Part shown: one piece after another, positions 1 through 64,000 of the stretch
How positions within the stretch are numbered: the first letter of the stretch is position 1
How the letters are laid out: each line of letters begins with the position of its first letter
Assembly (NCBI RefSeq): GCF_012396235.1
Contig: NZ_JAAXPA010000007.1
Location: 270,673 to 334,672, forward strand
DNA length: 64,000 nt
Source of the DNA: Rhodococcus opacus
GTDB taxonomy: Bacteria > Actinomycetota > Actinomycetes > Mycobacteriales > Mycobacteriaceae
Direction: 5' to 3'
Made by a program: the position numbers and the translations under genes
Notes under the pieces: model-generated
Databases searched by the model: none
Seen by the model: the letters and a program-made list of their open reading frames with translations, nothing else
Told to the model about the DNA's origin: nothing

Positions 1-55
1 ACGGCCCGGGTCTGGAAGAAAGCCCCCGAAAATCTGGCGGATCGTGTCGAAGTTC

Positions 56-69
56 TATAACGTGTTCTA
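56..69 (+). promoter_or_regulatory. KstR operator upstream of kshA
   Basis: The sequence TATAACGTGTTCTA fits the KstR consensus TnnAACnnGTTnnA at every fixed position. It starts 43 bases before the chosen kshA start. Its first six bases, TATAAC, also look like a -10 hexamer, so repressor and RNA polymerase would compete for the same bases. The same 14-mer recurs before kstD. Confidence 0.85.
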
Positions 70-98
70 CTAACAGCATGAAGGGATGTGAGGGCACA

Positions 99-1283
99 AT
101 GGCGCAGATTCGCGAGATCGATGTGGGCACGGTCCAGACCCGCTTCGCGCGTGGTTGGCACTGCCTCGGTTTGACCAAGACGTTCAAGGACGGCAAACCG
201 CATTCGATCGAGGCATTCGGCACCAAACTCGTCGTCTTCGCCGACAGCAAGGGCGAACTGAAGGTTCTGGACGCGTATTGCCGGCACATGGGCGGCGACC
301 TGTCGCAGGGCACCGTGAAGGGCGACTCCGTGGCCTGCCCGTTCCACGACTGGCGCTGGGGCGGCAACGGCAAGTGCACCAGCATTCCCTACGCACGCCG
401 GGTTCCCCCGATCGCCCGCACCCGGGCGTGGCTCACCCTCGAGCAGAACGGCCAGCTGTTCGTCTGGAACGACCCGGAGGGCAATCCCCCGCCGGAGAAC
501 GTGACCATCCCCCGCATCGAGGGCGCCTACAGCGACGAATGGACCGACTGGACCTGGAACTCGATGCTGATCGAAGGGTCCAACTGCCGCGAGATCATCG
601 ACAACGTGGTCGACATGGCGCACTTCTTCTACATCCACTACGCGTTCCCGACGTACTTCAAGAACGTCTTCGAAGGCCACATCGCAACGCAGTACCTCAA
701 CACGAAGGGTCGCCCGGACGTCGGGATGGCGACGCAGTACGGCATGGAATCGCTGCTGCGCTCCGAGGCCGCGTACTACGGGCCGTCCTACATGATCAAT
801 CCGCTGTGGAACAGCTACGGCGGGTACGAGGTCGAGAGCGTCCTCATCAACTGCCACTATCCGGTGACGAACAATTCGTTCATGCTCCAGTACGGCGTCA
901 CCGTCAAGAAGCCGACCGGCATCGACGACGAAACCGCCGACAAGCTGGCCGCGAAGTTCACCGAGGGCATCGCCGAGGGATTCCTGCAGGACGTCGAGAT
1001 CTGGAAGAACAAGACCAAGATCGACAACCCCCTGCTCTGCGACGAGGACGGTCCGGTCTACCAGCTGCGACGCTGGTACGACCAGTTCTACGTCGACGTC
1101 GCCGACGTCACCGACAAGATGACGCAGCGCTTCGAGTTCGAGGTCGACACCACCAAGGCCAACGAAGCCTGGCAGCACGAGGTCGAGGAGAACCTGGCCC
1201 GTCAGAAGGCCGAACGCGAGGCCGCGGAGCGGTCCGAAAGCACGACTGCGGAGCGGTCCGCGAACCGGGAAGCGCAGGTCTGA
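99..1283 (+). CDS. kshA: 3-ketosteroid 9-alpha-hydroxylase, oxygenase component KshA
   Basis: KshA is the Rieske non-haem iron oxygenase that, with reductase KshB, hydroxylates C9 of 3-ketosteroids. Together with KstD activity this opens ring B. The protein (394 aa) shows a Rieske centre at Cys61, His63, Cys80 and His83, and catalytic iron ligands His175, His180 and probably Asp298 (FLQDVEIW). An in-frame ATG lies 21 bases upstream, but the ATG at 99 has a GAGGG ribosome site at the right distance and gives the family-typical N-terminus MAQIREID. The C-terminus has a short Ala/Glu/Arg-rich tail with an internal 8-residue repeat. A KstR operator precedes it. The next gene begins 2 bases after the stop, so they form an operon. 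Confidence 0.95.
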   Translation: MAQIREIDVGTVQTRFARGWHCLGLTKTFKDGKPHSIEAFGTKLVVFADSKGELKVLDAYCRHMGGDLSQGTVKGDSVACPFHDWRWGGNGKCTSIPYARRVPPIARTRAWLTLEQNGQLFVWNDPEGNPPPENVTIPRIEGAYSDEWTDWTWNSMLIEGSNCREIIDNVVDMAHFFYIHYAFPTYFKNVFEGHIATQYLNTKGRPDVGMATQYGMESLLRSEAAYYGPSYMINPLWNSYGGYEVESVLINCHYPVTNNSFMLQYGVTVKKPTGIDDETADKLAAKFTEGIAEGFLQDVEIWKNKTKIDNPLLCDEDGPVYQLRRWYDQFYVDVADVTDKMTQRFEFEVDTTKANEAWQHEVEENLARQKAEREAAERSESTTAERSANREAQV

Positions 1284-1285
1284 TC

Positions 1286-1633
1286 ATGAGTGCCTCGACC
1301 GAATGGGCCAAAGCTCCCGACTTCGCCGGGCAGCCTGCTCGGCTCGAGGCCATTCAAGCGCAAACGTTGGCCGACAAGGCCAATTACCTCGACGACGGCA
1401 TGAACGAAGTCGAGTGCCGTACGTGCGGAACCTGTGTGCTGGTGCGCAAGAACAGCCTCGAGCACACGAGCGTCCAGTGGACGGACGACCCTGCGAAGAC
1501 GTGCCCGACGTTCCGGGACGCCGTCGGCGAGGGACAGTCCACCGCGCTCCGCGAGGGGTGCCCGCGACTGTGGGACAGCATCAACCACGCGGTGATGGAG
1601 GGGTTCATCGACGTGCGGGATCGCGTCGAATAG
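1286..1633 (+). CDS. Conserved small Cys-rich protein linked to KshA
   Basis: This 115-residue protein starts 2 bases after the kshA stop and should be co-transcribed under KstR. Its middle carries a CRTCGTC cluster (three Cys within seven residues), and further Cys follow in KTCPTF and GCPRLW, a pattern suited to a metal or Fe-S site. There is no signal peptide or membrane segment. M. tuberculosis has an uncharacterised gene (Rv3527) in the same place beside kshA, and I take this as the likely counterpart from position, not from alignment. No function is assigned. A role in electron transfer to KshA, or in KshA maturation, is speculative. Confidence 0.75.
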   Translation: MSASTEWAKAPDFAGQPARLEAIQAQTLADKANYLDDGMNEVECRTCGTCVLVRKNSLEHTSVQWTDDPAKTCPTFRDAVGEGQSTALREGCPRLWDSINHAVMEGFIDVRDRVE

Positions 1634-1660
1634 TCGTCGGTACCGCTGCGGCGGATGCGT

Positions 1661-1711
1661 CGCCCGATGTGACATTCGTGCAGTCAGGCTGCACGAATGT
1701 CACATTGGGCG
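1661..1711. terminator. Strong hairpin after the kshA operon
   Basis: A near-perfect 23-bp stem with a 5-base loop (loop 1684-1688) follows the stop of the Cys-rich protein. The core arms are ATGTGACATTCGTGCAG (1667-1683) and its complement (1689-1705), extended by five GC pairs after a G-T wobble. There is no T-tract. It probably ends the kshA transcript or protects its 3' end. A dispersed repeat is also possible, but I see no second copy in the window. Confidence 0.6.
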
Positions 1712-1766
1712 CTTAGGCTGGATGTGCCGTCGGATCCGGCGGTTCCAGCCGAGCCGGAGGCGCGCC

Positions 1767-2144
1767 ATGACAGGCCGAATCGTGCACTTCGAGATCCCCT
1801 TCGACGACGGTGACCGCGCACGAGCGTTCTATCGGGACGCATTCGGGTGGGCCATCGCCGAGATCCCCGACATGGACTACAGCATGGTCACCACCGGACC
1901 CGTCGGTGAGAGCGGCATGCCCGACGAACCGGGTTACATCAACGGCGGCATGATGCAGCGCGGGGAAGTGACCTCTCCCGTGGTCACCGTCGACGTCGAG
2001 AGCATCGAATCCGCCCTCGAACGGATCGAATCCCTCGGTGGCAAGACCGTCACCGGCAGGACCCCCGTCGGGAACATGGGATTCGCCGCATACTTCACCG
2101 ACTCCGAGGGCAACGTCGTCGGGCTGTGGGAGACCGCCCGCTGA
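1767..2144 (+). CDS. VOC (glyoxalase/bleomycin-resistance) family protein
   Basis: A 125-residue protein of the vicinal oxygen chelate fold. The N-terminus GRIVHFEIPFDD followed by RARAFYRDAFGW is the classic first beta-alpha-beta of the family, and the end DSEGNVVGLWE is the usual last strand with a metal-ligand Glu. It has a single domain, so it would act as a dimer. The substrate is not predictable. The start ATG at 1767 follows a GGAGG-containing site. It lies between the kshA and hsa genes but has no KstR box of its own, and a steroid role is only suggested by position. It converges on hsaF, with a palindromic stop element between them. Confidence 0.85.
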   Translation: MTGRIVHFEIPFDDGDRARAFYRDAFGWAIAEIPDMDYSMVTTGPVGESGMPDEPGYINGGMMQRGEVTSPVVTVDVESIESALERIESLGGKTVTGRTPVGNMGFAAYFTDSEGNVVGLWETAR

Positions 2145-2147
2145 CCC

Positions 2148-2187
2148 GTGAGTACTTATTAACCGCGGGACGTTGATAAGTACTCAC
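2148..2187. repeat. Dispersed palindromic all-frame stop element, copy 1
   Basis: Arms GTGAGTACTTATTAAC (2148-2163) and GTTGATAAGTACTCAC (2172-2187) pair at 15 of 16 positions around the 8-base loop CGCGGGAC. It lies between the convergent VOC gene and hsaF. The hsaF stop codon (2184-2186) is inside the right arm. Copies 2 and 3 are at 32921-32970 and 62185-62236. The loop of copy 2 is the reverse complement of this one, so the element occurs in both orientations. Confidence 0.85.
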
Positions 2188-3251
2188 AGGCGCTCGCGCT
2201 GCAGTTCGAGGGCGATGTCGATGAGCTGATCTTCCTGGCCGCCGACGAGCTTGCGCTTGCCGGCGCGGACGAGGAGTTCGGCGGACGAGACGCCGTACCG
2301 TTCGGCCTGGCGTTCGGCGTGCTTGAGGAAGCTCGAGTAGACGCCGGCGTAGCCCATCATCAGCGCCTGACGGTCGAGGAGGCATTCGGCGGGCATCGCC
2401 GGACGCACCACGTCCTCGGCGGCGTCGGCGATCGCGAAGAAGTCGATCCCCGTCTTGATACCGATCTTGTCGCACACGCCGACAAACGCCTCGACCGGCG
2501 CGTTACCGGCACCGGCGCCGAATCGTCGTGTGCTGCCGTCGATCTGCTTGGCCCCTGCCCGAACGGCGGCGATCGAGTTGGCCACACCGAGTCCGAGGTT
2601 CTCGTGACCGTGGAAACCCACCTGGGCGTCCGAGCCGAGTTCCTGCACCAGCGCCTCGACGCGGTCCGACACCTGCTCGAGCACGAGCGCACCTGCGGAG
2701 TCGACGACGTACACGCACTGGCAGCCCGCGTCGGCCATGATGCGGGCCTGCTTGGCGAGCTTTTCCGGTGCGATCGAATGCGCCATCATCAGGAAGCCGA
2801 CGGTCTCGAGACCGCGGTCGCGGGCCAGCCCGAAGTGCTGGATGGACACGTCCGCCTCGGTGCAGTGCGTGGCGATGCGGCAGATCGAGGCGCCGTTGTC
2901 CTGGGCGACGATGATGTCGTCCTTGATGCCGAGCCCCGGCAGCATGAGGAAGGCGATCTTCGCGTTCTTCGCCGTGTCGACGGCGATCGAGATGAGTTCC
3001 TGCTCCGGGACCTTGGAGAACCCGTAGTTGAACGAGGACCCACCGAGTCCGTCGCCGTGCGTCACCTCGATGACCGGGACCCCGGCGTTGTCGAGCGCAC
3101 CGACGATGGCCCGGACCTCCTCACCGGTGAATTGGTGCCGCTTGTGGTGCGAACCGTCCCGCAGCGAGGTGTCGGTGACGCGGATGTCCCAACTGCTGCG
3201 CATATTTCCCGTCGCTCCGCTCGCCCCGTCGAATTGGACCATAGTGCTCAT
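2184..3251 (-). CDS. hsaF: 4-hydroxy-2-oxovalerate/oxohexanoate aldolase HsaF
   Basis: HsaF is a DmpG-type class II pyruvate aldolase. It cleaves 4-hydroxy-2-oxo acids from the steroid A/B-ring side product into pyruvate and an aldehyde that is channelled to HsaG. The 355-residue protein shows the metal and catalytic motif [12 protein letters not shown] (Arg31, Asp32) near the N-terminus, GFHGHEN (His ligands) in the middle of the TIM barrel and a C-terminal communication domain. The start ATG overlaps the hsaG stop (ATGA). It is last in the hsaE-hsaG-hsaF operon. Its stop codon lies inside the dispersed palindrome. Confidence 0.93.
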
Positions 3252-4150
3252 GCCTCCACACTCAGGAGCTTCTGGGCGATCTCCTCGCCCACCTTGGTTG
3301 CCGCTGCGGTCATGATGTCGAGGTTGCCCGCGTACGGGGGCAGGAAGTCGCCTGCACCCTCGACCTCGACGAACGTCGTGACCGTCGCCTGCCCGCCCGA
3401 CACGACGCTCGGGTCGTCGAACTGCGGTTCGTTGAGCAGCCGGTAGCCGGGGACGTACTGCTGGATGTCCGCGACGACGCGGTGGATGGAATCGGTGATG
3501 GCGGCGCGGTCGGCGTCCTCGGGTATCGCGCAGAAGATCGTGTCCCGCATGATCATCGGCGGGTCGGCCGGGTTGAGGATGATGATGGCCTTGCCGCGCT
3601 GCGCTCCGCCGATGGTTTCGATGCCGCGGCTGGTGGTCTTGGTGAACTCGTCGATGTTGGCGCGGGTGCCCGGGCCCGCGGAGACGGATGCCACCGACGC
3701 GACGATCTCGGCATACGGCACGTCGACGACGCGGGAGACGGCGTACACGATCGGGATCGTGGCCTGCCCTCCGCACGTGATCATGTTGACGTTGGGGGCG
3801 CCGAGGTGTTCGCGCAGGTTCGCCGGCGGGACCACGGCCGGTCCGACGGCGGCGGGTGTCAGGTCGACGGCCCGGATGCTGGCGGCCTCATACCGCGGTG
3901 CGGCCTCCCGATGCACGTACGCGGACGTGGCCTCGAAGACGAGATCGGGTTTCTCCGGCTGGTTCAGCAACCAGTCGACACCCTCGGCCGACGTCTCCAG
4001 TCCCATCTTGCGGGCCCGTGCCAGGCCCTCGCTCTCGGGGTCGATCCCGATCATCCACCGGGGTTCGAGCCACTCGGATCGCTGCAGCTTGTAGAGCAGG
4101 TCGGTGCTGATATTGCCCGAACCGACGATCGCCACACTTGCCTTGGTCAT
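3248..4150 (-). CDS. hsaG: Acylating acetaldehyde/propanal dehydrogenase HsaG
   Basis: HsaG is the CoA-acylating aldehyde dehydrogenase partner of HsaF. It oxidises the channelled aldehyde (propanal in cholesterol breakdown) to acyl-CoA with NAD+. The 300-residue protein begins with a Rossmann motif ([13 protein letters not shown], from residue 6) and carries the catalytic Cys126 in MITCGGQA. The start at 4150 has a GGAG site upstream. A longer reading frame upstream lacks family resemblance. The gene follows hsaE by 10 bases and overlaps hsaF by four, as expected for a complex-forming pair. Confidence 0.93.
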
Positions 4151-4160
4151 GAACACACTC

Positions 4161-4946
4161 CTACTTGAACTGCAGGGATACGGAGCCGAGCCCACTGAAC
4201 TCGGCGCGGAAGTGATCGCCCGGATGCGCGTCGATGGCGCGGGTGCACGATCCGGGCAGCACGATGTCGCCGGCCTTCAACCGGACGCCGAAGCTCTCGA
4301 CCTTCTGCGCGAGCCAGGCGACGGCCGTCACCGGGTTGCCGAGCACGGCGTCGCTGCGTCCCTCGGCCTTGGTCTCGCCGTTGCTCGTCAGGACGGCGTC
4401 GATGGCCGTGATGTCGATGTCCGCGGGCTGCACCCGGTTCTTGCCGAGCACGAAACCGGCGGACGACGCGTTGTCCGCGATCGTGTCGGGCAGTGTGATC
4501 TTCCAATCGGTGATCCGGCTGTCGATCAGCTCGATGGACGGCGCGAACGCCACGGTGGCGTCCAGGACGTCCTGCTCGGTGCAGCCTGCGCCGGGGAGGT
4601 CGGCGCCCAACACGAACGCGACCTCGACCTCGACGCGCGGGAAGCAGAACCGCGCCGTGTCGACGGGTTGGTCCTCGAAGACCTCCATGTCGGCGAGCAG
4701 GTGGCCGTAGTCGGGTTCGTCGACGCCCATCATCTGCTGCATGGCGAGGGACGACAGGCCGACCTTGTGCCCGACGACCTTGGCGCCGTCCTGCAGCCGG
4801 CGGCGGATGTTGATCAGCTGGATCTCGTAGGCGTCGACGACGTCGATGTCGGGATGGTCGGCGGTCAGGGGGCCGATGGGAGCGCGGCCCCGTTCCGCGG
4901 CGTCGAGCTGATTCGCCAACTCGGTGCGTAGTTGGGTCGAGAGCAT
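4161..4946 (-). CDS. hsaE: 2-hydroxypenta/hexa-2,4-dienoate hydratase HsaE
   Basis: HsaE hydrates the 2-hydroxy-2,4-dienoate released from the cleaved steroid A ring, giving the substrate of HsaF. The 261-residue protein belongs to the MhpD/fumarylacetoacetase-like family. It shows HKVGLSS and the metal-binding acidic motif [10 protein letters not shown] in the central beta roll. I prefer the ATG at 4946, preceded by GGAAGG, over an in-frame TTG at 5006. The length then matches the mycobacterial enzyme. It is the first gene of the reverse-strand hsa operon, divergent from kstD, and a shared KstR operator lies about 135 bases upstream. Confidence 0.93.
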
Positions 4947-5079
4947 GGTGTGAGGACCTTCCCTGAAGTTCGTTTGCGTGCGCACGCCCACCGGTTTCCA
5001 CTGCAACGTGTTTCGTTCTTGTTTGTTGTCGTCAGTAATACTTCCTGGCAGAAAGGATGGACTGACAACCCCATCATTC

Positions 5080-5093
5080 TATAACGTGTTCTA
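5080..5093 (+). promoter_or_regulatory. KstR operator between hsaE and kstD
   Basis: TATAACGTGTTCTA, identical to the copy before kshA. It ends one base before the kstD ATG at 5095. TATAAC would place a -10 hexamer ten bases before that ATG, which fits a leaderless kstD transcript blocked directly by KstR. It can also serve the divergent hsa operon. Confidence 0.85.
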
Positions 5094-5094
5094 C

Positions 5095-6813
5095 ATGAGC
5101 AAGCACGAATACGACATCGTGGTCGTCGGTAGCGGTGCCGGTGGAATGACCGCGGCCCTTACCGCGGCCCACAAGGGACTCAGCGTCGTCATCCTCGAAA
5201 AGGCGCCACACTTCGGCGGCTCCACCGCGCGCTCCGGTGGTGGCGTGTGGATCCCGAACAACGAGGCGCTGATCGCCGCGGGAGTCGAGGACACCACGGA
5301 CGCCGCGCGGACCTACCTGCACAGCATCATCGGCGACGTCGTCCCGAAGGACCGGATCGACGCCTACATCGACCGCGGCCCCGAGATGCTGTCGTTCGTG
5401 CTGAAGAACAGCCCACTGAAACTGCAGTGGGTGCCCGAATACTCCGACTACTATCCCGAGGCCCCCGGCGGACGGCTCGGCGGACGGTCCGTCGAACCGA
5501 CACCGTTCGACGGCAGGAAACTCGGCGCCGACCTCGCGAAGCTCGAACCCGATTACGTCAAGGCACCGTCGAATTTCGTGATCACCCAAGCCGATTACCG
5601 CTGGCTGAACCTGTTGATGCGCAACCCGCGCGGCCCGCTGCGCGCCGCCCGGGTCGGGCTCCGATTCCTCGGAGCCAAGCTTACGGGGAAGCGCCTGCTC
5701 GTCCGCGGTCAGGCGCTCGTCGCCGGACTGCAGGCCGGACTGAAGGCCGCCGGTGTCCCGATCCTGCTCGACACCCCGCTCACCGACCTGTACGTGGAGG
5801 ACGGCGTGGTCAAGGGCGTCAACGCCACGGTCGACGGACAGCCGCAGGTGTTCCGGGCGCGCCGCGGCGTCGTGATCGCCTCGGGCGGCTTCGAGCACAA
5901 CGACGAGGCCCGCAAGAAGTATCAGCGGGCACCGATCGGCACCGAATGGACCGTCGGCGCGAAGGCCAACACGGGCGACGGCATCTGGGCGGGCGAAAAG
6001 CTCGGCGCCGCGCTCGATCTGATGGAAGACGCCTGGTGGGGACCGTCCATCCCGCTGACCGGCGGCCCGTGGTTCGCGCTGTCCGAACGGAGCCTGCCCG
6101 GCTGCATCATGATCAACGAATCCGGCAAGCGCTTCGTCAACGAATCCGCGCCGTACGTCGAGGCGACGCACGCGATGTACGGCGGCACGCACGGGCAGGG
6201 CGACGGACCGGGCGAAAACGTGCCGTGCTGGCTCGTCCTCGACCAGCGTTACCGCGACCGGTACGCGTTCGCCGGAGTCACCCCGCGCTCCCCGTTCCCG
6301 GGTCGCTGGCTGAAGGCCGGTGTGATCGTCAAGGCGGGCACCGTCGCCGAGCTGGCCGGGAAGATCGGCGTGCCGATCGACGCACTCACCGAAACGGTCT
6401 CGCGTTTCAACACTTTCGCCCGGAACGGCAAGGACGAGGACTTCGGCCGTGGTGAGAGCGGTTACGACCACTACTACGGGGATCCCCGCAACAAGCCCAA
6501 TCCGAGCCTCGGGGCGCTCGAGAAGGCGCCGTTCTTCGCCGTCAAAATGGTCCCCGGCGACCTCGGCACCAAGGGCGGTCTCCGCACCGACCGCAACGCC
6601 CGCGTGCTGCGGGAGGACGGCAGCACGATCGAGAACCTCTATGCGGTGGGCAATGCCAGCGGCCCGGTGATGGGCCACACCTACGCAGGCCCCGGCGCGA
6701 CCATCGGCCCGGCGATGACGTTCGGCTATCTCGCGGTTCTCGATATCCTCGACAAGTCCTCCCAGGCCGATTCCCCGACGTCACTCACCGGAGACACCAC
6801 CAATGCCCATTGA
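5095..6813 (+). CDS. kstD: 3-ketosteroid delta-1-dehydrogenase KstD
   Basis: KstD is an FAD enzyme that introduces the C1-C2 double bond in ring A of 3-ketosteroids. The 572-residue protein starts with the dinucleotide motif VVVGSGAGG (from residue 9), followed by EKAPHFGGSTARSGGG. Near the C-terminus it has HTYAGPGATIGPAMTFG, which contains the conserved Tyr and Gly of the active site. I chose ATG 5095 because it gives the compact family N-terminus. An upstream GTG in frame (4978) would read through the operator. The start is one base from the KstR box and no ribosome site is visible, so a leaderless message is likely. Its end overlaps chsH3 by 11 bases. Confidence 0.95.
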   Translation: MSKHEYDIVVVGSGAGGMTAALTAAHKGLSVVILEKAPHFGGSTARSGGGVWIPNNEALIAAGVEDTTDAARTYLHSIIGDVVPKDRIDAYIDRGPEMLSFVLKNSPLKLQWVPEYSDYYPEAPGGRLGGRSVEPTPFDGRKLGADLAKLEPDYVKAPSNFVITQADYRWLNLLMRNPRGPLRAARVGLRFLGAKLTGKRLLVRGQALVAGLQAGLKAAGVPILLDTPLTDLYVEDGVVKGVNATVDGQPQVFRARRGVVIASGGFEHNDEARKKYQRAPIGTEWTVGAKANTGDGIWAGEKLGAALDLMEDAWWGPSIPLTGGPWFALSERSLPGCIMINESGKRFVNESAPYVEATHAMYGGTHGQGDGPGENVPCWLVLDQRYRDRYAFAGVTPRSPFPGRWLKAGVIVKAGTVAELAGKIGVPIDALTETVSRFNTFARNGKDEDFGRGESGYDHYYGDPRNKPNPSLGALEKAPFFAVKMVPGDLGTKGGLRTDRNARVLREDGSTIENLYAVGNASGPVMGHTYAGPGATIGPAMTFGYLAVLDILDKSSQADSPTSLTGDTTNAH

Positions 6814-7669
6814 TCCGAACATCGCCATCGGAGCCGAACTGCCCGTTCAGGAGTTCTCCTGGACCAGTTCCGACGTGCAGCACTACCACCTCGCTCTCGG
6901 TGCCGGATCCCGTCCGCTCGACGAGAAGGAGTTGCGGTACCTCACCGACGGGAAGCCGCAGGTGCTCCCCACGTTCGCCACGGTGGCCGCGAATTTCCAC
7001 GCGACCGAGGCCCCGCGTGTGTCGTTCCCGGGAGTCGAGATCGACCTCGCCAACGTGGTCCACGGCAGCCAGGAAGTGACCGTGCACCAGCCGATTCCCC
7101 CGGAGGGCAAGGCCCGCACCACCACCCGAATCGCCGAAGTGTGGGACAAGGGCAAGGCCGCCGTCATCGTGCAGGAATCGACGACCACCGACCTCGACGG
7201 CACTCCCCTGTGGACCGGGCGGTCGTCCATCTTCGCCCGCGGCGAAGGCGGTTTCGGGGGTGAGCGCGGACCGTCCCAGTCCGTCGAGTTGCCCGACCGG
7301 CCTGCCGACGTCGAGGTCGACACCCCCGTCCTTCCGCAGCAGGCGCTGATGTACCGGATGTGCGGCGACCGCAACCCCCTGCATTCCGACCCGAAGTTCG
7401 CTTCCGCCGCAGGGTTTCCCGCCCCGATTCTGCACGGCCTGTGCACGTACGGGATGGTGTGCAAAGCGGCCGTGGACGCGGTGCTCGACTCGGACGCGTC
7501 GCAGGTCGCGGGGTTCCGAGTCCGGTTCGCGGGGGTGGTTTTTCCCGGCGAGACGCTGCACACGCGGATCTGGCGGGACGAGGGCCGGCTCCTCATCTCG
7601 GCCACGGTTCCCGAGCGCGATCATGCTCCGGCCCTGGCAGACGTGGTGCTGACCCTGGCCCAGGGGTGA
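6803..7669 (+). CDS. chsH3: MaoC-type 2-enoyl-CoA hydratase of steroid side-chain degradation (ChsH3/Hsd4B type)
   Basis: A double hot-dog R-specific enoyl-CoA hydratase of 288 residues. The N-terminal half lacks the catalytic pair. The C-terminal half carries the hydratase-2 motif around CGDRNPLHSDPKFASAAGF, with Asp and His, followed by PILHGLCTYG. M. tuberculosis Rv3538 (Hsd4B/ChsH3) sits in the same position directly after kstD, and this synteny plus the domain layout supports the call. It probably hydrates a steroid-side-chain enoyl-CoA. It overlaps kstD, so the two are translated together. Confidence 0.85.
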   Translation: MPIDPNIAIGAELPVQEFSWTSSDVQHYHLALGAGSRPLDEKELRYLTDGKPQVLPTFATVAANFHATEAPRVSFPGVEIDLANVVHGSQEVTVHQPIPPEGKARTTTRIAEVWDKGKAAVIVQESTTTDLDGTPLWTGRSSIFARGEGGFGGERGPSQSVELPDRPADVEVDTPVLPQQALMYRMCGDRNPLHSDPKFASAAGFPAPILHGLCTYGMVCKAAVDAVLDSDASQVAGFRVRFAGVVFPGETLHTRIWRDEGRLLISATVPERDHAPALADVVLTLAQG

Positions 7670-7840
7670 CAGTTACCGAAATTTGACCGAATCCGCCCAG
7701 TTCGGACGGATATTCGCAATTATCAGGCATGATGCCGCAACACTTTGTACGCTTTCCGTGACCTCATCGAGACGTGTCAACCGATGGTCGGGGCGGTTCC
7801 ACGGCTCTCCACGAGCAGTAGCGAACAAAGGGGGGACCTC

Positions 7841-8368
7841 GTGTCCCAGCGCAGACATCTCCGTCCCGTGCGACGCGCTGCCGTTGCCGGTGCTCTCGCG
7901 TTCTGTGCGACCGCCCTCGTTGCTCTTCCCGCGAACGCCGCACCGGTGGCGGGCAGTTCCGACAGCGGCAGCACCGGCGGCAGTTCGATGGGTTCGTCCG
8001 TTCTCCCGACACCCATTCCCACCCCGACCGGGCTGGCCGCGCTCGCGGCCGCGACGACCCAGACGGGCAAGCCCTATCTGTGGGGTGGGACGGGTCCGGA
8101 CGCGTGGGACTGCTCGGGGCTGGTGCAGTGGGCATTCCGGCAGGCGGGCGTGAATCTGCCACGCACCACGTGGGAGCAGGCCGAGGTCGGCGCACCCATT
8201 CCGCTGTGGGCACTGGCTCCCGGCGACATCGTGGTGCTCAACCCGGACGCGTCGCACATCGGTATCTACGCCGGCTTCGGTCAGGTCTTCAATGCGTACG
8301 GGCGCGGCGTGCCCGTGGGTCTGGCGCCGCTGTCGCAGTTCCACATCTACAGCATCCGCCGGTTCTGA
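7841..8368 (+). CDS. Secreted NlpC/P60 cell-wall endopeptidase
   Basis: A 175-residue secreted peptidoglycan hydrolase. GTG 7841 follows a GGGGGG-rich ribosome site. An upstream in-frame start is less likely because this one yields a clean signal peptide: basic RRHLRPVRR, a hydrophobic core, and a cleavage site near ALPANA-AP at residue 33. A Ser/Gly/Pro-rich linker precedes the NlpC/P60 domain, with catalytic Cys91 (WDCSGLVQW) and His139 (SHIGIY). The family cleaves D-Glu to diaminopimelate bonds. Its last 22 bases overlap the convergent membrane-protein gene. The 171 bases upstream hold only an imperfect inverted repeat, with no riboswitch I can identify. Confidence 0.9.
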   Translation: MSQRRHLRPVRRAAVAGALAFCATALVALPANAAPVAGSSDSGSTGGSSMGSSVLPTPIPTPTGLAALAAATTQTGKPYLWGGTGPDAWDCSGLVQWAFRQAGVNLPRTTWEQAEVGAPIPLWALAPGDIVVLNPDASHIGIYAGFGQVFNAYGRGVPVGLAPLSQFHIYSIRRF

Positions 8369-8679
8369 TCCTCGGTCGTGGGCGTGCGCCTGGCGACGTA
8401 CGGCCACACCGCGACGAGGAACAGCACCACCGCCGCAACCGGCCCGAGCAGGGACACCCATGCCGGCCCGTCCGGCAGTGCCGCTGCCAGAGACGCCGCG
8501 GCGCCGGTGACGACCGCGCCCACCAGCAGCGTCGAGATTCCCGGTGCGAGACCGGTGTACGCGACGAGCAGCAGTCCCGTCGCCCCGACGCCCGCGGCGG
8601 CCGCCGCGAACGCGGACGCGTTGCCCAGGACGAGGGCGACGAGCGCCGCCTGCACCACGACCACCGCAATCCATCTCAT
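8347..8679 (-). CDS. Small membrane protein closing the MoxR/DUF58 operon
   Basis: A 110-residue protein consisting mostly of three or four hydrophobic segments and ending in a short basic tail. The start ATG overlaps the stop of the DUF58 gene (ATGA), so it is translationally coupled. No enzymatic motif is visible. Small membrane proteins in this position are common in actinobacterial MoxR-DUF58 clusters, but their role is unknown. Its 3' end overlaps the NlpC/P60 gene on the other strand by 22 bases. Confidence 0.7.
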   Translation of the reverse strand: MRWIAVVVVQAALVALVLGNASAFAAAAAGVGATGLLLVAYTGLAPGISTLLVGAVVTGAAASLAAALPDGPAWVSLLGPVAAVVLFLVAVWPYVARRTPTTEDQNRRML

Positions 8680-9892
8680 CGGAGTGCCCCCGACGGCCGG
8701 CGGGCACGATCGGCGAGGGCCAGCGCCAGATCCAGTGCGGAATCGTCGTCCCACGCCACCACCGGGACCCCGAGAACGCCCATGTTCCGGTACATGTTCC
8801 GCCGCTCGAGCCGCCACATCCTGCCGGTCATCGGATCGAGTTCGTACTCGAACGGCGGGCCGCGGAGCACGTCGACGGCCACGACGACGTGACCGCGCCG
8901 CCTCAGCTCCAGCAGCGACAGCGCGAAGTTGGTGTCCAGCATGGTGGAGAACGCGATGACCACGGCCCTCGGCGGCAACGCGACCCGCGGGACGAGTGTG
9001 CCTTCGGCGGCGCCGGCGTCGGAGTCGAGCACCGTGTCGAGGATTCGGTAGAACTGCCTGCGTCCGATGTCGGCGCCGAGCCATCGCAGCCGGAGCCCGT
9101 GGACGACGACCCCGGCCCGGTCGCCGCGCTGCAGGGCCGTCTGCACCACCTGTGTCGCGCCGCGCACGGTCCGGTGCAGGCTCTCCGACGCCGGGCCCGG
9201 CGCCTGCGGGGTGGTGTCGAGGACGGCCACGACGTCCGCGGCGCGGTCCATGATCCGTTCGGTGACGTGCAACCGGCCGCGCCGGGCGCTCACCGGCCAG
9301 TTGACGCTGCGCAACGGATCCCCCGGCGCGTGCGGCCGGATGTCCCCGAACTCGACGCCCGAGCCGAATCGGCGGGTGCGGTGCGCGCCGATGCGGTCCG
9401 GAAGTGTGGCGTGGGGCAACGGAGTCGGCATGGGCGGCGCCAACGGGAACACCCGCAGTTCCGTGACGGGAACCGGGAGGGAGGCGGTGAGCAGGCCGCC
9501 GGCACGTGCCGTGACCGTCAGTGCGGGTTCGTACCGGCCCCACCGGTCCGCCGACACCACGTAGTCGCCGTCGCCGACCTGCTCGACCGTGTAGCCGTCG
9601 GACGGCGCCGGTGCCACCTCGAGTTCCGCCGCACCACCGCACGCCGTCACGTCCACCGAGAAGTGCACGGACTCGGATTCGAAACACCGCAGCGTGCGCG
9701 CCGACGCCTCGACGCGGACGCCGGTGGCGGGACGGGGCAACCACGTCACCGTGCCGAGCGCTCCCAGCATCGGGGCGGCGAACACGATCAGTTCCCACCA
9801 CCGCCCCACGACACCTGCCGTCAGTGCCACGGCGGCGCAGGTCGTCAGTGCGAGGGCTGCCGGCGATGCCCGCCACGTCAACTGGTGCTCCG

Positions 9893-9896
<4 letters not shown>
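8676..9896 (-). CDS. DUF58 domain protein
   Basis: A 406-residue protein with two N-terminal membrane helices (about residues 12-55), an Ig-like beta region, and the DUF58 signature near the middle (GSGVEFGDIRPHAPGDPLRSVNW). That signature is the hallmark of this von Willebrand A-like family. DUF58 proteins are partners of MoxR AAA+ ATPases in envelope-associated complexes of uncertain function. It overlaps moxR by ATGA at its start and the small membrane protein at its end, which suggests fixed stoichiometry. Confidence 0.88.
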
Positions 9897-10843
<947 letters not shown>

Positions 10844-10845
10844 CG

Positions 10846-11328
10846 TCACAGCTGCTCCAGCCGTTGCAGGATCCGGTCGAGCACGTCCCGGCCCGGACCG
10901 GGTGCGGCCCTGTCGGAGCGCTGCACGCACTCGGGATCGACCCACTGCCACAAGTCGCCGAAGTACACCTCACCCGCGGCTGCGGTCTCGGCGGGGTCGA
11001 GTCCCTGCCGCCGTCCGGTGGACTGCTGGAACTCGCGCGCCAGGAGCGGACGCAGATGGTGATCCCAGTCGCCGCGCGTACCGTCCGCCCAGCTGATCAA
11101 TGATTCCGTCCGCGCCATCCATCGGGCCGTCACCTCGGCCCGTTCCGCCTCCATTCCCGGCGGCTGGTCGTCGACGTCCACGGGTGCCATGCGTCGTCGA
11201 AACTCGAAGAGCACCAGCGCGGTCACCGCTCCCGCGACCAGCACGGCCGCACTGTACCGACCGGCGGCCACCAGCGGGACCTCCACGGCCAGCACGGCCC
11301 CGACACCGGCTACCGCGACGGCGAGCAC
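10846..11328 (-). CDS. Membrane-anchored hypothetical protein of the MoxR cluster
   Basis: A protein of about 160 residues with one or two N-terminal hydrophobic segments (roughly residues 1-42) and a soluble acidic C-terminal part rich in Trp, Asp and Arg (WADGTRGDWDHHLRPLL). I do not recognise a named family. Similar proteins are typical between the DUF4129 and MoxR genes in actinobacteria. It overlaps the DUF4129 gene by 19 bases and ends 2 bases before moxR. The exact start is uncertain. Confidence 0.7.
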   Translation of the reverse strand: MLAVAVAGVGAVLAVEVPLVAAGRYSAAVLVAGAVTALVLFEFRRRMAPVDVDDQPPGMEAERAEVTARWMARTESLISWADGTRGDWDHHLRPLLAREFQQSTGRRQGLDPAETAAAGEVYFGDLWQWVDPECVQRSDRAAPGPGRDVLDRILQRLEQL

Positions 11329-12284
11329 GCGTCGCTCCCCAGGTCGTCGAGCACACGCCGGAGCAGATCGGCGGCCTCGTCACGGTGCTGTTCACCCATC
11401 GGATGCAGGCTGAACCGTGCCTCGGAGAACAGCCGCACCAGCGGCGCCGCCGCCTCGAAGCGCAGCGCTCCGAGTTGCACTGCGCGAGCCAGCACTTCGG
11501 ACGGGGTGTCCGACTCCCGCGGTTCGGCGCCCGGCGCCTTGCGCAGGGCATCTTCCATGGCGGCGTAACTGGCGATGATGGCCTCGCGCGGCGGCAGACT
11601 CGGGGCCACGACCGCGGCGAGACCTTCCTCCGCTGCGCGGGCCAGCGACTGCGAGGCAGCCGGACCGTCGGGGGAACTCGCCGCGGTCCAGGCGCCGACC
11701 CGGGCCCGGAGGGGGCGCCGGGCCACGGCGCCGAGGATCAGCACGGTCACCAATATCGGACCGGCAATCGCTGCAGCGGTCCACAATTCCGTCAGATCCT
11801 CGCGGGTCCCGTCCACCAGGTCGGGCGGCGGACGAGTCTCGGTGGGCACGGCCTCGTCGGTTCGGCCGGCCCCGTCCTCGGCGGCCGGGCTCGCCGGCGA
11901 CGGTTGACGGTCGAGTGGTTCGTCTCCACCGACGGACCCGAGGAGGAACGCCGCGGCCACGAGGAGCGAGGCGAACGCCGCCCATCCGAGAATGTGCCGA
12001 CGCGAGACCGAGGAGCCGGTGTTTCCGGTGAGCCCTGCCGGTGGTGGGTCGGGGGCGACCCGCGGCCGGCCGCTGCGAAGGGCGGACGCCAGCGCCACCG
12101 CCGCGACGACGACGGCGATCGCCGAGAGGATGACCAGGGCGCGCGTCGCACCTGCGCCCGGCTCCGACGGTGTCGCGGGGGTGTCGGGCGCGGGGACCAC
12201 CCGGACCGCAAGGGTGACCGTCACGACGGCCGCCAGCAGGGCGACCGTGTGGACGACCCTGCTTCGCACGCGACGGTCCGGCAT
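11310..12284 (-). CDS. DUF4129 multi-pass membrane protein
   Basis: A 324-residue protein with four predicted membrane helices (near residues 10-32, 45-70, 95-115 and 165-190) and a cytosolic C-terminal DUF4129 domain. That domain contains [19 protein letters not shown] and the terminal [15 protein letters not shown] stretch typical of the family. I chose ATG 12284 because a GGGAG site lies before it and the upstream extension is Pro/Arg-rich. It is the first gene of the five-gene MoxR/DUF58 operon, divergent from trpB2. The operon probably acts at the cell envelope. Confidence 0.85.
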
Positions 12285-12399
12285 TCTCACTCCCGAGTTG
12301 CCCCTCCATCGTGACACGCGCGGACCGGGAAAATCACCCGTTCGCGGCGGCGGACAGCGCAGCATGTTCGGGACGTATCCATCCACGAAGGAGAGTTAC

Positions 12400-13716
12400 T
12401 TGACCACGTCCCCGGTAACCGGAGCCGAACTGGCTCGATCGCTGGAACCTCTGGGGGTTTCGGTTCCCTCGGCCGTACCCACGCACTGGTACAACCTTGC
12501 CGCCGATCTTCCGGAACCCGTTCCGCCGCACCTGCATCCCGGCACACGTGAGCCACTGGGACCGGAGGACCTGGCACCGCTGTTCCCCGCGAGCCTGATC
12601 GAACAGGAGGTCGCGACGGAACGGTACATCGAGATCCCCGAAACGGTCCGCGAGATCTACGGCATGTGGCGCCCGTCGCCGCTGGTGCGCGCACACCGGC
12701 TCGAGCGAGTGCTCGGCACACCGGCACGGATCTACTACAAATACGAGGGTGTCAGCCCGGTCGGATCGCACAAGCCGAACACGGCTGTGGCACAGGCCTA
12801 TTACAACGCGCTCGAGGGGACCACCAAGCTCACCACCGAGACCGGTGCGGGCCAGTGGGGCGCGTCGCTGTCGTTCGCCGGCGCCCTGCTCGGCCTCGAG
12901 GTGGAGGTCTGGCAGGTTCGCGCCTCGTTCGACGCCAAGCCGTACCGCCGACTCCAGATGGAGGCCTACGGCGGCATCTGTCATCCGTCTCCGTCCGACC
13001 TCACCGAAGCCGGGCGGGCGATCCTGGCCGAGCATCCCGACACCACCGGTTCGCTGGGCATGGCGATCAGCGAGGCCGTCGAGGTGGCCGCCAACAACCC
13101 CGACGCGCACTACTCGCTGGGCAGCGTCCTCAACCACGTCATGCTCCACCAGACCGTGATCGGCCAGGAAGCGATGGTCCAGCTGGAGGAGGCGGGTGAG
13201 CCTGTCGCGCACACGGTATTCGGTTGCGCCGGCGGTGGTTCCAATCTCGCGGGCCTGGCCTTCCCGTTCCTGGGTCGCAATCTGCGCGAGGGCACCACCA
13301 CCCGTCTCGTCGCCTGCGAGCCTGCGGCGTGCCCGTCGCTGACGCAGGGCGAATACCGCTACGACTTCGGCGACGTCGCCGGCCTGACGCCTCTGTTGAA
13401 GATGTACACGCTGGGCAACGATTTCGTTCCGCCCGCCATCCACGCGGGTGGCCTGCGGTACCACGGCATGTCGCCGATGGTCTCGCACGCCGTCGCCCTC
13501 GGGCTGATGGAGGCGACCGCGATCGAACAGGACGACGCACTCGCCGCGGGCCTGCTCTTCGCCCGCGCCGAGGGCATCATCCCCGCGCCGGAATCGACGC
13601 ACGGAGTGGCCGCGGCCATCGCGCACGCCCGCACCGTCACCGAACCGGAGGTCGTGGTCATCGGATTGTCCGGGAACGGCCAGCTGGACCTCCCCGCGTA
13701 CAGCCGGTACGTCTGA
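12400..13716 (+). CDS. trpB: TrpB2-type tryptophan synthase beta-like protein
   Basis: A PLP-dependent fold-type II enzyme of 438 residues, in the TrpB2 subfamily (longer than canonical TrpB, with a long N-terminal region). Visible are the PLP lysine in [19 protein letters not shown], and the phosphate-binding [11 protein letters not shown]. TrpB2 enzymes condense indole with serine and often occur without TrpA, as here. I selected TTG 12400, preceded by AAGGAGAG at ideal spacing. An ATG at 12364 is in frame but lacks a site. It could recycle indole or have another beta-replacement role. Confidence 0.88.
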
Positions 13717-13723
13717 TCGATTC

Positions 13724-13757
13724 ACCGGGGCCGACCCACGCACGGGTCTGCCTCGGT
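13724..13757. terminator. Convergent hairpin between trpB and zapE
   Basis: A 14-bp stem (13724-13737 with 13744-13757, 12 of 14 pairs plus a wobble) around the loop ACGCAC fills the 43-base gap between the two convergent stops. It probably terminates both transcripts. Confidence 0.6.
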
Positions 13758-13759
13758 GG

Positions 13760-14695
13760 TCACCGGCTCAGCGTCGACAGCCTGCTCACCAGCCGGTCGA
13801 CGTCGAGGGTGCCGTCGAGTCCGGCGAACACGTCGTCCCACGACGCTTCGGCAACCAGCGTCAACGCGGTCCCCCGGTCGTACAGCACGTCGACGACGTT
13901 CGCGAACCGCCGCACGGTCTCCGCGCCCGCCTCCCGCAGTCGGGGCACACCGGTGATCGCCCAGCATCCGAACCGCTCCGACAGTTCGAGATAGTCGGCG
14001 GGTGCGGTCGGGGTGCCGCACAGCACCGCGAACTCGAACCAGACCGCGCGGTCCCGCACCGCGGAGGCCGTCACCGTGCGGGTCCCGACGGTCAGGGCGA
14101 CGCGCTCGGACAGTGCCGGAGGCTCGGTGTCGGAAGCTCGGACGAAACGTCCGGCAGCGAACCCGCCGTCCGCCGTGGCCACGGTGCGGTAGTCGACGGG
14201 TCCGGCCACCCGCACGACGGTCAGATTCTGTTCCAGCACGGCGATCGACGGCGCGAACAGGTGATGGAACAGCGGATTCGGCAGCAGCCCCTCCGGTGGA
14301 TAGTTCGACGTGGCCACCAGCGTGATCCCGCGGGTGAACAGGACCTTCAGCAGTCGCGCGACCAGCATCGCGTCCCCGACGTCGTGCAGGTGGAACTCGT
14401 CGAAGCACAGCAGCCGGACGTCCCCGAGTGCCGCACCGATCGCGAGGTCGATGGAACCTAGCGTGTGCGCGTCGGCGTGGAGCCGGCGGAAGAACGAGTG
14501 GAAGTGCACGCGCCGCTTCGGGACCTCCGCCGACCCGTAGAAGCGGTCCGTCAACCACGTCTTGCCACGTCCGACGGGTCCCCACAGGTACACGCCGCGA
14601 ATCCCGGGCCGCCCCTGCTCCAGCCCCTCGGCGGTCTCGTACAGGACGGCCGCGGCCGCGCGCTGCGCGTCGTCCAACAGAACCTCTACATCCAC
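13760..14695 (-). CDS. zapE: AFG1/ZapE-like ATPase
   Basis: A 311-residue P-loop ATPase of the AFG1/ZapE family, with Walker A GPVGRGKTWL, RVHFHSFFRRLH, Walker B LLCFDEFHLHD and sensor VATSNYPPEGLLPNPLFHH. In E. coli ZapE modulates FtsZ, while AFG1 in mitochondria aids respiratory-complex turnover. Which role applies in actinobacteria is not known. GTG 14695 is the first plausible start. It is close to the divergent tetR, and an inverted repeat overlaps codons 2-4. Confidence 0.85.
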   Translation of the reverse strand: MDVEVLLDDAQRAAAAVLYETAEGLEQGRPGIRGVYLWGPVGRGKTWLTDRFYGSAEVPKRRVHFHSFFRRLHADAHTLGSIDLAIGAALGDVRLLCFDEFHLHDVGDAMLVARLLKVLFTRGITLVATSNYPPEGLLPNPLFHHLFAPSIAVLEQNLTVVRVAGPVDYRTVATADGGFAAGRFVRASDTEPPALSERVALTVGTRTVTASAVRDRAVWFEFAVLCGTPTAPADYLELSERFGCWAITGVPRLREAGAETVRRFANVVDVLYDRGTALTLVAEASWDDVFAGLDGTLDVDRLVSRLSTLSR

Positions 14696-14719
14696 AGTGG
14701 AAACACTACGAATGTAGAG
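14684..14719. promoter_or_regulatory. Candidate TetR operator between zapE and tetR
   Basis: Perfect 8-bp arms CTCTACAT (14684-14691) and ATGTAGAG (14712-14719), spaced by 20 bases. The right arm lies in a tighter repeat CTACgaatGTAG (14706-14717). It sits 36 bases before the TetR start and overlaps the zapE start, as expected for an autoregulated divergent operator. Confidence 0.45.
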
Positions 14720-14755
14720 TCTCGGGCGACAAGCCGATGTGAGGAGGCAGACACC

Positions 14756-15334
14756 GTGCCCGAGCGGCGTGAGCGGATAGCCGACGCGGCGATCACGATC
14801 ATCGCGCGGGAGGGCATGCGCGCGCTGACGCATCGGGCCGTCGACCGTGCACTGGATCTCCCGGGCGGGTCCACGTCCTACTACTTCCGCACCCGGCGAG
14901 CCCTGATCGAATCCGCCGTGCGCCGGCTCGCCGACCGCTCGCGGCAGGAATTCGCGACCACGACGGCCCCACCACTCGACCTCGCCTCCGTCGCCGAGGG
15001 CGTGGCCCGGTCGCTGGACCGGCTGCTGCACACCCGTCACGACGACGTCGTTGCGCGGCACGCGCTGTCCGTCGAACTGTCCGGTGACGCCGACCTGCAC
15101 GCACTCCTCGCGACGTGCCTGTTCTCCCGTGCCCGCGCCACCGAATTGTTCGACGCCCTCGGCGTCGCCGACCCCGAGAACGCGGGCGCGGACTTCGTCA
15201 GCGTCGTCGAAGGCCTGGTCTTCGACCGTTTCGTGGGAGCCCGGTCACTCGACGGCATCGAGCCAGGGACCGATCGCAGCGTGCGGCAGCTGGCCCGCGC
15301 CGTCGAGTCGTATCTGCGCGGTGCGACGGCCTGA
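14756..15334 (+). CDS. TetR family regulator
   Basis: A 192-residue TetR-type repressor. The N-terminal helix-turn-helix is evident (RIADAAITIIAREGMRALTH, then the recognition region PGGSTSYYFRTRRALIESAV). The C-terminal domain is a helical ligand-binding domain of unknown specificity. GTG 14756 follows a strong GAGGAGG site. It is divergent from zapE, and the CitE-like/allantoinase genes follow on the same strand after 61 bases. It may regulate these, itself, or zapE. Confidence 0.88.
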   Translation: MPERRERIADAAITIIAREGMRALTHRAVDRALDLPGGSTSYYFRTRRALIESAVRRLADRSRQEFATTTAPPLDLASVAEGVARSLDRLLHTRHDDVVARHALSVELSGDADLHALLATCLFSRARATELFDALGVADPENAGADFVSVVEGLVFDRFVGARSLDGIEPGTDRSVRQLARAVESYLRGATA

Positions 15335-15395
15335 ACGACGACCACCCGGCGGGGTGTGGACGACGAGAATCCCGCGTTTCTGCCAAGATCGTGGC

Positions 15396-16643
15396 GTGAA
15401 CCCCCAGTACCTCAGCCGTCTCCCCGACAGCGGTTTCGACCGCGTCGACGCACTCCTCGACCCGGTCGACACCGACCTTGCGGACGCCTTTCCGGGTGAT
15501 CGGCAGCAACCGCAGCCCGTCCACACCGTCTATGTGAGTGCGGCGGACGCCGGACCGGACACCCCGAGGTTGTGGGGTGAGCAGGCTGTCGAACTGCTGG
15601 ACAGGCACACGAATGCGCTGTCCGAAATCGGAACGACCGGTGCGCTTCCCGACGTCCGCGCGATGCTCGAGCACCGTCCGATCATGGATCTGCGGATCGA
15701 TTTCGAGGACGGCTTCGGTTGGCGGAGCGACGACGTCGAGGACGCGGCCGCACTGGAGGCGGGACGCACGCTGCGACTGCTCTCCTCGGACCCGCCCGGC
15801 CCGCGGTCGCTGGGCATCCGCGCGAAGGGTCTGGCCCCGCACGAGCGCCGCCGCGGGATCCGGACGCTCGAACTCGTCCTCGAAGGCGCGGGTGGGGTTC
15901 CCGACGGCTTCGTGTTCACGGTGCCGAAACTACGTGCGGCCCAGCAGGTCACCGCCGTCGTCGCGTTGTGCGAGGAACTCGAGCGCGCGTACGGGCTCCC
16001 CGACAGGTCGCTGCGCTTCGAGTTGCAGATCGAGAGCCCCCAGGCCGTGCTCGGACCGGACGGCACCGTGACCGTCGCGAAGGCCATCCACCTCGCGGAC
16101 GGACGCTGCACCGGATTGCACTACGGCACTTACGACTACAGCGCGGCCTGCGGAATCGCGTCACGGTTCCAGTCGCTCGAGCATCCGGTGGCCGACCACG
16201 CCAAGTCCGTGATGCTGGTGGCGGCGGCCCAGACCGGGGTGTGGGTGTGCGACGGATCCACCCAGGTCATCCCGCAGGGCAGCGACGAGGAGATCCACGC
16301 CGCGCTGGCCCGGCACTACCGGCTCGTCACCCGTTCGCTCGAACGCGGGTACTACCAGGGATGGGACATGCATCCCGGGCATCTGATCACCCGCTGGCTC
16401 GCGACGTTCGACTTCTACCGCGCCGCGCTGCCCGCCGCCGCCACCCGGGTGCAGGCCTACCTCGACCGCCAGGGCGGCGGGGTGATGGACGAACCGGCCA
16501 CCGCCCAGGCGCTCGCGACGGTGATCCTGCGGGGACTGGCGTGCGGCGCGTTCGACGAGGCCGCTGTCCGCGCGCAGGCCCCCGGATGCACGGTGGGCAC
16601 ACTGCGCGACCTCCTCACCCGGGCGGTGGTTCCGGGGAGCTGA
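15396..16643 (+). CDS. DUF6986 family CitE/malate-synthase-like TIM-barrel protein
   Basis: A 415-residue protein related to the HpcH/HpaI/CitE and malate synthase fold. It shows LRIDFEDGFGW (acidic metal motif), IRAKGLAPHE, ELQIESPQAVLG (conserved Glu) and LHYGTYDYSAACG. Proteins of this type would bind Mg2+ and a 2-oxo acid and make or break a C-C bond, often with acyl-CoA. The gene precedes a small ORF and puuE. Because allantoin breakdown finally yields glyoxylate, a role in glyoxylate handling is attractive, but it is inference only. GTG 15396 was chosen for its N-terminus (MNPQYLSRLP). Visible ribosome-site sequence is weak. Confidence 0.75.
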   Translation: MNPQYLSRLPDSGFDRVDALLDPVDTDLADAFPGDRQQPQPVHTVYVSAADAGPDTPRLWGEQAVELLDRHTNALSEIGTTGALPDVRAMLEHRPIMDLRIDFEDGFGWRSDDVEDAAALEAGRTLRLLSSDPPGPRSLGIRAKGLAPHERRRGIRTLELVLEGAGGVPDGFVFTVPKLRAAQQVTAVVALCEELERAYGLPDRSLRFELQIESPQAVLGPDGTVTVAKAIHLADGRCTGLHYGTYDYSAACGIASRFQSLEHPVADHAKSVMLVAAAQTGVWVCDGSTQVIPQGSDEEIHAALARHYRLVTRSLERGYYQGWDMHPGHLITRWLATFDFYRAALPAAATRVQAYLDRQGGGVMDEPATAQALATVILRGLACGAFDEAAVRAQAPGCTVGTLRDLLTRAVVPGS

Positions 16644-16730
16644 GCACCTCCCCGCGCACGAGGACCGCCCGCAGCACCCCCGCCGACGCCCTACACTTGC
16701 CCCACGCCCGATCAGGAGGTAGCCGCACCC

Positions 16731-16874
16731 GTGACCCCGAACACCTTGACCGCGCCCAGCTTCCACAGTCCGCCGCCGGGCGAGGCGAGCGTCCGCGACC
16801 GGGACGGCGGCACGGCGCGGCTGCGCCTGTGGGGTTCCCTGACCGAGGCGGGTCGGGCAGGCTTGGAATCATGA
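16731..16874 (+). CDS. Small ORF (47 aa) translationally coupled to allantoinase
   Basis: GTG 16731 is preceded by a strong AGGAGG (16714-16719). The frame runs 47 codons to a TGA that overlaps the puuE start as ATGA. A -10-like TACACT lies at 16692-16697. The product is Pro/Gly/Arg-rich (MTPNTLTAPSFHSPPPGE and so on) and has no known domain. It could be a real small protein or a leader peptide that couples translation to puuE. The ribosome site and exact overlap are visible; expression is inferred. Confidence 0.5.
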   Translation: MTPNTLTAPSFHSPPPGEASVRDRDGGTARLRLWGSLTEAGRAGLES

Positions 16875-17803
16875 CCCACGCTTTCGACTCCAGCTACCCC
16901 CGTGACCTGGTCGGATACGGGCAGCACCCACCCGATCCGCAGTGGCCGGGCGGCGCGAAGATCGCCGTCCAGTTCGTCCTCAACTACGAGGAGGGCGCCG
17001 AGAACAACGTGCTCCACGGCGACGAGGCATCGGAGACGTTCCTGTCCGAGATGGTCGGGGCCCAACCGTTCCCGAACCGGCACATGAGCATGGAATCGAT
17101 CTACGAATACGGATCCCGCGCCGGACTGTGGCGCGTGCTCCGGGCCTTCGAGCGACGAGGGCTACCGCTCACGATCTTCGCGGTCGCCAAGGCGATGCAG
17201 CGGAACCCGGAGGCCGTCAGCGCCTTTCGCGAACTCGGTCACGAGATCGCCTGCCACGGTCTGTGGTGGAAGTCGTACCAGCTCTCCGACGAGGACACCG
17301 AACGCAAGGACCTGGCCGAGGCGGTGGAGATCCTGCGCGACCTCACCGGCGAGGCCCCGCTCGGCTGGTACACCGGCCGCGACTCCCCGCTCACCCGGCA
17401 GCTGGTCGTCGAGCACGGCGGCTTCGAGTACGACTCCGATTCGTACGCCGACGACCTCCCCTACTGGGTGAAGGTCGACACCCCCGGACAGGGCCTCGTC
17501 GACCACCTGGTGGTGCCGTACACCCTCGACACCAACGACATGCGGTTCGCGTCGCCCGGCGGTTTCCCGAGCGGCGAGCAGTTCTTCGCGCACCTGCGGG
17601 ACGCCTTCGACGTCCTGTACGCGGAGGGAACGGCCGGGGCGCCGAAGATGCTGTCCGTGGGTCTGCACTGCCGCATCGTCGGACGGCCCGCCCGCACCGC
17701 GGCGCTGGAGCGGTTCCTCGATCACGTGCAGTCCCACGACGACGTGTGGGTCGCCCGGCGCATCGACATCGCCCGCCACTGGCGCGCCGTACACCCCGCC
17801 TGA
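16871..17803 (+). CDS. puuE: Allantoinase, PuuE type (polysaccharide-deacetylase fold)
   Basis: PuuE enzymes hydrolyse allantoin to allantoate with a NodB-like fold and without the binuclear amidohydrolase centre. The 310-residue protein begins THAFDSSYPRDLVGYGQ and has VQFVLNYEEGAENN, EIACHGLWW and YTGRDSPLTR, all characteristic of PuuE. The ATG overlaps the stop of the 47-codon ORF (ATGA). gntR follows after 10 bases. It links the urate-oxidase genes of the island to allantoate, but no allantoate-degrading enzyme is evident nearby. Confidence 0.92.
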   Translation: MTHAFDSSYPRDLVGYGQHPPDPQWPGGAKIAVQFVLNYEEGAENNVLHGDEASETFLSEMVGAQPFPNRHMSMESIYEYGSRAGLWRVLRAFERRGLPLTIFAVAKAMQRNPEAVSAFRELGHEIACHGLWWKSYQLSDEDTERKDLAEAVEILRDLTGEAPLGWYTGRDSPLTRQLVVEHGGFEYDSDSYADDLPYWVKVDTPGQGLVDHLVVPYTLDTNDMRFASPGGFPSGEQFFAHLRDAFDVLYAEGTAGAPKMLSVGLHCRIVGRPARTAALERFLDHVQSHDDVWVARRIDIARHWRAVHPA

Positions 17804-17813
17804 GGACGACCCG

Positions 17814-18527
17814 ATGCCCCCGCGACGACCATCGGTGCTGGTCACGAACCTGGCCAACCGGGATCCCGGCAGCTCGCAGACCGTGATCCTGGAGGAGCTG
17901 CGCCGGGTGATCCTCAGCGGCGGGGCCCCGCCGGGCACCCCGATCCCGGTGGACGAGGTGGCCGAGCACTTCGGCGTCAGCCGCATCCCGATCCGGGAGT
18001 CGCTGAAGACGCTGATCGGCGAGGGGCTCGTCGACCACCGGGCCAACGCCGGGTACACGGTCGCCCGGCTGACCGTCGACGAACTCGAGGAGCTCTACCT
18101 GGTGCGGGGTGTCCTCGAGTCGGCGGCGCACTCCGTGGCGATCACCCTCGCCGACGAGGCCGACGACGCACGGGCCCGGGCGACGTACGCGGCACTCGAC
18201 CGCTCGGTTCTCGAGGACGACCTGACCGCGTACCACCGGGAGAGCCGTAACTTCCACCTCGCCCTGGCATCGCCGTGCCGGATGCAGCGACTGCTGCACA
18301 TGTTCGAGTCGGCGTGGAACATCACCGAGCCCGTGCAGCCGATGTCGCAGGTGGGGACGCCGGCGCGGCTGCAACTTCACCTCGGGCACCGGGACATGCT
18401 GGCGGCGTTCCTCGCCCGCGACGCCGCGGCGTTGAAGGCGGCCACCGACCGGCACAACGAACAACTCGACACGGTGATCGCCGCCCTCCCCACGGACACC
18501 GGAATCTTCCGGGACACGCCCGGGTAG
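17814..18527 (+). CDS. GntR family (FadR/FCD subfamily) regulator
   Basis: A 237-residue regulator with an N-terminal winged helix (VILEELRRVILSGGAPPGTPI, then VAEHFGVSRIPIRESLKTL). The C-terminal all-helical FCD domain has metal-ligand-like residues (AYHRESRNFHLAL, LGHRDMLAA, DRHNEQL). FCD regulators sense carboxylates, so allantoate or ureidoglycolate are reasonable but unproven ligands. It is 10 bases downstream of puuE and just before the NCS1 permease. A 14-bp AT-rich inverted repeat follows its stop. Confidence 0.9.
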   Translation: MPPRRPSVLVTNLANRDPGSSQTVILEELRRVILSGGAPPGTPIPVDEVAEHFGVSRIPIRESLKTLIGEGLVDHRANAGYTVARLTVDELEELYLVRGVLESAAHSVAITLADEADDARARATYAALDRSVLEDDLTAYHRESRNFHLALASPCRMQRLLHMFESAWNITEPVQPMSQVGTPARLQLHLGHRDMLAAFLARDAAALKAATDRHNEQLDTVIAALPTDTGIFRDTPG

Positions 18528-18537
18528 GCCGTCCGGC

Positions 18538-18583
18538 AAGATATATTCTCGGCTCGGAGGGTGCGCCGGCGAGAATATATCTT
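18538..18583. promoter_or_regulatory. 14-bp AT-rich inverted repeat between gntR and permease
   Basis: Perfect arms AAGATATATTCTCG (18538-18551) and CGAGAATATATCTT (18570-18583) around an 18-base GC-rich spacer. It begins 11 bases after the gntR stop and ends 123 bases before the permease ATG. Its AT-rich arms stand out from the surrounding DNA. It could be a GntR operator controlling the permease or a terminator, but it has no T-tract. Confidence 0.5.
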
Positions 18584-18706
18584 CGCCGTCACAACCAGGA
18601 AATATCCGAAAACTACTTTTGCTCCCAGCACTTCGGTGGTGTGCTTTTCACCGAGGCACCCTTACGTCGACGCAGTCGTGTCCGTACTGCACCAGGGAGC
18701 GAAACG

Positions 18707-20245
18707 ATGACTCAGACAGCACCCTCCAACGAGGGGGAAACCGTCCCCGGTGCACACCTGGCCGGCGCCGGGCTGATCAAGCCCGGCTATCACCCGAGAC
18801 TCACCAACGACGATCTCGCGCCGCTGAAGACGCAGTCGTGGTCGTCGTACAACATCTTCGCGTTCTGGATGTCCGACGTGCACAGCGTCGGCGGCTACGT
18901 CACCGCGGGCAGCCTGTTCGCGCTCGGACTGACCAGCTGGCAGGTCCTCGTCGCGCTGGTGGTCGGCATCGCGATCGTCAACGTGTTCGCGAACCTGGTG
19001 GCCAAACCCAGCCAGGTCACCGGCGTCCCCTACCCGGTCATGTGCCGCAGCGCCTTCGGTGTTCTCGGCGCCAACGTCCCGGCCATCATCCGCGGCCTCA
19101 TCGCGGTGGCCTGGTACGGAATCCAGACGTACCTGGCGTCGCACGCGTTCGTGATCCTCGGCCTGAAGATCTGGCCGGGTCTGGCGCCCTGGGCGGACGT
19201 GCACGAGCACGGATTCCTCGGACTGTCGGCGCTCGGCTGGGCCGGGTTCATGACGATGTGGGTGCTGCAGGCGCTGGTCTTCTGGCGTGGCATGGAGAGC
19301 ATCCGCAAGTTCATCGACTTCTGCGGCCCCGCGGTCTACGTGGTGATGCTGATGCTCGCGATCTACCTGATCAGCGAGGCCGGATGGTCGAACATCAGCC
19401 TGAACCTCGGCGAGGTGAACTACACCGGCTGGTCGGCTGTGCCCGTGGTGCTGGGCGCGATCGCCCTTGTCGTGTCGTACTTCTCGGGCCCGATGCTCAA
19501 CTTCGGCGACTTCTCCCGGTACGGCAAGACGTTCGGCGCGGTCAAACGCGGCAACTTCCTCGGCCTCCCGGTGAACTTCCTGTTCTTCTCGATCCTCACC
19601 GTCGTCACCGCCTCCGCGACCCTGCCCGTGTACGGCCGCCTGATCACCGACCCCGTCGAGACGGTCGCGCAGATGGACAACCTGTTCGCCGTCGTCCTCG
19701 GCCTCCTCACCTTCATCGTCGCCACCATCGGTATCAACATCGTCGCCAACTTCGTCTCCCCGGCATTCGACTTCTCGCACGTCAGCCCGCAGCGCATCAG
19801 CTGGCGTACGGGCGGAATGATCGCCGCCGTCGGATCCGTCCTGATCACACCGTGGAACCTGTACAACAATCCCGAGGTGATCCACTACACGCTCGAGACG
19901 CTGGGGGCGTTCATCGGACCGCTGTTCGGAATCCTCATCGCGGACTACTACCTGGTGCGCAGGCAGCGAGTGATCCTGGACGACATGTTCACCATGTCCG
20001 AGGGCGGAACATACTGGTACAAGAAGGGTTACAACCCCGCTGCGATCATCTCCACCGTCGTCGGCGCCCTGGTCGCGATGATTCCCGTGATCCTCAAGGC
20101 CCAGCCGTTCGGACTCGACGTGTGGGGCATGGCTGGTGCGGCCCAGTACTCGTGGTTCCTGGGCATGGGTGTCGGATTCGTCTGCTACCTCGGATTGTCC
20201 GCCGGCGCCCGTCGTGCGCATCGCACAGCCCCGATCGAAGCATAG
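18707..20245 (+). CDS. NCS1 family permease for allantoin/hydantoin or related nucleobase
   Basis: A 512-residue transporter of the nucleobase-cation-symport-1 family with about 12 membrane helices. Family signatures include SWSSYNIFAFWMSDVHSVGG near residue 45, AWYGIQTYLASH and PVMCRSAFG. The close relatives Mhp1 and PucI import hydantoins and allantoin with Na+ or H+. The adjacent racemase and allantoinase genes favour allantoin. ATG 18707 follows a GGGAG site. The downstream racemase starts 10 bases after the stop. Confidence 0.9.
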   Translation: MTQTAPSNEGETVPGAHLAGAGLIKPGYHPRLTNDDLAPLKTQSWSSYNIFAFWMSDVHSVGGYVTAGSLFALGLTSWQVLVALVVGIAIVNVFANLVAKPSQVTGVPYPVMCRSAFGVLGANVPAIIRGLIAVAWYGIQTYLASHAFVILGLKIWPGLAPWADVHEHGFLGLSALGWAGFMTMWVLQALVFWRGMESIRKFIDFCGPAVYVVMLMLAIYLISEAGWSNISLNLGEVNYTGWSAVPVVLGAIALVVSYFSGPMLNFGDFSRYGKTFGAVKRGNFLGLPVNFLFFSILTVVTASATLPVYGRLITDPVETVAQMDNLFAVVLGLLTFIVATIGINIVANFVSPAFDFSHVSPQRISWRTGGMIAAVGSVLITPWNLYNNPEVIHYTLETLGAFIGPLFGILIADYYLVRRQRVILDDMFTMSEGGTYWYKKGYNPAAIISTVVGALVAMIPVILKAQPFGLDVWGMAGAAQYSWFLGMGVGFVCYLGLSAGARRAHRTAPIEA

Positions 20246-20255
20246 GTCGACGAAC

Positions 20256-20984
20256 GTGCACATCAAGATCATCAATCCCAACACCACCCAGTCGATGACC
20301 GACAAGATCGGCGACTGCGCCCGCTCCGTCGCGGGGCCGGGGACGCTCGTCGAGGCGGTGAGCCCGCAGATGGGTCCCGCTTCGATCGAGAGTCACTACG
20401 ACGAAGCACTCAGTGTCCCCGGGCTTCTCGAGGAGATCGCGCGCGGCGAGGAGGCCGGGGTGGACGGCTACGTGATCGCCTGCTTCGGCGACCCGGGCCT
20501 CGACGCGGCTCGCGAACTGGCCTCCGGGCCCGTGCTCGGGATCGCGGAGGCGGCCATGCACGCTGCGAGCTTCCTCGGCCGTGGCTTCAGCGTCGTCACG
20601 ACCCTGGGACGTACCCGGGGCCGGGCCTGGGAACTGGCCGAACGGTATGGAATGCAACGGTTCTGCCTCGGGGTGCACGCGTGCGAGATCGCCGTGCTCG
20701 ACCTCGACCGCGACCCGGATGCGGTGAAGGTGATCACCGAGGCCTGCCGGGTCGCCCGCGACGAGGACGGTTCGGACGCGATCGTGCTGGGGTGCGCGGG
20801 CATGGCGGACCTGTGCGCCGTCATCTCGGCGGAACTCGGGGTGCCGGTCGTCGACGGCGTGGCGGCGGCCACCCTCATGGTGCAGTCCCTCGTGACGCTC
20901 GGATTGCGGACCGGCGCGCACGGAGAATTCGCGGCTCCCCTGCCCAAGAAGTACACCGGACTGCTCGAGGGTTTCGGCCGCTGA
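20256..20984 (+). CDS. Aspartate/glutamate/hydantoin racemase family (probable allantoin racemase)
   Basis: A 242-residue cofactor-independent racemase with the two catalytic cysteines visible in IACFGDPGLDA and VLGCAGMADL. The N-terminus IKIINPNTTQSM is the hallmark of hydantoin/allantoin racemases (HyuE/HpxA type). Urate oxidase chemistry yields unstable chiral products, and a racemase lets both allantoin enantiomers be used by PuuE. GTG 20256 starts 10 bases after the NCS1 permease stop. It converges on the XRE-cupin gene. Confidence 0.88.
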   Translation: MHIKIINPNTTQSMTDKIGDCARSVAGPGTLVEAVSPQMGPASIESHYDEALSVPGLLEEIARGEEAGVDGYVIACFGDPGLDAARELASGPVLGIAEAAMHAASFLGRGFSVVTTLGRTRGRAWELAERYGMQRFCLGVHACEIAVLDLDRDPDAVKVITEACRVARDEDGSDAIVLGCAGMADLCAVISAELGVPVVDGVAAATLMVQSLVTLGLRTGAHGEFAAPLPKKYTGLLEGFGR

Positions 20985-20987
20985 CGG

Positions 20988-21551
20988 TCAGAAGGACGGC
21001 GGGGTGCTCGTGATGAGGAACCGCGCGGGTTCCGCGGCGTCGTTGAACCACCGGTGCGGCACGGTGGCCGGGTAGTACAGCGTGTCTCCCCGGTCGAGCA
21101 CGTAACTCTCCTCGACGCCGACCTCCACCCGAATGCTGCCGTCGATGACGTAGATGAACTCCTCGCCTGCGTGTTCGGTGTGTTCGCCGGCCTGCGAACC
21201 CGGTTGCGCCGTCACTTCATTCGGTTCCATCGCGCGCACGCCCGTGGAGCAGAACCGCAGCACGGCGCCGTCCGACAACGCGAATCGCCTGCCCTCCCGG
21301 CTGCGCACGAGGCTGGTGGGCGTGCGCGCGCCCTGTTCGAGCAGGGCGTGCGCCGTGGTTCCCAGCACCTGGGCCACCCGGTGCAGATTCATGACGCTCG
21401 GCACCGAGTGGCCGTTCTCCGCCTGACTCAGGAACGGCTGCGACAGTCCCGTTTTGGCCGCCACGTCGCGCAGGGTCAGTCCCGCGTCACGCCGGGCCGA
21501 CCTGATCGCCGCGCCGATGGCGACGGCCAGCGTGCGTTGATCCTCGTCCAT
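20988..21551 (-). CDS. XRE-cupin transcription regulator
   Basis: A 187-residue regulator with an N-terminal XRE helix-turn-helix (RRDAGLTLRDVAAKTGLSQPFLSQAE) and a C-terminal cupin domain (AGEHTEHAGEEFIYVIDG, then GDTLYYPATVPHRWFN). ATG 21551 is the first start that gives the usual short N-terminus. It is divergent from the NCS2 permease operon and probably controls it, sensing a small ligand in the cupin. An inverted repeat lies in the shared promoter region. Confidence 0.9.
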   Translation of the reverse strand: MDEDQRTLAVAIGAAIRSARRDAGLTLRDVAAKTGLSQPFLSQAENGHSVPSVMNLHRVAQVLGTTAHALLEQGARTPTSLVRSREGRRFALSDGAVLRFCSTGVRAMEPNEVTAQPGSQAGEHTEHAGEEFIYVIDGSIRVEVGVEESYVLDRGDTLYYPATVPHRWFNDAAEPARFLITSTPPSF

Positions 21552-21567
21552 GAGGCGAACGCTAGCA

Positions 21568-21600
21568 CCGTGTTTCGCGGAACCGCGACTGATAACACGG
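21568..21600. promoter_or_regulatory. Candidate XRE-cupin operator
   Basis: Outer arms CCGTGTT (21568-21574) and AACACGG (21594-21600) enclose an inner repeat CGCGG-aa-CCGCG (21576-21587). It lies in the 140-base region between the regulator and the divergent NCS2 permease operon. Confidence 0.4.
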
Positions 21601-21691
21601 ACGAAACGAAATTGACCCTGCTGAGAAAAGATTGGCGTGCTCAATAGAACGTGAACTCGAACGCTCCCTTCACTCGGACGGAGATCGACCC

Positions 21692-23074
21692 ATGTCCTTC
21701 CACGCAGTCGACCAGCGCCTGCCCTTGGTGCGGCAAGCGGCCTTCGGTCTGCAGCACGTGCTCATCATGTACACCGGCTGCATTACCGTCCCGTTGGTCT
21801 TCGGTGCCGCAGTAGGACTCGACAAGTCCACCGTCGCGTTGCTGATCAGCGCCGACCTTCTGATCGCCGGCATCATCACGATGATCCAGAGCCTCGGGGT
21901 GGGTAAGCTGGCCGGCGCACGGTTACCGATCGTCTGTGGTGCCACGTTCGCCGGGCTGACTCCGATGATCCTCATCGCCAAGGAATACGGGCTTCAGGCG
22001 GTGTACGGCTCGATGCTCGCAGGCGGCCTCGTCGGACTCGCCCTCGCCGTACCCTTCGCGCGGCTGATCCGGTTCTTCCCACCGCTGGTCACCGGGGTCG
22101 TCCTCACCGTCGTCGGCATCTCCCTGATCGGCGTCGCCGCCGGCCTCATCGTCGGAAACGATCCGACGGCAGACGGTTTCGCGGATCCCGGCAACATCAT
22201 GCTCGCCGGTGTGGTCGTGCTCGTCGCGATCGCCTTCCTCTGCCTCGGCCGCGGGATCTGGACCCAGCTCGGCGTGCTCCTCGCCCTCGCGATCGGCACG
22301 CTCGTCGCGATTCCGATGGGCCTGATCGACCTGGGCGGCGTCTCCGGCAGCCCCTGGTTCGGCATCACCGCTCCGTTCCACTTCGGCGCACCGGAGTTCC
22401 CGATCACGGCGGTGGTGGCGATGAGCATCGTGATGGCCGTGGTGTTCGCGGAGTCGACGGCGAGCATGCTGGCTCTCGGCGAGATCACCGGAAAGCCCCT
22501 CGCCAAGGGCGACGTGGCCCGCGGCCTCGTCGGCGATGCACTGTCCGGCGTACTCGGCGGCATCTTCAACGCGTTCGTCGACACGATCTTCACGCAGAAC
22601 GTCGGAGCCGTCGCCACCACCCGCGTCCACAGCCGGTACGTGACGGCCACCAGCGGTGCGATCCTGATCGTCCTCGGACTGATCCCGAAGATGGGTACCG
22701 TCGTCGCGGCCCTGCCCGCGCCGGTCGTCGGCGGTGTCGGCATCATCCTGTTCTCGACGGTCGCGGTGGTGGGGATGAACACGCTCCGCAAGGTGGATCT
22801 CAGCGACCGGATCAACACCACCATCGTCGCGGTGTCGGTGGGCATCGGCCTGCTCCCCGAGTTCGCCGAGGGCATGTTCGAGCACTTCAACTCGTCCGCC
22901 CAGATCCTGCTCGGCAGCGGCATCACACTCGCCGCCATCTCCGCGTTCTCCCTGAACCTGCTGTTCAACCACACCCGGATCGGCGCCGCCGCCCGCGCCG
23001 CCTCCGCACCCGTCATCGCAACCGACCCCGTTCCCCCGACCTCCGAGGAGCCGCATGTTGCCGCCCGTGCCTGA
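21692..23074 (+). CDS. NCS2 family urate/xanthine permease
   Basis: A 460-residue nucleobase:cation symporter-2 protein with about 14 membrane segments. It has the family signature FAESTASMLALGEITG in helix 8 and the NTQN-like motif IFTQNVGAVATTRVHSRYV. The UacT/PucJ/PucK branch carries urate and xanthine, and the downstream urate oxidase and xanthine dehydrogenase genes support that substrate. ATG 21692 has a CGGAG site. Its end overlaps the next gene by 20 bases. It begins a long operon that runs to 32929. Confidence 0.9.
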   Translation: MSFHAVDQRLPLVRQAAFGLQHVLIMYTGCITVPLVFGAAVGLDKSTVALLISADLLIAGIITMIQSLGVGKLAGARLPIVCGATFAGLTPMILIAKEYGLQAVYGSMLAGGLVGLALAVPFARLIRFFPPLVTGVVLTVVGISLIGVAAGLIVGNDPTADGFADPGNIMLAGVVVLVAIAFLCLGRGIWTQLGVLLALAIGTLVAIPMGLIDLGGVSGSPWFGITAPFHFGAPEFPITAVVAMSIVMAVVFAESTASMLALGEITGKPLAKGDVARGLVGDALSGVLGGIFNAFVDTIFTQNVGAVATTRVHSRYVTATSGAILIVLGLIPKMGTVVAALPAPVVGGVGIILFSTVAVVGMNTLRKVDLSDRINTTIVAVSVGIGLLPEFAEGMFEHFNSSAQILLGSGITLAAISAFSLNLLFNHTRIGAAARAASAPVIATDPVPPTSEEPHVAARA

Positions 23075-24119
23075 GCCGTTCGACGTCCACGTCATCGACA
23101 TCTCCCCGTACGTGACCGGCGGGTCCGACACGGAACGCGCCCGGGTGGCGCGCGAAATCGACTCGGCCTGCGCCACTGTCGGATTCATCCAGATCTTCGG
23201 TCACGGCATCCCCGAACCGGTGATCGAGGGACTCGCCGGCGCCGTCGACGACTTCTTCGCGCTGCCCCTGGAGACGAAGAAGACGTATCGCGTGGAGGGC
23301 GCCAACCGCGGGTACAGTCCGCCGAAGAGCGAGTCGCTCAGCCTCAGCCTGGGCGTCGAATCGGCCACCCGGATGAACGACTTCTTCGAGGCCTACAACG
23401 TCGGAACGGAGGCCCGGTCGTTCCCGGAGCTGGACCTGTCCGAGGACGACTACGGACTGAACGTGTGGCCGGAGGTGCCCTCCTTCACGGACAGCGTGCA
23501 GGCCTACTACGCGCACGGCGAGCGCGTCGCCCGCACCCTGACACGGATCTTCGCCGACGCCCTCGGGCTCGATCCGGGCTTCTTCACCGCCCTGACCGAC
23601 CATTCCATCGACGTCCTCCGCATGAACAACTACGCGCTGCCGGAGGGCGGCGTCACCCTCGACGGCGAGCTGACCGGCATGGGTGAGCACACCGACTTCG
23701 GACTGGTCACCGTGCTGTGGGCCGATCGCGTGGCAGGCCTGCAGGTGCTCGGGCGCGACGAGCGCTGGCACGATGTGAGCCCCGCGGAGGGCGCACTGCT
23801 CGTCAACCTGGGCGACCTCACCGCCCGGCTCACGAACGACCGGTGGATGTCGACGCTGCACCGGGTGACTCCGCCCGTCGTCGACGGAACGATCAAGCGC
23901 CGGCGATCGGCGGCGTTCTTCCACGACGGCAACGTCGACGCGGTGATCGCGACCCTGCCGGGACTGTGCGAACACTCCGACGACGGATACGCACCGGTGA
24001 CGGTCCGTGAGCACATCAAGGCGAAACTGGCGGGTTCGCGTCACGGCAAGAAGAACACGGCCGCGGGACGGGAGGCCGAGCGGGTCCTCGCCGCGGCGGA
24101 CCGGGTGGCCGCCCGGTGA
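23055..24119 (+). CDS. 2-oxoglutarate/Fe(II)-dependent oxygenase, IPNS family
   Basis: A 354-residue isopenicillin-N-synthase-like dioxygenase. Metal ligands are His212, Asp214 (GEHTDFG) and His269 (STLHRV). The 2-oxoglutarate-binding RxS is at Arg283-Ser285. The N-terminus VHVIDISPYV is typical of the DIOX_N domain. It lies inside the purine operon between the urate permease and the hydrolase genes and overlaps its neighbours at both ends, so it probably acts on a purine or hydantoin intermediate. Fungal XanA is a precedent for a 2OG-dependent xanthine hydroxylase, but this protein belongs to a different branch. Substrate unknown. Confidence 0.85.
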   Translation: MLPPVPEPFDVHVIDISPYVTGGSDTERARVAREIDSACATVGFIQIFGHGIPEPVIEGLAGAVDDFFALPLETKKTYRVEGANRGYSPPKSESLSLSLGVESATRMNDFFEAYNVGTEARSFPELDLSEDDYGLNVWPEVPSFTDSVQAYYAHGERVARTLTRIFADALGLDPGFFTALTDHSIDVLRMNNYALPEGGVTLDGELTGMGEHTDFGLVTVLWADRVAGLQVLGRDERWHDVSPAEGALLVNLGDLTARLTNDRWMSTLHRVTPPVVDGTIKRRRSAAFFHDGNVDAVIATLPGLCEHSDDGYAPVTVREHIKAKLAGSRHGKKNTAAGREAERVLAAADRVAAR

Positions 24120-26239
24120 CCCGTGGGCACGTCGTATTGATCCACGGCGCCTGGGCGGGCAGCTGGGTGTGGGACACAATTCTGGAGCCGTTGCGCGACA
24201 GCGGGTACGAGCCGCACGCACTCGACCTTCCCTGCGTGGGAAACTGGCCGGACGGTGCGCGAACCGATCTGGACGCAGTGACGGATGTCGTCGTGGCGCA
24301 CATCGTTTCGCTGGACGGGCCCGTGTTCGTGGTCGGTCACTCCGGAGGCGGCATCGTGACCACCCAGGTGGCCGAGCGCCTTCCGCACCGGATCTCGGGT
24401 GTGGCGTACGTCGCCGGAATGATGCTGCCGTCGGGAAGCAACTTCGGCGACCTCTGCGCAGACCTGCGCCTACCGGAACCGGTCGGGATCTCGGCCTGGC
24501 TGCAGTCGACCCCCGACGGATCCGGGACCATCGTGCCGCCGGAAGCCGCGGCCGCCGTGTTCTTTCACGAATCGTCGGCCGGTGATGCGATCACTGCTGC
24601 TCGAAAGCTGCTGCCGCAACTCGAGACTGCACGTCTCATGGCCCCGGTGTGGACGCCGGAGCGGTTCGGCTCCGTCCCCCGCCTGTACGTGGAGGCGACG
24701 CTCGACCGTTCGGTGCCGCTCGTGACGCAGCGTGCGATGCAGGACCGGGTGCCGGGCGCGCGGGTGGTGACGTTGGACAGCGATCACGCCCCGCAACTGT
24801 CGGCGCGCGAGGCCCTGCTCGCGGCACTCGTCGACTTCTGCGCCTGCGTCGGCCCGAGACCTACCCGTGTCCGGCGGGCGCGAACCAGCCGCACTCCCGA
24901 GAACCCATGGAGGATGCGGATGCATCCCGATCTGATTTCCGATGTCACCGTCTACGCGAAGGGCCGCTGGCTGCCGCACCGCGACGTCCTGATCGCCGAC
25001 GGTCTGATCACCGAGATCCGCCCGACCGCTCCGGCACCGTCGGGGGCCACGGCGGTCGACGGTGCCGGGGCGTACCTGATCCCCGGATTCGTCAACACCC
25101 ACACCCACCTGCAGCAGTCGTTGATGCGCGGCATCGGCGAGGGGCAGCCGCTGCTCAGCTGGCTGCAGACCGTGGGTGCGGAATCCGCGGTCATCACCCC
25201 GGATCGGGCCTACCTGGCCGCGGTCGCCGCGAGCCTCGACGCCCTGCGCAGCGGCACCACGACGCTGGTCGAGCACATGTGGCCGCATCCGTCTCCGGAC
25301 GTGCACGACGCGGTGCTGCGCGCCCTGGAAGACACCGGCGTGCGGGCACTCCTCGGCCGCGGAGTGGCGGACCGCGCGGACACAACGCGCAAGTGGGGCG
25401 TCGACCCGCGCCTCCTGCAGCCGCTGCCCGGGGTGCTCGAGCACACCGACCAGCTGGTCAAGCAGGCCGACGGCACACGCGTCACGGTCGGTCTGGCCGT
25501 CCCCAACCCCCGGTCGCTGACACCGGAGGGGATGGCGGCGGTGCGGCAGTTAGCGGGCGAACGCGACATGACCGTGTCGATCCACCTGCTGGAGACCCCC
25601 ACCGACGACGTGATGTGCCGCGAACACGTCGGCGCGGGCGCGGTCGACTACCTCGACACGAACGGGTTCCTGTGGGACCGGTTGCTCGCTGTGCACTGCT
25701 GCGAACTCGACGCCCACGGGCGCGCGGTGCTGGCCCGCCGCGGTGTGGCCGTCTCGTACAACCCGATGAGCAACATGCGTCTCGGCAGCGGCGTCGCCCC
25801 CGTCCCGGAGATGCTCGAGGCGGGCATCGCGGTCGGGCTCGGCGTCGACGGCGCCGCCAGCAACGACACCCAGGACATGCTCGAAACGCTGCGCATGGGC
25901 GCCTACGTGCAGCGGGCGCATCGCAAGACGGCCGACCTGTTCGGATTCGACGCCATGATGGACCTCGCGACGAACGGCGCGAACGAGAATCTCGGTTTCG
26001 CGTCCCGCCCGAACGGTGTGGCCGTCGGCGGCACGGCCGACCTGACCCTGATCCGCTTCGAGCGCGACTTCGGTTGCCTGCCCGTCCGCGACCCGGGCGC
26101 GACACTGTTGACCACCGGGAGCCGGCAGATCGTCGACACCGTGCTGGTCGACGGCGAAGTCCTGATCCGGGACGGACACAGCACCAGGGTCGACGAAGCA
26201 GGGCTTATCGCCGAATTGACCGCCACCGGTGCGCCATAG
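24116..26239 (+). CDS. Alpha/beta hydrolase reading in frame into an amidohydrolase (707-residue frame)
   Basis: GTG 24116 overlaps the upstream stop (GTGA). The frame encodes an alpha/beta hydrolase over about residues 1-245: oxyanion motif LIHGAWAGSWVW, nucleophile in VVGHSGGG, acid in EATLDRSVP and base in DSDHAPQLS. It resembles the salicylate-esterase/hydroxynitrile-lyase branch. No stop codon follows. An Arg/Pro-rich linker (about residues 246-266) leads directly into the amidohydrolase listed separately. The product may therefore be a two-domain fusion, or the hydrolase stop was lost and the second domain is mostly made from its own ribosome site. Neither domain's substrate is known. 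Confidence 0.7.
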   Translation: MTRGHVVLIHGAWAGSWVWDTILEPLRDSGYEPHALDLPCVGNWPDGARTDLDAVTDVVVAHIVSLDGPVFVVGHSGGGIVTTQVAERLPHRISGVAYVAGMMLPSGSNFGDLCADLRLPEPVGISAWLQSTPDGSGTIVPPEAAAAVFFHESSAGDAITAARKLLPQLETARLMAPVWTPERFGSVPRLYVEATLDRSVPLVTQRAMQDRVPGARVVTLDSDHAPQLSAREALLAALVDFCACVGPRPTRVRRARTSRTPENPWRMRMHPDLISDVTVYAKGRWLPHRDVLIADGLITEIRPTAPAPSGATAVDGAGAYLIPGFVNTHTHLQQSLMRGIGEGQPLLSWLQTVGAESAVITPDRAYLAAVAASLDALRSGTTTLVEHMWPHPSPDVHDAVLRALEDTGVRALLGRGVADRADTTRKWGVDPRLLQPLPGVLEHTDQLVKQADGTRVTVGLAVPNPRSLTPEGMAAVRQLAGERDMTVSIHLLETPTDDVMCREHVGAGAVDYLDTNGFLWDRLLAVHCCELDAHGRAVLARRGVAVSYNPMSNMRLGSGVAPVPEMLEAGIAVGLGVDGAASNDTQDMLETLRMGAYVQRAHRKTADLFGFDAMMDLATNGANENLGFASRPNGVAVGGTADLTLIRFERDFGCLPVRDPGATLLTTGSRQIVDTVLVDGEVLIRDGHSTRVDEAGLIAELTATGAP
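24909..24913 (+). promoter_or_regulatory. Internal ribosome binding site GGAGG
   Basis: A consensus GGAGG lies inside the 707-codon frame, six bases before the in-frame ATG at 24920. Its spacing is ideal, so the amidohydrolase can be made separately even though no stop codon separates it from the hydrolase. Confidence 0.65.
24920..26239 (+). CDS. ATZ/TRZ-type amidohydrolase (nucleobase deaminase-like)
   Basis: From the internal ATG the protein is 439 residues, the normal length for guanine/8-oxoguanine/triazine deaminases. It shows NTHTHLQQSLMRG (HxH), SIHLLETPTDD, VHCCELD, NPMSNMRLGSG and GVDGAASNDTQDM (Asp ligand), a complete mononuclear amidohydrolase site. It probably deaminates a purine or related heterocycle feeding the urate pathway. 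It is a paralogue-like companion of the 8-oxoguanine deaminase at 28040. The frame is open upstream into an alpha/beta hydrolase. Confidence 0.8.
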   Translation: MHPDLISDVTVYAKGRWLPHRDVLIADGLITEIRPTAPAPSGATAVDGAGAYLIPGFVNTHTHLQQSLMRGIGEGQPLLSWLQTVGAESAVITPDRAYLAAVAASLDALRSGTTTLVEHMWPHPSPDVHDAVLRALEDTGVRALLGRGVADRADTTRKWGVDPRLLQPLPGVLEHTDQLVKQADGTRVTVGLAVPNPRSLTPEGMAAVRQLAGERDMTVSIHLLETPTDDVMCREHVGAGAVDYLDTNGFLWDRLLAVHCCELDAHGRAVLARRGVAVSYNPMSNMRLGSGVAPVPEMLEAGIAVGLGVDGAASNDTQDMLETLRMGAYVQRAHRKTADLFGFDAMMDLATNGANENLGFASRPNGVAVGGTADLTLIRFERDFGCLPVRDPGATLLTTGSRQIVDTVLVDGEVLIRDGHSTRVDEAGLIAELTATGAP

Positions 26240-26283
26240 TGGTAGCCAGAGGTACCGAAAAGGCGCACGAGAGAGGAGCCTTC

Positions 26284-26796
26284 ATGACCGAACCGCCCGG
26301 CCTGATCGCGTTCAACGCACTGAGCGACGCGCGGGCCGTCGATCTGCTCGTGCAGTGCTGCTCGTCGACGGTGTGGGCGCAGCGGATGGCCGCCGGCCGT
26401 CCGTTTCCGTCCGCCGACGCGCTGTACACCGCCGCCGAAAACGTGCTCGGCGACCTGAGGGAGTCCGAGATCGACGCGGCCCTGGCCGGCCATCCGAGGA
26501 TCGGCGACCGGGCGGACAACCCGTCGTCCGCTCGCGAACAGTCGGCGGTCGCCGCCGCCGACGACGACGTCCGCGCGCGCCTGCGGGCCGGGAACGAGGA
26601 GTACGAGCAGAAGTTCGGGCACGTCTACCTGGTGTGCGCGTCCGGTCGGTCGGCGCACGAACTGCTGGGCGTGCTGCGCGACCGCCTCGGCAACGACAGT
26701 GTCACGGAGCGCAAGATCCTGCGGACCGAGCTGGCCGCCATCAACCGGATACGCCTCGAACGCCTTCTCGGCGAGATCGGAGACACGGCACACTGA
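26284..26796 (+). CDS. uraD: OHCU decarboxylase UraD
   Basis: UraD decarboxylates 2-oxo-4-hydroxy-4-carboxy-5-ureidoimidazoline to S-allantoin, the last step of uricolysis. The 170-residue protein has the catalytic His70 in AGHPRIGDR and the family stretch GNEEYEQKFGHVYLVCASGRS. A GAGAGGAG site precedes ATG 26284. The stop overlaps the next start as TGATG. The order uraD-uraH-uox is typical of actinobacterial urate clusters. Confidence 0.95.
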   Translation: MTEPPGLIAFNALSDARAVDLLVQCCSSTVWAQRMAAGRPFPSADALYTAAENVLGDLRESEIDAALAGHPRIGDRADNPSSAREQSAVAAADDDVRARLRAGNEEYEQKFGHVYLVCASGRSAHELLGVLRDRLGNDSVTERKILRTELAAINRIRLERLLGEIGDTAH

Positions 26797-27125
26797 TGTC
26801 CAAGATCCTCAGCACCCACGTGCTCGACGCCACCGACGGCACACCCGCGGCCGGGATGTTCGTTCACCTGCTGTCACCTGAACGCGACGTCATCGCGAGC
26901 GCGTCGACCGATGCGGACGGCCGGATCGCCGAGATCGCGCCGGAGGGTCTGATCGCGGCCACCTATTCGCTGGTCTTCGAGACCGGCGAGTACTTCGCCG
27001 CCCGCGGCCAGGAGACGTTCTACCCGGAGGTGTGCGTCACGTTCGTCCTCGACGACCCGCAGCGCGGTTACCACGTCCCGTTGCTGTTGTCCCCCTTCGC
27101 CTATTCCACCTACCGCGGGAGCTGA
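26796..27125 (+). CDS. uraH: 5-hydroxyisourate hydrolase (transthyretin-like)
   Basis: A 109-residue HIU hydrolase that opens the product of urate oxidase to OHCU. Signatures are STHVLDATDGTPAAG at the N-terminus (His8) and the diagnostic C-terminal tetrapeptide YRGS. It has no signal peptide, so it acts in the cytosol. It is coupled to uraD by a one-base overlap, and uox starts 3 bases after its stop. Confidence 0.96.
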   Translation: MSKILSTHVLDATDGTPAAGMFVHLLSPERDVIASASTDADGRIAEIAPEGLIAATYSLVFETGEYFAARGQETFYPEVCVTFVLDDPQRGYHVPLLLSPFAYSTYRGS

Positions 27126-27128
27126 AGA

Positions 27129-28040
27129 ATGACCGACCTCACCGGCGCCATCGTCCTGGGCGACAACCAGTACGGCAAAGCCGAGAACCGCATCGTGCGG
27201 ATCTACCGCGACACCCCCCGGCACGAGATCCGGGACGTGAGCGTGTCGACCTGCCTACGCGGCGATTTCTCGGCGGCGCATCTCGCCGGCGACCAGAGTT
27301 CGGTGCTGCCCACCGACACCCAGAAGCAGACGGCGTACTCCTACGCGAAGGAGAAGGGCCTCGCCTCCATCGAGGAGTACGGGCTGACGCTGGCACGACA
27401 TTTCGTGGACGACGTGGCCCCGGTCGAGGGCGCCCGCATCGAGATCGAGGAATACGCCTGGCAGCGCGCGGTGGTCGACGGAGCGGAACACGACCACACC
27501 TGGGTGCGCAAGGGTGAGGAGGTGCGCACCGCGGCGATCACCGTCGACGCCGACGGCACGTGGGTGGTCGGCGGGCTGAAGGATCTGGTGATCCTCAAGT
27601 CCACGGGCAGTGAGTTCTTCGGATTCCTGAAGGACGAGTACACGATCCTCGAGGAGACCCACGACCGGGTGATGGCGACTTCGCTTGTCGTGCAATGGCG
27701 GTTCGTCACCACCGACGTCGACTGGAACGGTGTCTACGCCGGCATCAAGGAGCAGATCGTCGCGACGTTCGCGACCGTCCACTCGCTCGCCCTGCAGCAG
27801 ACGCTGTACGAGATCGGCAAGGCCATCCTCGAGCGCTACCCCGTGCTCGCGGAAGTGCGCCTGTCCGCGCCCAACAAGCACCACTTCGCCCACGATCTCG
27901 CCCGCTTCGGGGTGGAGAACGACAACGAGGTATTCCACGCCGCCGACCGCCCGTACGGCCTGATCCAGGCGACGGTGCAGCGGTCCGACGCTCCGGACGC
28001 CGGACCCGCGTGGTCGGCGTACGCGGGCTGGCTCAGCTGA
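27129..28040 (+). CDS. uox: Urate oxidase (uricase)
   Basis: Cofactor-free uricase of 303 residues that oxidises urate with O2 to 5-hydroxyisourate and H2O2. The tandem T-fold shows catalytic Lys17 (DNQYGKAEN), Thr64 (PTDTQKQT) and the His of SAPNKHHF near residue 256. LKSTGSEFFGF is also typical. It is linked to uraH by 3 bases and overlaps the downstream deaminase by one base (TGATG). No catalase gene is adjacent. Confidence 0.97.
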   Translation: MTDLTGAIVLGDNQYGKAENRIVRIYRDTPRHEIRDVSVSTCLRGDFSAAHLAGDQSSVLPTDTQKQTAYSYAKEKGLASIEEYGLTLARHFVDDVAPVEGARIEIEEYAWQRAVVDGAEHDHTWVRKGEEVRTAAITVDADGTWVVGGLKDLVILKSTGSEFFGFLKDEYTILEETHDRVMATSLVVQWRFVTTDVDWNGVYAGIKEQIVATFATVHSLALQQTLYEIGKAILERYPVLAEVRLSAPNKHHFAHDLARFGVENDNEVFHAADRPYGLIQATVQRSDAPDAGPAWSAYAGWLS

Positions 28041-29407
28041 TGTCCGCCGGCCCGGCCACCGTCGTCGTCTCCGGTGCGCACGTCGCCACTGTCGACGCGG
28101 CGGGCACCGAGTACCCGGACGGTTACGTCGTCGTGCGGGGCAACCGCATCGTCGACGTCGGTGCCGGTCCCGCGCCGGTGATCGACGGCGCTCGGGTGGT
28201 CGACGGACGGGGTTGCCTGCTCACCCCCGGGCTGGTGAACACGCACCATCACCTGTACCAGTGGATCACCCGCGGGCTCGCCGCCGACGACACCCTGTTC
28301 GGCTGGCTGACCACCCTGTACCCGATCTGGGCGGGCATCGACGCCGACGCCGTCCGGACCGCGGCCACCGGAGGTCTCGCCTGGCTGGCGAAGCACGGAT
28401 GCACGACCACGACGGACCACCACTACGTCGTGCCGCGCGACGGCGGCGACGTCTTCGGCGCCGAGATCGAGGCAGCGCAGACCGTCGGGCTCCGGTTCCA
28501 CCCCAGCCGAGGGTCGATGGACCTCGGCCACAGTCAGGGCGGACTGCCACCGGATTCGGTGGTGGAGCGTCTCGAGGACGTCCTGAAGGGCACCCAGGAC
28601 GTCATCGACCGCTGGCACGACCCGGCTCCCGACTCGATGCTGAGGATCGCGGTGGCGCCCTGCTCCCCGTTCTCCGTCACCGGCGACCTCCTGACCGAGG
28701 CCGCGGCCCTCGCCCGTTCCGCTGGCGTGCGACTTCACACCCATCTCGCGGAAACCCTTGACGAGCAGGACTTCTGCCACGAGCGGTTCGGCTGCACCCC
28801 GGTGCAGTACATGGAGCAACTCGGCTGGGTGGGCCCCGACGTCTGGTACGCGCATGCCGTCCACCTGGACGACGTCGCGATCGCCGCGATGGCAGGCACC
28901 GGAACCGGGGCAGCCCACTGCCCCACGTCCAATGCGCGCCTCGGCGCCGGGATCGCCCGCGCCAAGGACCTCCACGCGGCGGGGGTTCCTCTGGGGCTCG
29001 GCGTCGACGGCGCCGCCAGCAACGAGGCGTGCAACATGCTCGAGGAGGCCCGGCACGCCGTGCTGTTCGCGCGGGCCCGCGGCGGCCCGGGCGAGATGAC
29101 GGTGCGCACCGCCCTCGAACTCGCCACGCGCGGCGGGGCCCGGGTCGTGGGCAGGGAGGACGAACTGGGCTCCCTCGAGCCCGGCAAACTGGCCGATCTC
29201 GCACTGTGGCGGGTCGATACCCTCGCACATTCCGGCATCACCGATCCGGTGGCCGCGCTCGTACTCGGAGTCACACCGCCGCTGGAGTTACTTCTGGTGA
29301 ACGGGCGAGCGGTCGTCGAGCGTGGGAGAGTGATCACCGTGAACGAGGAGAACGTCGCCGCGGAGGTCGAGCAGGCCCACCGGGCCCTGGTGCGCAAGGC
29401 AGGATGA
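28040..29407 (+). CDS. 8-oxoguanine deaminase-type amidohydrolase
   Basis: A 455-residue amidohydrolase close to the 8-oxoguanine deaminase/hydroxyatrazine hydrolase group. It shows NTHHHLYQWITRG (metal HxH), HTHLAETLDEQDFC, HAVHLDD, CPTSNARLGAG and GVDGAASNEACNMLEE. 8-Oxoguanine deaminases give urate directly, which fits its place between urate oxidase and xanthine dehydrogenase. The substrate could also be isocytosine-like. It is coupled to uox by a one-base overlap. Confidence 0.88.
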   Translation: MSAGPATVVVSGAHVATVDAAGTEYPDGYVVVRGNRIVDVGAGPAPVIDGARVVDGRGCLLTPGLVNTHHHLYQWITRGLAADDTLFGWLTTLYPIWAGIDADAVRTAATGGLAWLAKHGCTTTTDHHYVVPRDGGDVFGAEIEAAQTVGLRFHPSRGSMDLGHSQGGLPPDSVVERLEDVLKGTQDVIDRWHDPAPDSMLRIAVAPCSPFSVTGDLLTEAAALARSAGVRLHTHLAETLDEQDFCHERFGCTPVQYMEQLGWVGPDVWYAHAVHLDDVAIAAMAGTGTGAAHCPTSNARLGAGIARAKDLHAAGVPLGLGVDGAASNEACNMLEEARHAVLFARARGGPGEMTVRTALELATRGGARVVGREDELGSLEPGKLADLALWRVDTLAHSGITDPVAALVLGVTPPLELLLVNGRAVVERGRVITVNEENVAAEVEQAHRALVRKAG

Positions 29408-29411
29408 GTCG

Positions 29412-30221
29412 ATGGATCTGTCGTTCGTGACGGAACTCTCGGCCCCACGCAGCCGTGACGACCTACCCGCCCCGGAACCCGGAGCGGCGTTCCTGGCGGG
29501 CGGCACCTGGCTGCACTCGGAACCGCAGCCGACGATCACCCGGCTGGTGGACCTGACCACCCTCGACTGGCCTGCGATCACCGTCCACGACGACGGACTC
29601 GAGCTCGCCGCGACGTGCACCATCGAGAATCTCTGCAACGCACCGCTTCCCGCCGAGTGGACGGCGACGAACCTGTTCCGGCCGTGCGCCGAGTCCCTCG
29701 TCGCGTCGTGGAAGATCTGGCACACCGCGACCGTCGGCGGCAACCTCGCGCTGGCGCTCCCGGCCGGGGCCATGATCACGCTGTGCTGCGCCCTCGACGC
29801 CGAACTCCTGCTCTGGACCGCCGACGGGGGTGAACGCCGAGTCCCGGTCGACCGATTCGTCACCGATCCCGGTCACACGGTACTCGGCGCCGGTGACCTG
29901 ATCCGCAGCATCCACCTTCCCGCCACCGCATTGCGGGGCCGCACATCGCTGCGCAAGATCGCGTACTCACCGCTCGGACGGTCCGGCGCCCTGCTGGCCG
30001 GGCGTGTCGACGCGGACGGTTTCGCGCTGACCGTCACCGCGTCGACCGTCCGCCCGTTCGTCCTCCGCTTCCCCGCCGTTCCCGGCCCCGACGTGTTGAG
30101 CGAGTCTCTGTCGGAACGGATCTCCCCCGCCGACTACCTGACCGACGCGCACGGCGCCGCGGACTGGCGTCGGCACGTCACGGGAGTCCTCGCCGAGGAG
30201 ATCAGGAGGGAGCTGGAATGA
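29412..30221 (+). CDS. Xanthine dehydrogenase FAD-binding subunit
   Basis: A 269-residue flavoprotein subunit of the molybdenum hydroxylase family (CoxM/XdhB-like). It shows GAAFLAGGTWL for FAD binding, the conserved TVGGNLALALPAGAM and a C-terminal CO-dehydrogenase-type domain. It passes electrons from the Fe-S clusters to NAD+. It starts 4 bases after the deaminase stop and overlaps the large subunit (ATGA). The FAD motif is slightly divergent (GGTWL rather than GGTDL). Confidence 0.92.
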   Translation: MDLSFVTELSAPRSRDDLPAPEPGAAFLAGGTWLHSEPQPTITRLVDLTTLDWPAITVHDDGLELAATCTIENLCNAPLPAEWTATNLFRPCAESLVASWKIWHTATVGGNLALALPAGAMITLCCALDAELLLWTADGGERRVPVDRFVTDPGHTVLGAGDLIRSIHLPATALRGRTSLRKIAYSPLGRSGALLAGRVDADGFALTVTASTVRPFVLRFPAVPGPDVLSESLSERISPADYLTDAHGAADWRRHVTGVLAEEIRRELE

Positions 30222-32929
30222 AATTGACGGTCGACGGACAGTCGGTGGATGCCGACCCACGGCCCGGTCAGTGCCTGCGCACCTTCCTGCGGGAACAGCA
30301 GCGGTTCGCGGTCAAGAAGGGCTGCGACGCCGGCGATTGCGGCGCCTGTTCCGTACTGCTCGACGGCGCTCCGGTGCACTCGTGTGTGGTGCCGGCGCAT
30401 CGCGCCGAGAACCGTGAGGTGACCACCGCGGCCGGGCTCGGCAGTCCCGATCGACTCCACCCCGTGCAGCAGCAGTTCGTCGATGCGGCCGGCTTCCAGT
30501 GCGGGTTCTGCACACCCGGGATCGTCGTGACCGCGTCCGCGCTCGACTCCGAACAACGCGCCGACCTGCCGCGCTCACTGAAGGGGAATCTGTGCCGCTG
30601 CACCGGCTATCGCGCCATTCGCGACGCCGTCGGTGGCGTGTGCACCACCGAATCGGACAGTGCCGGTGAGTCGTTCGGCCGCTCCATTCCCGCGCCTGCC
30701 GCCACCCGGGTGGTGTGCGGCGCCGAACCCTACACCCTCGACCTGGCCGTCGAGGGCCTGACGCACATCCAGATCCTCGGCAGCCCGCACGCGCACGCCC
30801 GCATCACCCGACTCGACACGTCCGCCGCGGAGAGGCTGCCCGGCGTCCACGCGGTGCTCACCCACCGGGACAGTCCCGACGTCGCCTTCTCCACGGCCCG
30901 CCACGAGTTCCGCACCGACGACCCCGACGACACCTACGTATTCGACACGATCCTCCGGTTCCGGGGGCAGCGTGTCGCGGCCGTCGTCGCGGACTCCGTC
31001 GACATCGCCCGGCGCGCAGTGGAACTGATCGACGTGGAGTACGAAGTGCTGGAACCGGTCTTCGATCCCGACCTGGCACGCCGTCCCGGTGCACCCCTGC
31101 TGCACGGTGACAAGGGCGCCGATTCCCGGATCGCGGACCCGTCCCGGAACCTGGTGGCCGAGGTCCACGGCGAAGTCGGCGACCTCGGCGGCGGACTCGC
31201 GGTGGCGCGGGACACGGGTGCCGTGGTGGAGGGTACGTGGCAGACGCAACGCGTGCAGCACGCGCATCTCGAAACCCACTCGGCCATCGGCTGGCTCGAC
31301 TCCGACGGGCGGCTCACCCTCCGCAGCAGTACCCAGGTGCCCTTCCTCGTCCGCGACGAACTCGCCCACCTGTTCTCGCTCGACCGCTCGCAGGTCCGGG
31401 TGTTCACCGCCCGCATCGGGGGCGGCTTCGGCGCCAAGCAGGAAATGCTGGTGGAGGATCTCGTCGCTCTCGCCGTTCTGCGCACCGGCAGACCGGTGCA
31501 GTACGAGTTCACCCGCTCCGACCAGTTCACGATCGCCCCGTGCCGGCATCCCATGCGGGTGTCGGTGAAGGTCGGCGCCGACGGCGACGGAAAGCTGACG
31601 GCGCTCGCCGTCGACGTGCTCTCGGACGCCGGGGCGTACGGAAACCATTCGGTGGGCGTGATGTTCCACGGCTGCAGCGAATCCGTTGCGCTGTACCGGT
31701 CGCCGAACAAGCGGGTGGACGCCCAGGCCGTCTACACCAACAACCTGCCATCCGGGGCCTTCCGCGGCTACGGTCTGGGCCAGGTCATCTTCGCGGTGGA
31801 ATCCGCGCTCGATCAGCTGGCGACGCAGCTGGGCATCGATCCGTTCGAACTGCGCCGGCGCAACGTGGTCGTTCCGGGTGACGACTTCGTCGACTTCGAG
31901 GTGGAGCACGGCGACCTCACGTACGGCAGCTACGGACTCGACCAGTGCCTCGACCTGGCGGAGGCCGCACTGCGCCGCGGCAACGACGTGCGCCCGCCGG
32001 ACGGCCCGCAGTGGCGGGTCGGTGAGGGCATGGCGGCGTCCATGATCGCGACCATTCCGCCGCGGGGGCACTTCGCGGACGTGTCCTGCACCCTCGTCGA
32101 GGGCGGCCGGTACGAACTTCGGGTGGGCACCGCGGAGTTCGGCAACGGCACCACCACCGTGCACGCCCAGCTCGCCGCGTCCGCGCTGGGCACCACCGCC
32201 GACCGGATCACCGTGCTGCAATCCGACACCGACGTCGCCGGGCACGACACCGGCGCATTCGGTTCGGCAGGCACGGTGGTCGCGGGGAAGGCGGTACATC
32301 TTGCGGGAACCCGATTGCGGGAACAGCTGTTCGAGGTCGCCCGCCGCGTCGCGGGTGCCGCCGAGGACGCCGACTGCGCGCTGACACCCGACGCGGTCGA
32401 GGTCGCCGGACGGGTCGTCGAACTCGACAAGCTGGTGCCCGAGGGACCGATCCGCGCCGAGGGCAGGCACGACGGCACCCCCCGCTCGGTGGTCTTCAAC
32501 GTGCACGCGTTCCGGGTGGCGGTCGACACCGTCACCGGGGAGGTCCGAATCCTGCAGTCCATCCAGGCGGCGGATGCCGGCACGGTCCTCAACCCGCAGC
32601 AGTGCCGCGGGCAGGTCGAGGGCGGCGTCGCGCAGGCGATCGGCAGCGCACTGTACGAGGAGATCCTCCTCGACGGCGCCGGGACGGTGCTCAACCCGCA
32701 GCTCCGGAATTACCACATCCCGCAGCTCGTAGACGTGCCGGACACCGAGGTCTACTTCGCGGACACCTACGACGAACTGGGCCCGCACGGCGCCAAGTCG
32801 ATGAGCGAGTCCCCGTACAACCCGGTCGCCCCCGCCCTGGCCAACGCGATCGCGGACGCCACCGGTGCCCGGCTTCGTCGGATCCCGATGACCCCGGCCG
32901 CCGTCTGGCGTGCGCTCCCGCGCCCGTGA
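30218..32929 (+). CDS. Xanthine dehydrogenase, fused 2Fe-2S and molybdopterin subunit
   Basis: A 903-residue molybdenum hydroxylase. The N-terminal ferredoxin domain binds one cluster through Cys36, Cys41, Cys44 and Cys56. The helical domain binds the second through Cys95, Cys98, Cys126 and Cys128. From about residue 170 follow the Mo-binding domains, with RIGGGFGAKQE, SGAFRGYGLGQ and the probable catalytic Glu in AKSMSESPYNP. The enzyme oxidises hypoxanthine/xanthine to urate. The fusion of the small subunit to the large one, with a separate FAD subunit, is not the commonest layout. Its stop codon is inside the dispersed palindrome. No XdhC chaperone is nearby. Confidence 0.93.
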   Translation: MKLTVDGQSVDADPRPGQCLRTFLREQQRFAVKKGCDAGDCGACSVLLDGAPVHSCVVPAHRAENREVTTAAGLGSPDRLHPVQQQFVDAAGFQCGFCTPGIVVTASALDSEQRADLPRSLKGNLCRCTGYRAIRDAVGGVCTTESDSAGESFGRSIPAPAATRVVCGAEPYTLDLAVEGLTHIQILGSPHAHARITRLDTSAAERLPGVHAVLTHRDSPDVAFSTARHEFRTDDPDDTYVFDTILRFRGQRVAAVVADSVDIARRAVELIDVEYEVLEPVFDPDLARRPGAPLLHGDKGADSRIADPSRNLVAEVHGEVGDLGGGLAVARDTGAVVEGTWQTQRVQHAHLETHSAIGWLDSDGRLTLRSSTQVPFLVRDELAHLFSLDRSQVRVFTARIGGGFGAKQEMLVEDLVALAVLRTGRPVQYEFTRSDQFTIAPCRHPMRVSVKVGADGDGKLTALAVDVLSDAGAYGNHSVGVMFHGCSESVALYRSPNKRVDAQAVYTNNLPSGAFRGYGLGQVIFAVESALDQLATQLGIDPFELRRRNVVVPGDDFVDFEVEHGDLTYGSYGLDQCLDLAEAALRRGNDVRPPDGPQWRVGEGMAASMIATIPPRGHFADVSCTLVEGGRYELRVGTAEFGNGTTTVHAQLAASALGTTADRITVLQSDTDVAGHDTGAFGSAGTVVAGKAVHLAGTRLREQLFEVARRVAGAAEDADCALTPDAVEVAGRVVELDKLVPEGPIRAEGRHDGTPRSVVFNVHAFRVAVDTVTGEVRILQSIQAADAGTVLNPQQCRGQVEGGVAQAIGSALYEEILLDGAGTVLNPQLRNYHIPQLVDVPDTEVYFADTYDELGPHGAKSMSESPYNPVAPALANAIADATGARLRRIPMTPAAVWRALPRP

Positions 32930-32970
32930 GTACTTATTAACGTCCCGCGGTTAATAAGTACTCACGGGCG
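32921..32970. repeat. Dispersed palindromic all-frame stop element, copy 2
   Basis: Perfect 21-bp arms (32921-32941 and 32950-32970) around the loop GTCCCGCG. The core arm GTGAGTACTTATTAAC is as in copy 1. The xanthine dehydrogenase stop (TGA 32927-32929) is in the left arm and the Nudix stop (32962-32964) is in the right arm. Both proteins end in Arg-Pro encoded by the element's flank. Confidence 0.9.
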
Positions 32971-33426
32971 CCGAAGGCGCAAGGCTCTTACTATCGGACG
33001 CTGCCCCTTGACCAGCTTCGTCTCGGCGACGCTCGCCGGGAACCAGCGGGCGTCGTCGACCTCGGGGAACTGCTGAAACTTCCCCGACCGCGGCGGCCAC
33101 TCCAGCTCGAACGTGTTGCTCTCGACGAACGTGACGTCCTCGCTCACCTCCGCCGCATAGACGGTGATCAGCTTGCGTGAGGGCTGCCGGAATTCGCCGA
33201 GTAACTCGTACTCGACGGCAGGCGGCGGCGCGCCGATCTCTTCCTCGAATTCGCGCAGCGCGGCCGCGTAGGGATCCTCGCCCTCGGCGTATTCCCCCTT
33301 GGGGATCGACCACGCGGCCTCGTCCTTGCGCGCCCAGAACGGGCCGCCCATGTGCACGAGCCACAACTGGAGCACTCCCGCATCGTCGGTGCGATACAGG
33401 AGTACTCCAGCGCTGGTGACGGTCAT
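32962..33426 (-). CDS. Nudix hydrolase
   Basis: A 154-residue Nudix hydrolase with a complete box (Gly-x5-Glu-x7-Arg-Glu-Phe-Glu-Glu-Glu-x-Gly, from GEYAEGEDPY to REFEEEIG) near residues 44-66. PKGEYAEGE resembles the group that acts on diadenosine polyphosphates or NUDIX pyrophosphates. The substrate is not predictable. It is preceded by ndh with a 9-base gap and is probably co-transcribed. Its stop lies in the dispersed palindrome. Confidence 0.92.
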   Translation of the reverse strand: MTVTSAGVLLYRTDDAGVLQLWLVHMGGPFWARKDEAAWSIPKGEYAEGEDPYAAALREFEEEIGAPPPAVEYELLGEFRQPSRKLITVYAAEVSEDVTFVESNTFELEWPPRSGKFQQFPEVDDARWFPASVAETKLVKGQRPIVRALRLRRP

Positions 33427-33435
33427 CGACCGATG

Positions 33436-34740
33436 TTAGGCCGCGGCACCCTCTCGCTGCTCGGTCAGTTCGGCGGGGTCGATCTCCTGGGCGTAGTGGA
33501 AGTGCGGGCGGCGGTGTCCGAGGAACGAACCGCACCACGACATCACCGCGACGTACCGGTTGCGGAATCCGACCAGGTAGACGAGGTGCACGGCGAGCCA
33601 CAGGAACCAGGCGAGTACACCGGTCAGCTCGACCTTGCCGACGCGGGTGATCGCACGGAACCGGTTGATGATCGCCATGCTGCCCTTGTCGCGGTACGTG
33701 AACGGCGTTCCGAGGGCGCGTTTCCCGGTGATGATGGCCGCGACGTGCCGTCCACCCTGCATCGCGAACGGCGACTGGGCGGGCAGGTTGTTCAGCGAGG
33801 CCATGTCGCCGATTGCGAAGACGTCGTCGTAGCGGCCCACCGTGAGGTCCTCGTCGACCAGCAGGCGCCCGCCGCGGCCGGTCTCACAGCCGGTCCGGTC
33901 CGCCAGCACGGCGGCGAAGTCGTTGGCCTGGATGCCGGCCGACCAGATGATCGTGTCGGCCGTGAGGCGCTTCTCGAAACCGGCGCTCGGCGACGACAGC
34001 GTGGCACCGTGTTCGTCGATGTCGGTGACCATCGTGCCGAGCACCACCTCGACACCCGCCTTCTCCAGCGAGTCCTGCGTGTACTTGCTGAGCTTGCCGC
34101 CGAAGACCGGCAGCGTCTCGTTCGCACCCTCGACGAGGGTGACGGTGACGTCTTCGGACGTGATGTCGCGGAGCGACTTCTCGAAGTAGCGGCCCGCCAG
34201 TTCCTTGATCTGACCTGCCAGTTCGACACCGGTCGGACCGGCACCGATCACGATGAAGTGCAGCAGGTCGCGGCGACGCTCCGGGTCGGAGGTGGTGTGC
34301 GCCTCCTCGAAGCAGCGGACGATCTGGCGGCGCAGCCGGTCGGCGTCGGCGACGGTCTTGAGCGCGTACGTGACCTCGGCGAACTCGTCGTGGCCGAAGT
34401 AGGCCTGCCGGGCGCCCGTCGCGGCGATCAGGCTGTCGTAACCGATCGTGTGGCTCACCCCGCCGGCCTCGTAGACGACCTGCTTCTTGTCCGGGTCGAC
34501 GTCGACGACGCGGCCGAGCCGGACGTCACCGCTGGGGTATTTGGCGAGGATCGCGCGGATGGACGGGGCGATCTCGCCGGGCGAGATGACACCGGTTGCG
34601 ACCTGGTACAGAAGGGGCTGGAACAGATGCTCGGTGGTCTCGGAAATCAGCACGAACGGCGTGCCTGCCTTGCCGAGCTTCTTCGCCGCCGCGAGGGCGC
34701 CGAATCCCGATCCCACGATGACGACCTGTGTGCGATCCAC
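33436..34740 (-). CDS. ndh: Type II NADH dehydrogenase
   Basis: A 434-residue single-subunit NADH:menaquinone oxidoreductase (NDH-2), non-proton-pumping and membrane-associated. It has FAD motif VVIVGSGFGALAAAKKL at residues 6-22, NAD motif IVIGAGPTGVELAG in the middle, VFAIGDMA as the second FAD contact and a C-terminal amphipathic/hydrophobic region (VLAWFLWLAVHLVYLVGF) for membrane attachment. The first motif is unusual: GSGFGA rather than GAGFAG. GTG 34740 has an AGGAGG site. It is divergent from lysR and precedes the Nudix gene. Confidence 0.93.
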   Translation of the reverse strand: MDRTQVVIVGSGFGALAAAKKLGKAGTPFVLISETTEHLFQPLLYQVATGVISPGEIAPSIRAILAKYPSGDVRLGRVVDVDPDKKQVVYEAGGVSHTIGYDSLIAATGARQAYFGHDEFAEVTYALKTVADADRLRRQIVRCFEEAHTTSDPERRRDLLHFIVIGAGPTGVELAGQIKELAGRYFEKSLRDITSEDVTVTLVEGANETLPVFGGKLSKYTQDSLEKAGVEVVLGTMVTDIDEHGATLSSPSAGFEKRLTADTIIWSAGIQANDFAAVLADRTGCETGRGGRLLVDEDLTVGRYDDVFAIGDMASLNNLPAQSPFAMQGGRHVAAIITGKRALGTPFTYRDKGSMAIINRFRAITRVGKVELTGVLAWFLWLAVHLVYLVGFRNRYVAVMSWCGSFLGHRRPHFHYAQEIDPAELTEQREGAAA

Positions 34741-34833
34741 CGAAAACCTCCTACTGCTTCTGGCGTCTACTTAGCGCCGCGTATGAGCTCCACATTAGGG
34801 ATCGACCATTGTTAATCGCCAGTAAGCTGGGGA

Positions 34834-34857
34834 AATCGAAATTGTGTTATCTCGATT
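34834..34857. promoter_or_regulatory. Candidate LysR operator
   Basis: Inverted arms AATCGA (34834-34839) and TCGATT (34852-34857) with a 12-base AT-rich spacer, within the 154-base region between ndh and lysR. It contains the T-N11-A spacing common to LysR sites. Confidence 0.35.
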
Positions 34858-34894
34858 GCTCATAAGTCTTCACGGAAGGACGTAACCTCAGGTC

Positions 34895-35794
34895 ATGGAG
34901 TTCCGACAGCTTCGCTACTTCCTCGCGGTCGGCGAGGAGGGCAGTTTCTCGCGGGCGGCGCAACGCTGCTTCATCTCCCAGTCGGCGATCAGCCACCAGA
35001 TCGCGAAGCTCGAACACGAGTTGGGCACCACCCTCCTGGAGCGGTCGACGCGCGCCACGCGGCTGACCGCGGCAGGCGAACGGCTGATGCCCATCGCGGC
35101 CGAGATGATGGGCCTCGAGGCCCGCGCGCTGTCGGTGGGACTCGATCCCCGCAACCGGCTCCGCATCAGCGCGAGCATGAGCTTCGCAACCCAGAGCCTC
35201 GAGGCGATATCCACTGTCCGCGAAGACTTCCCGCAGCTCGACATCGAATTCGTCATCAAGGACTTCACCGACCGGATGACCGCGGTCGCGTCGGGGGACG
35301 CCGATCTCGCGCTCATTCGCGGCGGCGTCGACCGGCCCGGGCTCGAAACGGTGGAATTCGGGCTCGAGGACCTGGTGATCGTGACGTCGAGCAAACACCC
35401 GCTGGCGGGGGTCTCGACCGTCGACCTGAGCGAACTGGCGCCGTACCCCCTGCTGCTCCCGCCACGCAGCAGTCAGATCCTGATCCACACCGTCGTCGAG
35501 GACGCGTTTCGGCAGGTCGGGCAGCGGGTCATGCTCGGACCGTCGATCCCCAGCGACCACACCGCCACCCTCGATGTCCTCACGACCCCGCGGTCGTGGA
35601 CGGTGCTGTATGCCGACACGGCCGACGCGACTCCCCGCCGCGGGCTGAGCTTCCTGCGCGAGGCGCACGACCGGCTGCGCATCCCGGTGTGCGGGGTCGT
35701 CCGGAGCGGAACGGCGACGAGACCCGAACTCACCCACCTGTTCCGCGCGCTGGCGCAGTCGATCGCCGGGTCCGGCGGGTCGGCCGAAGCCTAG
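34895..35794 (+). CDS. LysR family regulator
   Basis: A 299-residue LysR-type regulator with the N-terminal winged helix MEFRQLRYFLAVGEEGSFSR followed by SQSAISHQIAKLEHELG. The C-terminal periplasmic-binding-like effector domain begins near residue 90. The effector is unknown. It is divergent from ndh and overlaps the alpha/beta hydrolase gene tail to tail by 4 bases, so it may regulate either neighbour. Confidence 0.92.
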   Translation: MEFRQLRYFLAVGEEGSFSRAAQRCFISQSAISHQIAKLEHELGTTLLERSTRATRLTAAGERLMPIAAEMMGLEARALSVGLDPRNRLRISASMSFATQSLEAISTVREDFPQLDIEFVIKDFTDRMTAVASGDADLALIRGGVDRPGLETVEFGLEDLVIVTSSKHPLAGVSTVDLSELAPYPLLLPPRSSQILIHTVVEDAFRQVGQRVMLGPSIPSDHTATLDVLTTPRSWTVLYADTADATPRRGLSFLREAHDRLRIPVCGVVRSGTATRPELTHLFRALAQSIAGSGGSAEA

Positions 35795-36735
35795 GCGTCG
35801 ATCAGTCCGTGCCGGTCGACCCACGTGTGCACGTGGTCGAGCATCGTGTCGGGAACCTCGAGCTGCGGGGTGTGCCCCACGTTCGCGAGAATCACGCTGT
35901 CCCACCGCGGGTTTGCCGTCGCCACCTTGCGCGCCGCCGCGACCGGAACCAGCCGGTCACGGTCGCCGTGGAGCAGGAGAACGGGTTGCGCGATCGACTG
36001 CATGGTGTCGAGGTATCGGCGCGGGCGAGCCAGGACCCGCATCAGCGACCGGCTGGCCTGAAGGAACGCAGCATCCTCGGACGGCAGCCCGCGCCGGTAT
36101 CCCGCGAGAGCCGCTGCGGCGTCGAGGGAATCTTCCGACGCCCGGCTCGGCTCGGCGAAGCACAGGTCGATCATCCGCGCGACCAACTGCCGGTCCGTCA
36201 ACTTCCTGCTCGAGTACTGCAGGAACCGCTCCCCCACGAACGGCGTGAAGTACATCGCAAACTGCGCGGCGATCCGGGGGTCCGGGATCCGTTGCGCGAC
36301 AGGGAGTGCGGGGTCGACGAGAACCAGCGCCGAAACCGTCTCGGGGTGCGCCGCCGCCTCGAACAGCGAGATCATGCCGCCCATCGAGTTGCCCATCAAA
36401 ATCACGGGACCACCGACGACGTCCCGGAGGAAGCGATGCAGCACCTTGGCGTTGGCGCCGACCCCCGTCCGGCGATGCCCGGACGGACTGAGCCCGAATC
36501 CGGGGAGATCCACGGTGAGCACCCGGGTGCGCTCCGCGAGGACCGGTGCGATCCGGACCCAGTTGAGATGCGAGCCGCCGAGGCCGTGAACCATGACCAC
36601 CGGAAGCGATCCGGTGTCGGCACCGTATTCGACCCAGTGGACGGGACCGTCGATGTCGACGACGCTGCCGGAGCCGCCCCACTGCTGCGCGAACTCCTGC
36701 CGGGCAGGTTCGCCGACTCTGTTCGGATCCACCAT
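35791..36735 (-). CDS. Alpha/beta hydrolase
   Basis: A 314-residue alpha/beta hydrolase. Oxyanion motif MVHGLGGSHLNW, nucleophile elbow LMGNSMGGM, acid in LLHGDRDRLVP and catalytic His in NVGHTPQLE give a complete triad. Architecture resembles MhpC/epoxide-hydrolase-like esterases. There is no signal peptide. I prefer ATG 36735, but GTG 36792 is in frame and gives 19 more residues. The region upstream holds a 13-bp repeat shared with the divergent oxygenase. Substrate unknown. Confidence 0.85.
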   Translation of the reverse strand: MVDPNRVGEPARQEFAQQWGGSGSVVDIDGPVHWVEYGADTGSLPVVMVHGLGGSHLNWVRIAPVLAERTRVLTVDLPGFGLSPSGHRRTGVGANAKVLHRFLRDVVGGPVILMGNSMGGMISLFEAAAHPETVSALVLVDPALPVAQRIPDPRIAAQFAMYFTPFVGERFLQYSSRKLTDRQLVARMIDLCFAEPSRASEDSLDAAAALAGYRRGLPSEDAAFLQASRSLMRVLARPRRYLDTMQSIAQPVLLLHGDRDRLVPVAAARKVATANPRWDSVILANVGHTPQLEVPDTMLDHVHTWVDRHGLIDA

Positions 36736-36816
36736 GTGTCCGTCCGTTCCGACCGTTGGCGTGTCGAGGCCACCGGCCAGTCTACGGTGCACGCCGCGAC
36801 ATGGGCACGAGGTATC

Positions 36817-36829
36817 GATTGCATGTAAT
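36817..36829. promoter_or_regulatory. Twin 13-bp direct repeat, copy A
   Basis: GATTGCATGTAAT, whose core ATTgCATGtAAT is nearly palindromic. The second identical copy is at 36946-36958. This copy is nearer the alpha/beta hydrolase side of the divergent region and is a candidate operator. Confidence 0.55.
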
Positions 36830-36945
36830 TACTCCCAAGCTACCCGGCCACCGACTCTTTGCAAATCCCCTAAGCATCTAACGCACACGTCATTTCTGCG
36901 ACTCCACTCGTCACGTTTACACGCAATAGTGGGTCAAACACGCAA

Positions 36946-36958
36946 GATTGCATGTAAT
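36946..36958. promoter_or_regulatory. Twin 13-bp direct repeat, copy B
   Basis: A second exact GATTGCATGTAAT, 18 bases before the oxygenase ATG at 36977. Identical 13-mers flank both sides of the 241-base divergent region, which fits binding by a dimeric GntR or similar regulator. Confidence 0.55.
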
Positions 36959-36976
36959 CGAGGATGGAGGGATACG

Positions 36977-37969
36977 ATGACCGGCAGCCACGCGCTGAAC
37001 GAACTCGCCAAGGAATCCCGCATGGGTGGGCTCGGGACGGAGACCACCGACCGCGAGATCCGACGAATCGACCTCTCGGACTTCGATGCTCGACGCTCGG
37101 ACATCACCGAACAGCTGTGGAACGCGGCGGTCGACGTCGGCTTCTTCCAGGTCTACAACCACGGCATCGACGTCGCCGACGTGCGCAGGGCGTTCGCGAT
37201 GTCCGAGCAGTTCTTCGCCCTCGATTCGGCCGTGAAGGCGCAGTACCCGCTGAAGAGGGGCTTCAACTCCGGGTGGGAGAGCAAAACCCAGGTGCGCCCC
37301 TCCATCGGCGTCCCGGATGAGAAGGAGTCGTACCAGATCACCCGTCCGCACATGGGCGACCTGTGGCCCACCGAGGAGGAGTTGGCCGGTTTCCGCGACA
37401 CGATGCTCGGATTCGAGGCGCAGTGTTGGGACGTGGCGATGCGACTGCTGTCGTGCTTCGCCGACAAGCTCGGGTTCGAGCGCGACTTCTTCGCCGAGGC
37501 CCATGACCCGTCGGTGGACAGCTACCAGAGCACCCTGCGCATGCTGCACTACTTCGCCATCCCGGAGCACCTTCGGAGCGACCTCGGCCTGTGGCGCGCC
37601 GGCGCCCACACCGATTTCGACTGCCTCACCCTGCTGTTCCAGCAAGAAGGCCAGGGCGGTCTGCAGGTGCTGCCGGGCAAGGAGATGGACACCCAGGAGT
37701 GGACGCCCATCGAGCCGTCCGAGGACGCGATCACCTGCAACATCGGCGACATGCTGATGCGGTGGAGCGACGACCGGTTGCCGTCCAACTTCCACCGCGT
37801 CAAGAGCCACGGACCGGACGGCGACCACGGCGCCCGCTACAGCCTCGCGTTCTTCGCCCAGGCCAACCGCGACGTCGTCATCTCCGGACCCGCGGGCAAG
37901 TACCCCGACATCACCGCCGAGGACTACCTCTACCAGCGCGTCAACGCGAACTTCGCCAAGGAAAAGTAA
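36977..37969 (+). CDS. 2-oxoglutarate/Fe(II)-dependent oxygenase, second copy
   Basis: A 330-residue isopenicillin-N-synthase-like dioxygenase distinct from the one at 23055. Metal ligands are His211, Asp213 (GAHTDFD) and His273 (SNFHRV). The RxS for 2-oxoglutarate is at Arg287-Ser289. ATG 36977 follows a GGAGGG site. It is 35 bases upstream of a MocA-like gene, which supplies molybdenum cofactor to enzymes such as xanthine dehydrogenase, so a link to purine metabolism is plausible but unproven. The twin 13-bp repeat precedes it. Confidence 0.88.
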   Translation: MTGSHALNELAKESRMGGLGTETTDREIRRIDLSDFDARRSDITEQLWNAAVDVGFFQVYNHGIDVADVRRAFAMSEQFFALDSAVKAQYPLKRGFNSGWESKTQVRPSIGVPDEKESYQITRPHMGDLWPTEEELAGFRDTMLGFEAQCWDVAMRLLSCFADKLGFERDFFAEAHDPSVDSYQSTLRMLHYFAIPEHLRSDLGLWRAGAHTDFDCLTLLFQQEGQGGLQVLPGKEMDTQEWTPIEPSEDAITCNIGDMLMRWSDDRLPSNFHRVKSHGPDGDHGARYSLAFFAQANRDVVISGPAGKYPDITAEDYLYQRVNANFAKEK

Positions 37970-38004
37970 GTTGAACGCATGCTGCGACGACAGGTGAGAC
38001 CACG

Positions 38005-38586
38005 ATGACGATCGGGGGCGTGCTGCTCGCCGCCGGGGCCGGTTCGCGCATGGGCATGCCCAAGGCACTCGTCGTCGGCGCGGACGGAGAACCGTGGCTC
38101 GCGCGCGGCGTGCGAGTGCTGTCGGAGGCCGGATGCGGGCCGACCGTCGTGGTGCTCGGGGCCAGCGCCGACGAGGCAGAGGACCTACTGCCGGCCGGCG
38201 TCCCCGTCACCGTCGGGATCGCGGAAGACTGGAAGTCGGGGCTGTCGGCCTCCCTGCGCCGGGGGCTGGAGGTCGCGGCGACGTTCGACGACGTCGATGC
38301 CGTCGTCATCACCCTGGTCGATCTCCCCGACCTCGGTGTCGACGCCGTCCGTCGGGTGGCGTCGGTGCCGCCCGGCGACGCCCGCTCGGCGCTCCGTCAG
38401 GCCCACTACTCCGGACGCCCGGGTCACCCCGTGCTGATCGGCCGCGACCACTGGCTTCCGTTGCGGCGCAGCCTCACCGGGGACTCCGGTGCACGGAAAT
38501 ACCTCGGGGCACACGGCGCCGAGGCCGTCGACTGCTCCGACCTGGGGTCGGGCCGCGACGTCGATTCGCCGCGCGAACTCCGCTAG
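38005..38586 (+). CDS. mocA: MocA-like molybdenum cofactor cytidylyltransferase
   Basis: A 193-residue NTP transferase with the signature LLAAGAGSRMGMPKALV and the Mg-binding Asp of LVDLPDLG. MocA converts molybdenum cofactor to the cytosine dinucleotide form used by some molybdenum hydroxylases. The nearest candidate client is the xanthine dehydrogenase at 29.4-32.9 kb, although xanthine dehydrogenases often use the plain cofactor. MobA-like activity or another nucleotidyl transfer cannot be excluded. It is in an operon with the second 2OG oxygenase. Confidence 0.8.
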   Translation: MTIGGVLLAAGAGSRMGMPKALVVGADGEPWLARGVRVLSEAGCGPTVVVLGASADEAEDLLPAGVPVTVGIAEDWKSGLSASLRRGLEVAATFDDVDAVVITLVDLPDLGVDAVRRVASVPPGDARSALRQAHYSGRPGHPVLIGRDHWLPLRRSLTGDSGARKYLGAHGAEAVDCSDLGSGRDVDSPRELR

Positions 38587-38622
38587 CCCCCGGGACGAAC
38601 CGGACGCTCGTTCGATCTGACG

Positions 38623-38639
38623 CAACGGGCGTCCCGTTG
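38623..38639. terminator. Hairpin between mocA and exporter genes
   Basis: CAACGGG-CGT-CCCGTTG: a 7-bp stem with a 3-base loop, in the 64-base gap between convergent genes. There is no clear T-tract. Confidence 0.45.
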
Positions 38640-38650
38640 GTCCGGCACCT

Positions 38651-39469
38651 TCAGCGGCTGACCGCCTTCTTGTACCGCCGGATCGCGAACGGCACGAAGA
38701 TCACCAGCAGCACCGCCGACCATGCCAGGGAGGCGATGATCGGGTGCTGCAACGGCCACGCGTCGGGAACGGTCATGGCCGGGTTGGTGTTTCCGAACAG
38801 TTCCCGCACGGCCTGCGTCACCGCGGACACCGGATTCCATTCCGCGATCACCTTCAGCGGTCCGGGCAGGTTGGTGGTCTCGACGAACGTGTTCGCGATG
38901 AACGAGAGCGGGAAAATGACGATGAAGCTGGCGTTGTTGAACACCTCCGGTGTCCGGATCCACAGGCCGACCACCGCCATCACCCAGGACAGCGCGTAGG
39001 CGAACAACAGCAGGAGCAGGTAGCCGAGCAGCGCTTCGCCGAGGCTCGAGTGGATGCGCCACCCGATGATCAGGCCGGTCAGCGACATCACGACGAGGCT
39101 GACGATGTTGATCAGGACATCGGTGGAGGTGCGGCCGAGGAGCACGGCGGACGGGGCCATCGGCAGCGACCGGAACCGGTCGATGATCCCCTTCTGCAGA
39201 TCCTCGACCATCCCGAGACCCGTCCACGTGGCCCCGAAGATGACTGTCTGCGTGAAGATCCCGGCGATCAGGAATTCGCGGTAGGACATCCCGGGAACCT
39301 GGATGGCACTACCGAACACGTACGCGAACAGCAGCACGAACATGATCGGTGACAACGTGGTGAACACGATGAGGTCGGGGACGCGCTTGATCTTGATCAT
39401 GTTGCGCTTGGCGATCGTGAGCCCGTCCGCGAGTGCGGTGTGCACGGACGCCGTCTGTGGGGCGCTCAT
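38651..39469 (-). CDS. DrrB-type ABC-2 exporter permease
   Basis: A 272-residue ABC-2 family membrane subunit with six predicted helices. Hydrophobic segments begin near residues 34, 65, 112, 147, 180 and 243. Motifs FRSLPMAPSAVLLGR and WNPVSAVTQAVRELF are typical of daunorubicin-resistance DrrB permeases. It exports hydrophobic compounds or lipids with the ATPase encoded upstream. The start overlaps the ATPase stop (ATGA). Confidence 0.9.
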   Translation of the reverse strand: MSAPQTASVHTALADGLTIAKRNMIKIKRVPDLIVFTTLSPIMFVLLFAYVFGSAIQVPGMSYREFLIAGIFTQTVIFGATWTGLGMVEDLQKGIIDRFRSLPMAPSAVLLGRTSTDVLINIVSLVVMSLTGLIIGWRIHSSLGEALLGYLLLLLFAYALSWVMAVVGLWIRTPEVFNNASFIVIFPLSFIANTFVETTNLPGPLKVIAEWNPVSAVTQAVRELFGNTNPAMTVPDAWPLQHPIIASLAWSAVLLVIFVPFAIRRYKKAVSR

Positions 39470-40422
39470 GAGATGTGCTCCTCTTCGGCTTCGTGTCCGG
39501 TCAGGGTGAGGAAGACGTCGTCCAGGGTCGGTCTGCGCAGGCCGACGTCGAACACCTTCACTCCTCGAGTGGAGAGGCGGCCCAGCGCCTCGACGAGGGC
39601 GTCCGCACCGCCGGTCACCGGCACCGTCACCCGGCGGACGTTTTCTTCGACCAGAATGTCGCCTGCGGCGAGCGGGGCCAGTTCGTCGCGCACGACGGAG
39701 AGCTCGATGCCCTCCCGGACGCTCAGCTCGATGCGCTCACCACCCACACGGTCCTTCAATTCGTCGGCGGTTCCGCGGGCGATGACCGAACCGTGGTCGA
39801 TCACCGCGATCTGGTCGGCGAGGCGCTCGGCCTCTTCCATGTACTGGGTGGTCAGGAGAAGCGTGGTGCCCCTGGCGACGAGATTGTCGATGACGTCCCA
39901 GAGAGCCAGCCGGGCGCGGGGGTCGAGCCCGGTGGTCGGTTCGTCCAGGAACAACACTTCCGGCTCGGCCACGAGCGCTCCCGCGAGGTCGAGACGCCGG
40001 CGCATGCCACCCGAGTAGCCCTTCACGGGACGATCTCCCGCCTCGACCAGATCGAACTGTTCGAGCAGTTCACGGGCGCGCGCCTTGCTGCGTTTGCCCC
40101 CGAGATGGTAGAGCCGCCCGACCATCTCGAGGTTCTCGAAACCGGTGAGGTACTCGTCGACCGCCGCATACTGTCCCGACGCGCCGATCCGGGATCGGAG
40201 CACCCGCGCATCGTGGACGACGTCGAGACCGGCCACCTCCGCCCGGCCGGCGTCCGGGACGAGAAGGGTGGTGAAGACCCGCACCGCCGTCGTCTTGCCT
40301 GCGCCGTTCGGGCCGAGCAGTGCCATCACCGTTCCCGACGGGACCGCGAGGTCGACCCCGTCCAGCGCTGTGACCTTGCCGTACTTCTTGACCAGACCCT
40401 CTGCCGTTATCGCATCGACCAT
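39466..40422 (-). CDS. DrrA-type ABC exporter ATPase
   Basis: A 318-residue ATPase with Walker A GPNGAGKTT (near residue 38), signature GYSGGMRRRLDLA, Walker B LFLDEPTTGLDP and the C-terminal extension of DrrA proteins. With the permease downstream it forms a drug or lipid exporter. It is divergent from the large LuxR regulator, which could control it. The substrate is unknown. Confidence 0.92.
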   Translation of the reverse strand: MVDAITAEGLVKKYGKVTALDGVDLAVPSGTVMALLGPNGAGKTTAVRVFTTLLVPDAGRAEVAGLDVVHDARVLRSRIGASGQYAAVDEYLTGFENLEMVGRLYHLGGKRSKARARELLEQFDLVEAGDRPVKGYSGGMRRRLDLAGALVAEPEVLFLDEPTTGLDPRARLALWDVIDNLVARGTTLLLTTQYMEEAERLADQIAVIDHGSVIARGTADELKDRVGGERIELSVREGIELSVVRDELAPLAAGDILVEENVRRVTVPVTGGADALVEALGRLSTRGVKVFDVGLRRPTLDDVFLTLTGHEAEEEHIS

Positions 40423-40573
40423 CAGAAGTTCCCATCCGTTGGCGTGTGAACCCCAGTGTGACTCGAGGCACCGACAGGTTGCGAGGAATATTCGACGTTC
40501 CCGGCGGGCCCGGTGCGGCGGTAGTCTGAAAATCCGAGCAGGTCAGCGCGCAGATCTTCGGCAGGAGACAGTG

Positions 40574-42214
40574 ATGTCCGACGCGACGTCGGAACTCCGG
40601 ACGGGCCGTGCGGCCTTCGAGCGACGAGACTGGCGCGACACCTACGCACGACTGTCGGGCGCCGACCGGCAGACACCACTGTCCGGTGACGACCTCGAAC
40701 TGGTCGCCACCGCCGCCTACCTGCTCGGTGAGGACGACGCCAGCACCGAATGGTGGGAACGGGCGGTGCACGAGTGGGCCCGCGTGGGTCGACCGGTGCG
40801 CTCCGCGCGGTGCGCGTTCTGGCTCTCGTTCGTCCTGATCATGCGGGGCGAGCAGGCGCGCGGCGGCGGCTGGCTGGGCAAGGCCCAGCGACTGCTGGAC
40901 ACCGCGGGCGTCGATTGCGCCGAGCGGGGCTACCTGCTGGTGCCGCAGGGACTGCAACGGATCGACGCCGGCGACGGCAAGGCCGCCCACGACATCTTCC
41001 GTGCGATCACGGAGGCGGGCACCCGGTTCGCCGACCCGGATCTGACGACGCTCGGGGTGCTGGGCACCGGCCATTCGCTCGTCCTGCTGGGGGACGTTGC
41101 CGACGCGGTGTCCGCGTTCGACGAGGCGATGGTCGGGGTGACGTCCGACGAGGTGTCCCCGGTGGTGGCGGGGATCGTGTACTGCGCCGTGATCGAGCAG
41201 TGCCAGAACATCTGCGATCTCCGCCGGTCCAGGGAATGGACTGTGGCGCTGGAGGAGTGGTGCTCTTCGCAACCCGACCTCGTCCCGTACCGCGGTCAGT
41301 GCCTCGTCCACCGCGCCGAGATCCTGCAACTGCAGGGCGATTGGCCCACGGCGATGGACTCGGCGCGGCGGGCACACGAGCGGCTCGCCTCGCACGCCGC
41401 GGCCGGGTCCGCCGCCTACGTGATGGCCGACCTCCACCGCTTGCGCGGCGAGGTCGCCCAGGCCGAGAAGTTGTTCCTGGAGGCGAACCGCTGGGGCAGG
41501 CGACCGCAGCCCGGGCTCGCGCTGCTGCGGATGGCGCAGGGGCGGTTCGGCAGCGCGGTCGCCTCGATCCGCTGTGCGGTGGACGAGTCCACCGGCGCCG
41601 TGGAACGCGCCAGGCTGCTGCCCGCCTGCGTGGACATCCTGCTCGCCGCCGGCGACGTCTCGGCGGCTCGCACCGCCGCCGACGAACTCGACTCGATCGC
41701 AACACGGTTCGCGATCCCCTACCTGTGCGCACTGTCCGCGCAGGCGTCGGGATCGATGCTGCACGCCGAAGGACGGGGCAGCGACGCACTGACCGTTCTG
41801 CGCGACGCGTGGCGGCGCTGGCAGGACATCGGCGCGCCCTACGAGTGCGCGCGGGTCCGGGAGTCGGTCGCGCTGGTGTGCCGCGACCTGGGTGACGACG
41901 ACACCGCGCAGATGGAGCACGACCTCGCGTCCGCCACCTACCGGCAACTGGGTGCCCTCCCGGACCTCGAACGCCTCCGGGCAGAGTTCCGCCCCGACCC
42001 GGCGGCCGCCACGCCGCTGACCCCGCGTGAAGTGTGTGTGCTCCGCCTCGTGGCCGCGGGCAAGAGCAACCGCGCGGTGGCGACGGAACTGTTCCTCAGT
42101 GAGAAGACGGTCGCACGGCACCTGAGCAACATCTTCGTCAAGCTGGGCATCTCGTCGAGGTCCGCGGCCACCGCCTATGCGTACGAGCATCACCTCGTCG
42201 AGCCGTCTGCATGA
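40574..42214 (+). CDS. LuxR family regulator with tetratricopeptide-like body
   Basis: A 546-residue regulator. The C-terminal LuxR helix-turn-helix is clear (LTPREVCVLRLVAAGKSNRAV, then SEKTVARHLSNIFVKLG). The first 450 residues are Ala/Trp-rich helical repeats resembling the TPR region of LAL/MalT-type regulators, but I see no N-terminal P-loop. ATG 40574 follows a GGAG site, and GTG 40571 is an alternative. It is divergent from the exporter and is followed by a flavin monooxygenase after 109 bases. Confidence 0.88.
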   Translation: MSDATSELRTGRAAFERRDWRDTYARLSGADRQTPLSGDDLELVATAAYLLGEDDASTEWWERAVHEWARVGRPVRSARCAFWLSFVLIMRGEQARGGGWLGKAQRLLDTAGVDCAERGYLLVPQGLQRIDAGDGKAAHDIFRAITEAGTRFADPDLTTLGVLGTGHSLVLLGDVADAVSAFDEAMVGVTSDEVSPVVAGIVYCAVIEQCQNICDLRRSREWTVALEEWCSSQPDLVPYRGQCLVHRAEILQLQGDWPTAMDSARRAHERLASHAAAGSAAYVMADLHRLRGEVAQAEKLFLEANRWGRRPQPGLALLRMAQGRFGSAVASIRCAVDESTGAVERARLLPACVDILLAAGDVSAARTAADELDSIATRFAIPYLCALSAQASGSMLHAEGRGSDALTVLRDAWRRWQDIGAPYECARVRESVALVCRDLGDDDTAQMEHDLASATYRQLGALPDLERLRAEFRPDPAAATPLTPREVCVLRLVAAGKSNRAVATELFLSEKTVARHLSNIFVKLGISSRSAATAYAYEHHLVEPSA

Positions 42215-42323
42215 AAGTACCCATACGGTCATACGTATCTGCGCCATTCTCCCGACGCGCCGAGATCGGCCCGGTCATAGCGTTGAGCATGACCACCGAT
42301 CACCCGAGGGAAGAAGGCACACG

Positions 42324-43433
42324 ATGTCCACAGAACGCTTCGACACGATCGTGATCGGTGCCGGACAGGCCGGCCTCGCCACCGGTTACCACCTCACAAG
42401 ATGCGGGCAGCGGTTCGTGATCCTCGACGCTCACGACCGCGTCGGGGACGTGTGGCGGGAGCGGTTCGACTCGCTCCGGCTCTACAGTCCCGCCCGGTAC
42501 GACGGTCTGCCCGGCTGGGGAATTCCCGCCCGGGGTTGGTCCTGGCCTGGTAAGGACGAGGTGGCCGACTACTTCGAGGCCTACGCGGAGCGATTCGCGC
42601 TGCCGATCCGGACCGGCACCACCGTCGACGGCCTGTCCCGTGTCGGCGACCGTTACGTCGTCACGGCGGGGACGGACCGATTCGAGGCCGACAATGTCGT
42701 CGTCGCCTCCGGAACGTGGCAGTCCCCGGTCCTTCCGGATCTGGCGGAGCGTCTCGATCCCCGGATCCGGCAACTGCATTCGAGCGACTACCGCAATCCG
42801 TCCCAACTGCAGGACGGGCCGGTGCTGGTGGTCGGGTGCAGCCACTCCGGCGCGGACATCGCGCTGGAAGTCTCCCGTTCGCATCGCACCACGATCTGCG
42901 GGCCGGTCCGCGGGGAGGTGCCGTTCGACCTCGAGGGACGCCTCGCCCACATCGCGATCCCGATCATGTGGTTCATGGCCAATCACGTTCTGACGGAACG
43001 CACATCCGTCGGCCGGAAGATGCGCACCCACGTCCGCTCGGGGGGCGGACCACTCCTGCGGGTCAAGCGAGCCGACCTGGCCGCCGCCCGTGTGGAGCAC
43101 TTCCCCGCGAAGGTCACCGGCGTCCACGACGGCAGACCGGTCCTCGACGACGGCACCGCACTCGACGTCCGCAACGTCATCTGGTGCACCGGGTTCCGCA
43201 AGGACACGTCGTGGATCCAGATCCCCGTCACCGGATCGGACGGGTGGCCCGAACAGTCCCGCGGAGTGTCGCCGGACCATCCCGGACTGTATTTCGTGGG
43301 GCTGCCGTTCCTGCAGGCGTTCGCCTCGATGCTCACCGGCGGGGTGGGCAGGGATGCCGGGTATGTCGCGAAACACATTGCGCGCAGACAGACTCGGGCC
43401 GGACTCAGGCCGTCAGCACCAACCCTGACGTAG
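42324..43433 (+). CDS. Flavin-containing monooxygenase/CzcO-like oxidoreductase
   Basis: A 369-residue flavoprotein with FAD motif IVIGAGQAGLATGYHL at residues 10-25, VGDVWRERFDSLRLYSPARY typical of the CzcO/FMO group, a second dinucleotide motif VVGCSHSGADIALE, and the CTGFR motif near the end. Proteins of this group carry out N-, S- or Baeyer-Villiger oxidations. Substrate unknown. Its last 29 bases overlap ltp2 on the opposite strand. Confidence 0.85.
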   Translation: MSTERFDTIVIGAGQAGLATGYHLTRCGQRFVILDAHDRVGDVWRERFDSLRLYSPARYDGLPGWGIPARGWSWPGKDEVADYFEAYAERFALPIRTGTTVDGLSRVGDRYVVTAGTDRFEADNVVVASGTWQSPVLPDLAERLDPRIRQLHSSDYRNPSQLQDGPVLVVGCSHSGADIALEVSRSHRTTICGPVRGEVPFDLEGRLAHIAIPIMWFMANHVLTERTSVGRKMRTHVRSGGGPLLRVKRADLAAARVEHFPAKVTGVHDGRPVLDDGTALDVRNVIWCTGFRKDTSWIQIPVTGSDGWPEQSRGVSPDHPGLYFVGLPFLQAFASMLTGGVGRDAGYVAKHIARRQTRAGLRPSAPTLT

Positions 43434-44574
43434 GCACACCGGTCCCGGCGGTGACGAGGACGTTCTGCACGCCGGAGACCTGGTTCACGGACGTGCCGCG
43501 GATCTGACGCACACCCTCGGCGATGCCGTTCATCCCGTGGATGTAGGCCTCGCCGAGCTGGCCTCCGTGGGTGTTGAGCGGCAGACTGCCGTCGAGGTCG
43601 ATGGCACCGTCGGCGATGAAGTCCTTGGCCTCACCGCGGCCGCAGAAGCCGAGTTCTTCGAGCTGCATCAATACGTATGGTGTGAAGTGGTCGTAGAGGA
43701 CGGCCAGATCCATGTCCTGCGGTCCGAGTCCGGCCTGATCCCACAGCTGCCTCCCGACCAACTCCATCTCGGGCAGACCCGCGAGCTCCGGGCGGTAGTA
43801 GCTGGTCATGATGTACTGGTCGCTGCCGCTCCCCTGAGCTGCCGCGGCGATCACGGCCGGTTTCTGCTTCAGATCCTTCGCCCGCTCCGGTGACGTGACG
43901 ACGATCGCGATGCCGCCGTCGGACTCCTGGCAGCAGTCGAGCAGGTGCAGAGGCTCGGCGATGAACCGGGAGTTCTGGTGGTCCTCGAGGGTGATCGGCT
44001 TGCCGTAGAAGAAGGCGTTCGGATTGGTGGCGGCGTGCTTGCGGTCGGTGACCGCGACCCGTCCGAAATCCTCGCTCGTAGCGCGGTATTCGTGCATATA
44101 CCGCTGGGCGACCATCGCGACGAACGCCGCCGGCGTCGACAGGCCGTGCGGGTAGGAGAACGCGTTGTCGGTGCCCGACGAGTTCACCTGCTGCACCAGA
44201 CCGGAGTTCACCTGCCCGAACCGCATCCCCGACCGCTCGTTGAACGCCCGGTACGCCACCACCACGTCGGCGACACCGGTGGCCACGGCCATCGCCGCCT
44301 GCTGCACGGTGGCGCACGCCGCGCCCCCGCCGTAGTGGATGCGGCTGAAGAACTTCAGGTCCGGAATGCCGACCGAACGGGCCACGGCCGCTTCGGTGTT
44401 GGTGTCCATCGTGAAGGACGTCAGGCCGTCCACGTCCGCGGGGGTCAGTCCGGCGTCGTCCAGCGCCGCGGTGACCGCCTCTGCCGCCAGCCGCAATTCG
44501 CTCCGGCCCGAGTTCTTCGAGAAGTCGGTGGCGCCGATCCCGGCGATGACAGCCTTGCCCGACAACCCGCTCAT
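43405..44574 (-). CDS. ltp2: Steroid side-chain retroaldolase/thiolase-like Ltp2
   Basis: Ltp2 is a thiolase-fold lipid-transfer-like protein. With the DUF35 part of ChsH2 it cleaves 17-hydroxy-3-oxo-pregnene-20-carboxyl-CoA to androstenedione and propionyl-CoA. The 389-residue protein begins GKAVIAGIGATDFSKNSGRSE and contains YGGGAACATVQQA and LNTHGGQLGEAYIHG, as in M. tuberculosis Rv3540c. The start overlaps the chsH1 stop (ATGA). It is the last gene of the chsE1-chsE2-chsH2-chsH1-ltp2 operon, the order seen in the M. tuberculosis igr locus. Confidence 0.93.
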   Translation of the reverse strand: MSGLSGKAVIAGIGATDFSKNSGRSELRLAAEAVTAALDDAGLTPADVDGLTSFTMDTNTEAAVARSVGIPDLKFFSRIHYGGGAACATVQQAAMAVATGVADVVVAYRAFNERSGMRFGQVNSGLVQQVNSSGTDNAFSYPHGLSTPAAFVAMVAQRYMHEYRATSEDFGRVAVTDRKHAATNPNAFFYGKPITLEDHQNSRFIAEPLHLLDCCQESDGGIAIVVTSPERAKDLKQKPAVIAAAAQGSGSDQYIMTSYYRPELAGLPEMELVGRQLWDQAGLGPQDMDLAVLYDHFTPYVLMQLEELGFCGRGEAKDFIADGAIDLDGSLPLNTHGGQLGEAYIHGMNGIAEGVRQIRGTSVNQVSGVQNVLVTAGTGVPTSGLVLTA

Positions 44575-44993
44575 GCACCCGCTCCGTTCGTGCGTCCGTC
44601 CAGGACGAGGGTCACCTTCGACGTGATGTGGTCGCCGAGACCGTTCTTCCCGACGACGTCCAGCGTGACGACGCCGTCGTCCACCGCCGCCACCGTGCCG
44701 CTCAGGGTGAGGGTGTCGTAGGCGTACCACGGAACCCCGAGGCGCAACGCGATCGACTTGATCACCGCGTTCGGTCCCGCCCAGTCGGTGACGAACCGCT
44801 GCACCAGACCCGTGTCGGTGAGGATGTTGACGAAGATGTCCTTCGACCCGCGTTGCTGCGCCAGGTCGCGGTCGTGGTGGACGTCCTGGAAATCGCGCGT
44901 CGCGAGCGCGGCCGAAACGACGAACGTCGGGTCGCCAGTCACGGTCAATTCCGGAAGCGTCGTTCCCACCGCGACATCGAGTGTGGACGTCAT
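44571..44993 (-). CDS. chsH1: Steroid enoyl-CoA hydratase subunit ChsH1
   Basis: A 140-residue MaoC-like hot-dog subunit carrying the catalytic hydratase motif (FQDVHHDRDLAQQRGSKD, with Asp and His). It hydrates the C17-C20 double bond of the three-carbon side-chain acyl-CoA as a heterotetramer with ChsH2. It closely matches M. tuberculosis Rv3541c in order and length. Both ends overlap neighbours by four bases (ATGA). Confidence 0.93.
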   Translation of the reverse strand: MTSTLDVAVGTTLPELTVTGDPTFVVSAALATRDFQDVHHDRDLAQQRGSKDIFVNILTDTGLVQRFVTDWAGPNAVIKSIALRLGVPWYAYDTLTLSGTVAAVDDGVVTLDVVGKNGLGDHITSKVTLVLDGRTNGAGA

Positions 44994-46000
44994 GACTGCT
45001 CCTTCGCTCCGCGCTGCCACGCGTACAGGGTCCACGGCGTGCCGCCCGTCTCGTCGTCGCCCGGGAAGTCGAGGTAGATCGCCTCCACCGGCATCCCGAC
45101 CGTCACCTCGGCGGGGTCGACACCGCGCAGCTCACCGAGCATGCGGACGCCTTCCTCCAGTTCGACCAGCGCCACCACGAACGGCAGCGAGCGTCCCGGG
45201 ACCTTTGGCGCGTGGTGGACCACGTAACTGAACACCGTCCCGCGGCCCGACGCGACGACGTAGTCCGTCGTCTCCGCCTTGTCCTTCCACAGCGCGGGCA
45301 CCGGCGGGTGCTGCAGCGATCCGTCCTCCCGCTGCTGGATCCGCAACTCGTGCGCGGCAACCCCGTCCCAGAAGAACTGGGTGTCCTGCGAGGCGCTGGG
45401 CCGCATCAACTTGGCGGGGTCCAGGTCGTCGAAGGACGCGCCCCGACCGTTCGCCGAAGGTGCCATCGGTTCAGCGGGTTTCGGGGCGAACTTCAGGATG
45501 CGGAACAGCATCTCGGCCACGACCTCGCCGGTGCCGTCGCCGTTCGCGACCCGCCACAGGCTGCGGGTGGTGAAGAACCACCCCTCACCGAGGCCCGTCT
45601 TCTTCGGACCCACGAGTTCCTCGAGGGTCGTGGTGATGGTGACCTCCTCGCCGACCTTCAGGTAGCGGTGGTAGATCTGATCGCAGTTGGTGGCGACGAC
45701 GGACGTGAACCCGGCCTCGTCGAGGATCGTCGTCATGCGCCCGAGCGGGTCGTCGGGTTGCCGAACCGCGTTCAGCCCCTGCATCGTCCACACCTGCGCC
45801 ATCGCGGGCGGGGCCACGATGGCGTCGTGTCCCGCTGCCCGCGCCGCCGCCTCGTCGACGTAGATCGGATTCCTGTCGCCGATCGCCTCCACCCAGTTGC
45901 GGATCATCGGCAGGTTGATCGGGTCCCGCCCGGGGCGGGGAGCGCTCGGGCCCGCCGACCGGACCTCTTCTGCGGCAGCGAGAATCTGTTCGGAACTCAT
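44990..46000 (-). CDS. chsH2: Steroid enoyl-CoA hydratase/DUF35 subunit ChsH2
   Basis: A 336-residue two-domain protein. The N-terminal MaoC-like hot-dog domain (about residues 25-180) lacks the full catalytic pair and pairs with ChsH1. The C-terminal DUF35 OB-fold (about residues 210-330) docks Ltp2. The usual rubredoxin-like Cys pairs of DUF35 proteins are absent: the only Cys I see is in TNCDQIYHRY of the N-terminal domain. ATG 46000 has an AGGAG site. It ends coupled to chsH1. Confidence 0.92.
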   Translation of the reverse strand: MSSEQILAAAEEVRSAGPSAPRPGRDPINLPMIRNWVEAIGDRNPIYVDEAAARAAGHDAIVAPPAMAQVWTMQGLNAVRQPDDPLGRMTTILDEAGFTSVVATNCDQIYHRYLKVGEEVTITTTLEELVGPKKTGLGEGWFFTTRSLWRVANGDGTGEVVAEMLFRILKFAPKPAEPMAPSANGRGASFDDLDPAKLMRPSASQDTQFFWDGVAAHELRIQQREDGSLQHPPVPALWKDKAETTDYVVASGRGTVFSYVVHHAPKVPGRSLPFVVALVELEEGVRMLGELRGVDPAEVTVGMPVEAIYLDFPGDDETGGTPWTLYAWQRGAKEQS

Positions 46001-46014
46001 TTCGCGCGGCGCTC

Positions 46015-47166
46015 CTATCGCGGGACTCGGGGAAGTTTCAGACCGGCTGTCGCGATCAGCTCGCGCATCACCTCGTTGACACCGCCACCGAACGTGATGA
46101 CGAGGTTGCGCTTCACCTGCATGTCGAGCCACCTCATGAGGTCGGCGGTCTCCGGCTCGGACGGGTCGCCGTAGCGTCCGACGATCTCTTCGACGAGCCG
46201 GCCGATGCGCTGAATACGTTCGGTGGCGAACACTTTCGTCGCGGACGCGTCGGCGATGTCGACGGCGTCCGCCTCACTCGACGCCACCTGCCAGTTGAGT
46301 AGTTCGTTGAGGCGGAACGTCGCGTGGATTTCGCCGAGCGCGCGACGTACGTCCGGCTCGTCGAGCAGTTCGTGCGCGACCGCCCAGTTGCGGATGCGGT
46401 CGTAGAGACCTCCCACCCGGCCTGCCGGTCCGAGCATGACGCGTTCGTGGTTGAGCTGGGTGGTGATCAGTCGCCAGCCCTGATTCTCCTCACCGACCAG
46501 CATGTCCGCGGGAACCCGGACGTCGGAGTAGTAGGTGGCGTTGACGTGATGCGCACCGTCGCACGTGATGATCGGCGTCCAGCTGTAGCCCGGGTCCTTG
46601 GTGTCCATGATCAGGATGGAGATGCCGCGGTGACGCGAATCCGCCGAGCCCGTGCGGACGGCGAGCCACAGGTAGTCGGCGTCGTGACCGCCGGTGGTGA
46701 AGATCTTCTGCCCGTTGACGATGTACTCGTCACCCACGCGCGCGGCCGTGGTCCGCAGCGCCGCGAGGTCGGTGCCCGCGTCCGGTTCGGTGTAGCCGAT
46801 CGCGAAGTGCACCTCGCCGGCCAGGATCGCAGGCAGGAATTTGCGCTTCTGCTCCTCGGTCCCGTACTTCTGCAGCGTCGGACCCACCGTCTGCAACGTG
46901 ACCGCGGGCAGCGGCACGTCGGCACGGGTCGCCTCGTTGACGAAGATCTGCTGCTCGATCTCGCCGAAACCGCGGCCCCCGAACTCCACCGGCCAGCCCA
47001 CACCGAGCCAGCCGTCCTTGCCCATCCGGCGGATGACCTCGCGGTAGGTGCTGCCGTGGCGCTCCGTGCGCATCACCTCGGCCTCGGCCGGCGAGATCAG
47101 CCCGGAGAAGTAGCGCCTCAGTTCCGCTTGCAGCTCACGCTGCTCGTCGGTCAGATCGATGAACAC
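46015..47166 (-). CDS. chsE2: Steroid acyl-CoA dehydrogenase subunit ChsE2 (FadE29 type)
   Basis: A 383-residue acyl-CoA dehydrogenase subunit that forms an alpha2beta2 enzyme with ChsE1, oxidising the three-carbon steroid side-chain CoA. GTG 47166 gives FIDLTDEQRELQAELRRYF, as in M. tuberculosis FadE29. Other motifs are GYTEPDAGTDLAALRT (FAD contact) and a C-terminal FGGGVNEVMRE. It overlaps chsE1 by 16 bases, consistent with obligate partners. Confidence 0.93.
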   Translation of the reverse strand: MFIDLTDEQRELQAELRRYFSGLISPAEAEVMRTERHGSTYREVIRRMGKDGWLGVGWPVEFGGRGFGEIEQQIFVNEATRADVPLPAVTLQTVGPTLQKYGTEEQKRKFLPAILAGEVHFAIGYTEPDAGTDLAALRTTAARVGDEYIVNGQKIFTTGGHDADYLWLAVRTGSADSRHRGISILIMDTKDPGYSWTPIITCDGAHHVNATYYSDVRVPADMLVGEENQGWRLITTQLNHERVMLGPAGRVGGLYDRIRNWAVAHELLDEPDVRRALGEIHATFRLNELLNWQVASSEADAVDIADASATKVFATERIQRIGRLVEEIVGRYGDPSEPETADLMRWLDMQVKRNLVITFGGGVNEVMRELIATAGLKLPRVPR

Positions 47167-48191
47167 CGGGCCCCCACGAGGTCGAGTCGGTACGAGGCGC
47201 CGCCCACGAGGCGGGCCAGGTCTTTGGCGGTCGAGTAGTAGCGATGCAGCGGGTACGTGACGTCGACGCCGATCCCGCCGTGCAAGTGGTGCAGAACCTG
47301 CATGGCGGCAGGCACTTCGGCGGCGATCCAGTACGCCATCACGTCCAGATCGTCCTGAGCGTCCAGGCCTTCGGACACGCGCCACGACGCCGCGAGCGCC
47401 GACACGTGGAGGGTGCGGGACGTGACGTAGACGTCGGCGATCTGCTGCGACACGGCCTGGAACGTGGCGAGCGGCTTACCGAACTGGTGGCGCGTCGCGA
47501 GGTGCTCGCCTGCCAGAACCGTTGCGCCCGACAGCAGTCCGTCCGCGACCGCCCCGATCGACGCCAGGGCAGTGCGGTACAGCGTCTGCACCGCGTCGTC
47601 GCCGGCCGCGAGCAGTTCGCCCCGCGCGCCGTCGAGTGCGATCGCGAATTCGGGGCTCCCCGACGCCGAGGGTGTCGGTGTGAGCGTGACGCCGTCCGCG
47701 CCCGGGTCCACCAGCACCACCCCGGTGTCCGTGGGCACGAGGATCCGGTGCGCCCGCTCGGCGAACGGAACCGCGAGCACATGCCCGGTGACGGCGTAGC
47801 CGTCCCCGTCCGCGACCGCGGTCACCGAGGGGCGTGCCGGGAACTGCGCCCCGGGTTCGGCGAGCGCCGCGGTGAACGTGCGGCCGTCGGCGAGACCGGT
47901 GAGCAGTGCGTCCTGTTGCGCGTCGTCGCCCAGTGCGACGATGGGCAGCACACCGAATCCGAGCGTTGCGAGGGCCGGGACCTGCGCCGCCTTCCGCCCG
48001 ACCTCGGTGAGCAGCGCACCGACGTCGGTGACCGAGAGCCCTTCGCCGCCGAGACGTTCCGGCAGTGCGAGGGTCAGCAGGTCGGCGTCGGCGAACGCGG
48101 CCCAGAGGGCGTCGCCGTCGAGGTCGCGGGCCAGCAGTCCGGCCGCGACCTGGGCCACGGCCTCCTGGGTTTCGTCTCGAGTGAAGTCCAC
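47151..48191 (-). CDS. chsE1: Steroid acyl-CoA dehydrogenase subunit ChsE1 (FadE28 type)
   Basis: A 346-residue acyl-CoA dehydrogenase partner subunit. It begins MDFTRDETQEAVAQVAAGLL and contains RHQFGKPLATFQAVSQQIAD and HHLHGGIGVDVTYPLHRY, typical of the FadE28 subunit. GTG 48191 is 22 bases from the KstR operator. In M. tuberculosis cyp125 precedes this gene in the operon. Here cyp125 is missing and the gene is directly behind the operator. Confidence 0.92.
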   Translation of the reverse strand: MDFTRDETQEAVAQVAAGLLARDLDGDALWAAFADADLLTLALPERLGGEGLSVTDVGALLTEVGRKAAQVPALATLGFGVLPIVALGDDAQQDALLTGLADGRTFTAALAEPGAQFPARPSVTAVADGDGYAVTGHVLAVPFAERAHRILVPTDTGVVLVDPGADGVTLTPTPSASGSPEFAIALDGARGELLAAGDDAVQTLYRTALASIGAVADGLLSGATVLAGEHLATRHQFGKPLATFQAVSQQIADVYVTSRTLHVSALAASWRVSEGLDAQDDLDVMAYWIAAEVPAAMQVLHHLHGGIGVDVTYPLHRYYSTAKDLARLVGGASYRLDLVGARCSSI

Positions 48192-48213
48192 GCTGACAAT
48201 CCCACTTTCAATT

Positions 48214-48227
48214 TAGAACGTGTTCTA
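48214..48227 (-). promoter_or_regulatory. KstR operator upstream of chsE1
   Basis: TAGAACGTGTTCTA on the plus strand, matching TnnAACnnGTTnnA and palindromic apart from the central GT. It lies 22 bases before the chsE1 start and 46 bases after the fadE34 stop. Confidence 0.85.
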
Positions 48228-48273
48228 GTTGTATCACCATCCCGGACCTCGCGAAAGACCATCGCGACGCGGC

Positions 48274-50439
48274 TCAGCCCCGCGGCAGCCCGAGAATCCG
48301 CTCGGCCGCGACCGTCAGGAGGATCTGCGTCGTTCCGCCCGCGATGGACAGGCAGCGCGTGTTGAGGAACTCTCGCGCCAGCGGACCCTCCACCCAGCCG
48401 TCCGCGCCACCGAGTTCCATCGCGAATTCCGCGACCGCCTGCCGCTGGCGGACACCGACCAGCTTGCGGACACTCGATTCGGGTCCGGGATCCTGACCGT
48501 CCAGCTGCCGGAGGGTGGTGCGCAGTTCGAGCTGCGAGCCGACGAGCGCGTTGCCGATGAGATGCCCGAGCTGGTCGTCGGTCACCGGGTCGCCGTCCCC
48601 CGCGAGCGCGAGCAGTTCCTCCATCGCCGCACCGAGCGAGGAGCCTCCACCCATCGCCACCCGCTCGTTCGCCAGCGTGGTGCGGGCCAGTTTCCAGCCG
48701 TCGCCGAGATTCCCGACCACCAGCTCGTCCGGCACGAACACGTCCTCGAGATACACCTCGTTGAACAGGGCGTCGCCGGTGATCTCGCGCAGCGGCGAGA
48801 TGGTGATGCCGGGGCTCGTCATGTCGACGAGGAAGTAGCTGATGCCCTTGTGCTTGGGCGCGTCCCGGTCGGTGCGGGCCAGGCAGATCGCCCAGTCCGC
48901 TTCCTGCGCCCTCGACGTCCACACCTTCTGACCGTTCAGCCGCCACCCGCCGTCCACCTTCTCCGCGGACGTCCGGAGCGCCGCGAGGTCGGAGCCGGCG
49001 CCGGGTTCGCTGAACAGCTGGCACCAGATGATCTCGCCGCGCAGCGTCGGGGTCGCGAAACGCTCGATCTGCTCGGCGCTGCCGTGCTCGAGGATCGTCG
49101 GAACGGCCCACCAGCCGATCACGAGGTCGGGTCTGCCGACCCCGGCGGCCGCCAGTTCCTCCTCGATCAGGATCTGCTCCGCGGCCCGCGCACCCCGCCC
49201 GTAGGGCGCGGGCCAGTGCGGTGCCAGGTAGCCCGATTCCGCGAGAGCCGCACGCCGCTCCGACTCCGGGCGCGCCACCAGCTCGGCGATCTCGGCGCGA
49301 ATCTGCGCCCGCTCGTCGTCGAGCCCCGTCAGGTCGATCGACAGGTGTCTGCGAACGCCTGCCCTCGTCAGTTCCGTGACCCGCGCCCGCCAGCGAGCGG
49401 AGCCGCCGAGCAGCTGCCGCAGCGACGTCGCGCGGCGCAAGTAGAAGTGCGCGTCGTGTTCCCAGGTGAAGCCGATCCCGCCGAGCACCTGGATGCAGTC
49501 CTTGGCGGTCTCGACGGCAGCGTCGAGCGTGATCGACGCCGCGACCGCGGCCGCGATCGGCAGCTCGCCGCCGTCCGCCTCCCACGCGTCCTCCGCCGCC
49601 ACGGCCGCATCCCACGCCGCCGCACCGGACTGTTCGACGCGGCACAGCATCTCCGCGCACAGATGCTTGATCGCCTGGAACGATCCGATCGGTTTGCCGA
49701 ACTGCTCGCGAATCTTGGCGTACTCCACCGCCGTTCGCAGACACCAGGCCGCGATCCCGGACGCCTCCGCCGCGGCGAGGGTCGCGGCCTGGTCGGGCAC
49801 GAGCCCGTCCGGCACCCCCGCGAGCACCCGGTCGGCCGCGACCGCCACACGATCGCACCGCACCCGCGCGAGCGGGCGGCTCTTGTCGATCGTGTCGGCG
49901 ACCGTGATGTGCAGGCCGTCGGATTCGCCGTCGACCAGACACCACACGACGCCGTCACCCGCGTCGGCAGGCAGCAGCACGGACACCCCCGTGTCCCCGC
50001 CGATCGCGAAGCCCGCATCGCCGGTGAGCGTCAGCCCGCCGTCGGCCCCGAGGGTCGCGTTCACCGGGGAGTTGCTGCCGAGGGCCACCGCGCACGGCAT
50101 CGCGCCGTCGGCCAGGTCCTCGGACCACCGTTTCGCGGCGGCGCCGGAGCTGCGGCCGACGACGAGCGCGGCGAGAGCGGTCGAGAGAACAGGACCCGGG
50201 ACGAGTTCGGTCGCGGCCTGTTCGAGCATCGCGGCGAGATCGACGATCTCCGCTCCCGACCCACCGACCGCGTCGGGCACGGCGACCGAGAAAATTCCGA
50301 GCGAGGCGAAGGACTGCCACGACGTCCGCCACGAATCTGCTGGTCCTTGCCGTACTGTGACCAGCGGGTCCGTGGACCGCGCCCAAGCCTGGATCGAACC
50401 CGCTGCAGCCCTCTGTTCCTTGGTGGTGGCGATTGTCAC
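48274..50439 (-). CDS. fadE34: Steroid acyl-CoA dehydrogenase FadE34/ChsE3 (fused double subunit)
   Basis: A 721-residue acyl-CoA dehydrogenase with two homologous halves, equivalent to an alpha-beta pair on one chain, like M. tuberculosis FadE34 (about 711 residues), which oxidises five-carbon steroid side-chain CoAs. The N-terminal half (about residues 20-340) contains REQFGKPIGSFQAIKHL. The C-terminal half contains QLFSEPGAGSDLAALRT and ends AAERILGLPRG. GTG 50439 removes a low-quality upstream extension. It is divergent from kstR with a shared operator. Confidence 0.9.
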   Translation of the reverse strand: MTIATTKEQRAAAGSIQAWARSTDPLVTVRQGPADSWRTSWQSFASLGIFSVAVPDAVGGSGAEIVDLAAMLEQAATELVPGPVLSTALAALVVGRSSGAAAKRWSEDLADGAMPCAVALGSNSPVNATLGADGGLTLTGDAGFAIGGDTGVSVLLPADAGDGVVWCLVDGESDGLHITVADTIDKSRPLARVRCDRVAVAADRVLAGVPDGLVPDQAATLAAAEASGIAAWCLRTAVEYAKIREQFGKPIGSFQAIKHLCAEMLCRVEQSGAAAWDAAVAAEDAWEADGGELPIAAAVAASITLDAAVETAKDCIQVLGGIGFTWEHDAHFYLRRATSLRQLLGGSARWRARVTELTRAGVRRHLSIDLTGLDDERAQIRAEIAELVARPESERRAALAESGYLAPHWPAPYGRGARAAEQILIEEELAAAGVGRPDLVIGWWAVPTILEHGSAEQIERFATPTLRGEIIWCQLFSEPGAGSDLAALRTSAEKVDGGWRLNGQKVWTSRAQEADWAICLARTDRDAPKHKGISYFLVDMTSPGITISPLREITGDALFNEVYLEDVFVPDELVVGNLGDGWKLARTTLANERVAMGGGSSLGAAMEELLALAGDGDPVTDDQLGHLIGNALVGSQLELRTTLRQLDGQDPGPESSVRKLVGVRQRQAVAEFAMELGGADGWVEGPLAREFLNTRCLSIAGGTTQILLTVAAERILGLPRG

Positions 50440-50475
50440 AACGGGTATCCGCCTCTCCTGAATGACACATTCGTC

Positions 50476-50489
50476 TAGAACGTGTTCTA
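50476..50489. promoter_or_regulatory. KstR operator between fadE34 and kstR
   Basis: TAGAACGTGTTCTA, identical to the chsE1 copy. It lies 36 bases before the fadE34 start and 44 bases before the kstR start, so it can autoregulate kstR and repress fadE34. Confidence 0.88.
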
Positions 50490-50533
50490 ATATGACACCT
50501 GGCCATGAGTCAAGGCGCGAAGGAAAACAGGTA

Positions 50534-51172
50534 ATGACGACCAGCTCTCGATCACGGTCCACGACGGTCGCTGCGGCGACGCTGGGCGAGGACGATCTCA
50601 GTTCCAACGCGCAGAAGGAACGGCGCAAGCGGATCCTCGACGCGACCCTGGCCCTGGCCTCCAAGGGCGGATACGAAGCCGTGCAGATGCGGGCCGTCGC
50701 CGAACGCGCCGACGTCGCCGTGGGGACGCTGTACCGCTACTTCCCGTCCAAGGTGCACCTGCTGGTGTCGGCGCTCGCCCGCGAGTTCGAGCGGATCGAC
50801 TCGCGGGGAAAGAACCCGCCGGGCCGGAACCCGCTCGAGCGGATGCAGCTGATCCTCAGCCAGATCACCCGGGCCATGCAGCGCGATCCACTGCTGACCG
50901 AGGCCATGACGCGCGCCTTCATGTTCGCCGACGCGTCCGCCGCCGCCGAGGTCGATCAGGTGGGCAAGCTGATGGACCGTCTGTTCGCCCGCGCGATGAC
51001 GGACACCGAGCCCACCGAAGACCAGTTGGCCGTCGCCCGCGTCATCTCCGACGTGTGGCTGTCGAACCTGGTGGCCTGGCTCACCCGCCGCTCGTCCGCG
51101 ACCGATGTCGCGAATCGCCTCGAACTCACCGTCGAACTGCTGCTCGGTGACGGAAGCCGCAGACCCGAATAG
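50534..51172 (+). CDS. kstR: Cholesterol catabolism repressor KstR
   Basis: A 212-residue TetR-family repressor. The DNA-binding part (SNAQKERRKRILDATLALAS, then DVAVGTLYRYFPSKVHLLVSAL) and the ligand domain motifs RAMQRDPLLTEAMTRAFMFAD and ARVISDVWLSNLVAWLTRR match M. tuberculosis KstR almost word for word. It represses the steroid regulon and is released by a 3-oxo-cholestenoyl-CoA-type ligand. ATG 50534 gives MTTSSR as in the mycobacterial protein. A further in-frame start upstream would run into the operator. Confidence 0.97.
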   Translation: MTTSSRSRSTTVAAATLGEDDLSSNAQKERRKRILDATLALASKGGYEAVQMRAVAERADVAVGTLYRYFPSKVHLLVSALAREFERIDSRGKNPPGRNPLERMQLILSQITRAMQRDPLLTEAMTRAFMFADASAAAEVDQVGKLMDRLFARAMTDTEPTEDQLAVARVISDVWLSNLVAWLTRRSSATDVANRLELTVELLLGDGSRRPE

Positions 51173-51179
51173 GACGCGA

Positions 51180-51196
51180 TCGGGGCACAGCCCCGA
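51180..51196 (+). terminator. Hairpin after kstR
   Basis: TCGGGGC-ACA-GCCCCGA: a 7-bp GC-rich stem with a 3-base loop, 8 bases after the kstR stop. No T-tract follows. It probably separates kstR from the otsB fusion gene. Confidence 0.5.
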
Positions 51197-51227
51197 CCGA
51201 CAACGCGCTCACAGCCGTCACATCCCC

Positions 51228-51233
51228 TAGATT
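51228..51233 (+). promoter_or_regulatory. Probable -10 element of a leaderless otsB transcript
   Basis: TAGATT lies 7 bases before the GTG at 51241, and no ribosome binding site is present in between. This is the spacing expected when transcription starts at the initiation codon. Confidence 0.45.
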
Positions 51234-51240
51234 TGAACAT

Positions 51241-53781
51241 GTGAGCGCCCATGATCTGCCCATCGAACTTCGTCGTGCCCTCTCGCGGGTTGCGCGGACC
51301 CCTCGCCTGCTCGTCGCTTCCGATTACGACGGCACGATGGCCCCCATCGTCTCCGACCCCGAGAAGGCGTTCCCCCACGCCGAATCGGTGCGCGCTCTCC
51401 GCGCCCTGGCCAGCCTCGCCGGAACGACGGCGGCCGTGATCTCGGGCCGAGCACTCAAGGACCTCGCCGCGCTGTCACGGCTGCCCGCCGAGGTTCAACT
51501 GGTCGGCAGCCACGGCTCGGAATTCGACATCGGGTTCATCCATGCGATCGACGCCGACGCCAAGAAACTTCTCGGTGAGATCACCGAGGAACTCACCCGG
51601 ATCGCCACGCTGCACGCCGGCACGTCGGTGGAAGCGAAGCCGGCGAGCGTCGCCCTCCACGTCCGCAACGCCGATGCGGAGGAAGGCGCCCTGGCCCTGG
51701 CCGCGGTGCGCGCCGACGCCGGACAGCGGGTGGGCGTGCAGGTAACCGAGGGCAAGTCCGTCATCGAACTGGCCGTCGTCGCCACCGACAAGGGCCACGC
51801 ACTCGACCTGATCCGCCACCAGGACGGTGCGACGGCAGCCGTCTTCGTCGGCGACGACGTCACCGACGAGAAGGCGTTCGCCCGCCTCCAGGGCCCCGAC
51901 CTCGGCGTGAAGGTGGGCCCCGGCGAAAGCCTCGCCGAATTCCGGGTGTCGACCACCGAAGACGTGGCCACGGCCCTCGCGTTCCTGCTCGACGAGCGCC
52001 GCACCTGGCTGTCCGGGGCACACGCCCCGCCGATCGAGCGCCTCACCATGCTCGCCAGCCCGCGGACCGTCGCCCTCGTCACCCCCGACGCGACCCTCAC
52101 CTGGCTGTGTCATCCCGAACCCGACTCGGCGTCCGTGTTCGCGCATCTGCTCGGCGGACCGGAAGCCGGCCACTTCAGCGTCGGCCCGCACCGGAGTGCG
52201 CTGCCGCTGAGCCAGCGGTACATCGACAGCACCATGACCGTGCAGACACGGTGGGCCAGCCTGTCCGTCACCGACTACCTGCCGCACGACGTCCGCCAGG
52301 GCCGCACCGACCTGACCCGGGTGATCAGCGGGCAGGCCGCCGCCGTCGTGACGTTCGCACCGCGGCCCGAGTTCGGGCAGGGCCAGGTCATCCTCGAGGC
52401 GGTCTCCGAGGGACTGCGGGTGCACGGCACCAACGAGCCGATCGTGCTGCGCTCCCCCGGCGTGCAGTGGAACGTCACGTCCGACGGCAACCAGCAGACC
52501 GCGCATGCTGTCGTCGACCCGTCCGGCGGCGATGTCGTCCTGGAATTGCGGTGCGGCACCGAAGAACTCGGACCGTCGGAGACGCCCGAGGAGGAGCGCC
52601 GCGCACTGGCCGAATCGTATTGGTCGGACTGGGCGAAGAGCCTCACCCTGCCCACGCTCAAACCCGACCTGATGAAGCGCTCCGCGCTCACCCTCCGCGG
52701 CCTGGTGCACGTCGACTCCGGAGCGATCATGGCAGCCGCCACCACCTCGCTGCCCGAGGAAATCGGCGGCGTCCGCAACTGGGACTACCGCTACTGCTGG
52801 CTGCGTGACGCGGCGCTCACCGCGTCCGCGCTCGTCAGTCTCGGTTCCCTCAGCGAGGCCGAGGGCTACCTCGACTGGGTGCACGACGTCCTCGAGACGC
52901 TGCCCGGCCCCGAACGCCTGCACCCCCTCTACACGCTGCACGGTGGCGGTCTGCCGCCCGAGGCCGTCATCGACTCGCTGCCCGGCTATGCTGGCTCGCG
53001 GCCGGTGCGCATCGGTAACGCGGCCAACCAGCAGGTGCAACTCGACGTGTTCGGACCCATCGTCGAGCTCATCCACGACCTGTCCCACGCCCGCGAGAAG
53101 CAGGGCGTCGAGGTGGCGCTCAACGACCGCGACTGGGAACTGGTCTGCGCGATGGTCGAGGCCGTCGAACGTCGCTGGTTCGAACCCGATCACGGCATCT
53201 GGGAGATCCGCGACAACCCGCGTCACCACGTGTACTCCAAGGTGATGGGCTGGGTCACCGTCGACCGCGCGGTGGCGTTGGCCGAGCACTTCGGCCGCGA
53301 CGTCGAGCCCGGCTGGACGCCGTTGCGCGACAAGATCGCCGAGGAGGTGCGCGAGAAGGGCTGGAAGGACGAGGTCCGCTCGTTCACCGCCGCCTACGAC
53401 GGCACCGACCTCGACGCCGCCACCCTGTACATCGGGCTGTCGGGGCTGATCGACCCGTCCGACGAGAAGTTCGCCGCCACCGTCACGGCCACCGAGGCGG
53501 AATTGCGCAGCGGTTCGACCGTGTACCGGTACCACCACGACGACGGACTGCCCGGCACCGAGGGTGGGTTCCACCTCTGCGCTGCGTGGCTGGTCGAGGC
53601 GTACCTGCTGATCGGTCAGCGGTCGCAGGCGGAGGCGTTGTTCGCGCAACTGGTCGACGCCGCCGGGCCGACCGGACTGCTCAGCGAGGAGTACGACCCC
53701 GTGGCCGAGCGGTCGCTGGGCAACCACCCCCAGGCGTACAGCCACCTGGGACTGCTGCGCTGCGCTCAGCTCCTGGCCTAG
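51241..53781 (+). CDS. otsB: Trehalose-phosphatase fused to GH15 glucoamylase/trehalase-type domain
   Basis: An 846-residue fusion. Residues 1-245 are a HAD-type trehalose-6-phosphatase (OtsB) with nucleophile Asp28 in ASDYDGTMAP and GDDVTDEKAFARL for Mg binding. From about residue 265 the chain becomes a glycoside hydrolase family 15 protein (GGVRNWDYRYCWLRDAALTASAL as the active-site segment; LSEEYDP near the end). Some actinobacterial GH15 proteins are trehalases, so one chain could dephosphorylate trehalose-6-P and then hydrolyse trehalose, but the GH15 substrate is inferred. No secretion signal. The convergent LacI gene is adjacent. Confidence 0.9.
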   Translation: MSAHDLPIELRRALSRVARTPRLLVASDYDGTMAPIVSDPEKAFPHAESVRALRALASLAGTTAAVISGRALKDLAALSRLPAEVQLVGSHGSEFDIGFIHAIDADAKKLLGEITEELTRIATLHAGTSVEAKPASVALHVRNADAEEGALALAAVRADAGQRVGVQVTEGKSVIELAVVATDKGHALDLIRHQDGATAAVFVGDDVTDEKAFARLQGPDLGVKVGPGESLAEFRVSTTEDVATALAFLLDERRTWLSGAHAPPIERLTMLASPRTVALVTPDATLTWLCHPEPDSASVFAHLLGGPEAGHFSVGPHRSALPLSQRYIDSTMTVQTRWASLSVTDYLPHDVRQGRTDLTRVISGQAAAVVTFAPRPEFGQGQVILEAVSEGLRVHGTNEPIVLRSPGVQWNVTSDGNQQTAHAVVDPSGGDVVLELRCGTEELGPSETPEEERRALAESYWSDWAKSLTLPTLKPDLMKRSALTLRGLVHVDSGAIMAAATTSLPEEIGGVRNWDYRYCWLRDAALTASALVSLGSLSEAEGYLDWVHDVLETLPGPERLHPLYTLHGGGLPPEAVIDSLPGYAGSRPVRIGNAANQQVQLDVFGPIVELIHDLSHAREKQGVEVALNDRDWELVCAMVEAVERRWFEPDHGIWEIRDNPRHHVYSKVMGWVTVDRAVALAEHFGRDVEPGWTPLRDKIAEEVREKGWKDEVRSFTAAYDGTDLDAATLYIGLSGLIDPSDEKFAATVTATEAELRSGSTVYRYHHDDGLPGTEGGFHLCAAWLVEAYLLIGQRSQAEALFAQLVDAAGPTGLLSEEYDPVAERSLGNHPQAYSHLGLLRCAQLLA

Positions 53782-53800
53782 CGCGTATGGGAGGGCCGGG

Positions 53801-54889
53801 TCAGCGCTTGACGGGCCCGGCCGTCGAACCCCGCAGCAGTTCGGTCTCGAGCATCTCGACGGTCGCGACGCCGGAGTGCGACGGGGACATGAGCAGGGCG
53901 CCTGCCCGGCGACCCTTCTCCTCCTGGGGTTGCCGGACGGTGGTCAGCCCCTCGCGCAGTGCGTCGTCGACTCCGTCGAATCCGGTGATCGACAGCCTGC
54001 CGGGCACGTCGATGCCCTGCCAGCGCGCCCAGTCCAGCGCGCCGAGCGCGAGGACGTCGGTGGTGCACACGAGTGCGGTGATCCGCGGATTCACGCCGAG
54101 TGCCTGCGCGGCAGCGGCGTGCCCCGACTTGCCGGTGTGCTCGAACCGCTCGACGACGGTCAGCGTCCGAGGGTCCAGGCCGGCGTCGGACATGGCGTCG
54201 CGCACTCCCTCGATGCGTTCGCGCTGGACGTGGAAGTTCGGTGACCGCAAACGCTCGGCATCGGCGACCCCGTCCGAGCGGTCACGCCCCAGCCTCATGC
54301 TCAGCACGCCGATGTCGCGGTGGCCGAGCCCGATCAGATAGTCGGCGAGGCCCCGCATCGCGCCGCGGTCGTCGATGCCGACGAGCGACGCACCCGGGAT
54401 CTCCCGGGGCTGATCGCACACGACCATCGGCAGGTGACGCTCGCACACCGCCGCGAGGTACGGGTCGTCGTCCGCCACCGAGTACACGACGAACCCGTCG
54501 ACGCCCGCCTGCTGCACGACCGCGGCGGCGTCCGCCTCCTCCCGACCCGGGCCCGCCGGAATCAGAAGCAGACCCTGCCCGGCGGCCTCGCACGACTCGG
54601 CCAGTCCGGACAGAAAGCTCATCGCGGCGGGGTCGCGGAAGGAGTAGCTGAGGGCCTCGGTGAGCAGCAGTCCGACGGCACCAGCCTTGCGGGTGCGCAG
54701 GGATCGGGCCACCGGGTCGGGGCCGGGGTAGCCGCGGCGCTTCGCCGCCTGCAGCACCCGGTCGCGCAGTTCCGCGGAGAGTTGATCCGGCCGGTTGTAA
54801 GCGTTGGACACGGTCGTTCGCGAAATATTGAGCTCGGCCGCGAGCGACGCCAGCGTGGCTTGGCGACGAGGCTGTCGAGACCTGGGCAT
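53801..54889 (-). CDS. LacI family transcription regulator
   Basis: A 362-residue LacI-type regulator. The N-terminal helix-turn-helix is ATLASLAAELNISRTTVSNAYNRPDQL and the hinge SRTTVSNAY... region is intact. The periplasmic-binding-like domain follows from about residue 70. Effector unknown, possibly a sugar phosphate. The end is 19 bases from the end of the otsB fusion gene on the other strand, so these two genes converge. It is divergent from znuA. Confidence 0.92.
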   Translation of the reverse strand: MPRSRQPRRQATLASLAAELNISRTTVSNAYNRPDQLSAELRDRVLQAAKRRGYPGPDPVARSLRTRKAGAVGLLLTEALSYSFRDPAAMSFLSGLAESCEAAGQGLLLIPAGPGREEADAAAVVQQAGVDGFVVYSVADDDPYLAAVCERHLPMVVCDQPREIPGASLVGIDDRGAMRGLADYLIGLGHRDIGVLSMRLGRDRSDGVADAERLRSPNFHVQRERIEGVRDAMSDAGLDPRTLTVVERFEHTGKSGHAAAAQALGVNPRITALVCTTDVLALGALDWARWQGIDVPGRLSITGFDGVDDALREGLTTVRQPQEEKGRRAGALLMSPSHSGVATVEMLETELLRGSTAGPVKR

Positions 54890-54975
54890 AGGGGGACGTT
54901 AGTACCTGGCCCGCGTTCGGGCGCGTCGGGGCTGCACCGAAAGTGCACTACCAGGACCTATCCGCTAAAGTGCAA

Positions 54976-54990
54976 CGGTAACGGTTTCCA
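54976..54990 (+). promoter_or_regulatory. Candidate Zur box upstream of znuA
   Basis: CGGTAAC-G-GTTTCCA is an imperfect 7-1-7 palindrome (5 of 7 pairs) 37 bases before the znuA start. Zinc importers are normally Zur-repressed. The 7-1-7 layout fits actinobacterial Zur sites, but a LacI-type site for the divergent regulator is also possible. Confidence 0.35.
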
Positions 54991-55027
54991 ATAGCGTTTA
55001 GCGTTCGTCTTCGGTCAGGAGTTTTCT

Positions 55028-55984
55028 GTGCGCGCTTCCTCAGGTTTTCGTGCCGCCACGGCGGCCGTCGGGCTGTCGTTCGCCGCGGCCCTCACCCTCA
55101 CCGCATGCGGCTCCGACACGACCGGCGACGGCACACTGACGGTCGTCGCGTCGACGAACGTGTGGGGCAGCGTCGCGCAGGCCGTCGCCGGCGACAAGGT
55201 GGACGTCACCTCGATCATCACCGAACCGTCGTCCGACCCGCACTCGTTCGAGGCGAGCCCCACCGACGCCGCCGAGCTCACCGACGCCTCCCTTATCGTG
55301 TACAACGGCGGCGGGTACGACCACTTCGTCGACGACATCATCGGCACCGGCAACAGCGACCAGCTCACGGTCAACGCGTTCGACCTCCTCGAGGGCGGCG
55401 CGCACGCGGGCGAGGACGAGCACTCGGACGGCGGTGACTCGCCCGAGGGCCACGACCACGGCGACGTGAACGAACACGTGTGGTTCGACGTCGACACCGT
55501 CGACGCCACCGCGCAGTCCATCGCGGACAAGCTCGGCCAACTCGACCCCGACAACGCCGACGCCTACCAGGCCAACGCCGCCACCTTCCACGGCCAGCTC
55601 GAGCAGATCTCCGCGATCACCGACGGCATCGCGGCAGCGCACAAAGACGCACCTGTCGCCCAGACCGAACCGATCGCCTACTACCTGCTGCAGTCCGCGG
55701 GCCTGAAGGACGTCACCCCGCCCGACTTCACGAGCGCCATCGAGAACGGCAACGACCCCGCACCCGCCGCCATCGCCGCGACGCGACAGCTGCTCACCGA
55801 CAAGCAGGTGCAGGCCCTCGTCTACAACGTGCAGACGCAGGACCGGGTCACCCAGGACGTGCGGGCCACGGCCGAGTCGGCGGGCATCCCCGTCGTCGAG
55901 GTGACCGAAACCCTGCCCGAAGGCCTGGACTACATTCAGTGGCAGACCAACACCGCCGAGTCGCTTGCTGCGGCTCTGCAATAG
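55028..55984 (+). CDS. znuA: Zinc ABC transporter substrate-binding lipoprotein ZnuA
   Basis: A 318-residue metal-binding lipoprotein. The signal peptide ends in LTLTACGSD, a lipobox with Cys27. Metal ligands are expected from the DPHSFEASP His and from EHVWFD. A flexible Asp/His-rich loop (HAGEDEHSDGGDSPEGHDHG, near residues 125-145) separates them, typical of zinc-specific proteins. GTG 55028 follows an AGGAG site. First gene of the znuACB operon, 13 bases before znuC. Confidence 0.93.
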   Translation: MRASSGFRAATAAVGLSFAAALTLTACGSDTTGDGTLTVVASTNVWGSVAQAVAGDKVDVTSIITEPSSDPHSFEASPTDAAELTDASLIVYNGGGYDHFVDDIIGTGNSDQLTVNAFDLLEGGAHAGEDEHSDGGDSPEGHDHGDVNEHVWFDVDTVDATAQSIADKLGQLDPDNADAYQANAATFHGQLEQISAITDGIAAAHKDAPVAQTEPIAYYLLQSAGLKDVTPPDFTSAIENGNDPAPAAIAATRQLLTDKQVQALVYNVQTQDRVTQDVRATAESAGIPVVEVTETLPEGLDYIQWQTNTAESLAAALQ

Positions 55985-55997
55985 AACTGATCGGCTT

Positions 55998-56876
55998 GTG
56001 ACAGAACCCACTTCGAAGAACGCCGGCAACGGTCACGTCCCCGCACTGGAATTGACGGGGGCGCGACTGTCCTTCGGCGAACGCACACTCTGGCAGAACC
56101 TCGACCTCACCGTGGAACCCGGCGAATTCGTCGCCGTCCTCGGACCCAACGGGTCGGGCAAGACGTCGCTGCTGAAGGTGCTGCTCGGCCAGCTCGCCCT
56201 CAGCTCCGGCACCGCGCGCATCGCCGGATCCCCGGCGCGGAAGGGCAATTCGCACGTCGGGTACATCCCCCAGCAGAAGTCACTCGACGACGGGCTGCCG
56301 CTGCGGGGCCGCGACCTCGTCGGGCTCGGCGTCGACGGCCACCAGTGGGGAACCGGCATCCTCCGGCGAGGCCGGCGCCGGGCCATCGTCGACGCGGCCG
56401 TCGCCGAAGTCGGCGCCCAGAACTACGCGGACGCCCCGATCGGTTCCATGTCCGGCGGTGAGCAGCAACGACTGCGTATCGCGCAGGCCCTCGTCGGCAA
56501 CCCCCAGATCCTGCTGTGCGACGAACCGCTGCTCAGCCTCGACCTGGCCAACCAGAATCTCGTGTCGGGACTCATCGACCGGCGGCGCCGCACCCACGAC
56601 ACCGCGGTGCTGTTCGTCACCCACGAGATCAACCCGATCCTCCCCCTCGTCGACCGCGTGCTCTACCTCGTCGACGGACAGTTCCGCATCGGCAAACCCG
56701 AAGAGGTCATGACGTCGGAGGTGCTGTCCGAGCTGTACCGCACCGACGTCGAGGTGCTGCACGTACGCGGCCGCCTCGTCGTCATCGGCACCGGCGACGC
56801 CATCGACGCGCTCGGCAGCGCGGGCGGCCTCCGCCCCGGTGAGGGTGTGCACCACACGGGCGAGGGACACGCATGA
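55998..56876 (+). CDS. znuC: Zinc ABC transporter ATPase ZnuC
   Basis: A 292-residue ATPase with Walker A VLGPNGSGKTS (near residue 50), GYIPQQKSLDDG as Q-loop, signature SMSGGEQQRLRIA and Walker B ILLCDEPLLSLDLAN. It energises the ZnuAB importer. GTG 55998 was selected because the N-terminus before it has no family resemblance. It overlaps znuB by ATGA. Confidence 0.93.
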   Translation: MTEPTSKNAGNGHVPALELTGARLSFGERTLWQNLDLTVEPGEFVAVLGPNGSGKTSLLKVLLGQLALSSGTARIAGSPARKGNSHVGYIPQQKSLDDGLPLRGRDLVGLGVDGHQWGTGILRRGRRRAIVDAAVAEVGAQNYADAPIGSMSGGEQQRLRIAQALVGNPQILLCDEPLLSLDLANQNLVSGLIDRRRRTHDTAVLFVTHEINPILPLVDRVLYLVDGQFRIGKPEEVMTSEVLSELYRTDVEVLHVRGRLVVIGTGDAIDALGSAGGLRPGEGVHHTGEGHA

Positions 56877-57766
56877 GCAACAAGTTCACCGACGCGATGT
56901 CGCACATGTTCGACGTCTCGGCCACCGTCGACCTCCTGCAGTACGACTTCGTCCAGCAGGCATTGATCGCCGGCGCCATCCTCGGCCTGCTGGCAGGAGC
57001 CATCGGCCCGCTGATCGTGAGCAGGCAGATGTCGTTCGCCGTGCACGGCACGAGCGAGCTGTCGCTGACCGGCGCGTCGGCGGCCCTGCTCATCGGCGTC
57101 AGCGTCGGGGCCGGCGCCATCGCCGGGTCGGTGGTCGCAGCGGTCCTGTTCGGGCTGCTCGGCGCGAAGGCCCGCGACCGCGACTCCGTGATCGGCGTGA
57201 TCATGGCATTCGGGCTCGGTCTGTCGGTGCTGTTCATCTGGTCGTACCAAGGGCGCACCGGCACCAGCTTCTCCCTGCTGATCGGCCAGATCGTGGCACC
57301 CGGAGACAGCGGCCTCCAGCTGCTGCTGCTCTGCGCCGTGCTGGTCATCGGGGTCCTCGGCCTGATCTACCGCCCCCTCCTCTTCGCGAGCACCGACCCC
57401 GACGTCGCCGAGGCCCGCGGCGTCCCGGTGCGTGCACTGTCGATCGTGTTCGCCGTCCTCGTCGGCATCACAGCCGCCCTCGGCGTCCAGATCGTCGGGG
57501 CGCTGCTGGTGATGGCGCTGCTCATCACCCCCGCTGCGGCCGCCGCCTACGTCACCGCCAGCCCACTGAAGGCCACGATCCTGTCGATCGTGTTCGCCGA
57601 ACTCGCCGCCGTCGGCGGCATCCTGCTGTCCCTCGCACCCGGAGTGCCCGTATCGAGCTTCGTCACCACGATCTCGTTCGTCATCTACCTCGTGTGCCGG
57701 CTCAGCGGATCCTCACGGCGCAAGAACGCCGGACGCATCACCCCCACCCACGCACACACGCACTGA
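56873..57766 (+). CDS. znuB: Zinc ABC transporter permease ZnuB
   Basis: A 297-residue ABC-3 family permease with about eight membrane helices (ALIAGAILGLLAGAIGPLIVSR at the first, VFAVLVGITAALGVQIVGALLVMALLITPAA in the core). The His-rich C-terminus (THAHTH) may bind zinc on the cytoplasmic side. Last gene of the operon, ending 6 bases from the convergent lipoprotein gene. Confidence 0.93.
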   Translation: MSNKFTDAMSHMFDVSATVDLLQYDFVQQALIAGAILGLLAGAIGPLIVSRQMSFAVHGTSELSLTGASAALLIGVSVGAGAIAGSVVAAVLFGLLGAKARDRDSVIGVIMAFGLGLSVLFIWSYQGRTGTSFSLLIGQIVAPGDSGLQLLLLCAVLVIGVLGLIYRPLLFASTDPDVAEARGVPVRALSIVFAVLVGITAALGVQIVGALLVMALLITPAAAAAYVTASPLKATILSIVFAELAAVGGILLSLAPGVPVSSFVTTISFVIYLVCRLSGSSRRKNAGRITPTHAHTH

Positions 57767-57772
57767 GCCGCC

Positions 57773-58309
57773 CTACAAGTGGTCGGGGAAATAAGGCGCC
57801 AACGTCGTCGCCACCCTCGTCGCCTGATCGCACGCCGCGTCGACTGTTGTGAAATCCTCCAACTCGCTGTACCCGATCATGAACTCGAGAATCCCCGGCT
57901 CGATCGCCACCGACACCGTGCACGCACTACCGCCGCGGAAATCCGACACCAGAGCACGCCGCCCGCCGATCTCGGTCTCACTCAGGACGTCGAAGCGGTC
58001 GTCGCTCCTCACGCTGTCGGGCGCTTCACCGATTGCCGAAACGACGATCCCTGAATACGAATCTTGCGACTGAAATCCGCAGCCGAAGTTCTGGGGATTG
58101 TCGCGATCCGGCATGCGGTCGGGTGGCCGGGCATCCAGGCGGACAGCCGCGAGGGCTTCCGAGGAGAATCCGTCGCACGGATGGAATGTGATCTCAGGAA
58201 CTGGCGTCTCGTCCGCCTGTCCGCCGACCGGCTCCGCACAGCCACCAGCGACCAATACGCCCATGGCAATTACGAACGGCAATGCGAAGCGCCGGACGCG
58301 AGTATTCAC
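57773..58309 (-). CDS. DUF3558 lipoprotein
   Basis: A 178-residue secreted lipoprotein. The signal peptide (VRRFALPFVIAMGVLVAGGCAEP) has a lipobox with Cys24. The mature part contains the DUF3558 pattern (FHPCDGFSSEALAAV, NFGCGFQS, GSACTVSVAI). Such lipoproteins accompany mycobacterial and Rhodococcus ESX-related gene sets, but their function is unknown. GTG 58309 overlaps the upstream stop (GTGA). Confidence 0.88.
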   Translation of the reverse strand: MNTRVRRFALPFVIAMGVLVAGGCAEPVGGQADETPVPEITFHPCDGFSSEALAAVRLDARPPDRMPDRDNPQNFGCGFQSQDSYSGIVVSAIGEAPDSVRSDDRFDVLSETEIGGRRALVSDFRGGSACTVSVAIEPGILEFMIGYSELEDFTTVDAACDQATRVATTLAPYFPDHL

Positions 58310-58719
58310 AGCTCAGATCCTGCGGTTCCGAGGCTTGCAGCGATGGCATCATCCTGCGCGGTATAGCTGGCGAGAACTGCTTCGAACATCGATTTCATAT
58401 CCTTCACGTACGACTGATGCGCGGTGAGCAATCCGACCGCAGTGTTCGCTATGCCGATGCCACCTCCCCCGATTGCTTTCTCGTCGAATTTGCGCGCCAA
58501 CTCCCGCGCGGACTCGATGTCTTTCTCACCGATACCCAAGTCCGTTGCGCGCAGTTCGTGGCGCGCCCGGTTTGCGAGTTCCCCCATGCGCCGCGCGTGG
58601 TCATCGCACAGCTTGATGCACTGCTCTATGCCTGCGGGGTCGAGTTCGAGCCTGCCTCCCCCGACGACGTTCTCGGTGAAAGCCTTCCATCCGGCTTCCG
58701 GTGCTTCTGGCCCCGCCAT
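58306..58719 (-). CDS. Helical hypothetical protein of the ESX-associated cluster
   Basis: A 137-residue, mostly helical protein without a signal or membrane segment, except for a short Gly/Ile-rich stretch (AIGGGGIGIANTAVGLL). Acidic/basic helices (CIKLCDDHARRMGELANRARHEL) resemble WXG-type helical proteins, but the WXG motif is absent. I do not recognise a named family. It is coupled to the DUF3558 lipoprotein gene and lies 64 bases downstream of the EspG-like gene. Confidence 0.7.
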   Translation of the reverse strand: MAGPEAPEAGWKAFTENVVGGGRLELDPAGIEQCIKLCDDHARRMGELANRARHELRATDLGIGEKDIESARELARKFDEKAIGGGGIGIANTAVGLLTAHQSYVKDMKSMFEAVLASYTAQDDAIAASLGTAGSEL

Positions 58720-58783
58720 GTCGGTGTCCCCTCCGTGTGTCCTGCTGTGTCCCCACCTGTGCAATCGCCCGGCGCGTGGCAAT

Positions 58784-59545
58784 CTACCAACCGCGGGCAC
58801 CAACCGACCCTGCTCGGGGAGTGGTACCGACCCTGATCAGGGTGTCGAGCGACGATACGAGCTGTTCGGGGCCTGCCGGGTGCGCGGAGGCGGGATCGTG
58901 CGGTCCGATCACGTAGCGTCCGTCGCCGGCGATGTCGATCCATTGCATGACGCCGACGTCCCTGCCGCTGCCGTAGCGGGGGCCGCGGAAGGCCCGGATC
59001 TTCCCGCGGCCCGCGTATCCCTTCTGCACGGCAGATTCGAGTCGCGGGGCGGGGGCCACCCGGTTGACCTCCTGCAGGATTCCCTGGGAGAAGTGGGCGT
59101 CCTCCGCGTCCCGCCGCTGGAACCGGCGCCGGCCGGCGGCGTTCTGTGGAATCAGCCCGATCAGTTGGGCGCCCAGTCGCCCGGCCGCACCGGCGCCGAT
59201 CACCACGTCGCCACCGATCTGCGGTGCCCGGCCGGGGAGTTGCGAAGCGATCACCACCCATTGCCGGTGTTGCGCACCGATGATGCGGATCGGGGTCTCG
59301 TCGGCGGTTGCACCTGAGACCTCGACATACACCTCGGGTTCGGCGAGCACGTCCAACGCCGACCTCACATCGTCGTGCTCGGCTCCAGCGAAGGCTTCGC
59401 GTATCCGGTTCTGCTCGGCGACATATGCATTGAGCCCGGGGTGCGCGCTCACGATCCGGAGCGGGTACGGGGTGCGATCCTGCCCGGTGCCGGCCCACAG
59501 TGCGTCGAACAGTTCGGGACGCAGCCGCCAATTGCGCATGTTCAT
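58784..59545 (-). CDS. EspG family ESX secretion-associated protein
   Basis: A 253-residue protein of the EspG fold (RNWRLRPELFDALWAG at the N-terminus, PYPLRIVSAHPG, and a Gly/Arg-rich end). In mycobacteria EspG proteins are cytosolic chaperones that bind the tip of PE/PPE pairs for type VII secretion. Its start overlaps the end of the PPE-like gene (ATGA), which fits a chaperone-client pair. Confidence 0.85.
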   Translation of the reverse strand: MNMRNWRLRPELFDALWAGTGQDRTPYPLRIVSAHPGLNAYVAEQNRIREAFAGAEHDDVRSALDVLAEPEVYVEVSGATADETPIRIIGAQHRQWVVIASQLPGRAPQIGGDVVIGAGAAGRLGAQLIGLIPQNAAGRRRFQRRDAEDAHFSQGILQEVNRVAPAPRLESAVQKGYAGRGKIRAFRGPRYGSGRDVGVMQWIDIAGDGRYVIGPHDPASAHPAGPEQLVSSLDTLIRVGTTPRAGSVGARGW

Positions 59546-60698
59546 GCGCCGATCACCGGCGGTGAGACGAGGGGCAGTTTGCCGATCAACTCGTTACCGT
59601 TGTCGAGGGTGATCAGGTAGTCGGGCGTCTTGTGTTCCTTGTCCTCGCCGCCACCCCTGCCGGCTCCTCCGCCGCCCATCATTCCCCCACCCATCGGGCC
59701 GGTACCCCGCATTCCGGCACCCGCGCGACCTCCGGCGTTGCCCCCCGCGACCCCGGTGCGGTGCCGGGCCGGGCCACGGCCCCCTGCTGATTCCCGGCGC
59801 CGACACCACCGCCGAGTCCGCCGACTCCCAGTCCGCCGCCACCGGAACCCCCACCCACACCTGCGGATCGCGAGCCGGCACCCGAGGATGTATCGGCGCT
59901 GGAAGGCACGCCCGACCGGCTCTGTGCCTGATCCCCCGTCACCGAGGCCGGGGCCGTCGTCGCCGGTGTAGTGGCAGCCGACGGCGCGGTTGCTGCATTC
60001 TCCTGCGTGCCGTCCGCAGCGGGTGCGCCGTCCACACCAGGCTCGGCGGACGGGTCGCTGACGGGAACGACGCCGGTATTCGGCTGCCCGGTGTTCAGTC
60101 CGCCGAAGCGATCGCTCGAACTCGGGGTGCCGCTCGCGTAGTCGACACCGGGCCCGCCCGGACCCGAAGGAACGTCGACGATGCTCTCCGGCTTCGTGAA
60201 CGACGGGACGTTGCCGTCCGAGGTCGCGAGTCCGGGGTTGTAGATCGTGGCCATCTTCTCGCGCGCTTCGCCGTCGCGCCGGTAGTACTCGTCCTCGGTG
60301 TCCGTGTCCCAGGGCGTCAACTTGTCCCACAGTCCGGTGCCGATGGTTTCGGGAACCTGCGACCGAAGCGACGCCACCGTCTCCGCCAGCGGCGTCAGCG
60401 CGTCCGCCACTCCGTGAAGTTGTTCCTGCGCCTGCGGCGCGGAGGTCGAGTACCGCTCGGTCTCTCCGTAGGCCGCCGATGCGGCAGCACCGTGCCAACT
60501 CTCGTTGATCGCCTTCTTGATCGCGTCGCTGAACTCGACGATCGCATCGTGGGCCGTCGTCCCCAGTTCGGTCCAGGCTCGTGCGATGCCGCTGACGTGC
60601 TCGACATTCATGCCGGCGACGGCGCTGGCAATCCTCGCGTGATCCCACTGGTCCGAGTGAAAGTTCTCGGGATCCTTGATGTATGCCGGGTCGGTCAC
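59542..60698 (-). pseudogene. PPE-like ESX substrate with a -1 frameshift
   Basis: The N-terminal part (about 300 residues) begins at GTG 60698 behind GGAGGGGG. It is helical (HARIASAVAGMNVEHVSGIARAW) and followed by a Pro/Ser/Gly-rich tail. In this frame it ends at 59679 with an atypical sequence (PECGVPARWVGE). A second frame, open to 59542, encodes the continuation AGGRAGAGMRGTGPMGGGMM and the end DYLITLDNGNELIGKLP, and its stop overlaps espG as ATGA. One extra G in the run at 59751-59754 or 59741-59746 restores a single frame. This is either a real one-base deletion, a sequencing error or a programmed shift. Confidence 0.75.
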
Positions 60699-60826
60699 GT
60701 TTCCCCCTCCGATGGCGCAGTCACCACGCACGGTCAATTGTTCTGACGCAGCAGGACCCTCACCGGTTCCGCCCGCCCCCGCGAGAGAATCTACAAGACG
60801 GCACTCGGAACCCTAGTATCGAATAT

Positions 60827-61585
60827 GTGCCGGCAATCGATCTGAACAGCGACCTCGGCGAGAGCTACGGCGCCTGGACCCTCGGCGACGACCTGGCGAT
60901 GCTGAAGCTCGTGACCAGCGCCAACGTGGCCTGCGGTTTTCATGCGGGCGATCCCGCCACCCTGTCGGCCACCTGTTCGGCGGCGTCCGAGCTGACGGTC
61001 CGGATCGGCGCCCAGGTGGGCTACCACGACCTCGCCGGGTTCGGACGCCGGTTCATCGACATCGCCCCACGCGACCTGACGGCCGACGTCGTCTATCAGA
61101 TCGGCGCCCTCGACGGTCTCGCCCAGGTTTCCGGCTCGGCGGTGGCGTACGTGAAACCGCACGGCGCGCTGTACAACGCGATCGTCCACCACCGCGAGCA
61201 GGCCCGCGCGGTGGTCGCGGCGGTCAGCGCGTACGACGAGTCGCTGCCCGTCCTCGGCCTGCCCGGTTCGGCGTTCCTCGAGGAGGCCGAGAAGGCCGGA
61301 CTGCGGACGGTCACCGAGGCGTTCGCCGACCGCGCGTACACACCCGAGGGGACACTGGTGCCGCGCACGACGGACGGGGCCGTCCTGCACGATCCCGCAG
61401 TGGTGGCCGAACGGGTCCTCAGGCTCGTCGTCGATCACACCCTCGAAGCGGTCGACGGCACGGTCCTCGCGGTCACCGCCGAATCCGTCTGCGTCCACGG
61501 CGATACGCCCGCAGCCGTCGAGATGGCCACCGCCATCCGGTCGTTGCTCGACACCGAGGGCATCACGGTGGAGCCGTTCGTGTGA
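60827..61585 (+). CDS. pxpA: 5-oxoprolinase subunit PxpA (LamB/YcsF family)
   Basis: A 252-residue LamB/YcsF protein with the family N-terminus [23 protein letters not shown], and [10 protein letters not shown]. With PxpB and PxpC it hydrolyses 5-oxoproline with ATP. GTG 60827 gives the canonical start. No PxpC gene follows in the window. It overlaps pxpB by one base (TGATG). Confidence 0.93.
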
Positions 61586-62205
61586 TGCGCATCCTCGACG
61601 TCGGAGAAAGCGCGGTCCTCGCCGAGTTCGAGGATCTCGGCACCGTGCTCGCGCATTTTCGTGCGCTGGACGGCTCTCGGCCACCCGGGGTCGTGGAGGT
61701 GATTCCGGCGGCGCGCACCATCCTGGTGCGGTTCGACCACGGCGCGACCAGCCGTGACCGCGTCGCCAAGTGGGTGCGGACCACGGAATCGGAGGCGACG
61801 GTCGCCGAGGATGCGCCCGACGAGATCCGGATAGACGTGCGCTACGACGGTCCCGACTTGGAGGACGTGGCCGAGCTGACCGGTCTCGGTGTCGACGGCG
61901 TCGTCGCTGCACACACCGGAACTCCGTGGACGGTGGCGTTCTGCGGCTTCGCACCGGGTTTCGGTTACCTCACCGGCGGCGCACCCGAACTGCACGTGCC
62001 GCGCCGGTCGACGCCTCGGACGTCCGTCCCCGCCGGGACCGTGGCTCTGGGCGGGGAGTTCACGGGAATCTATCCCCGCAGCTCGCCCGGCGGGTGGCAA
62101 CTCATCGGCACCACCGACGAACCGATCTGGGATGCCGAACGCACTCCCCCCGCCCTGCTCCGCCCCGGCGTCGTCGTGCGCTTCGCGCCCGTGAGTACTT
62201 ATTAA
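61585..62205 (+). CDS. pxpB: 5-oxoprolinase subunit PxpB (KipI family), with palindrome-encoded tail
   Basis: A 206-residue KipI/allophanate hydrolase subunit 1 protein: [31 protein letters not shown] and RTSVPAGTVALGGEFTGIYP are diagnostic. Its last residues (PVSTY) are encoded by the left arm of the dispersed palindrome, and the TAA stop (62203-62205) is within the arm. The partner gene pxpC, usually next to pxpB, is not present here. Insertion of the palindrome may have truncated the 3' end and removed or displaced pxpC. Confidence 0.9.
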   Translation: MRILDVGESAVLAEFEDLGTVLAHFRALDGSRPPGVVEVIPAARTILVRFDHGATSRDRVAKWVRTTESEATVAEDAPDEIRIDVRYDGPDLEDVAELTGLGVDGVVAAHTGTPWTVAFCGFAPGFGYLTGGAPELHVPRRSTPRTSVPAGTVALGGEFTGIYPRSSPGGWQLIGTTDEPIWDAERTPPALLRPGVVVRFAPVSTY

Positions 62206-62236
62206 CCGCCCGACGTTAATAAGTACTCACGGGCGC
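62185..62236. repeat. Dispersed palindromic all-frame stop element, copy 3
   Basis: Perfect 22-bp arms (62185-62206 and 62215-62236) around the loop CGCCCGAC. It encodes the PVSTY-stop ends of both flanking frames: pxpB on the plus strand and the 39-residue ORF on the minus strand. Confidence 0.9.
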
Positions 62237-62335
62237 ATCTCCGGGCTCCCCCGACGATGGAGCCGACAGCCGATCCTGTTCTTCGACATAGCCTTCCGGC
62301 AGGGACAGTGCGAGCGTGGACGTGGTCGAGCTCAT
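62216..62335 (-). CDS. Small ORF (39 aa) ending in the palindrome
   Basis: ATG 62335 is preceded by GGAGAG at 7 bases. The 39-residue frame starts MSSTTSTLALSLPEGYVEEQ, is Ser/Thr/Glu-rich and ends PVSTY inside the repeat. It sits just after a strong terminator of the aminotransferase gene. It may be a small protein, a remnant of a longer gene cut by the palindrome, or chance. No family is recognised. Confidence 0.4.
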   Translation of the reverse strand: MSSTTSTLALSLPEGYVEEQDRLSAPSSGEPGDAPVSTY

Positions 62336-62371
62336 AGATTCTCTCCGTTGAGATCCGGGCGCCGTGTTGTC

Positions 62372-62424
62372 GTGGAAAACGAGAAAGATCCGCCCCGCGG
62401 GCGCGATTGACCGCGGGACGGATC
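62372..62424 (-). terminator. Rho-independent terminator after the aminotransferase gene
   Basis: Read on the minus strand: a 14-bp stem (62411-62424 with 62387-62400, one wobble), loop of 10 bases, then TTTCTCGTTTTCC. This is the only canonical stem plus T-tract I see in the window. It begins about 40 bases after the aminotransferase stop. Confidence 0.8.
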
Positions 62425-62462
62425 GAGTGTCGGGACACGCGTGTGCCGGCAGACGGGGTGTG

Positions 62463-63851
62463 TCAGGAGTTGCGGTGCGCGTCCGCGATGTCGAGAACCG
62501 TGTCGAGGATCGCGAGTCCTTCGCGGGCCTCGGCCTCGGTGACGGTGCACGGAGGCACGGCGTGAATGCGATTGAAGTTGGCAAACGGCAGCAATCCTCC
62601 TGCCTTGCACGCCGCGATCACCTCGTTCATCGCCGGACTTGAGGTGCCGTACGGAGCGAGCGGTTCCTTCGTGGCACGGTCGGCGACGAGTTCGATCGCC
62701 CAGAACACGCCGAGTCCGCGGACTTCACCGATCGACGGGTGCCGGTCGGTCAGGCCACGCAGTCCGGGACCGAGGATCTCGCTGCCGATCCGGGCCGCGT
62801 TCTCGACGATCCCCTCGTCCTCCATCGCGTTGATCGTCGCGACTGCGGCTGCAGTGGCGAGCGGATGTCCCGAATAGGTAAGCCCGCCGGGGTACGGCCG
62901 GTTGGCGAACGTCGCCGCGATCTTCTCGCTGATCGCGACACCACCGAGCGGGACGTACCCGGAGTTGACCCCCTTCGCGAACGTGATCAGGTCGGGAACG
63001 ACACCGAAATGGTCGATCGCGAACCACTTTCCGGTCCGGCCGAAACCGGACATCACCTCGTCGGCGATGAACACGATGCCGTAGCGGTCGCAGATTTCGC
63101 GGACACCGGCCATGTAACCGGGCGGGGGCACCATGATCCCCGCGGTCCCGGGAACCGATTCGAGCACGATCGCTGCAATCGAGTCCGGCCCCTCGAGGCG
63201 GATCAGCTGGTCGAGGTGCTCGAGCGCGCGCTCGGTTTCCTGCTGCTCGTTCTCCGAGTGGAACTGCGACCGGTACAGGAACGGTCCGTGGAAGTGGACG
63301 ACTCCGCTGTTGCCGTAGTCGTTGGGCCACCGGCGCGGATCGCCGGTGAGGTTGATCGCGGTGTCCGTGCCGCCGTGGTACGAGCGGTACCGCGACAGCA
63401 CCTTGTAGCGGCCGGTGTGCAGCCGAGCCATGCGCACCGCATGCTCGTTGGCGTCGGCGCCGCCGTTGGTGAAGAACACCTTGTTCAGGTCACCCGGGGT
63501 CCGCTCGGCGATAAGTCGCGCGGCCTCGGAGCGGGCGTCGTTCACGTACTGCGGTGCGATGGTGCACAGCTTCGCGGCCTGGTCCTGGATGGCGGCAACG
63601 ACTTTGGGGTGCTGGTGCCCGATGTTCGTGTTGACGAGCTGGGACGAGAAGTCGAGCATGCGGTTCCCGGCACCGTCCCACACATACGAACCCTCGGACG
63701 CAAGGATCGTCATCGGGGTGATCTGCTCCTGCGCGGACCACGAGTGGAACACGTGCGCCCGGTCGAGGGCATACGCGCGCTCCCCTTCGACACGGGCTAC
63801 GTCGAGAGACTGACCGGTAGGAAAAAGTTCCGGGGAGACTGTCGTCGTCAT
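62463..63851 (-). CDS. Class III aminotransferase (beta-alanine/omega-amino acid type)
   Basis: A 462-residue PLP-dependent aminotransferase. The PLP lysine is in ITFAKGVNSGYVPLG, the phosphate-binding NGGADANEHAVRMAR and the Asp of FIADEVMSGFGRTG are also clear. The pairing with methylmalonate-semialdehyde dehydrogenase (mmsA, 20 bases upstream) points to beta-alanine or beta-aminoisobutyrate breakdown, as in reductive pyrimidine degradation. Other omega-amino substrates remain possible. A rho-independent terminator follows. Confidence 0.9.
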   Translation of the reverse strand: MTTTVSPELFPTGQSLDVARVEGERAYALDRAHVFHSWSAQEQITPMTILASEGSYVWDGAGNRMLDFSSQLVNTNIGHQHPKVVAAIQDQAAKLCTIAPQYVNDARSEAARLIAERTPGDLNKVFFTNGGADANEHAVRMARLHTGRYKVLSRYRSYHGGTDTAINLTGDPRRWPNDYGNSGVVHFHGPFLYRSQFHSENEQQETERALEHLDQLIRLEGPDSIAAIVLESVPGTAGIMVPPPGYMAGVREICDRYGIVFIADEVMSGFGRTGKWFAIDHFGVVPDLITFAKGVNSGYVPLGGVAISEKIAATFANRPYPGGLTYSGHPLATAAAVATINAMEDEGIVENAARIGSEILGPGLRGLTDRHPSIGEVRGLGVFWAIELVADRATKEPLAPYGTSSPAMNEVIAACKAGGLLPFANFNRIHAVPPCTVTEAEAREGLAILDTVLDIADAHRNS

Positions 63852-63871
63852 GACCGTAGGTCCTTTCCGGC

Positions 63872-64000
63872 TCAGTTGTTCTGGGGGAAGCCGAGGTTGA
63901 GTCCGCCGTGGCTGGGGTCGAGCCAGCGGGTGGTGACGACCTTGCCGCGGGTGAAGAAGTGCACGCCTTCGGTGCCGTGGGCGTGGGTGTCGCCGAAGAG
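63872..64000 (-). CDS. mmsA: Methylmalonate-semialdehyde dehydrogenase (3' end only)
   Basis: The last 42 codons of a gene that continues beyond the window edge. The residues GVHFFTRGKVVTTRWLDP and SHGGLNLGFPQNN are the characteristic C-terminus of CoA-acylating MmsA, which converts malonate or methylmalonate semialdehyde to acetyl- or propionyl-CoA. It would be co-transcribed with the aminotransferase, whose start is 20 bases downstream. Confidence 0.85.
   Translation of the reverse strand, partial: LFGDTHAHGTEGVHFFTRGKVVTTRWLDPSHGGLNLGFPQNN

Follow-up and report, generated by a model that had tools for sequence, protein, structure and literature searches.

The window considered here, a stretch of 64,000 nucleotides of Rhodococcus opacus DNA (contig NZ_JAAXPA010000007.1, positions 270,673 to 334,672), carries three copies of a 40-bp palindrome, to which no strand can be assigned, read directly from the sequence at 2148..2187 (copy 1, also recovered by an arm search of the window), 32926..32965 (copy 2) and 62191..62230 (copy 3). 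By gene calls all three lie between converging genes, as a sequence-only reading of the window had proposed: copy 1 between a VOC/glyoxalase gene ending at 2144 and an HMGL/DmpG aldolase gene ending at 2184; copy 2 between a molybdopterin dehydrogenase gene ending at 32929 and a NUDIX gene ending at 32962; and copy 3 between a CT_C_D carboxyltransferase gene ending at 62205 and a short minus-strand ORF ending at 62216, beyond which lies a minus-strand aminotransferase gene. Five of the six flanking frames stop inside the element, again as proposed, the sixth being the VOC gene with its stop at 2144; the 39-residue version of the short ORF beside copy 3 starts at an internal ATG of the frame ending at 62216. 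The common arm and 8-base loop described in that reading are present in all three copies, the longer arms it gave to copies 2 and 3 (21-22 bp) are recovered as complementary arms of 22-27 bases, and the loops of copies 1 and 2 are reverse complements of each other. Its statement that all six reading frames are stopped holds for copies 2 and 3 and fails for copy 1, where one minus-strand frame has no stop. A chance origin was rejected by two kinds of shuffling: the 16-base arm has six matches in the window (five of them exact and the sixth with a single mismatch) with none expected from 100 shuffles, and palindromes with perfect 16-base arms occur in eight loop registers in the real window and in none of five windows in which two-base blocks had been moved. 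When folded as RNA, the window copies give z-scores of -4.4 to -8.0 on both strands. An imperfect 40-bp palindrome with ends GTGCG/CGCAC, likewise unstranded and by eye of the C type described below, lies at a tandem gene junction at 26229..26268 and is identical in the related genome G005.

Beyond the window, the pattern GAGTACTT-N(10-32)-AAGTACTC, which defines what is here called subfamily A, is matched exactly at 80 places in the assembly of the same genome (8.1 Mb in 109 contigs) and its reversed control at none, bearing out the genome-wide excess of copies that had been anticipated. Within the genus, 12 of 28 genomes contain the pattern, ten with 29-90 copies and two with 1-2, and 16 have none. 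The anatomy of the unit was read from 77 own copies with flanks, of which 76 are 40 bp long and one is 44 bp; longer units, of which this is the only one in the genome, make up three of 75 in G005 and four of 29 in G027. The pattern itself fixes GAGTACTT and AAGTACTC, so conservation of those sixteen positions is not judgeable from this set; positions 1-2, 39-40, 12, 14-16 and 25-27 are invariant in 76 of 76 copies and position 29 in 75, and variation is found at positions 11 and 13, at their partners and in the loop. Pairing is kept at position 11 in 42 of 76 copies and at position 13 in 57, where independent arms would give 30 and 48, a modest covariation (p 0.004 and 0.007). The flank beside the unit is mostly CC[C/T], before GTGAG, and the predicted RNA energy of the 46-nt unit has a median of -31 kcal/mol. 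Arms with at most two mismatches number 86 and 85 on the two strands of the 8.1 Mb; among the 100 arm matches listed, all with no or one mismatch, four differ within GTGAGTACTT; and in the fetched loci, which overlap one another, unpaired arms number 7 and paired arms 391. A known RNA family was rejected, with no Rfam match at gathering score in 88 kb comprising the window and loci L113, L121 and L133.

Many own copies carry a mini-hairpin just outside the unit. Beside copy 2 these are TGCGCTCCCGCGC (32911..32923, plus strand) and, on the other side, TGCGCCTTCGGCGC (32968..32981, minus strand), and beside copy 3 TGCGCTTCGCGC (62177..62188, plus strand); the first and third are of a type that stands beside 40-bp units in 12 of 15 cases and the second of a type that does so in four of five. 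Over 814 kb, 11 of 12 matches to TGCG[CG]CTNCG[CG]CGC and 12 of 15 to TGCGCTNNCGCGC fall within 8 bases of a 40-bp unit, against an expected adjacency of 0.3% at that unit density. Small flank hairpins were counted in 70 of 154 cases in the own genome (37 in shuffles) and in 45 of 149 in other genera (35 in shuffles). At the copy-1 site, G004, G006 and G009 have a GC stretch of the mini-hairpin kind, which G000, G005, G026, G008, G027, G010 and G024 lack. In the flanks in L065-L104, TGCGNCTNCGNCGC-type mini-hairpins occur almost only beside 40-bp units, several with a TGA stop in the loop.

Genes were called with a simple coding-model caller trained on the same DNA. Among the 77 own copies, 40 are convergent, 29 tandem and five apparently divergent, two lie inside long frames and one is without two neighbours, such that 74 of 76 placeable copies are intergenic. 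Set against 738 background junctions (138 convergent, 469 tandem, 131 divergent) drawn from the window together with 40 fetched loci, the expected enrichment between convergent genes is clear (40/74 copies vs 138/738 junctions, p about 1e-11), and rather than an even spread through genes and divergent promoters, a gene 3' end is found within 25 bp of the unit in 68 of the 74 placeable intergenic copies. Tandem spacers have a median of 94 bp with a unit, whose core takes up 36 bp, against 30 bp without; where at least 60 bp of spacer is free, 12 of 13 tandem copies stand no more than 25 bp from where the upstream gene ends. For one tandem copy this distance is 462 bp, and only poorly scoring short ORFs could turn the five divergent copies into gene ends. 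In the loci examined, subfamily A is present at 35 of the 138 convergent junctions; as these loci were chosen around it, the share is an upper estimate for the genome. Related units in other genera behave alike: 47 of 68 placeable copies are convergent, 19 tandem and two divergent (background 113/534 convergent), with four further copies inside frames and three lacking a neighbour.

The sequence-only reading had taken the element for a combined transcript end and translation stop, and had seen in the constant loop a means of keeping all six frames closed. The first half of that combination gains from the gene-end position and convergent bias; the second does not survive comparison. That the unit is kept as a universal stop in which all six frames end is a suggestion with some appeal, given that the stop codon falls within the unit for 54 of 109 facing gene ends and that two of three window copies close every frame; six-frame stops nevertheless occur in 48 of 76 own copies and in only one of 75 copies in other genera, which goes against a conserved function, and copy 1 itself leaves a minus-strand frame open. 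Six-frame stopping was accordingly dropped as the function, and is now a very improbable explanation.

Comparison of orthologous sites indicates that most copies have been passed down in place: 51 of 65 units in the relative G005 pair on both flanks with one of the 77 own units (genome G000), at a mean flank identity of 95.6%, whilst the 14 G005 and 26 G000 units left unpaired, partly because neither set is complete, give no turnover rate. Over the 51 pairs there are no changes at positions 12, 14-16, 25 and 26, three at position 27 and one at position 29, as against 21, 24, 13 and 14 at positions 11, 30, 13 and 28; over its first six bases the near flank differs in 0-8 pairs per position. Judged from sequence comparison, interior arms that stay frozen whilst positions 11 and 30 change this often point to a sequence that is read, and not to pairing alone. 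The loop is exactly inverted in eight of the 51 pairs (seven by a swap of the central GG/CC, one by changing six bases), and an inverted interior fits better in 12; insertion in either orientation, once offered for the opposite loops of copies 1 and 2, is thus unnecessary, the loop having been inverted at the same orthologous site. Mismatches per orthologous pair average 2.5 against 4.3 in random pairs, which fits both replacement of the whole element and change in place.

The copy-1 site holds the unit in eight other species (in G027 with one arm change), a changed and still mostly paired version in G024, and in G025 an unrelated palindrome with 25-base arms; in G007 and G014 it holds no recognisable unit. 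The palindrome held by a site can differ from species to species, and at the copy-1 junction it is as if long palindromes were interchangeable. Both other window copies are present in G005, copy 2 split at its centre by an insertion; in G009, where 1.6 kb differs, copy 2 is not judgeable. Three sites in L066 are occupied in 8, 4 and 4 family-positive relatives, these being all with both flanks alignable, and one of these units is split by an insertion. Present-day mobility of the kind implied by a selfish repeat was not observed within the genus: every flank-alignable family-positive relative is occupied at each of five sites, counting the split unit. A mobile past is possible. G000 and G009 have a unit at site L097:9176, which is empty in G024 and G007. 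In other genera four sites are common to species of one genus, the interiors being clearly different at two of them, and one Saccharopolyspora oryzae site has a unit that S. indica is without. In G005, whose genome is listed as 9.7 Mb, the GG-centred units (64 of 75) all fall between 1.05 and 6.51 Mb of a 7.80-Mb contig, and the other replicons have no copy (64 of 64 listed copies are on the main contig).

An insertion interrupts one unit in G026 and one in G005, in each case at the centre of symmetry; AACCGCCGGACGTT and CCGG (14-bp and 4-bp repeats) are repeated either side of the respective insertion. Together with the loop inversions, centred insertions of this kind would fit extrusion of a DNA palindrome. 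The two insertions, about 1.4 and 1.8 kb long and unrelated-looking (L202 8049-9458; L304, minus strand from 9215), may be IS481-like and IS1182-like.

Two own copies lie in frame in long NRPS-like genes (L095 9233-9272 and L065 8999-9038), in both of which adenylation motifs were recognised by eye; a plasmid relative of one of these frames is annotated NRPS, and VSTYQP is the linker start that the copies encode. Rhodococcus plasmid pDK1 (L181) has a worn version of the L065 copy. At the L095 site the unit is in frame in ten species including the own, with one arm change in G008 and G009, and in G007, G014, G018 and G024 there is a linker of the same length, which by eye is B-like in G018 and mixed C/A-like in G024. 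These same-length linkers favour a change of subfamily in place, and they argue against a pure terminator, as do the two in-gene copies themselves and the keeping of one in ten species. Palindromic elements of the Rickettsia RPE type are inserted in frame into genes; the corresponding contrast of an inserted unit with an empty relative was not found at L095, one of the two in-gene sites and the one that the comparison covers. Within an in-gene copy, two of nine fixed-class columns at third codon positions are variable, few as these are, compared with 21 of 47 and 26 of 50 in its flanks.

Subfamily A is one of several in a patchily distributed superfamily, whose palindromes are mostly 40 bp long, have GTGMG/CKCAC ends and occur chiefly at the 3' ends of genes in a number of Mycobacteriales lineages. 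Hairpins of the form GTG[AC]G...C[TG]CAC and 30-55 bp number 89 in 814 kb; 63 belong to subfamily A, and of the remaining 26, 21 are 40 bp, whilst the same scan with six control pentamer pairs returns 5-25 matches of any length. Most of the 21 were assigned by eye to B (GTGAGTGGTTGACGAGTC...), C (GTGCGCCTTTCTGGTAGC...) or D (GTGAGTGGCGAAGCGTCC...). The 587 kb examined from other genera hold 25 such hairpins lacking A ends, and 12 of them measure 40 bp. The pattern GTGAGNNCTT-N(12-28)-AAGNNCTCAC occurs in 13 of 397 genomes of the order, and among 21 matches listed outside the own genus 14 are 40 bp and the others 34-45. A scan of 84,980 species genomes, a collection that may omit records near the window's genome, returned 75 stretches with A ends and another interior in 20 genomes, from Saccharopolyspora, Actinomycetospora, Kibdelosporangium, Actinocrispum, Pseudonocardiaceae (a MAG) and Rhodococcus or Rhodococcoides. 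The generic pattern CCYGTGMG-N(20-40)-CKCACRGG has at least one match in 225 of 397 genomes of the order, yet only 11 reach at least nine matches and at least four times their own control (matches/control 139/3 in the own genome, then 138/1, 66/2, 53/0, 52/1, 34/1, 32/6, 17/4, 16/1, 15/0 and 9/1); one genome has no match against 21 in the control, and most genomes of the order are without the superfamily. Tandem 57-bp repeats that match the generic pattern (CCTGTGAGCGGAGCGAAC...) on contig C121 of G233, positions 34-196, look unrelated. Spread by phages or plasmids was rejected: the GTGAGNNCTT pattern found one AT-rich stretch in the viral collection, one query had no match in phages, and plasmids gave four weak records for one query and one for another.

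Such a distribution invites comparison with the REP/BIME elements of Enterobacteria and Pseudomonas, short palindromes dispersed in tens to hundreds of copies, which stand at gene ends, are often composite, have a linked Y1/RAYT transposase and carry a conserved GTAG/GGAG tetranucleotide beside the stem. The likeness lies in a short extragenic palindrome with many copies; the differences are a mostly fixed length of 40 bp, GTGMG/CKCAC ends, a strong convergent bias and other flanks, the CC[C/T] before GTGAG standing where the tetranucleotide would be. A non-autonomous repeat of this sort would have been spread by a transposase-like enzyme recognising the GTGMG/CKCAC ends, would have survived at gene ends where it does little harm, and would now consist mostly of fixed relics. 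Several homogeneous subfamilies in one genome, the 11 of 397 genomes clearly above control, the companion mini-hairpin, the in-gene copies, and the sites occupied in some species and empty in others (G000 and G009 against G024 and G007; the Saccharopolyspora pair) all fit such a history, which is less easily reconciled with five sites carrying the unit in all alignable family-positive relatives, with arms that do not decay within the clade, with the lack of copies on other G005 replicons and the few plasmid matches, and with a position beside the stop codon even in long tandem spacers. On this balance a REP-like origin is a serious rival, though an unlikely one.

A further possibility is that the duplex itself is the target, its arms bound by a chromosome-organising or transcription-insulating protein, with gene ends merely tolerating such sites. 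Frozen interior arms with weak covariation at the variable positions would be expected of such a site, as would an in-gene copy kept in ten species and the confinement of copies to the middle 70% of the main contig in G005. Subfamily A, moreover, shares its nine outermost bases at either end with the Escherichia coli SlmA site GTGAGTACTCAC, which also has tens of copies per chromosome; in the part of that account drawn on here, however, SlmA sites are contiguous, 12 bp long and mainly in coding regions, whereas the halves here stand at the ends of a 40-bp unit at gene ends (PMC3116907). The other subfamilies lack the SlmA likeness, and such a role does not call for the tight coupling to stop codons, leaving a DNA-level site rather improbable.

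The reading we prefer, with confidence evenly balanced, is that the palindrome is a non-canonical two-way end-of-transcript element whose arms are read by a predicted sequence-specific factor. It is supported because the units sit at gene ends, are biased to convergent junctions and can be exchanged for another palindrome, and the rivals stay alive because of the in-gene copies and the patchiness. The same hairpin would form in RNA from either strand and could halt or protect both converging transcripts, with an arm-recognising protein probably taking part; such a helper is likely because no U-tract follows the hairpin and the arms are frozen. Canonical bidirectional intrinsic terminators likewise place a stable hairpin between convergent genes, but here the stem sequence is conserved and none of 154 sides has five or more T in 8 bases. 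Against a transcript-end role speak this lack of a U-tract, a terminator scan of window positions 1400-2600 around copy 1 that returned no terminator-like site, the five divergent-looking copies and the distant tandem copy, pairing only modestly kept at positions 11 and 13, the absence of the superfamily from most genomes of the order, and a sense hairpin that is not clearly favoured in tandem copies (more stable than that of the other strand in 12, less stable in nine, equal in the rest).

Precedents exist in other lineages. Paired DNA uptake sequences act as terminators in Neisseria and Pasteurellaceae, and in the portion of that study available they too are sequence-conserved inverted pairs enriched tail-to-tail, differing in that they number about 1,000 or more and also occur singly, whereas here there are about 85 arms per strand, almost never single (PMC1852404). 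An uptake signal was rejected on those arm counts and on the ratio of unpaired to paired arms. Bradyrhizobium japonicum has 52 copies of GAATCCAT-N23-ATGGATTC, a spaced palindromic motif pair that is similarly dispersed, near gene 3' ends or between convergent genes, and of unknown function; its sequences and taxa are different, and the excerpt available describes no 40-bp superfamily or subfamily change at one site (PMC5217627). The 16-base arm was not found in the literature searched, which takes in few subscription papers, and the repeat is not described among the matches listed for palindromes, inverted repeats or intrinsic terminators of Rhodococcus, Mycobacterium, actinobacteria or Saccharopolyspora. 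PMC13155455 gave no match for the terms searched, and the genome table in the accessible part of PMC2267715 has Mycobacterium and Corynebacterium and no Rhodococcus.

Extending the two-way transcript end beyond subfamily A yields a tentative and rather doubtful picture, in which dedicated machinery would read 40-bp GTGMG/CKCAC units at transcript ends across part of Mycobacteriales. The subfamilies would be dialects that replace one another at standing sites, lineage by lineage and even where the site is a coding linker, and the unit would be at once terminator, recognition site and replaceable cassette. High-GC actinobacteria have few textbook terminators, and how transcripts end between their converging genes is poorly settled; the palindrome is a concrete candidate, and a handle for finding the factor that reads its arms. 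With frozen and fast positions in one unit, loop inversions, and subfamily change at one site, it is also a good system for studying how dispersed palindromes evolve.

Convergent junctions without subfamily A show other long palindromes. A second kind, with core ATGTGACATT/AATGTCACAT, lies at 1661-1711 of the window, where it is kept in G005 and G007, and at L318 5075-5127, L321 19246-19302, L090 18841 and L075 13107; its arms reach 25 bases in G025, where it stands at the copy-1 junction. A third kind, built around GAACGGGACGCTCGTT...AACGAGCGTCCCGTT and with roughly 11 bases in its loop, is found at 38593-38643 of the window and at L285 6762, L290 16542, L302 1891, L310 4414 and L304 3251, and marks gene ends in G000, G005, G009 and G024.
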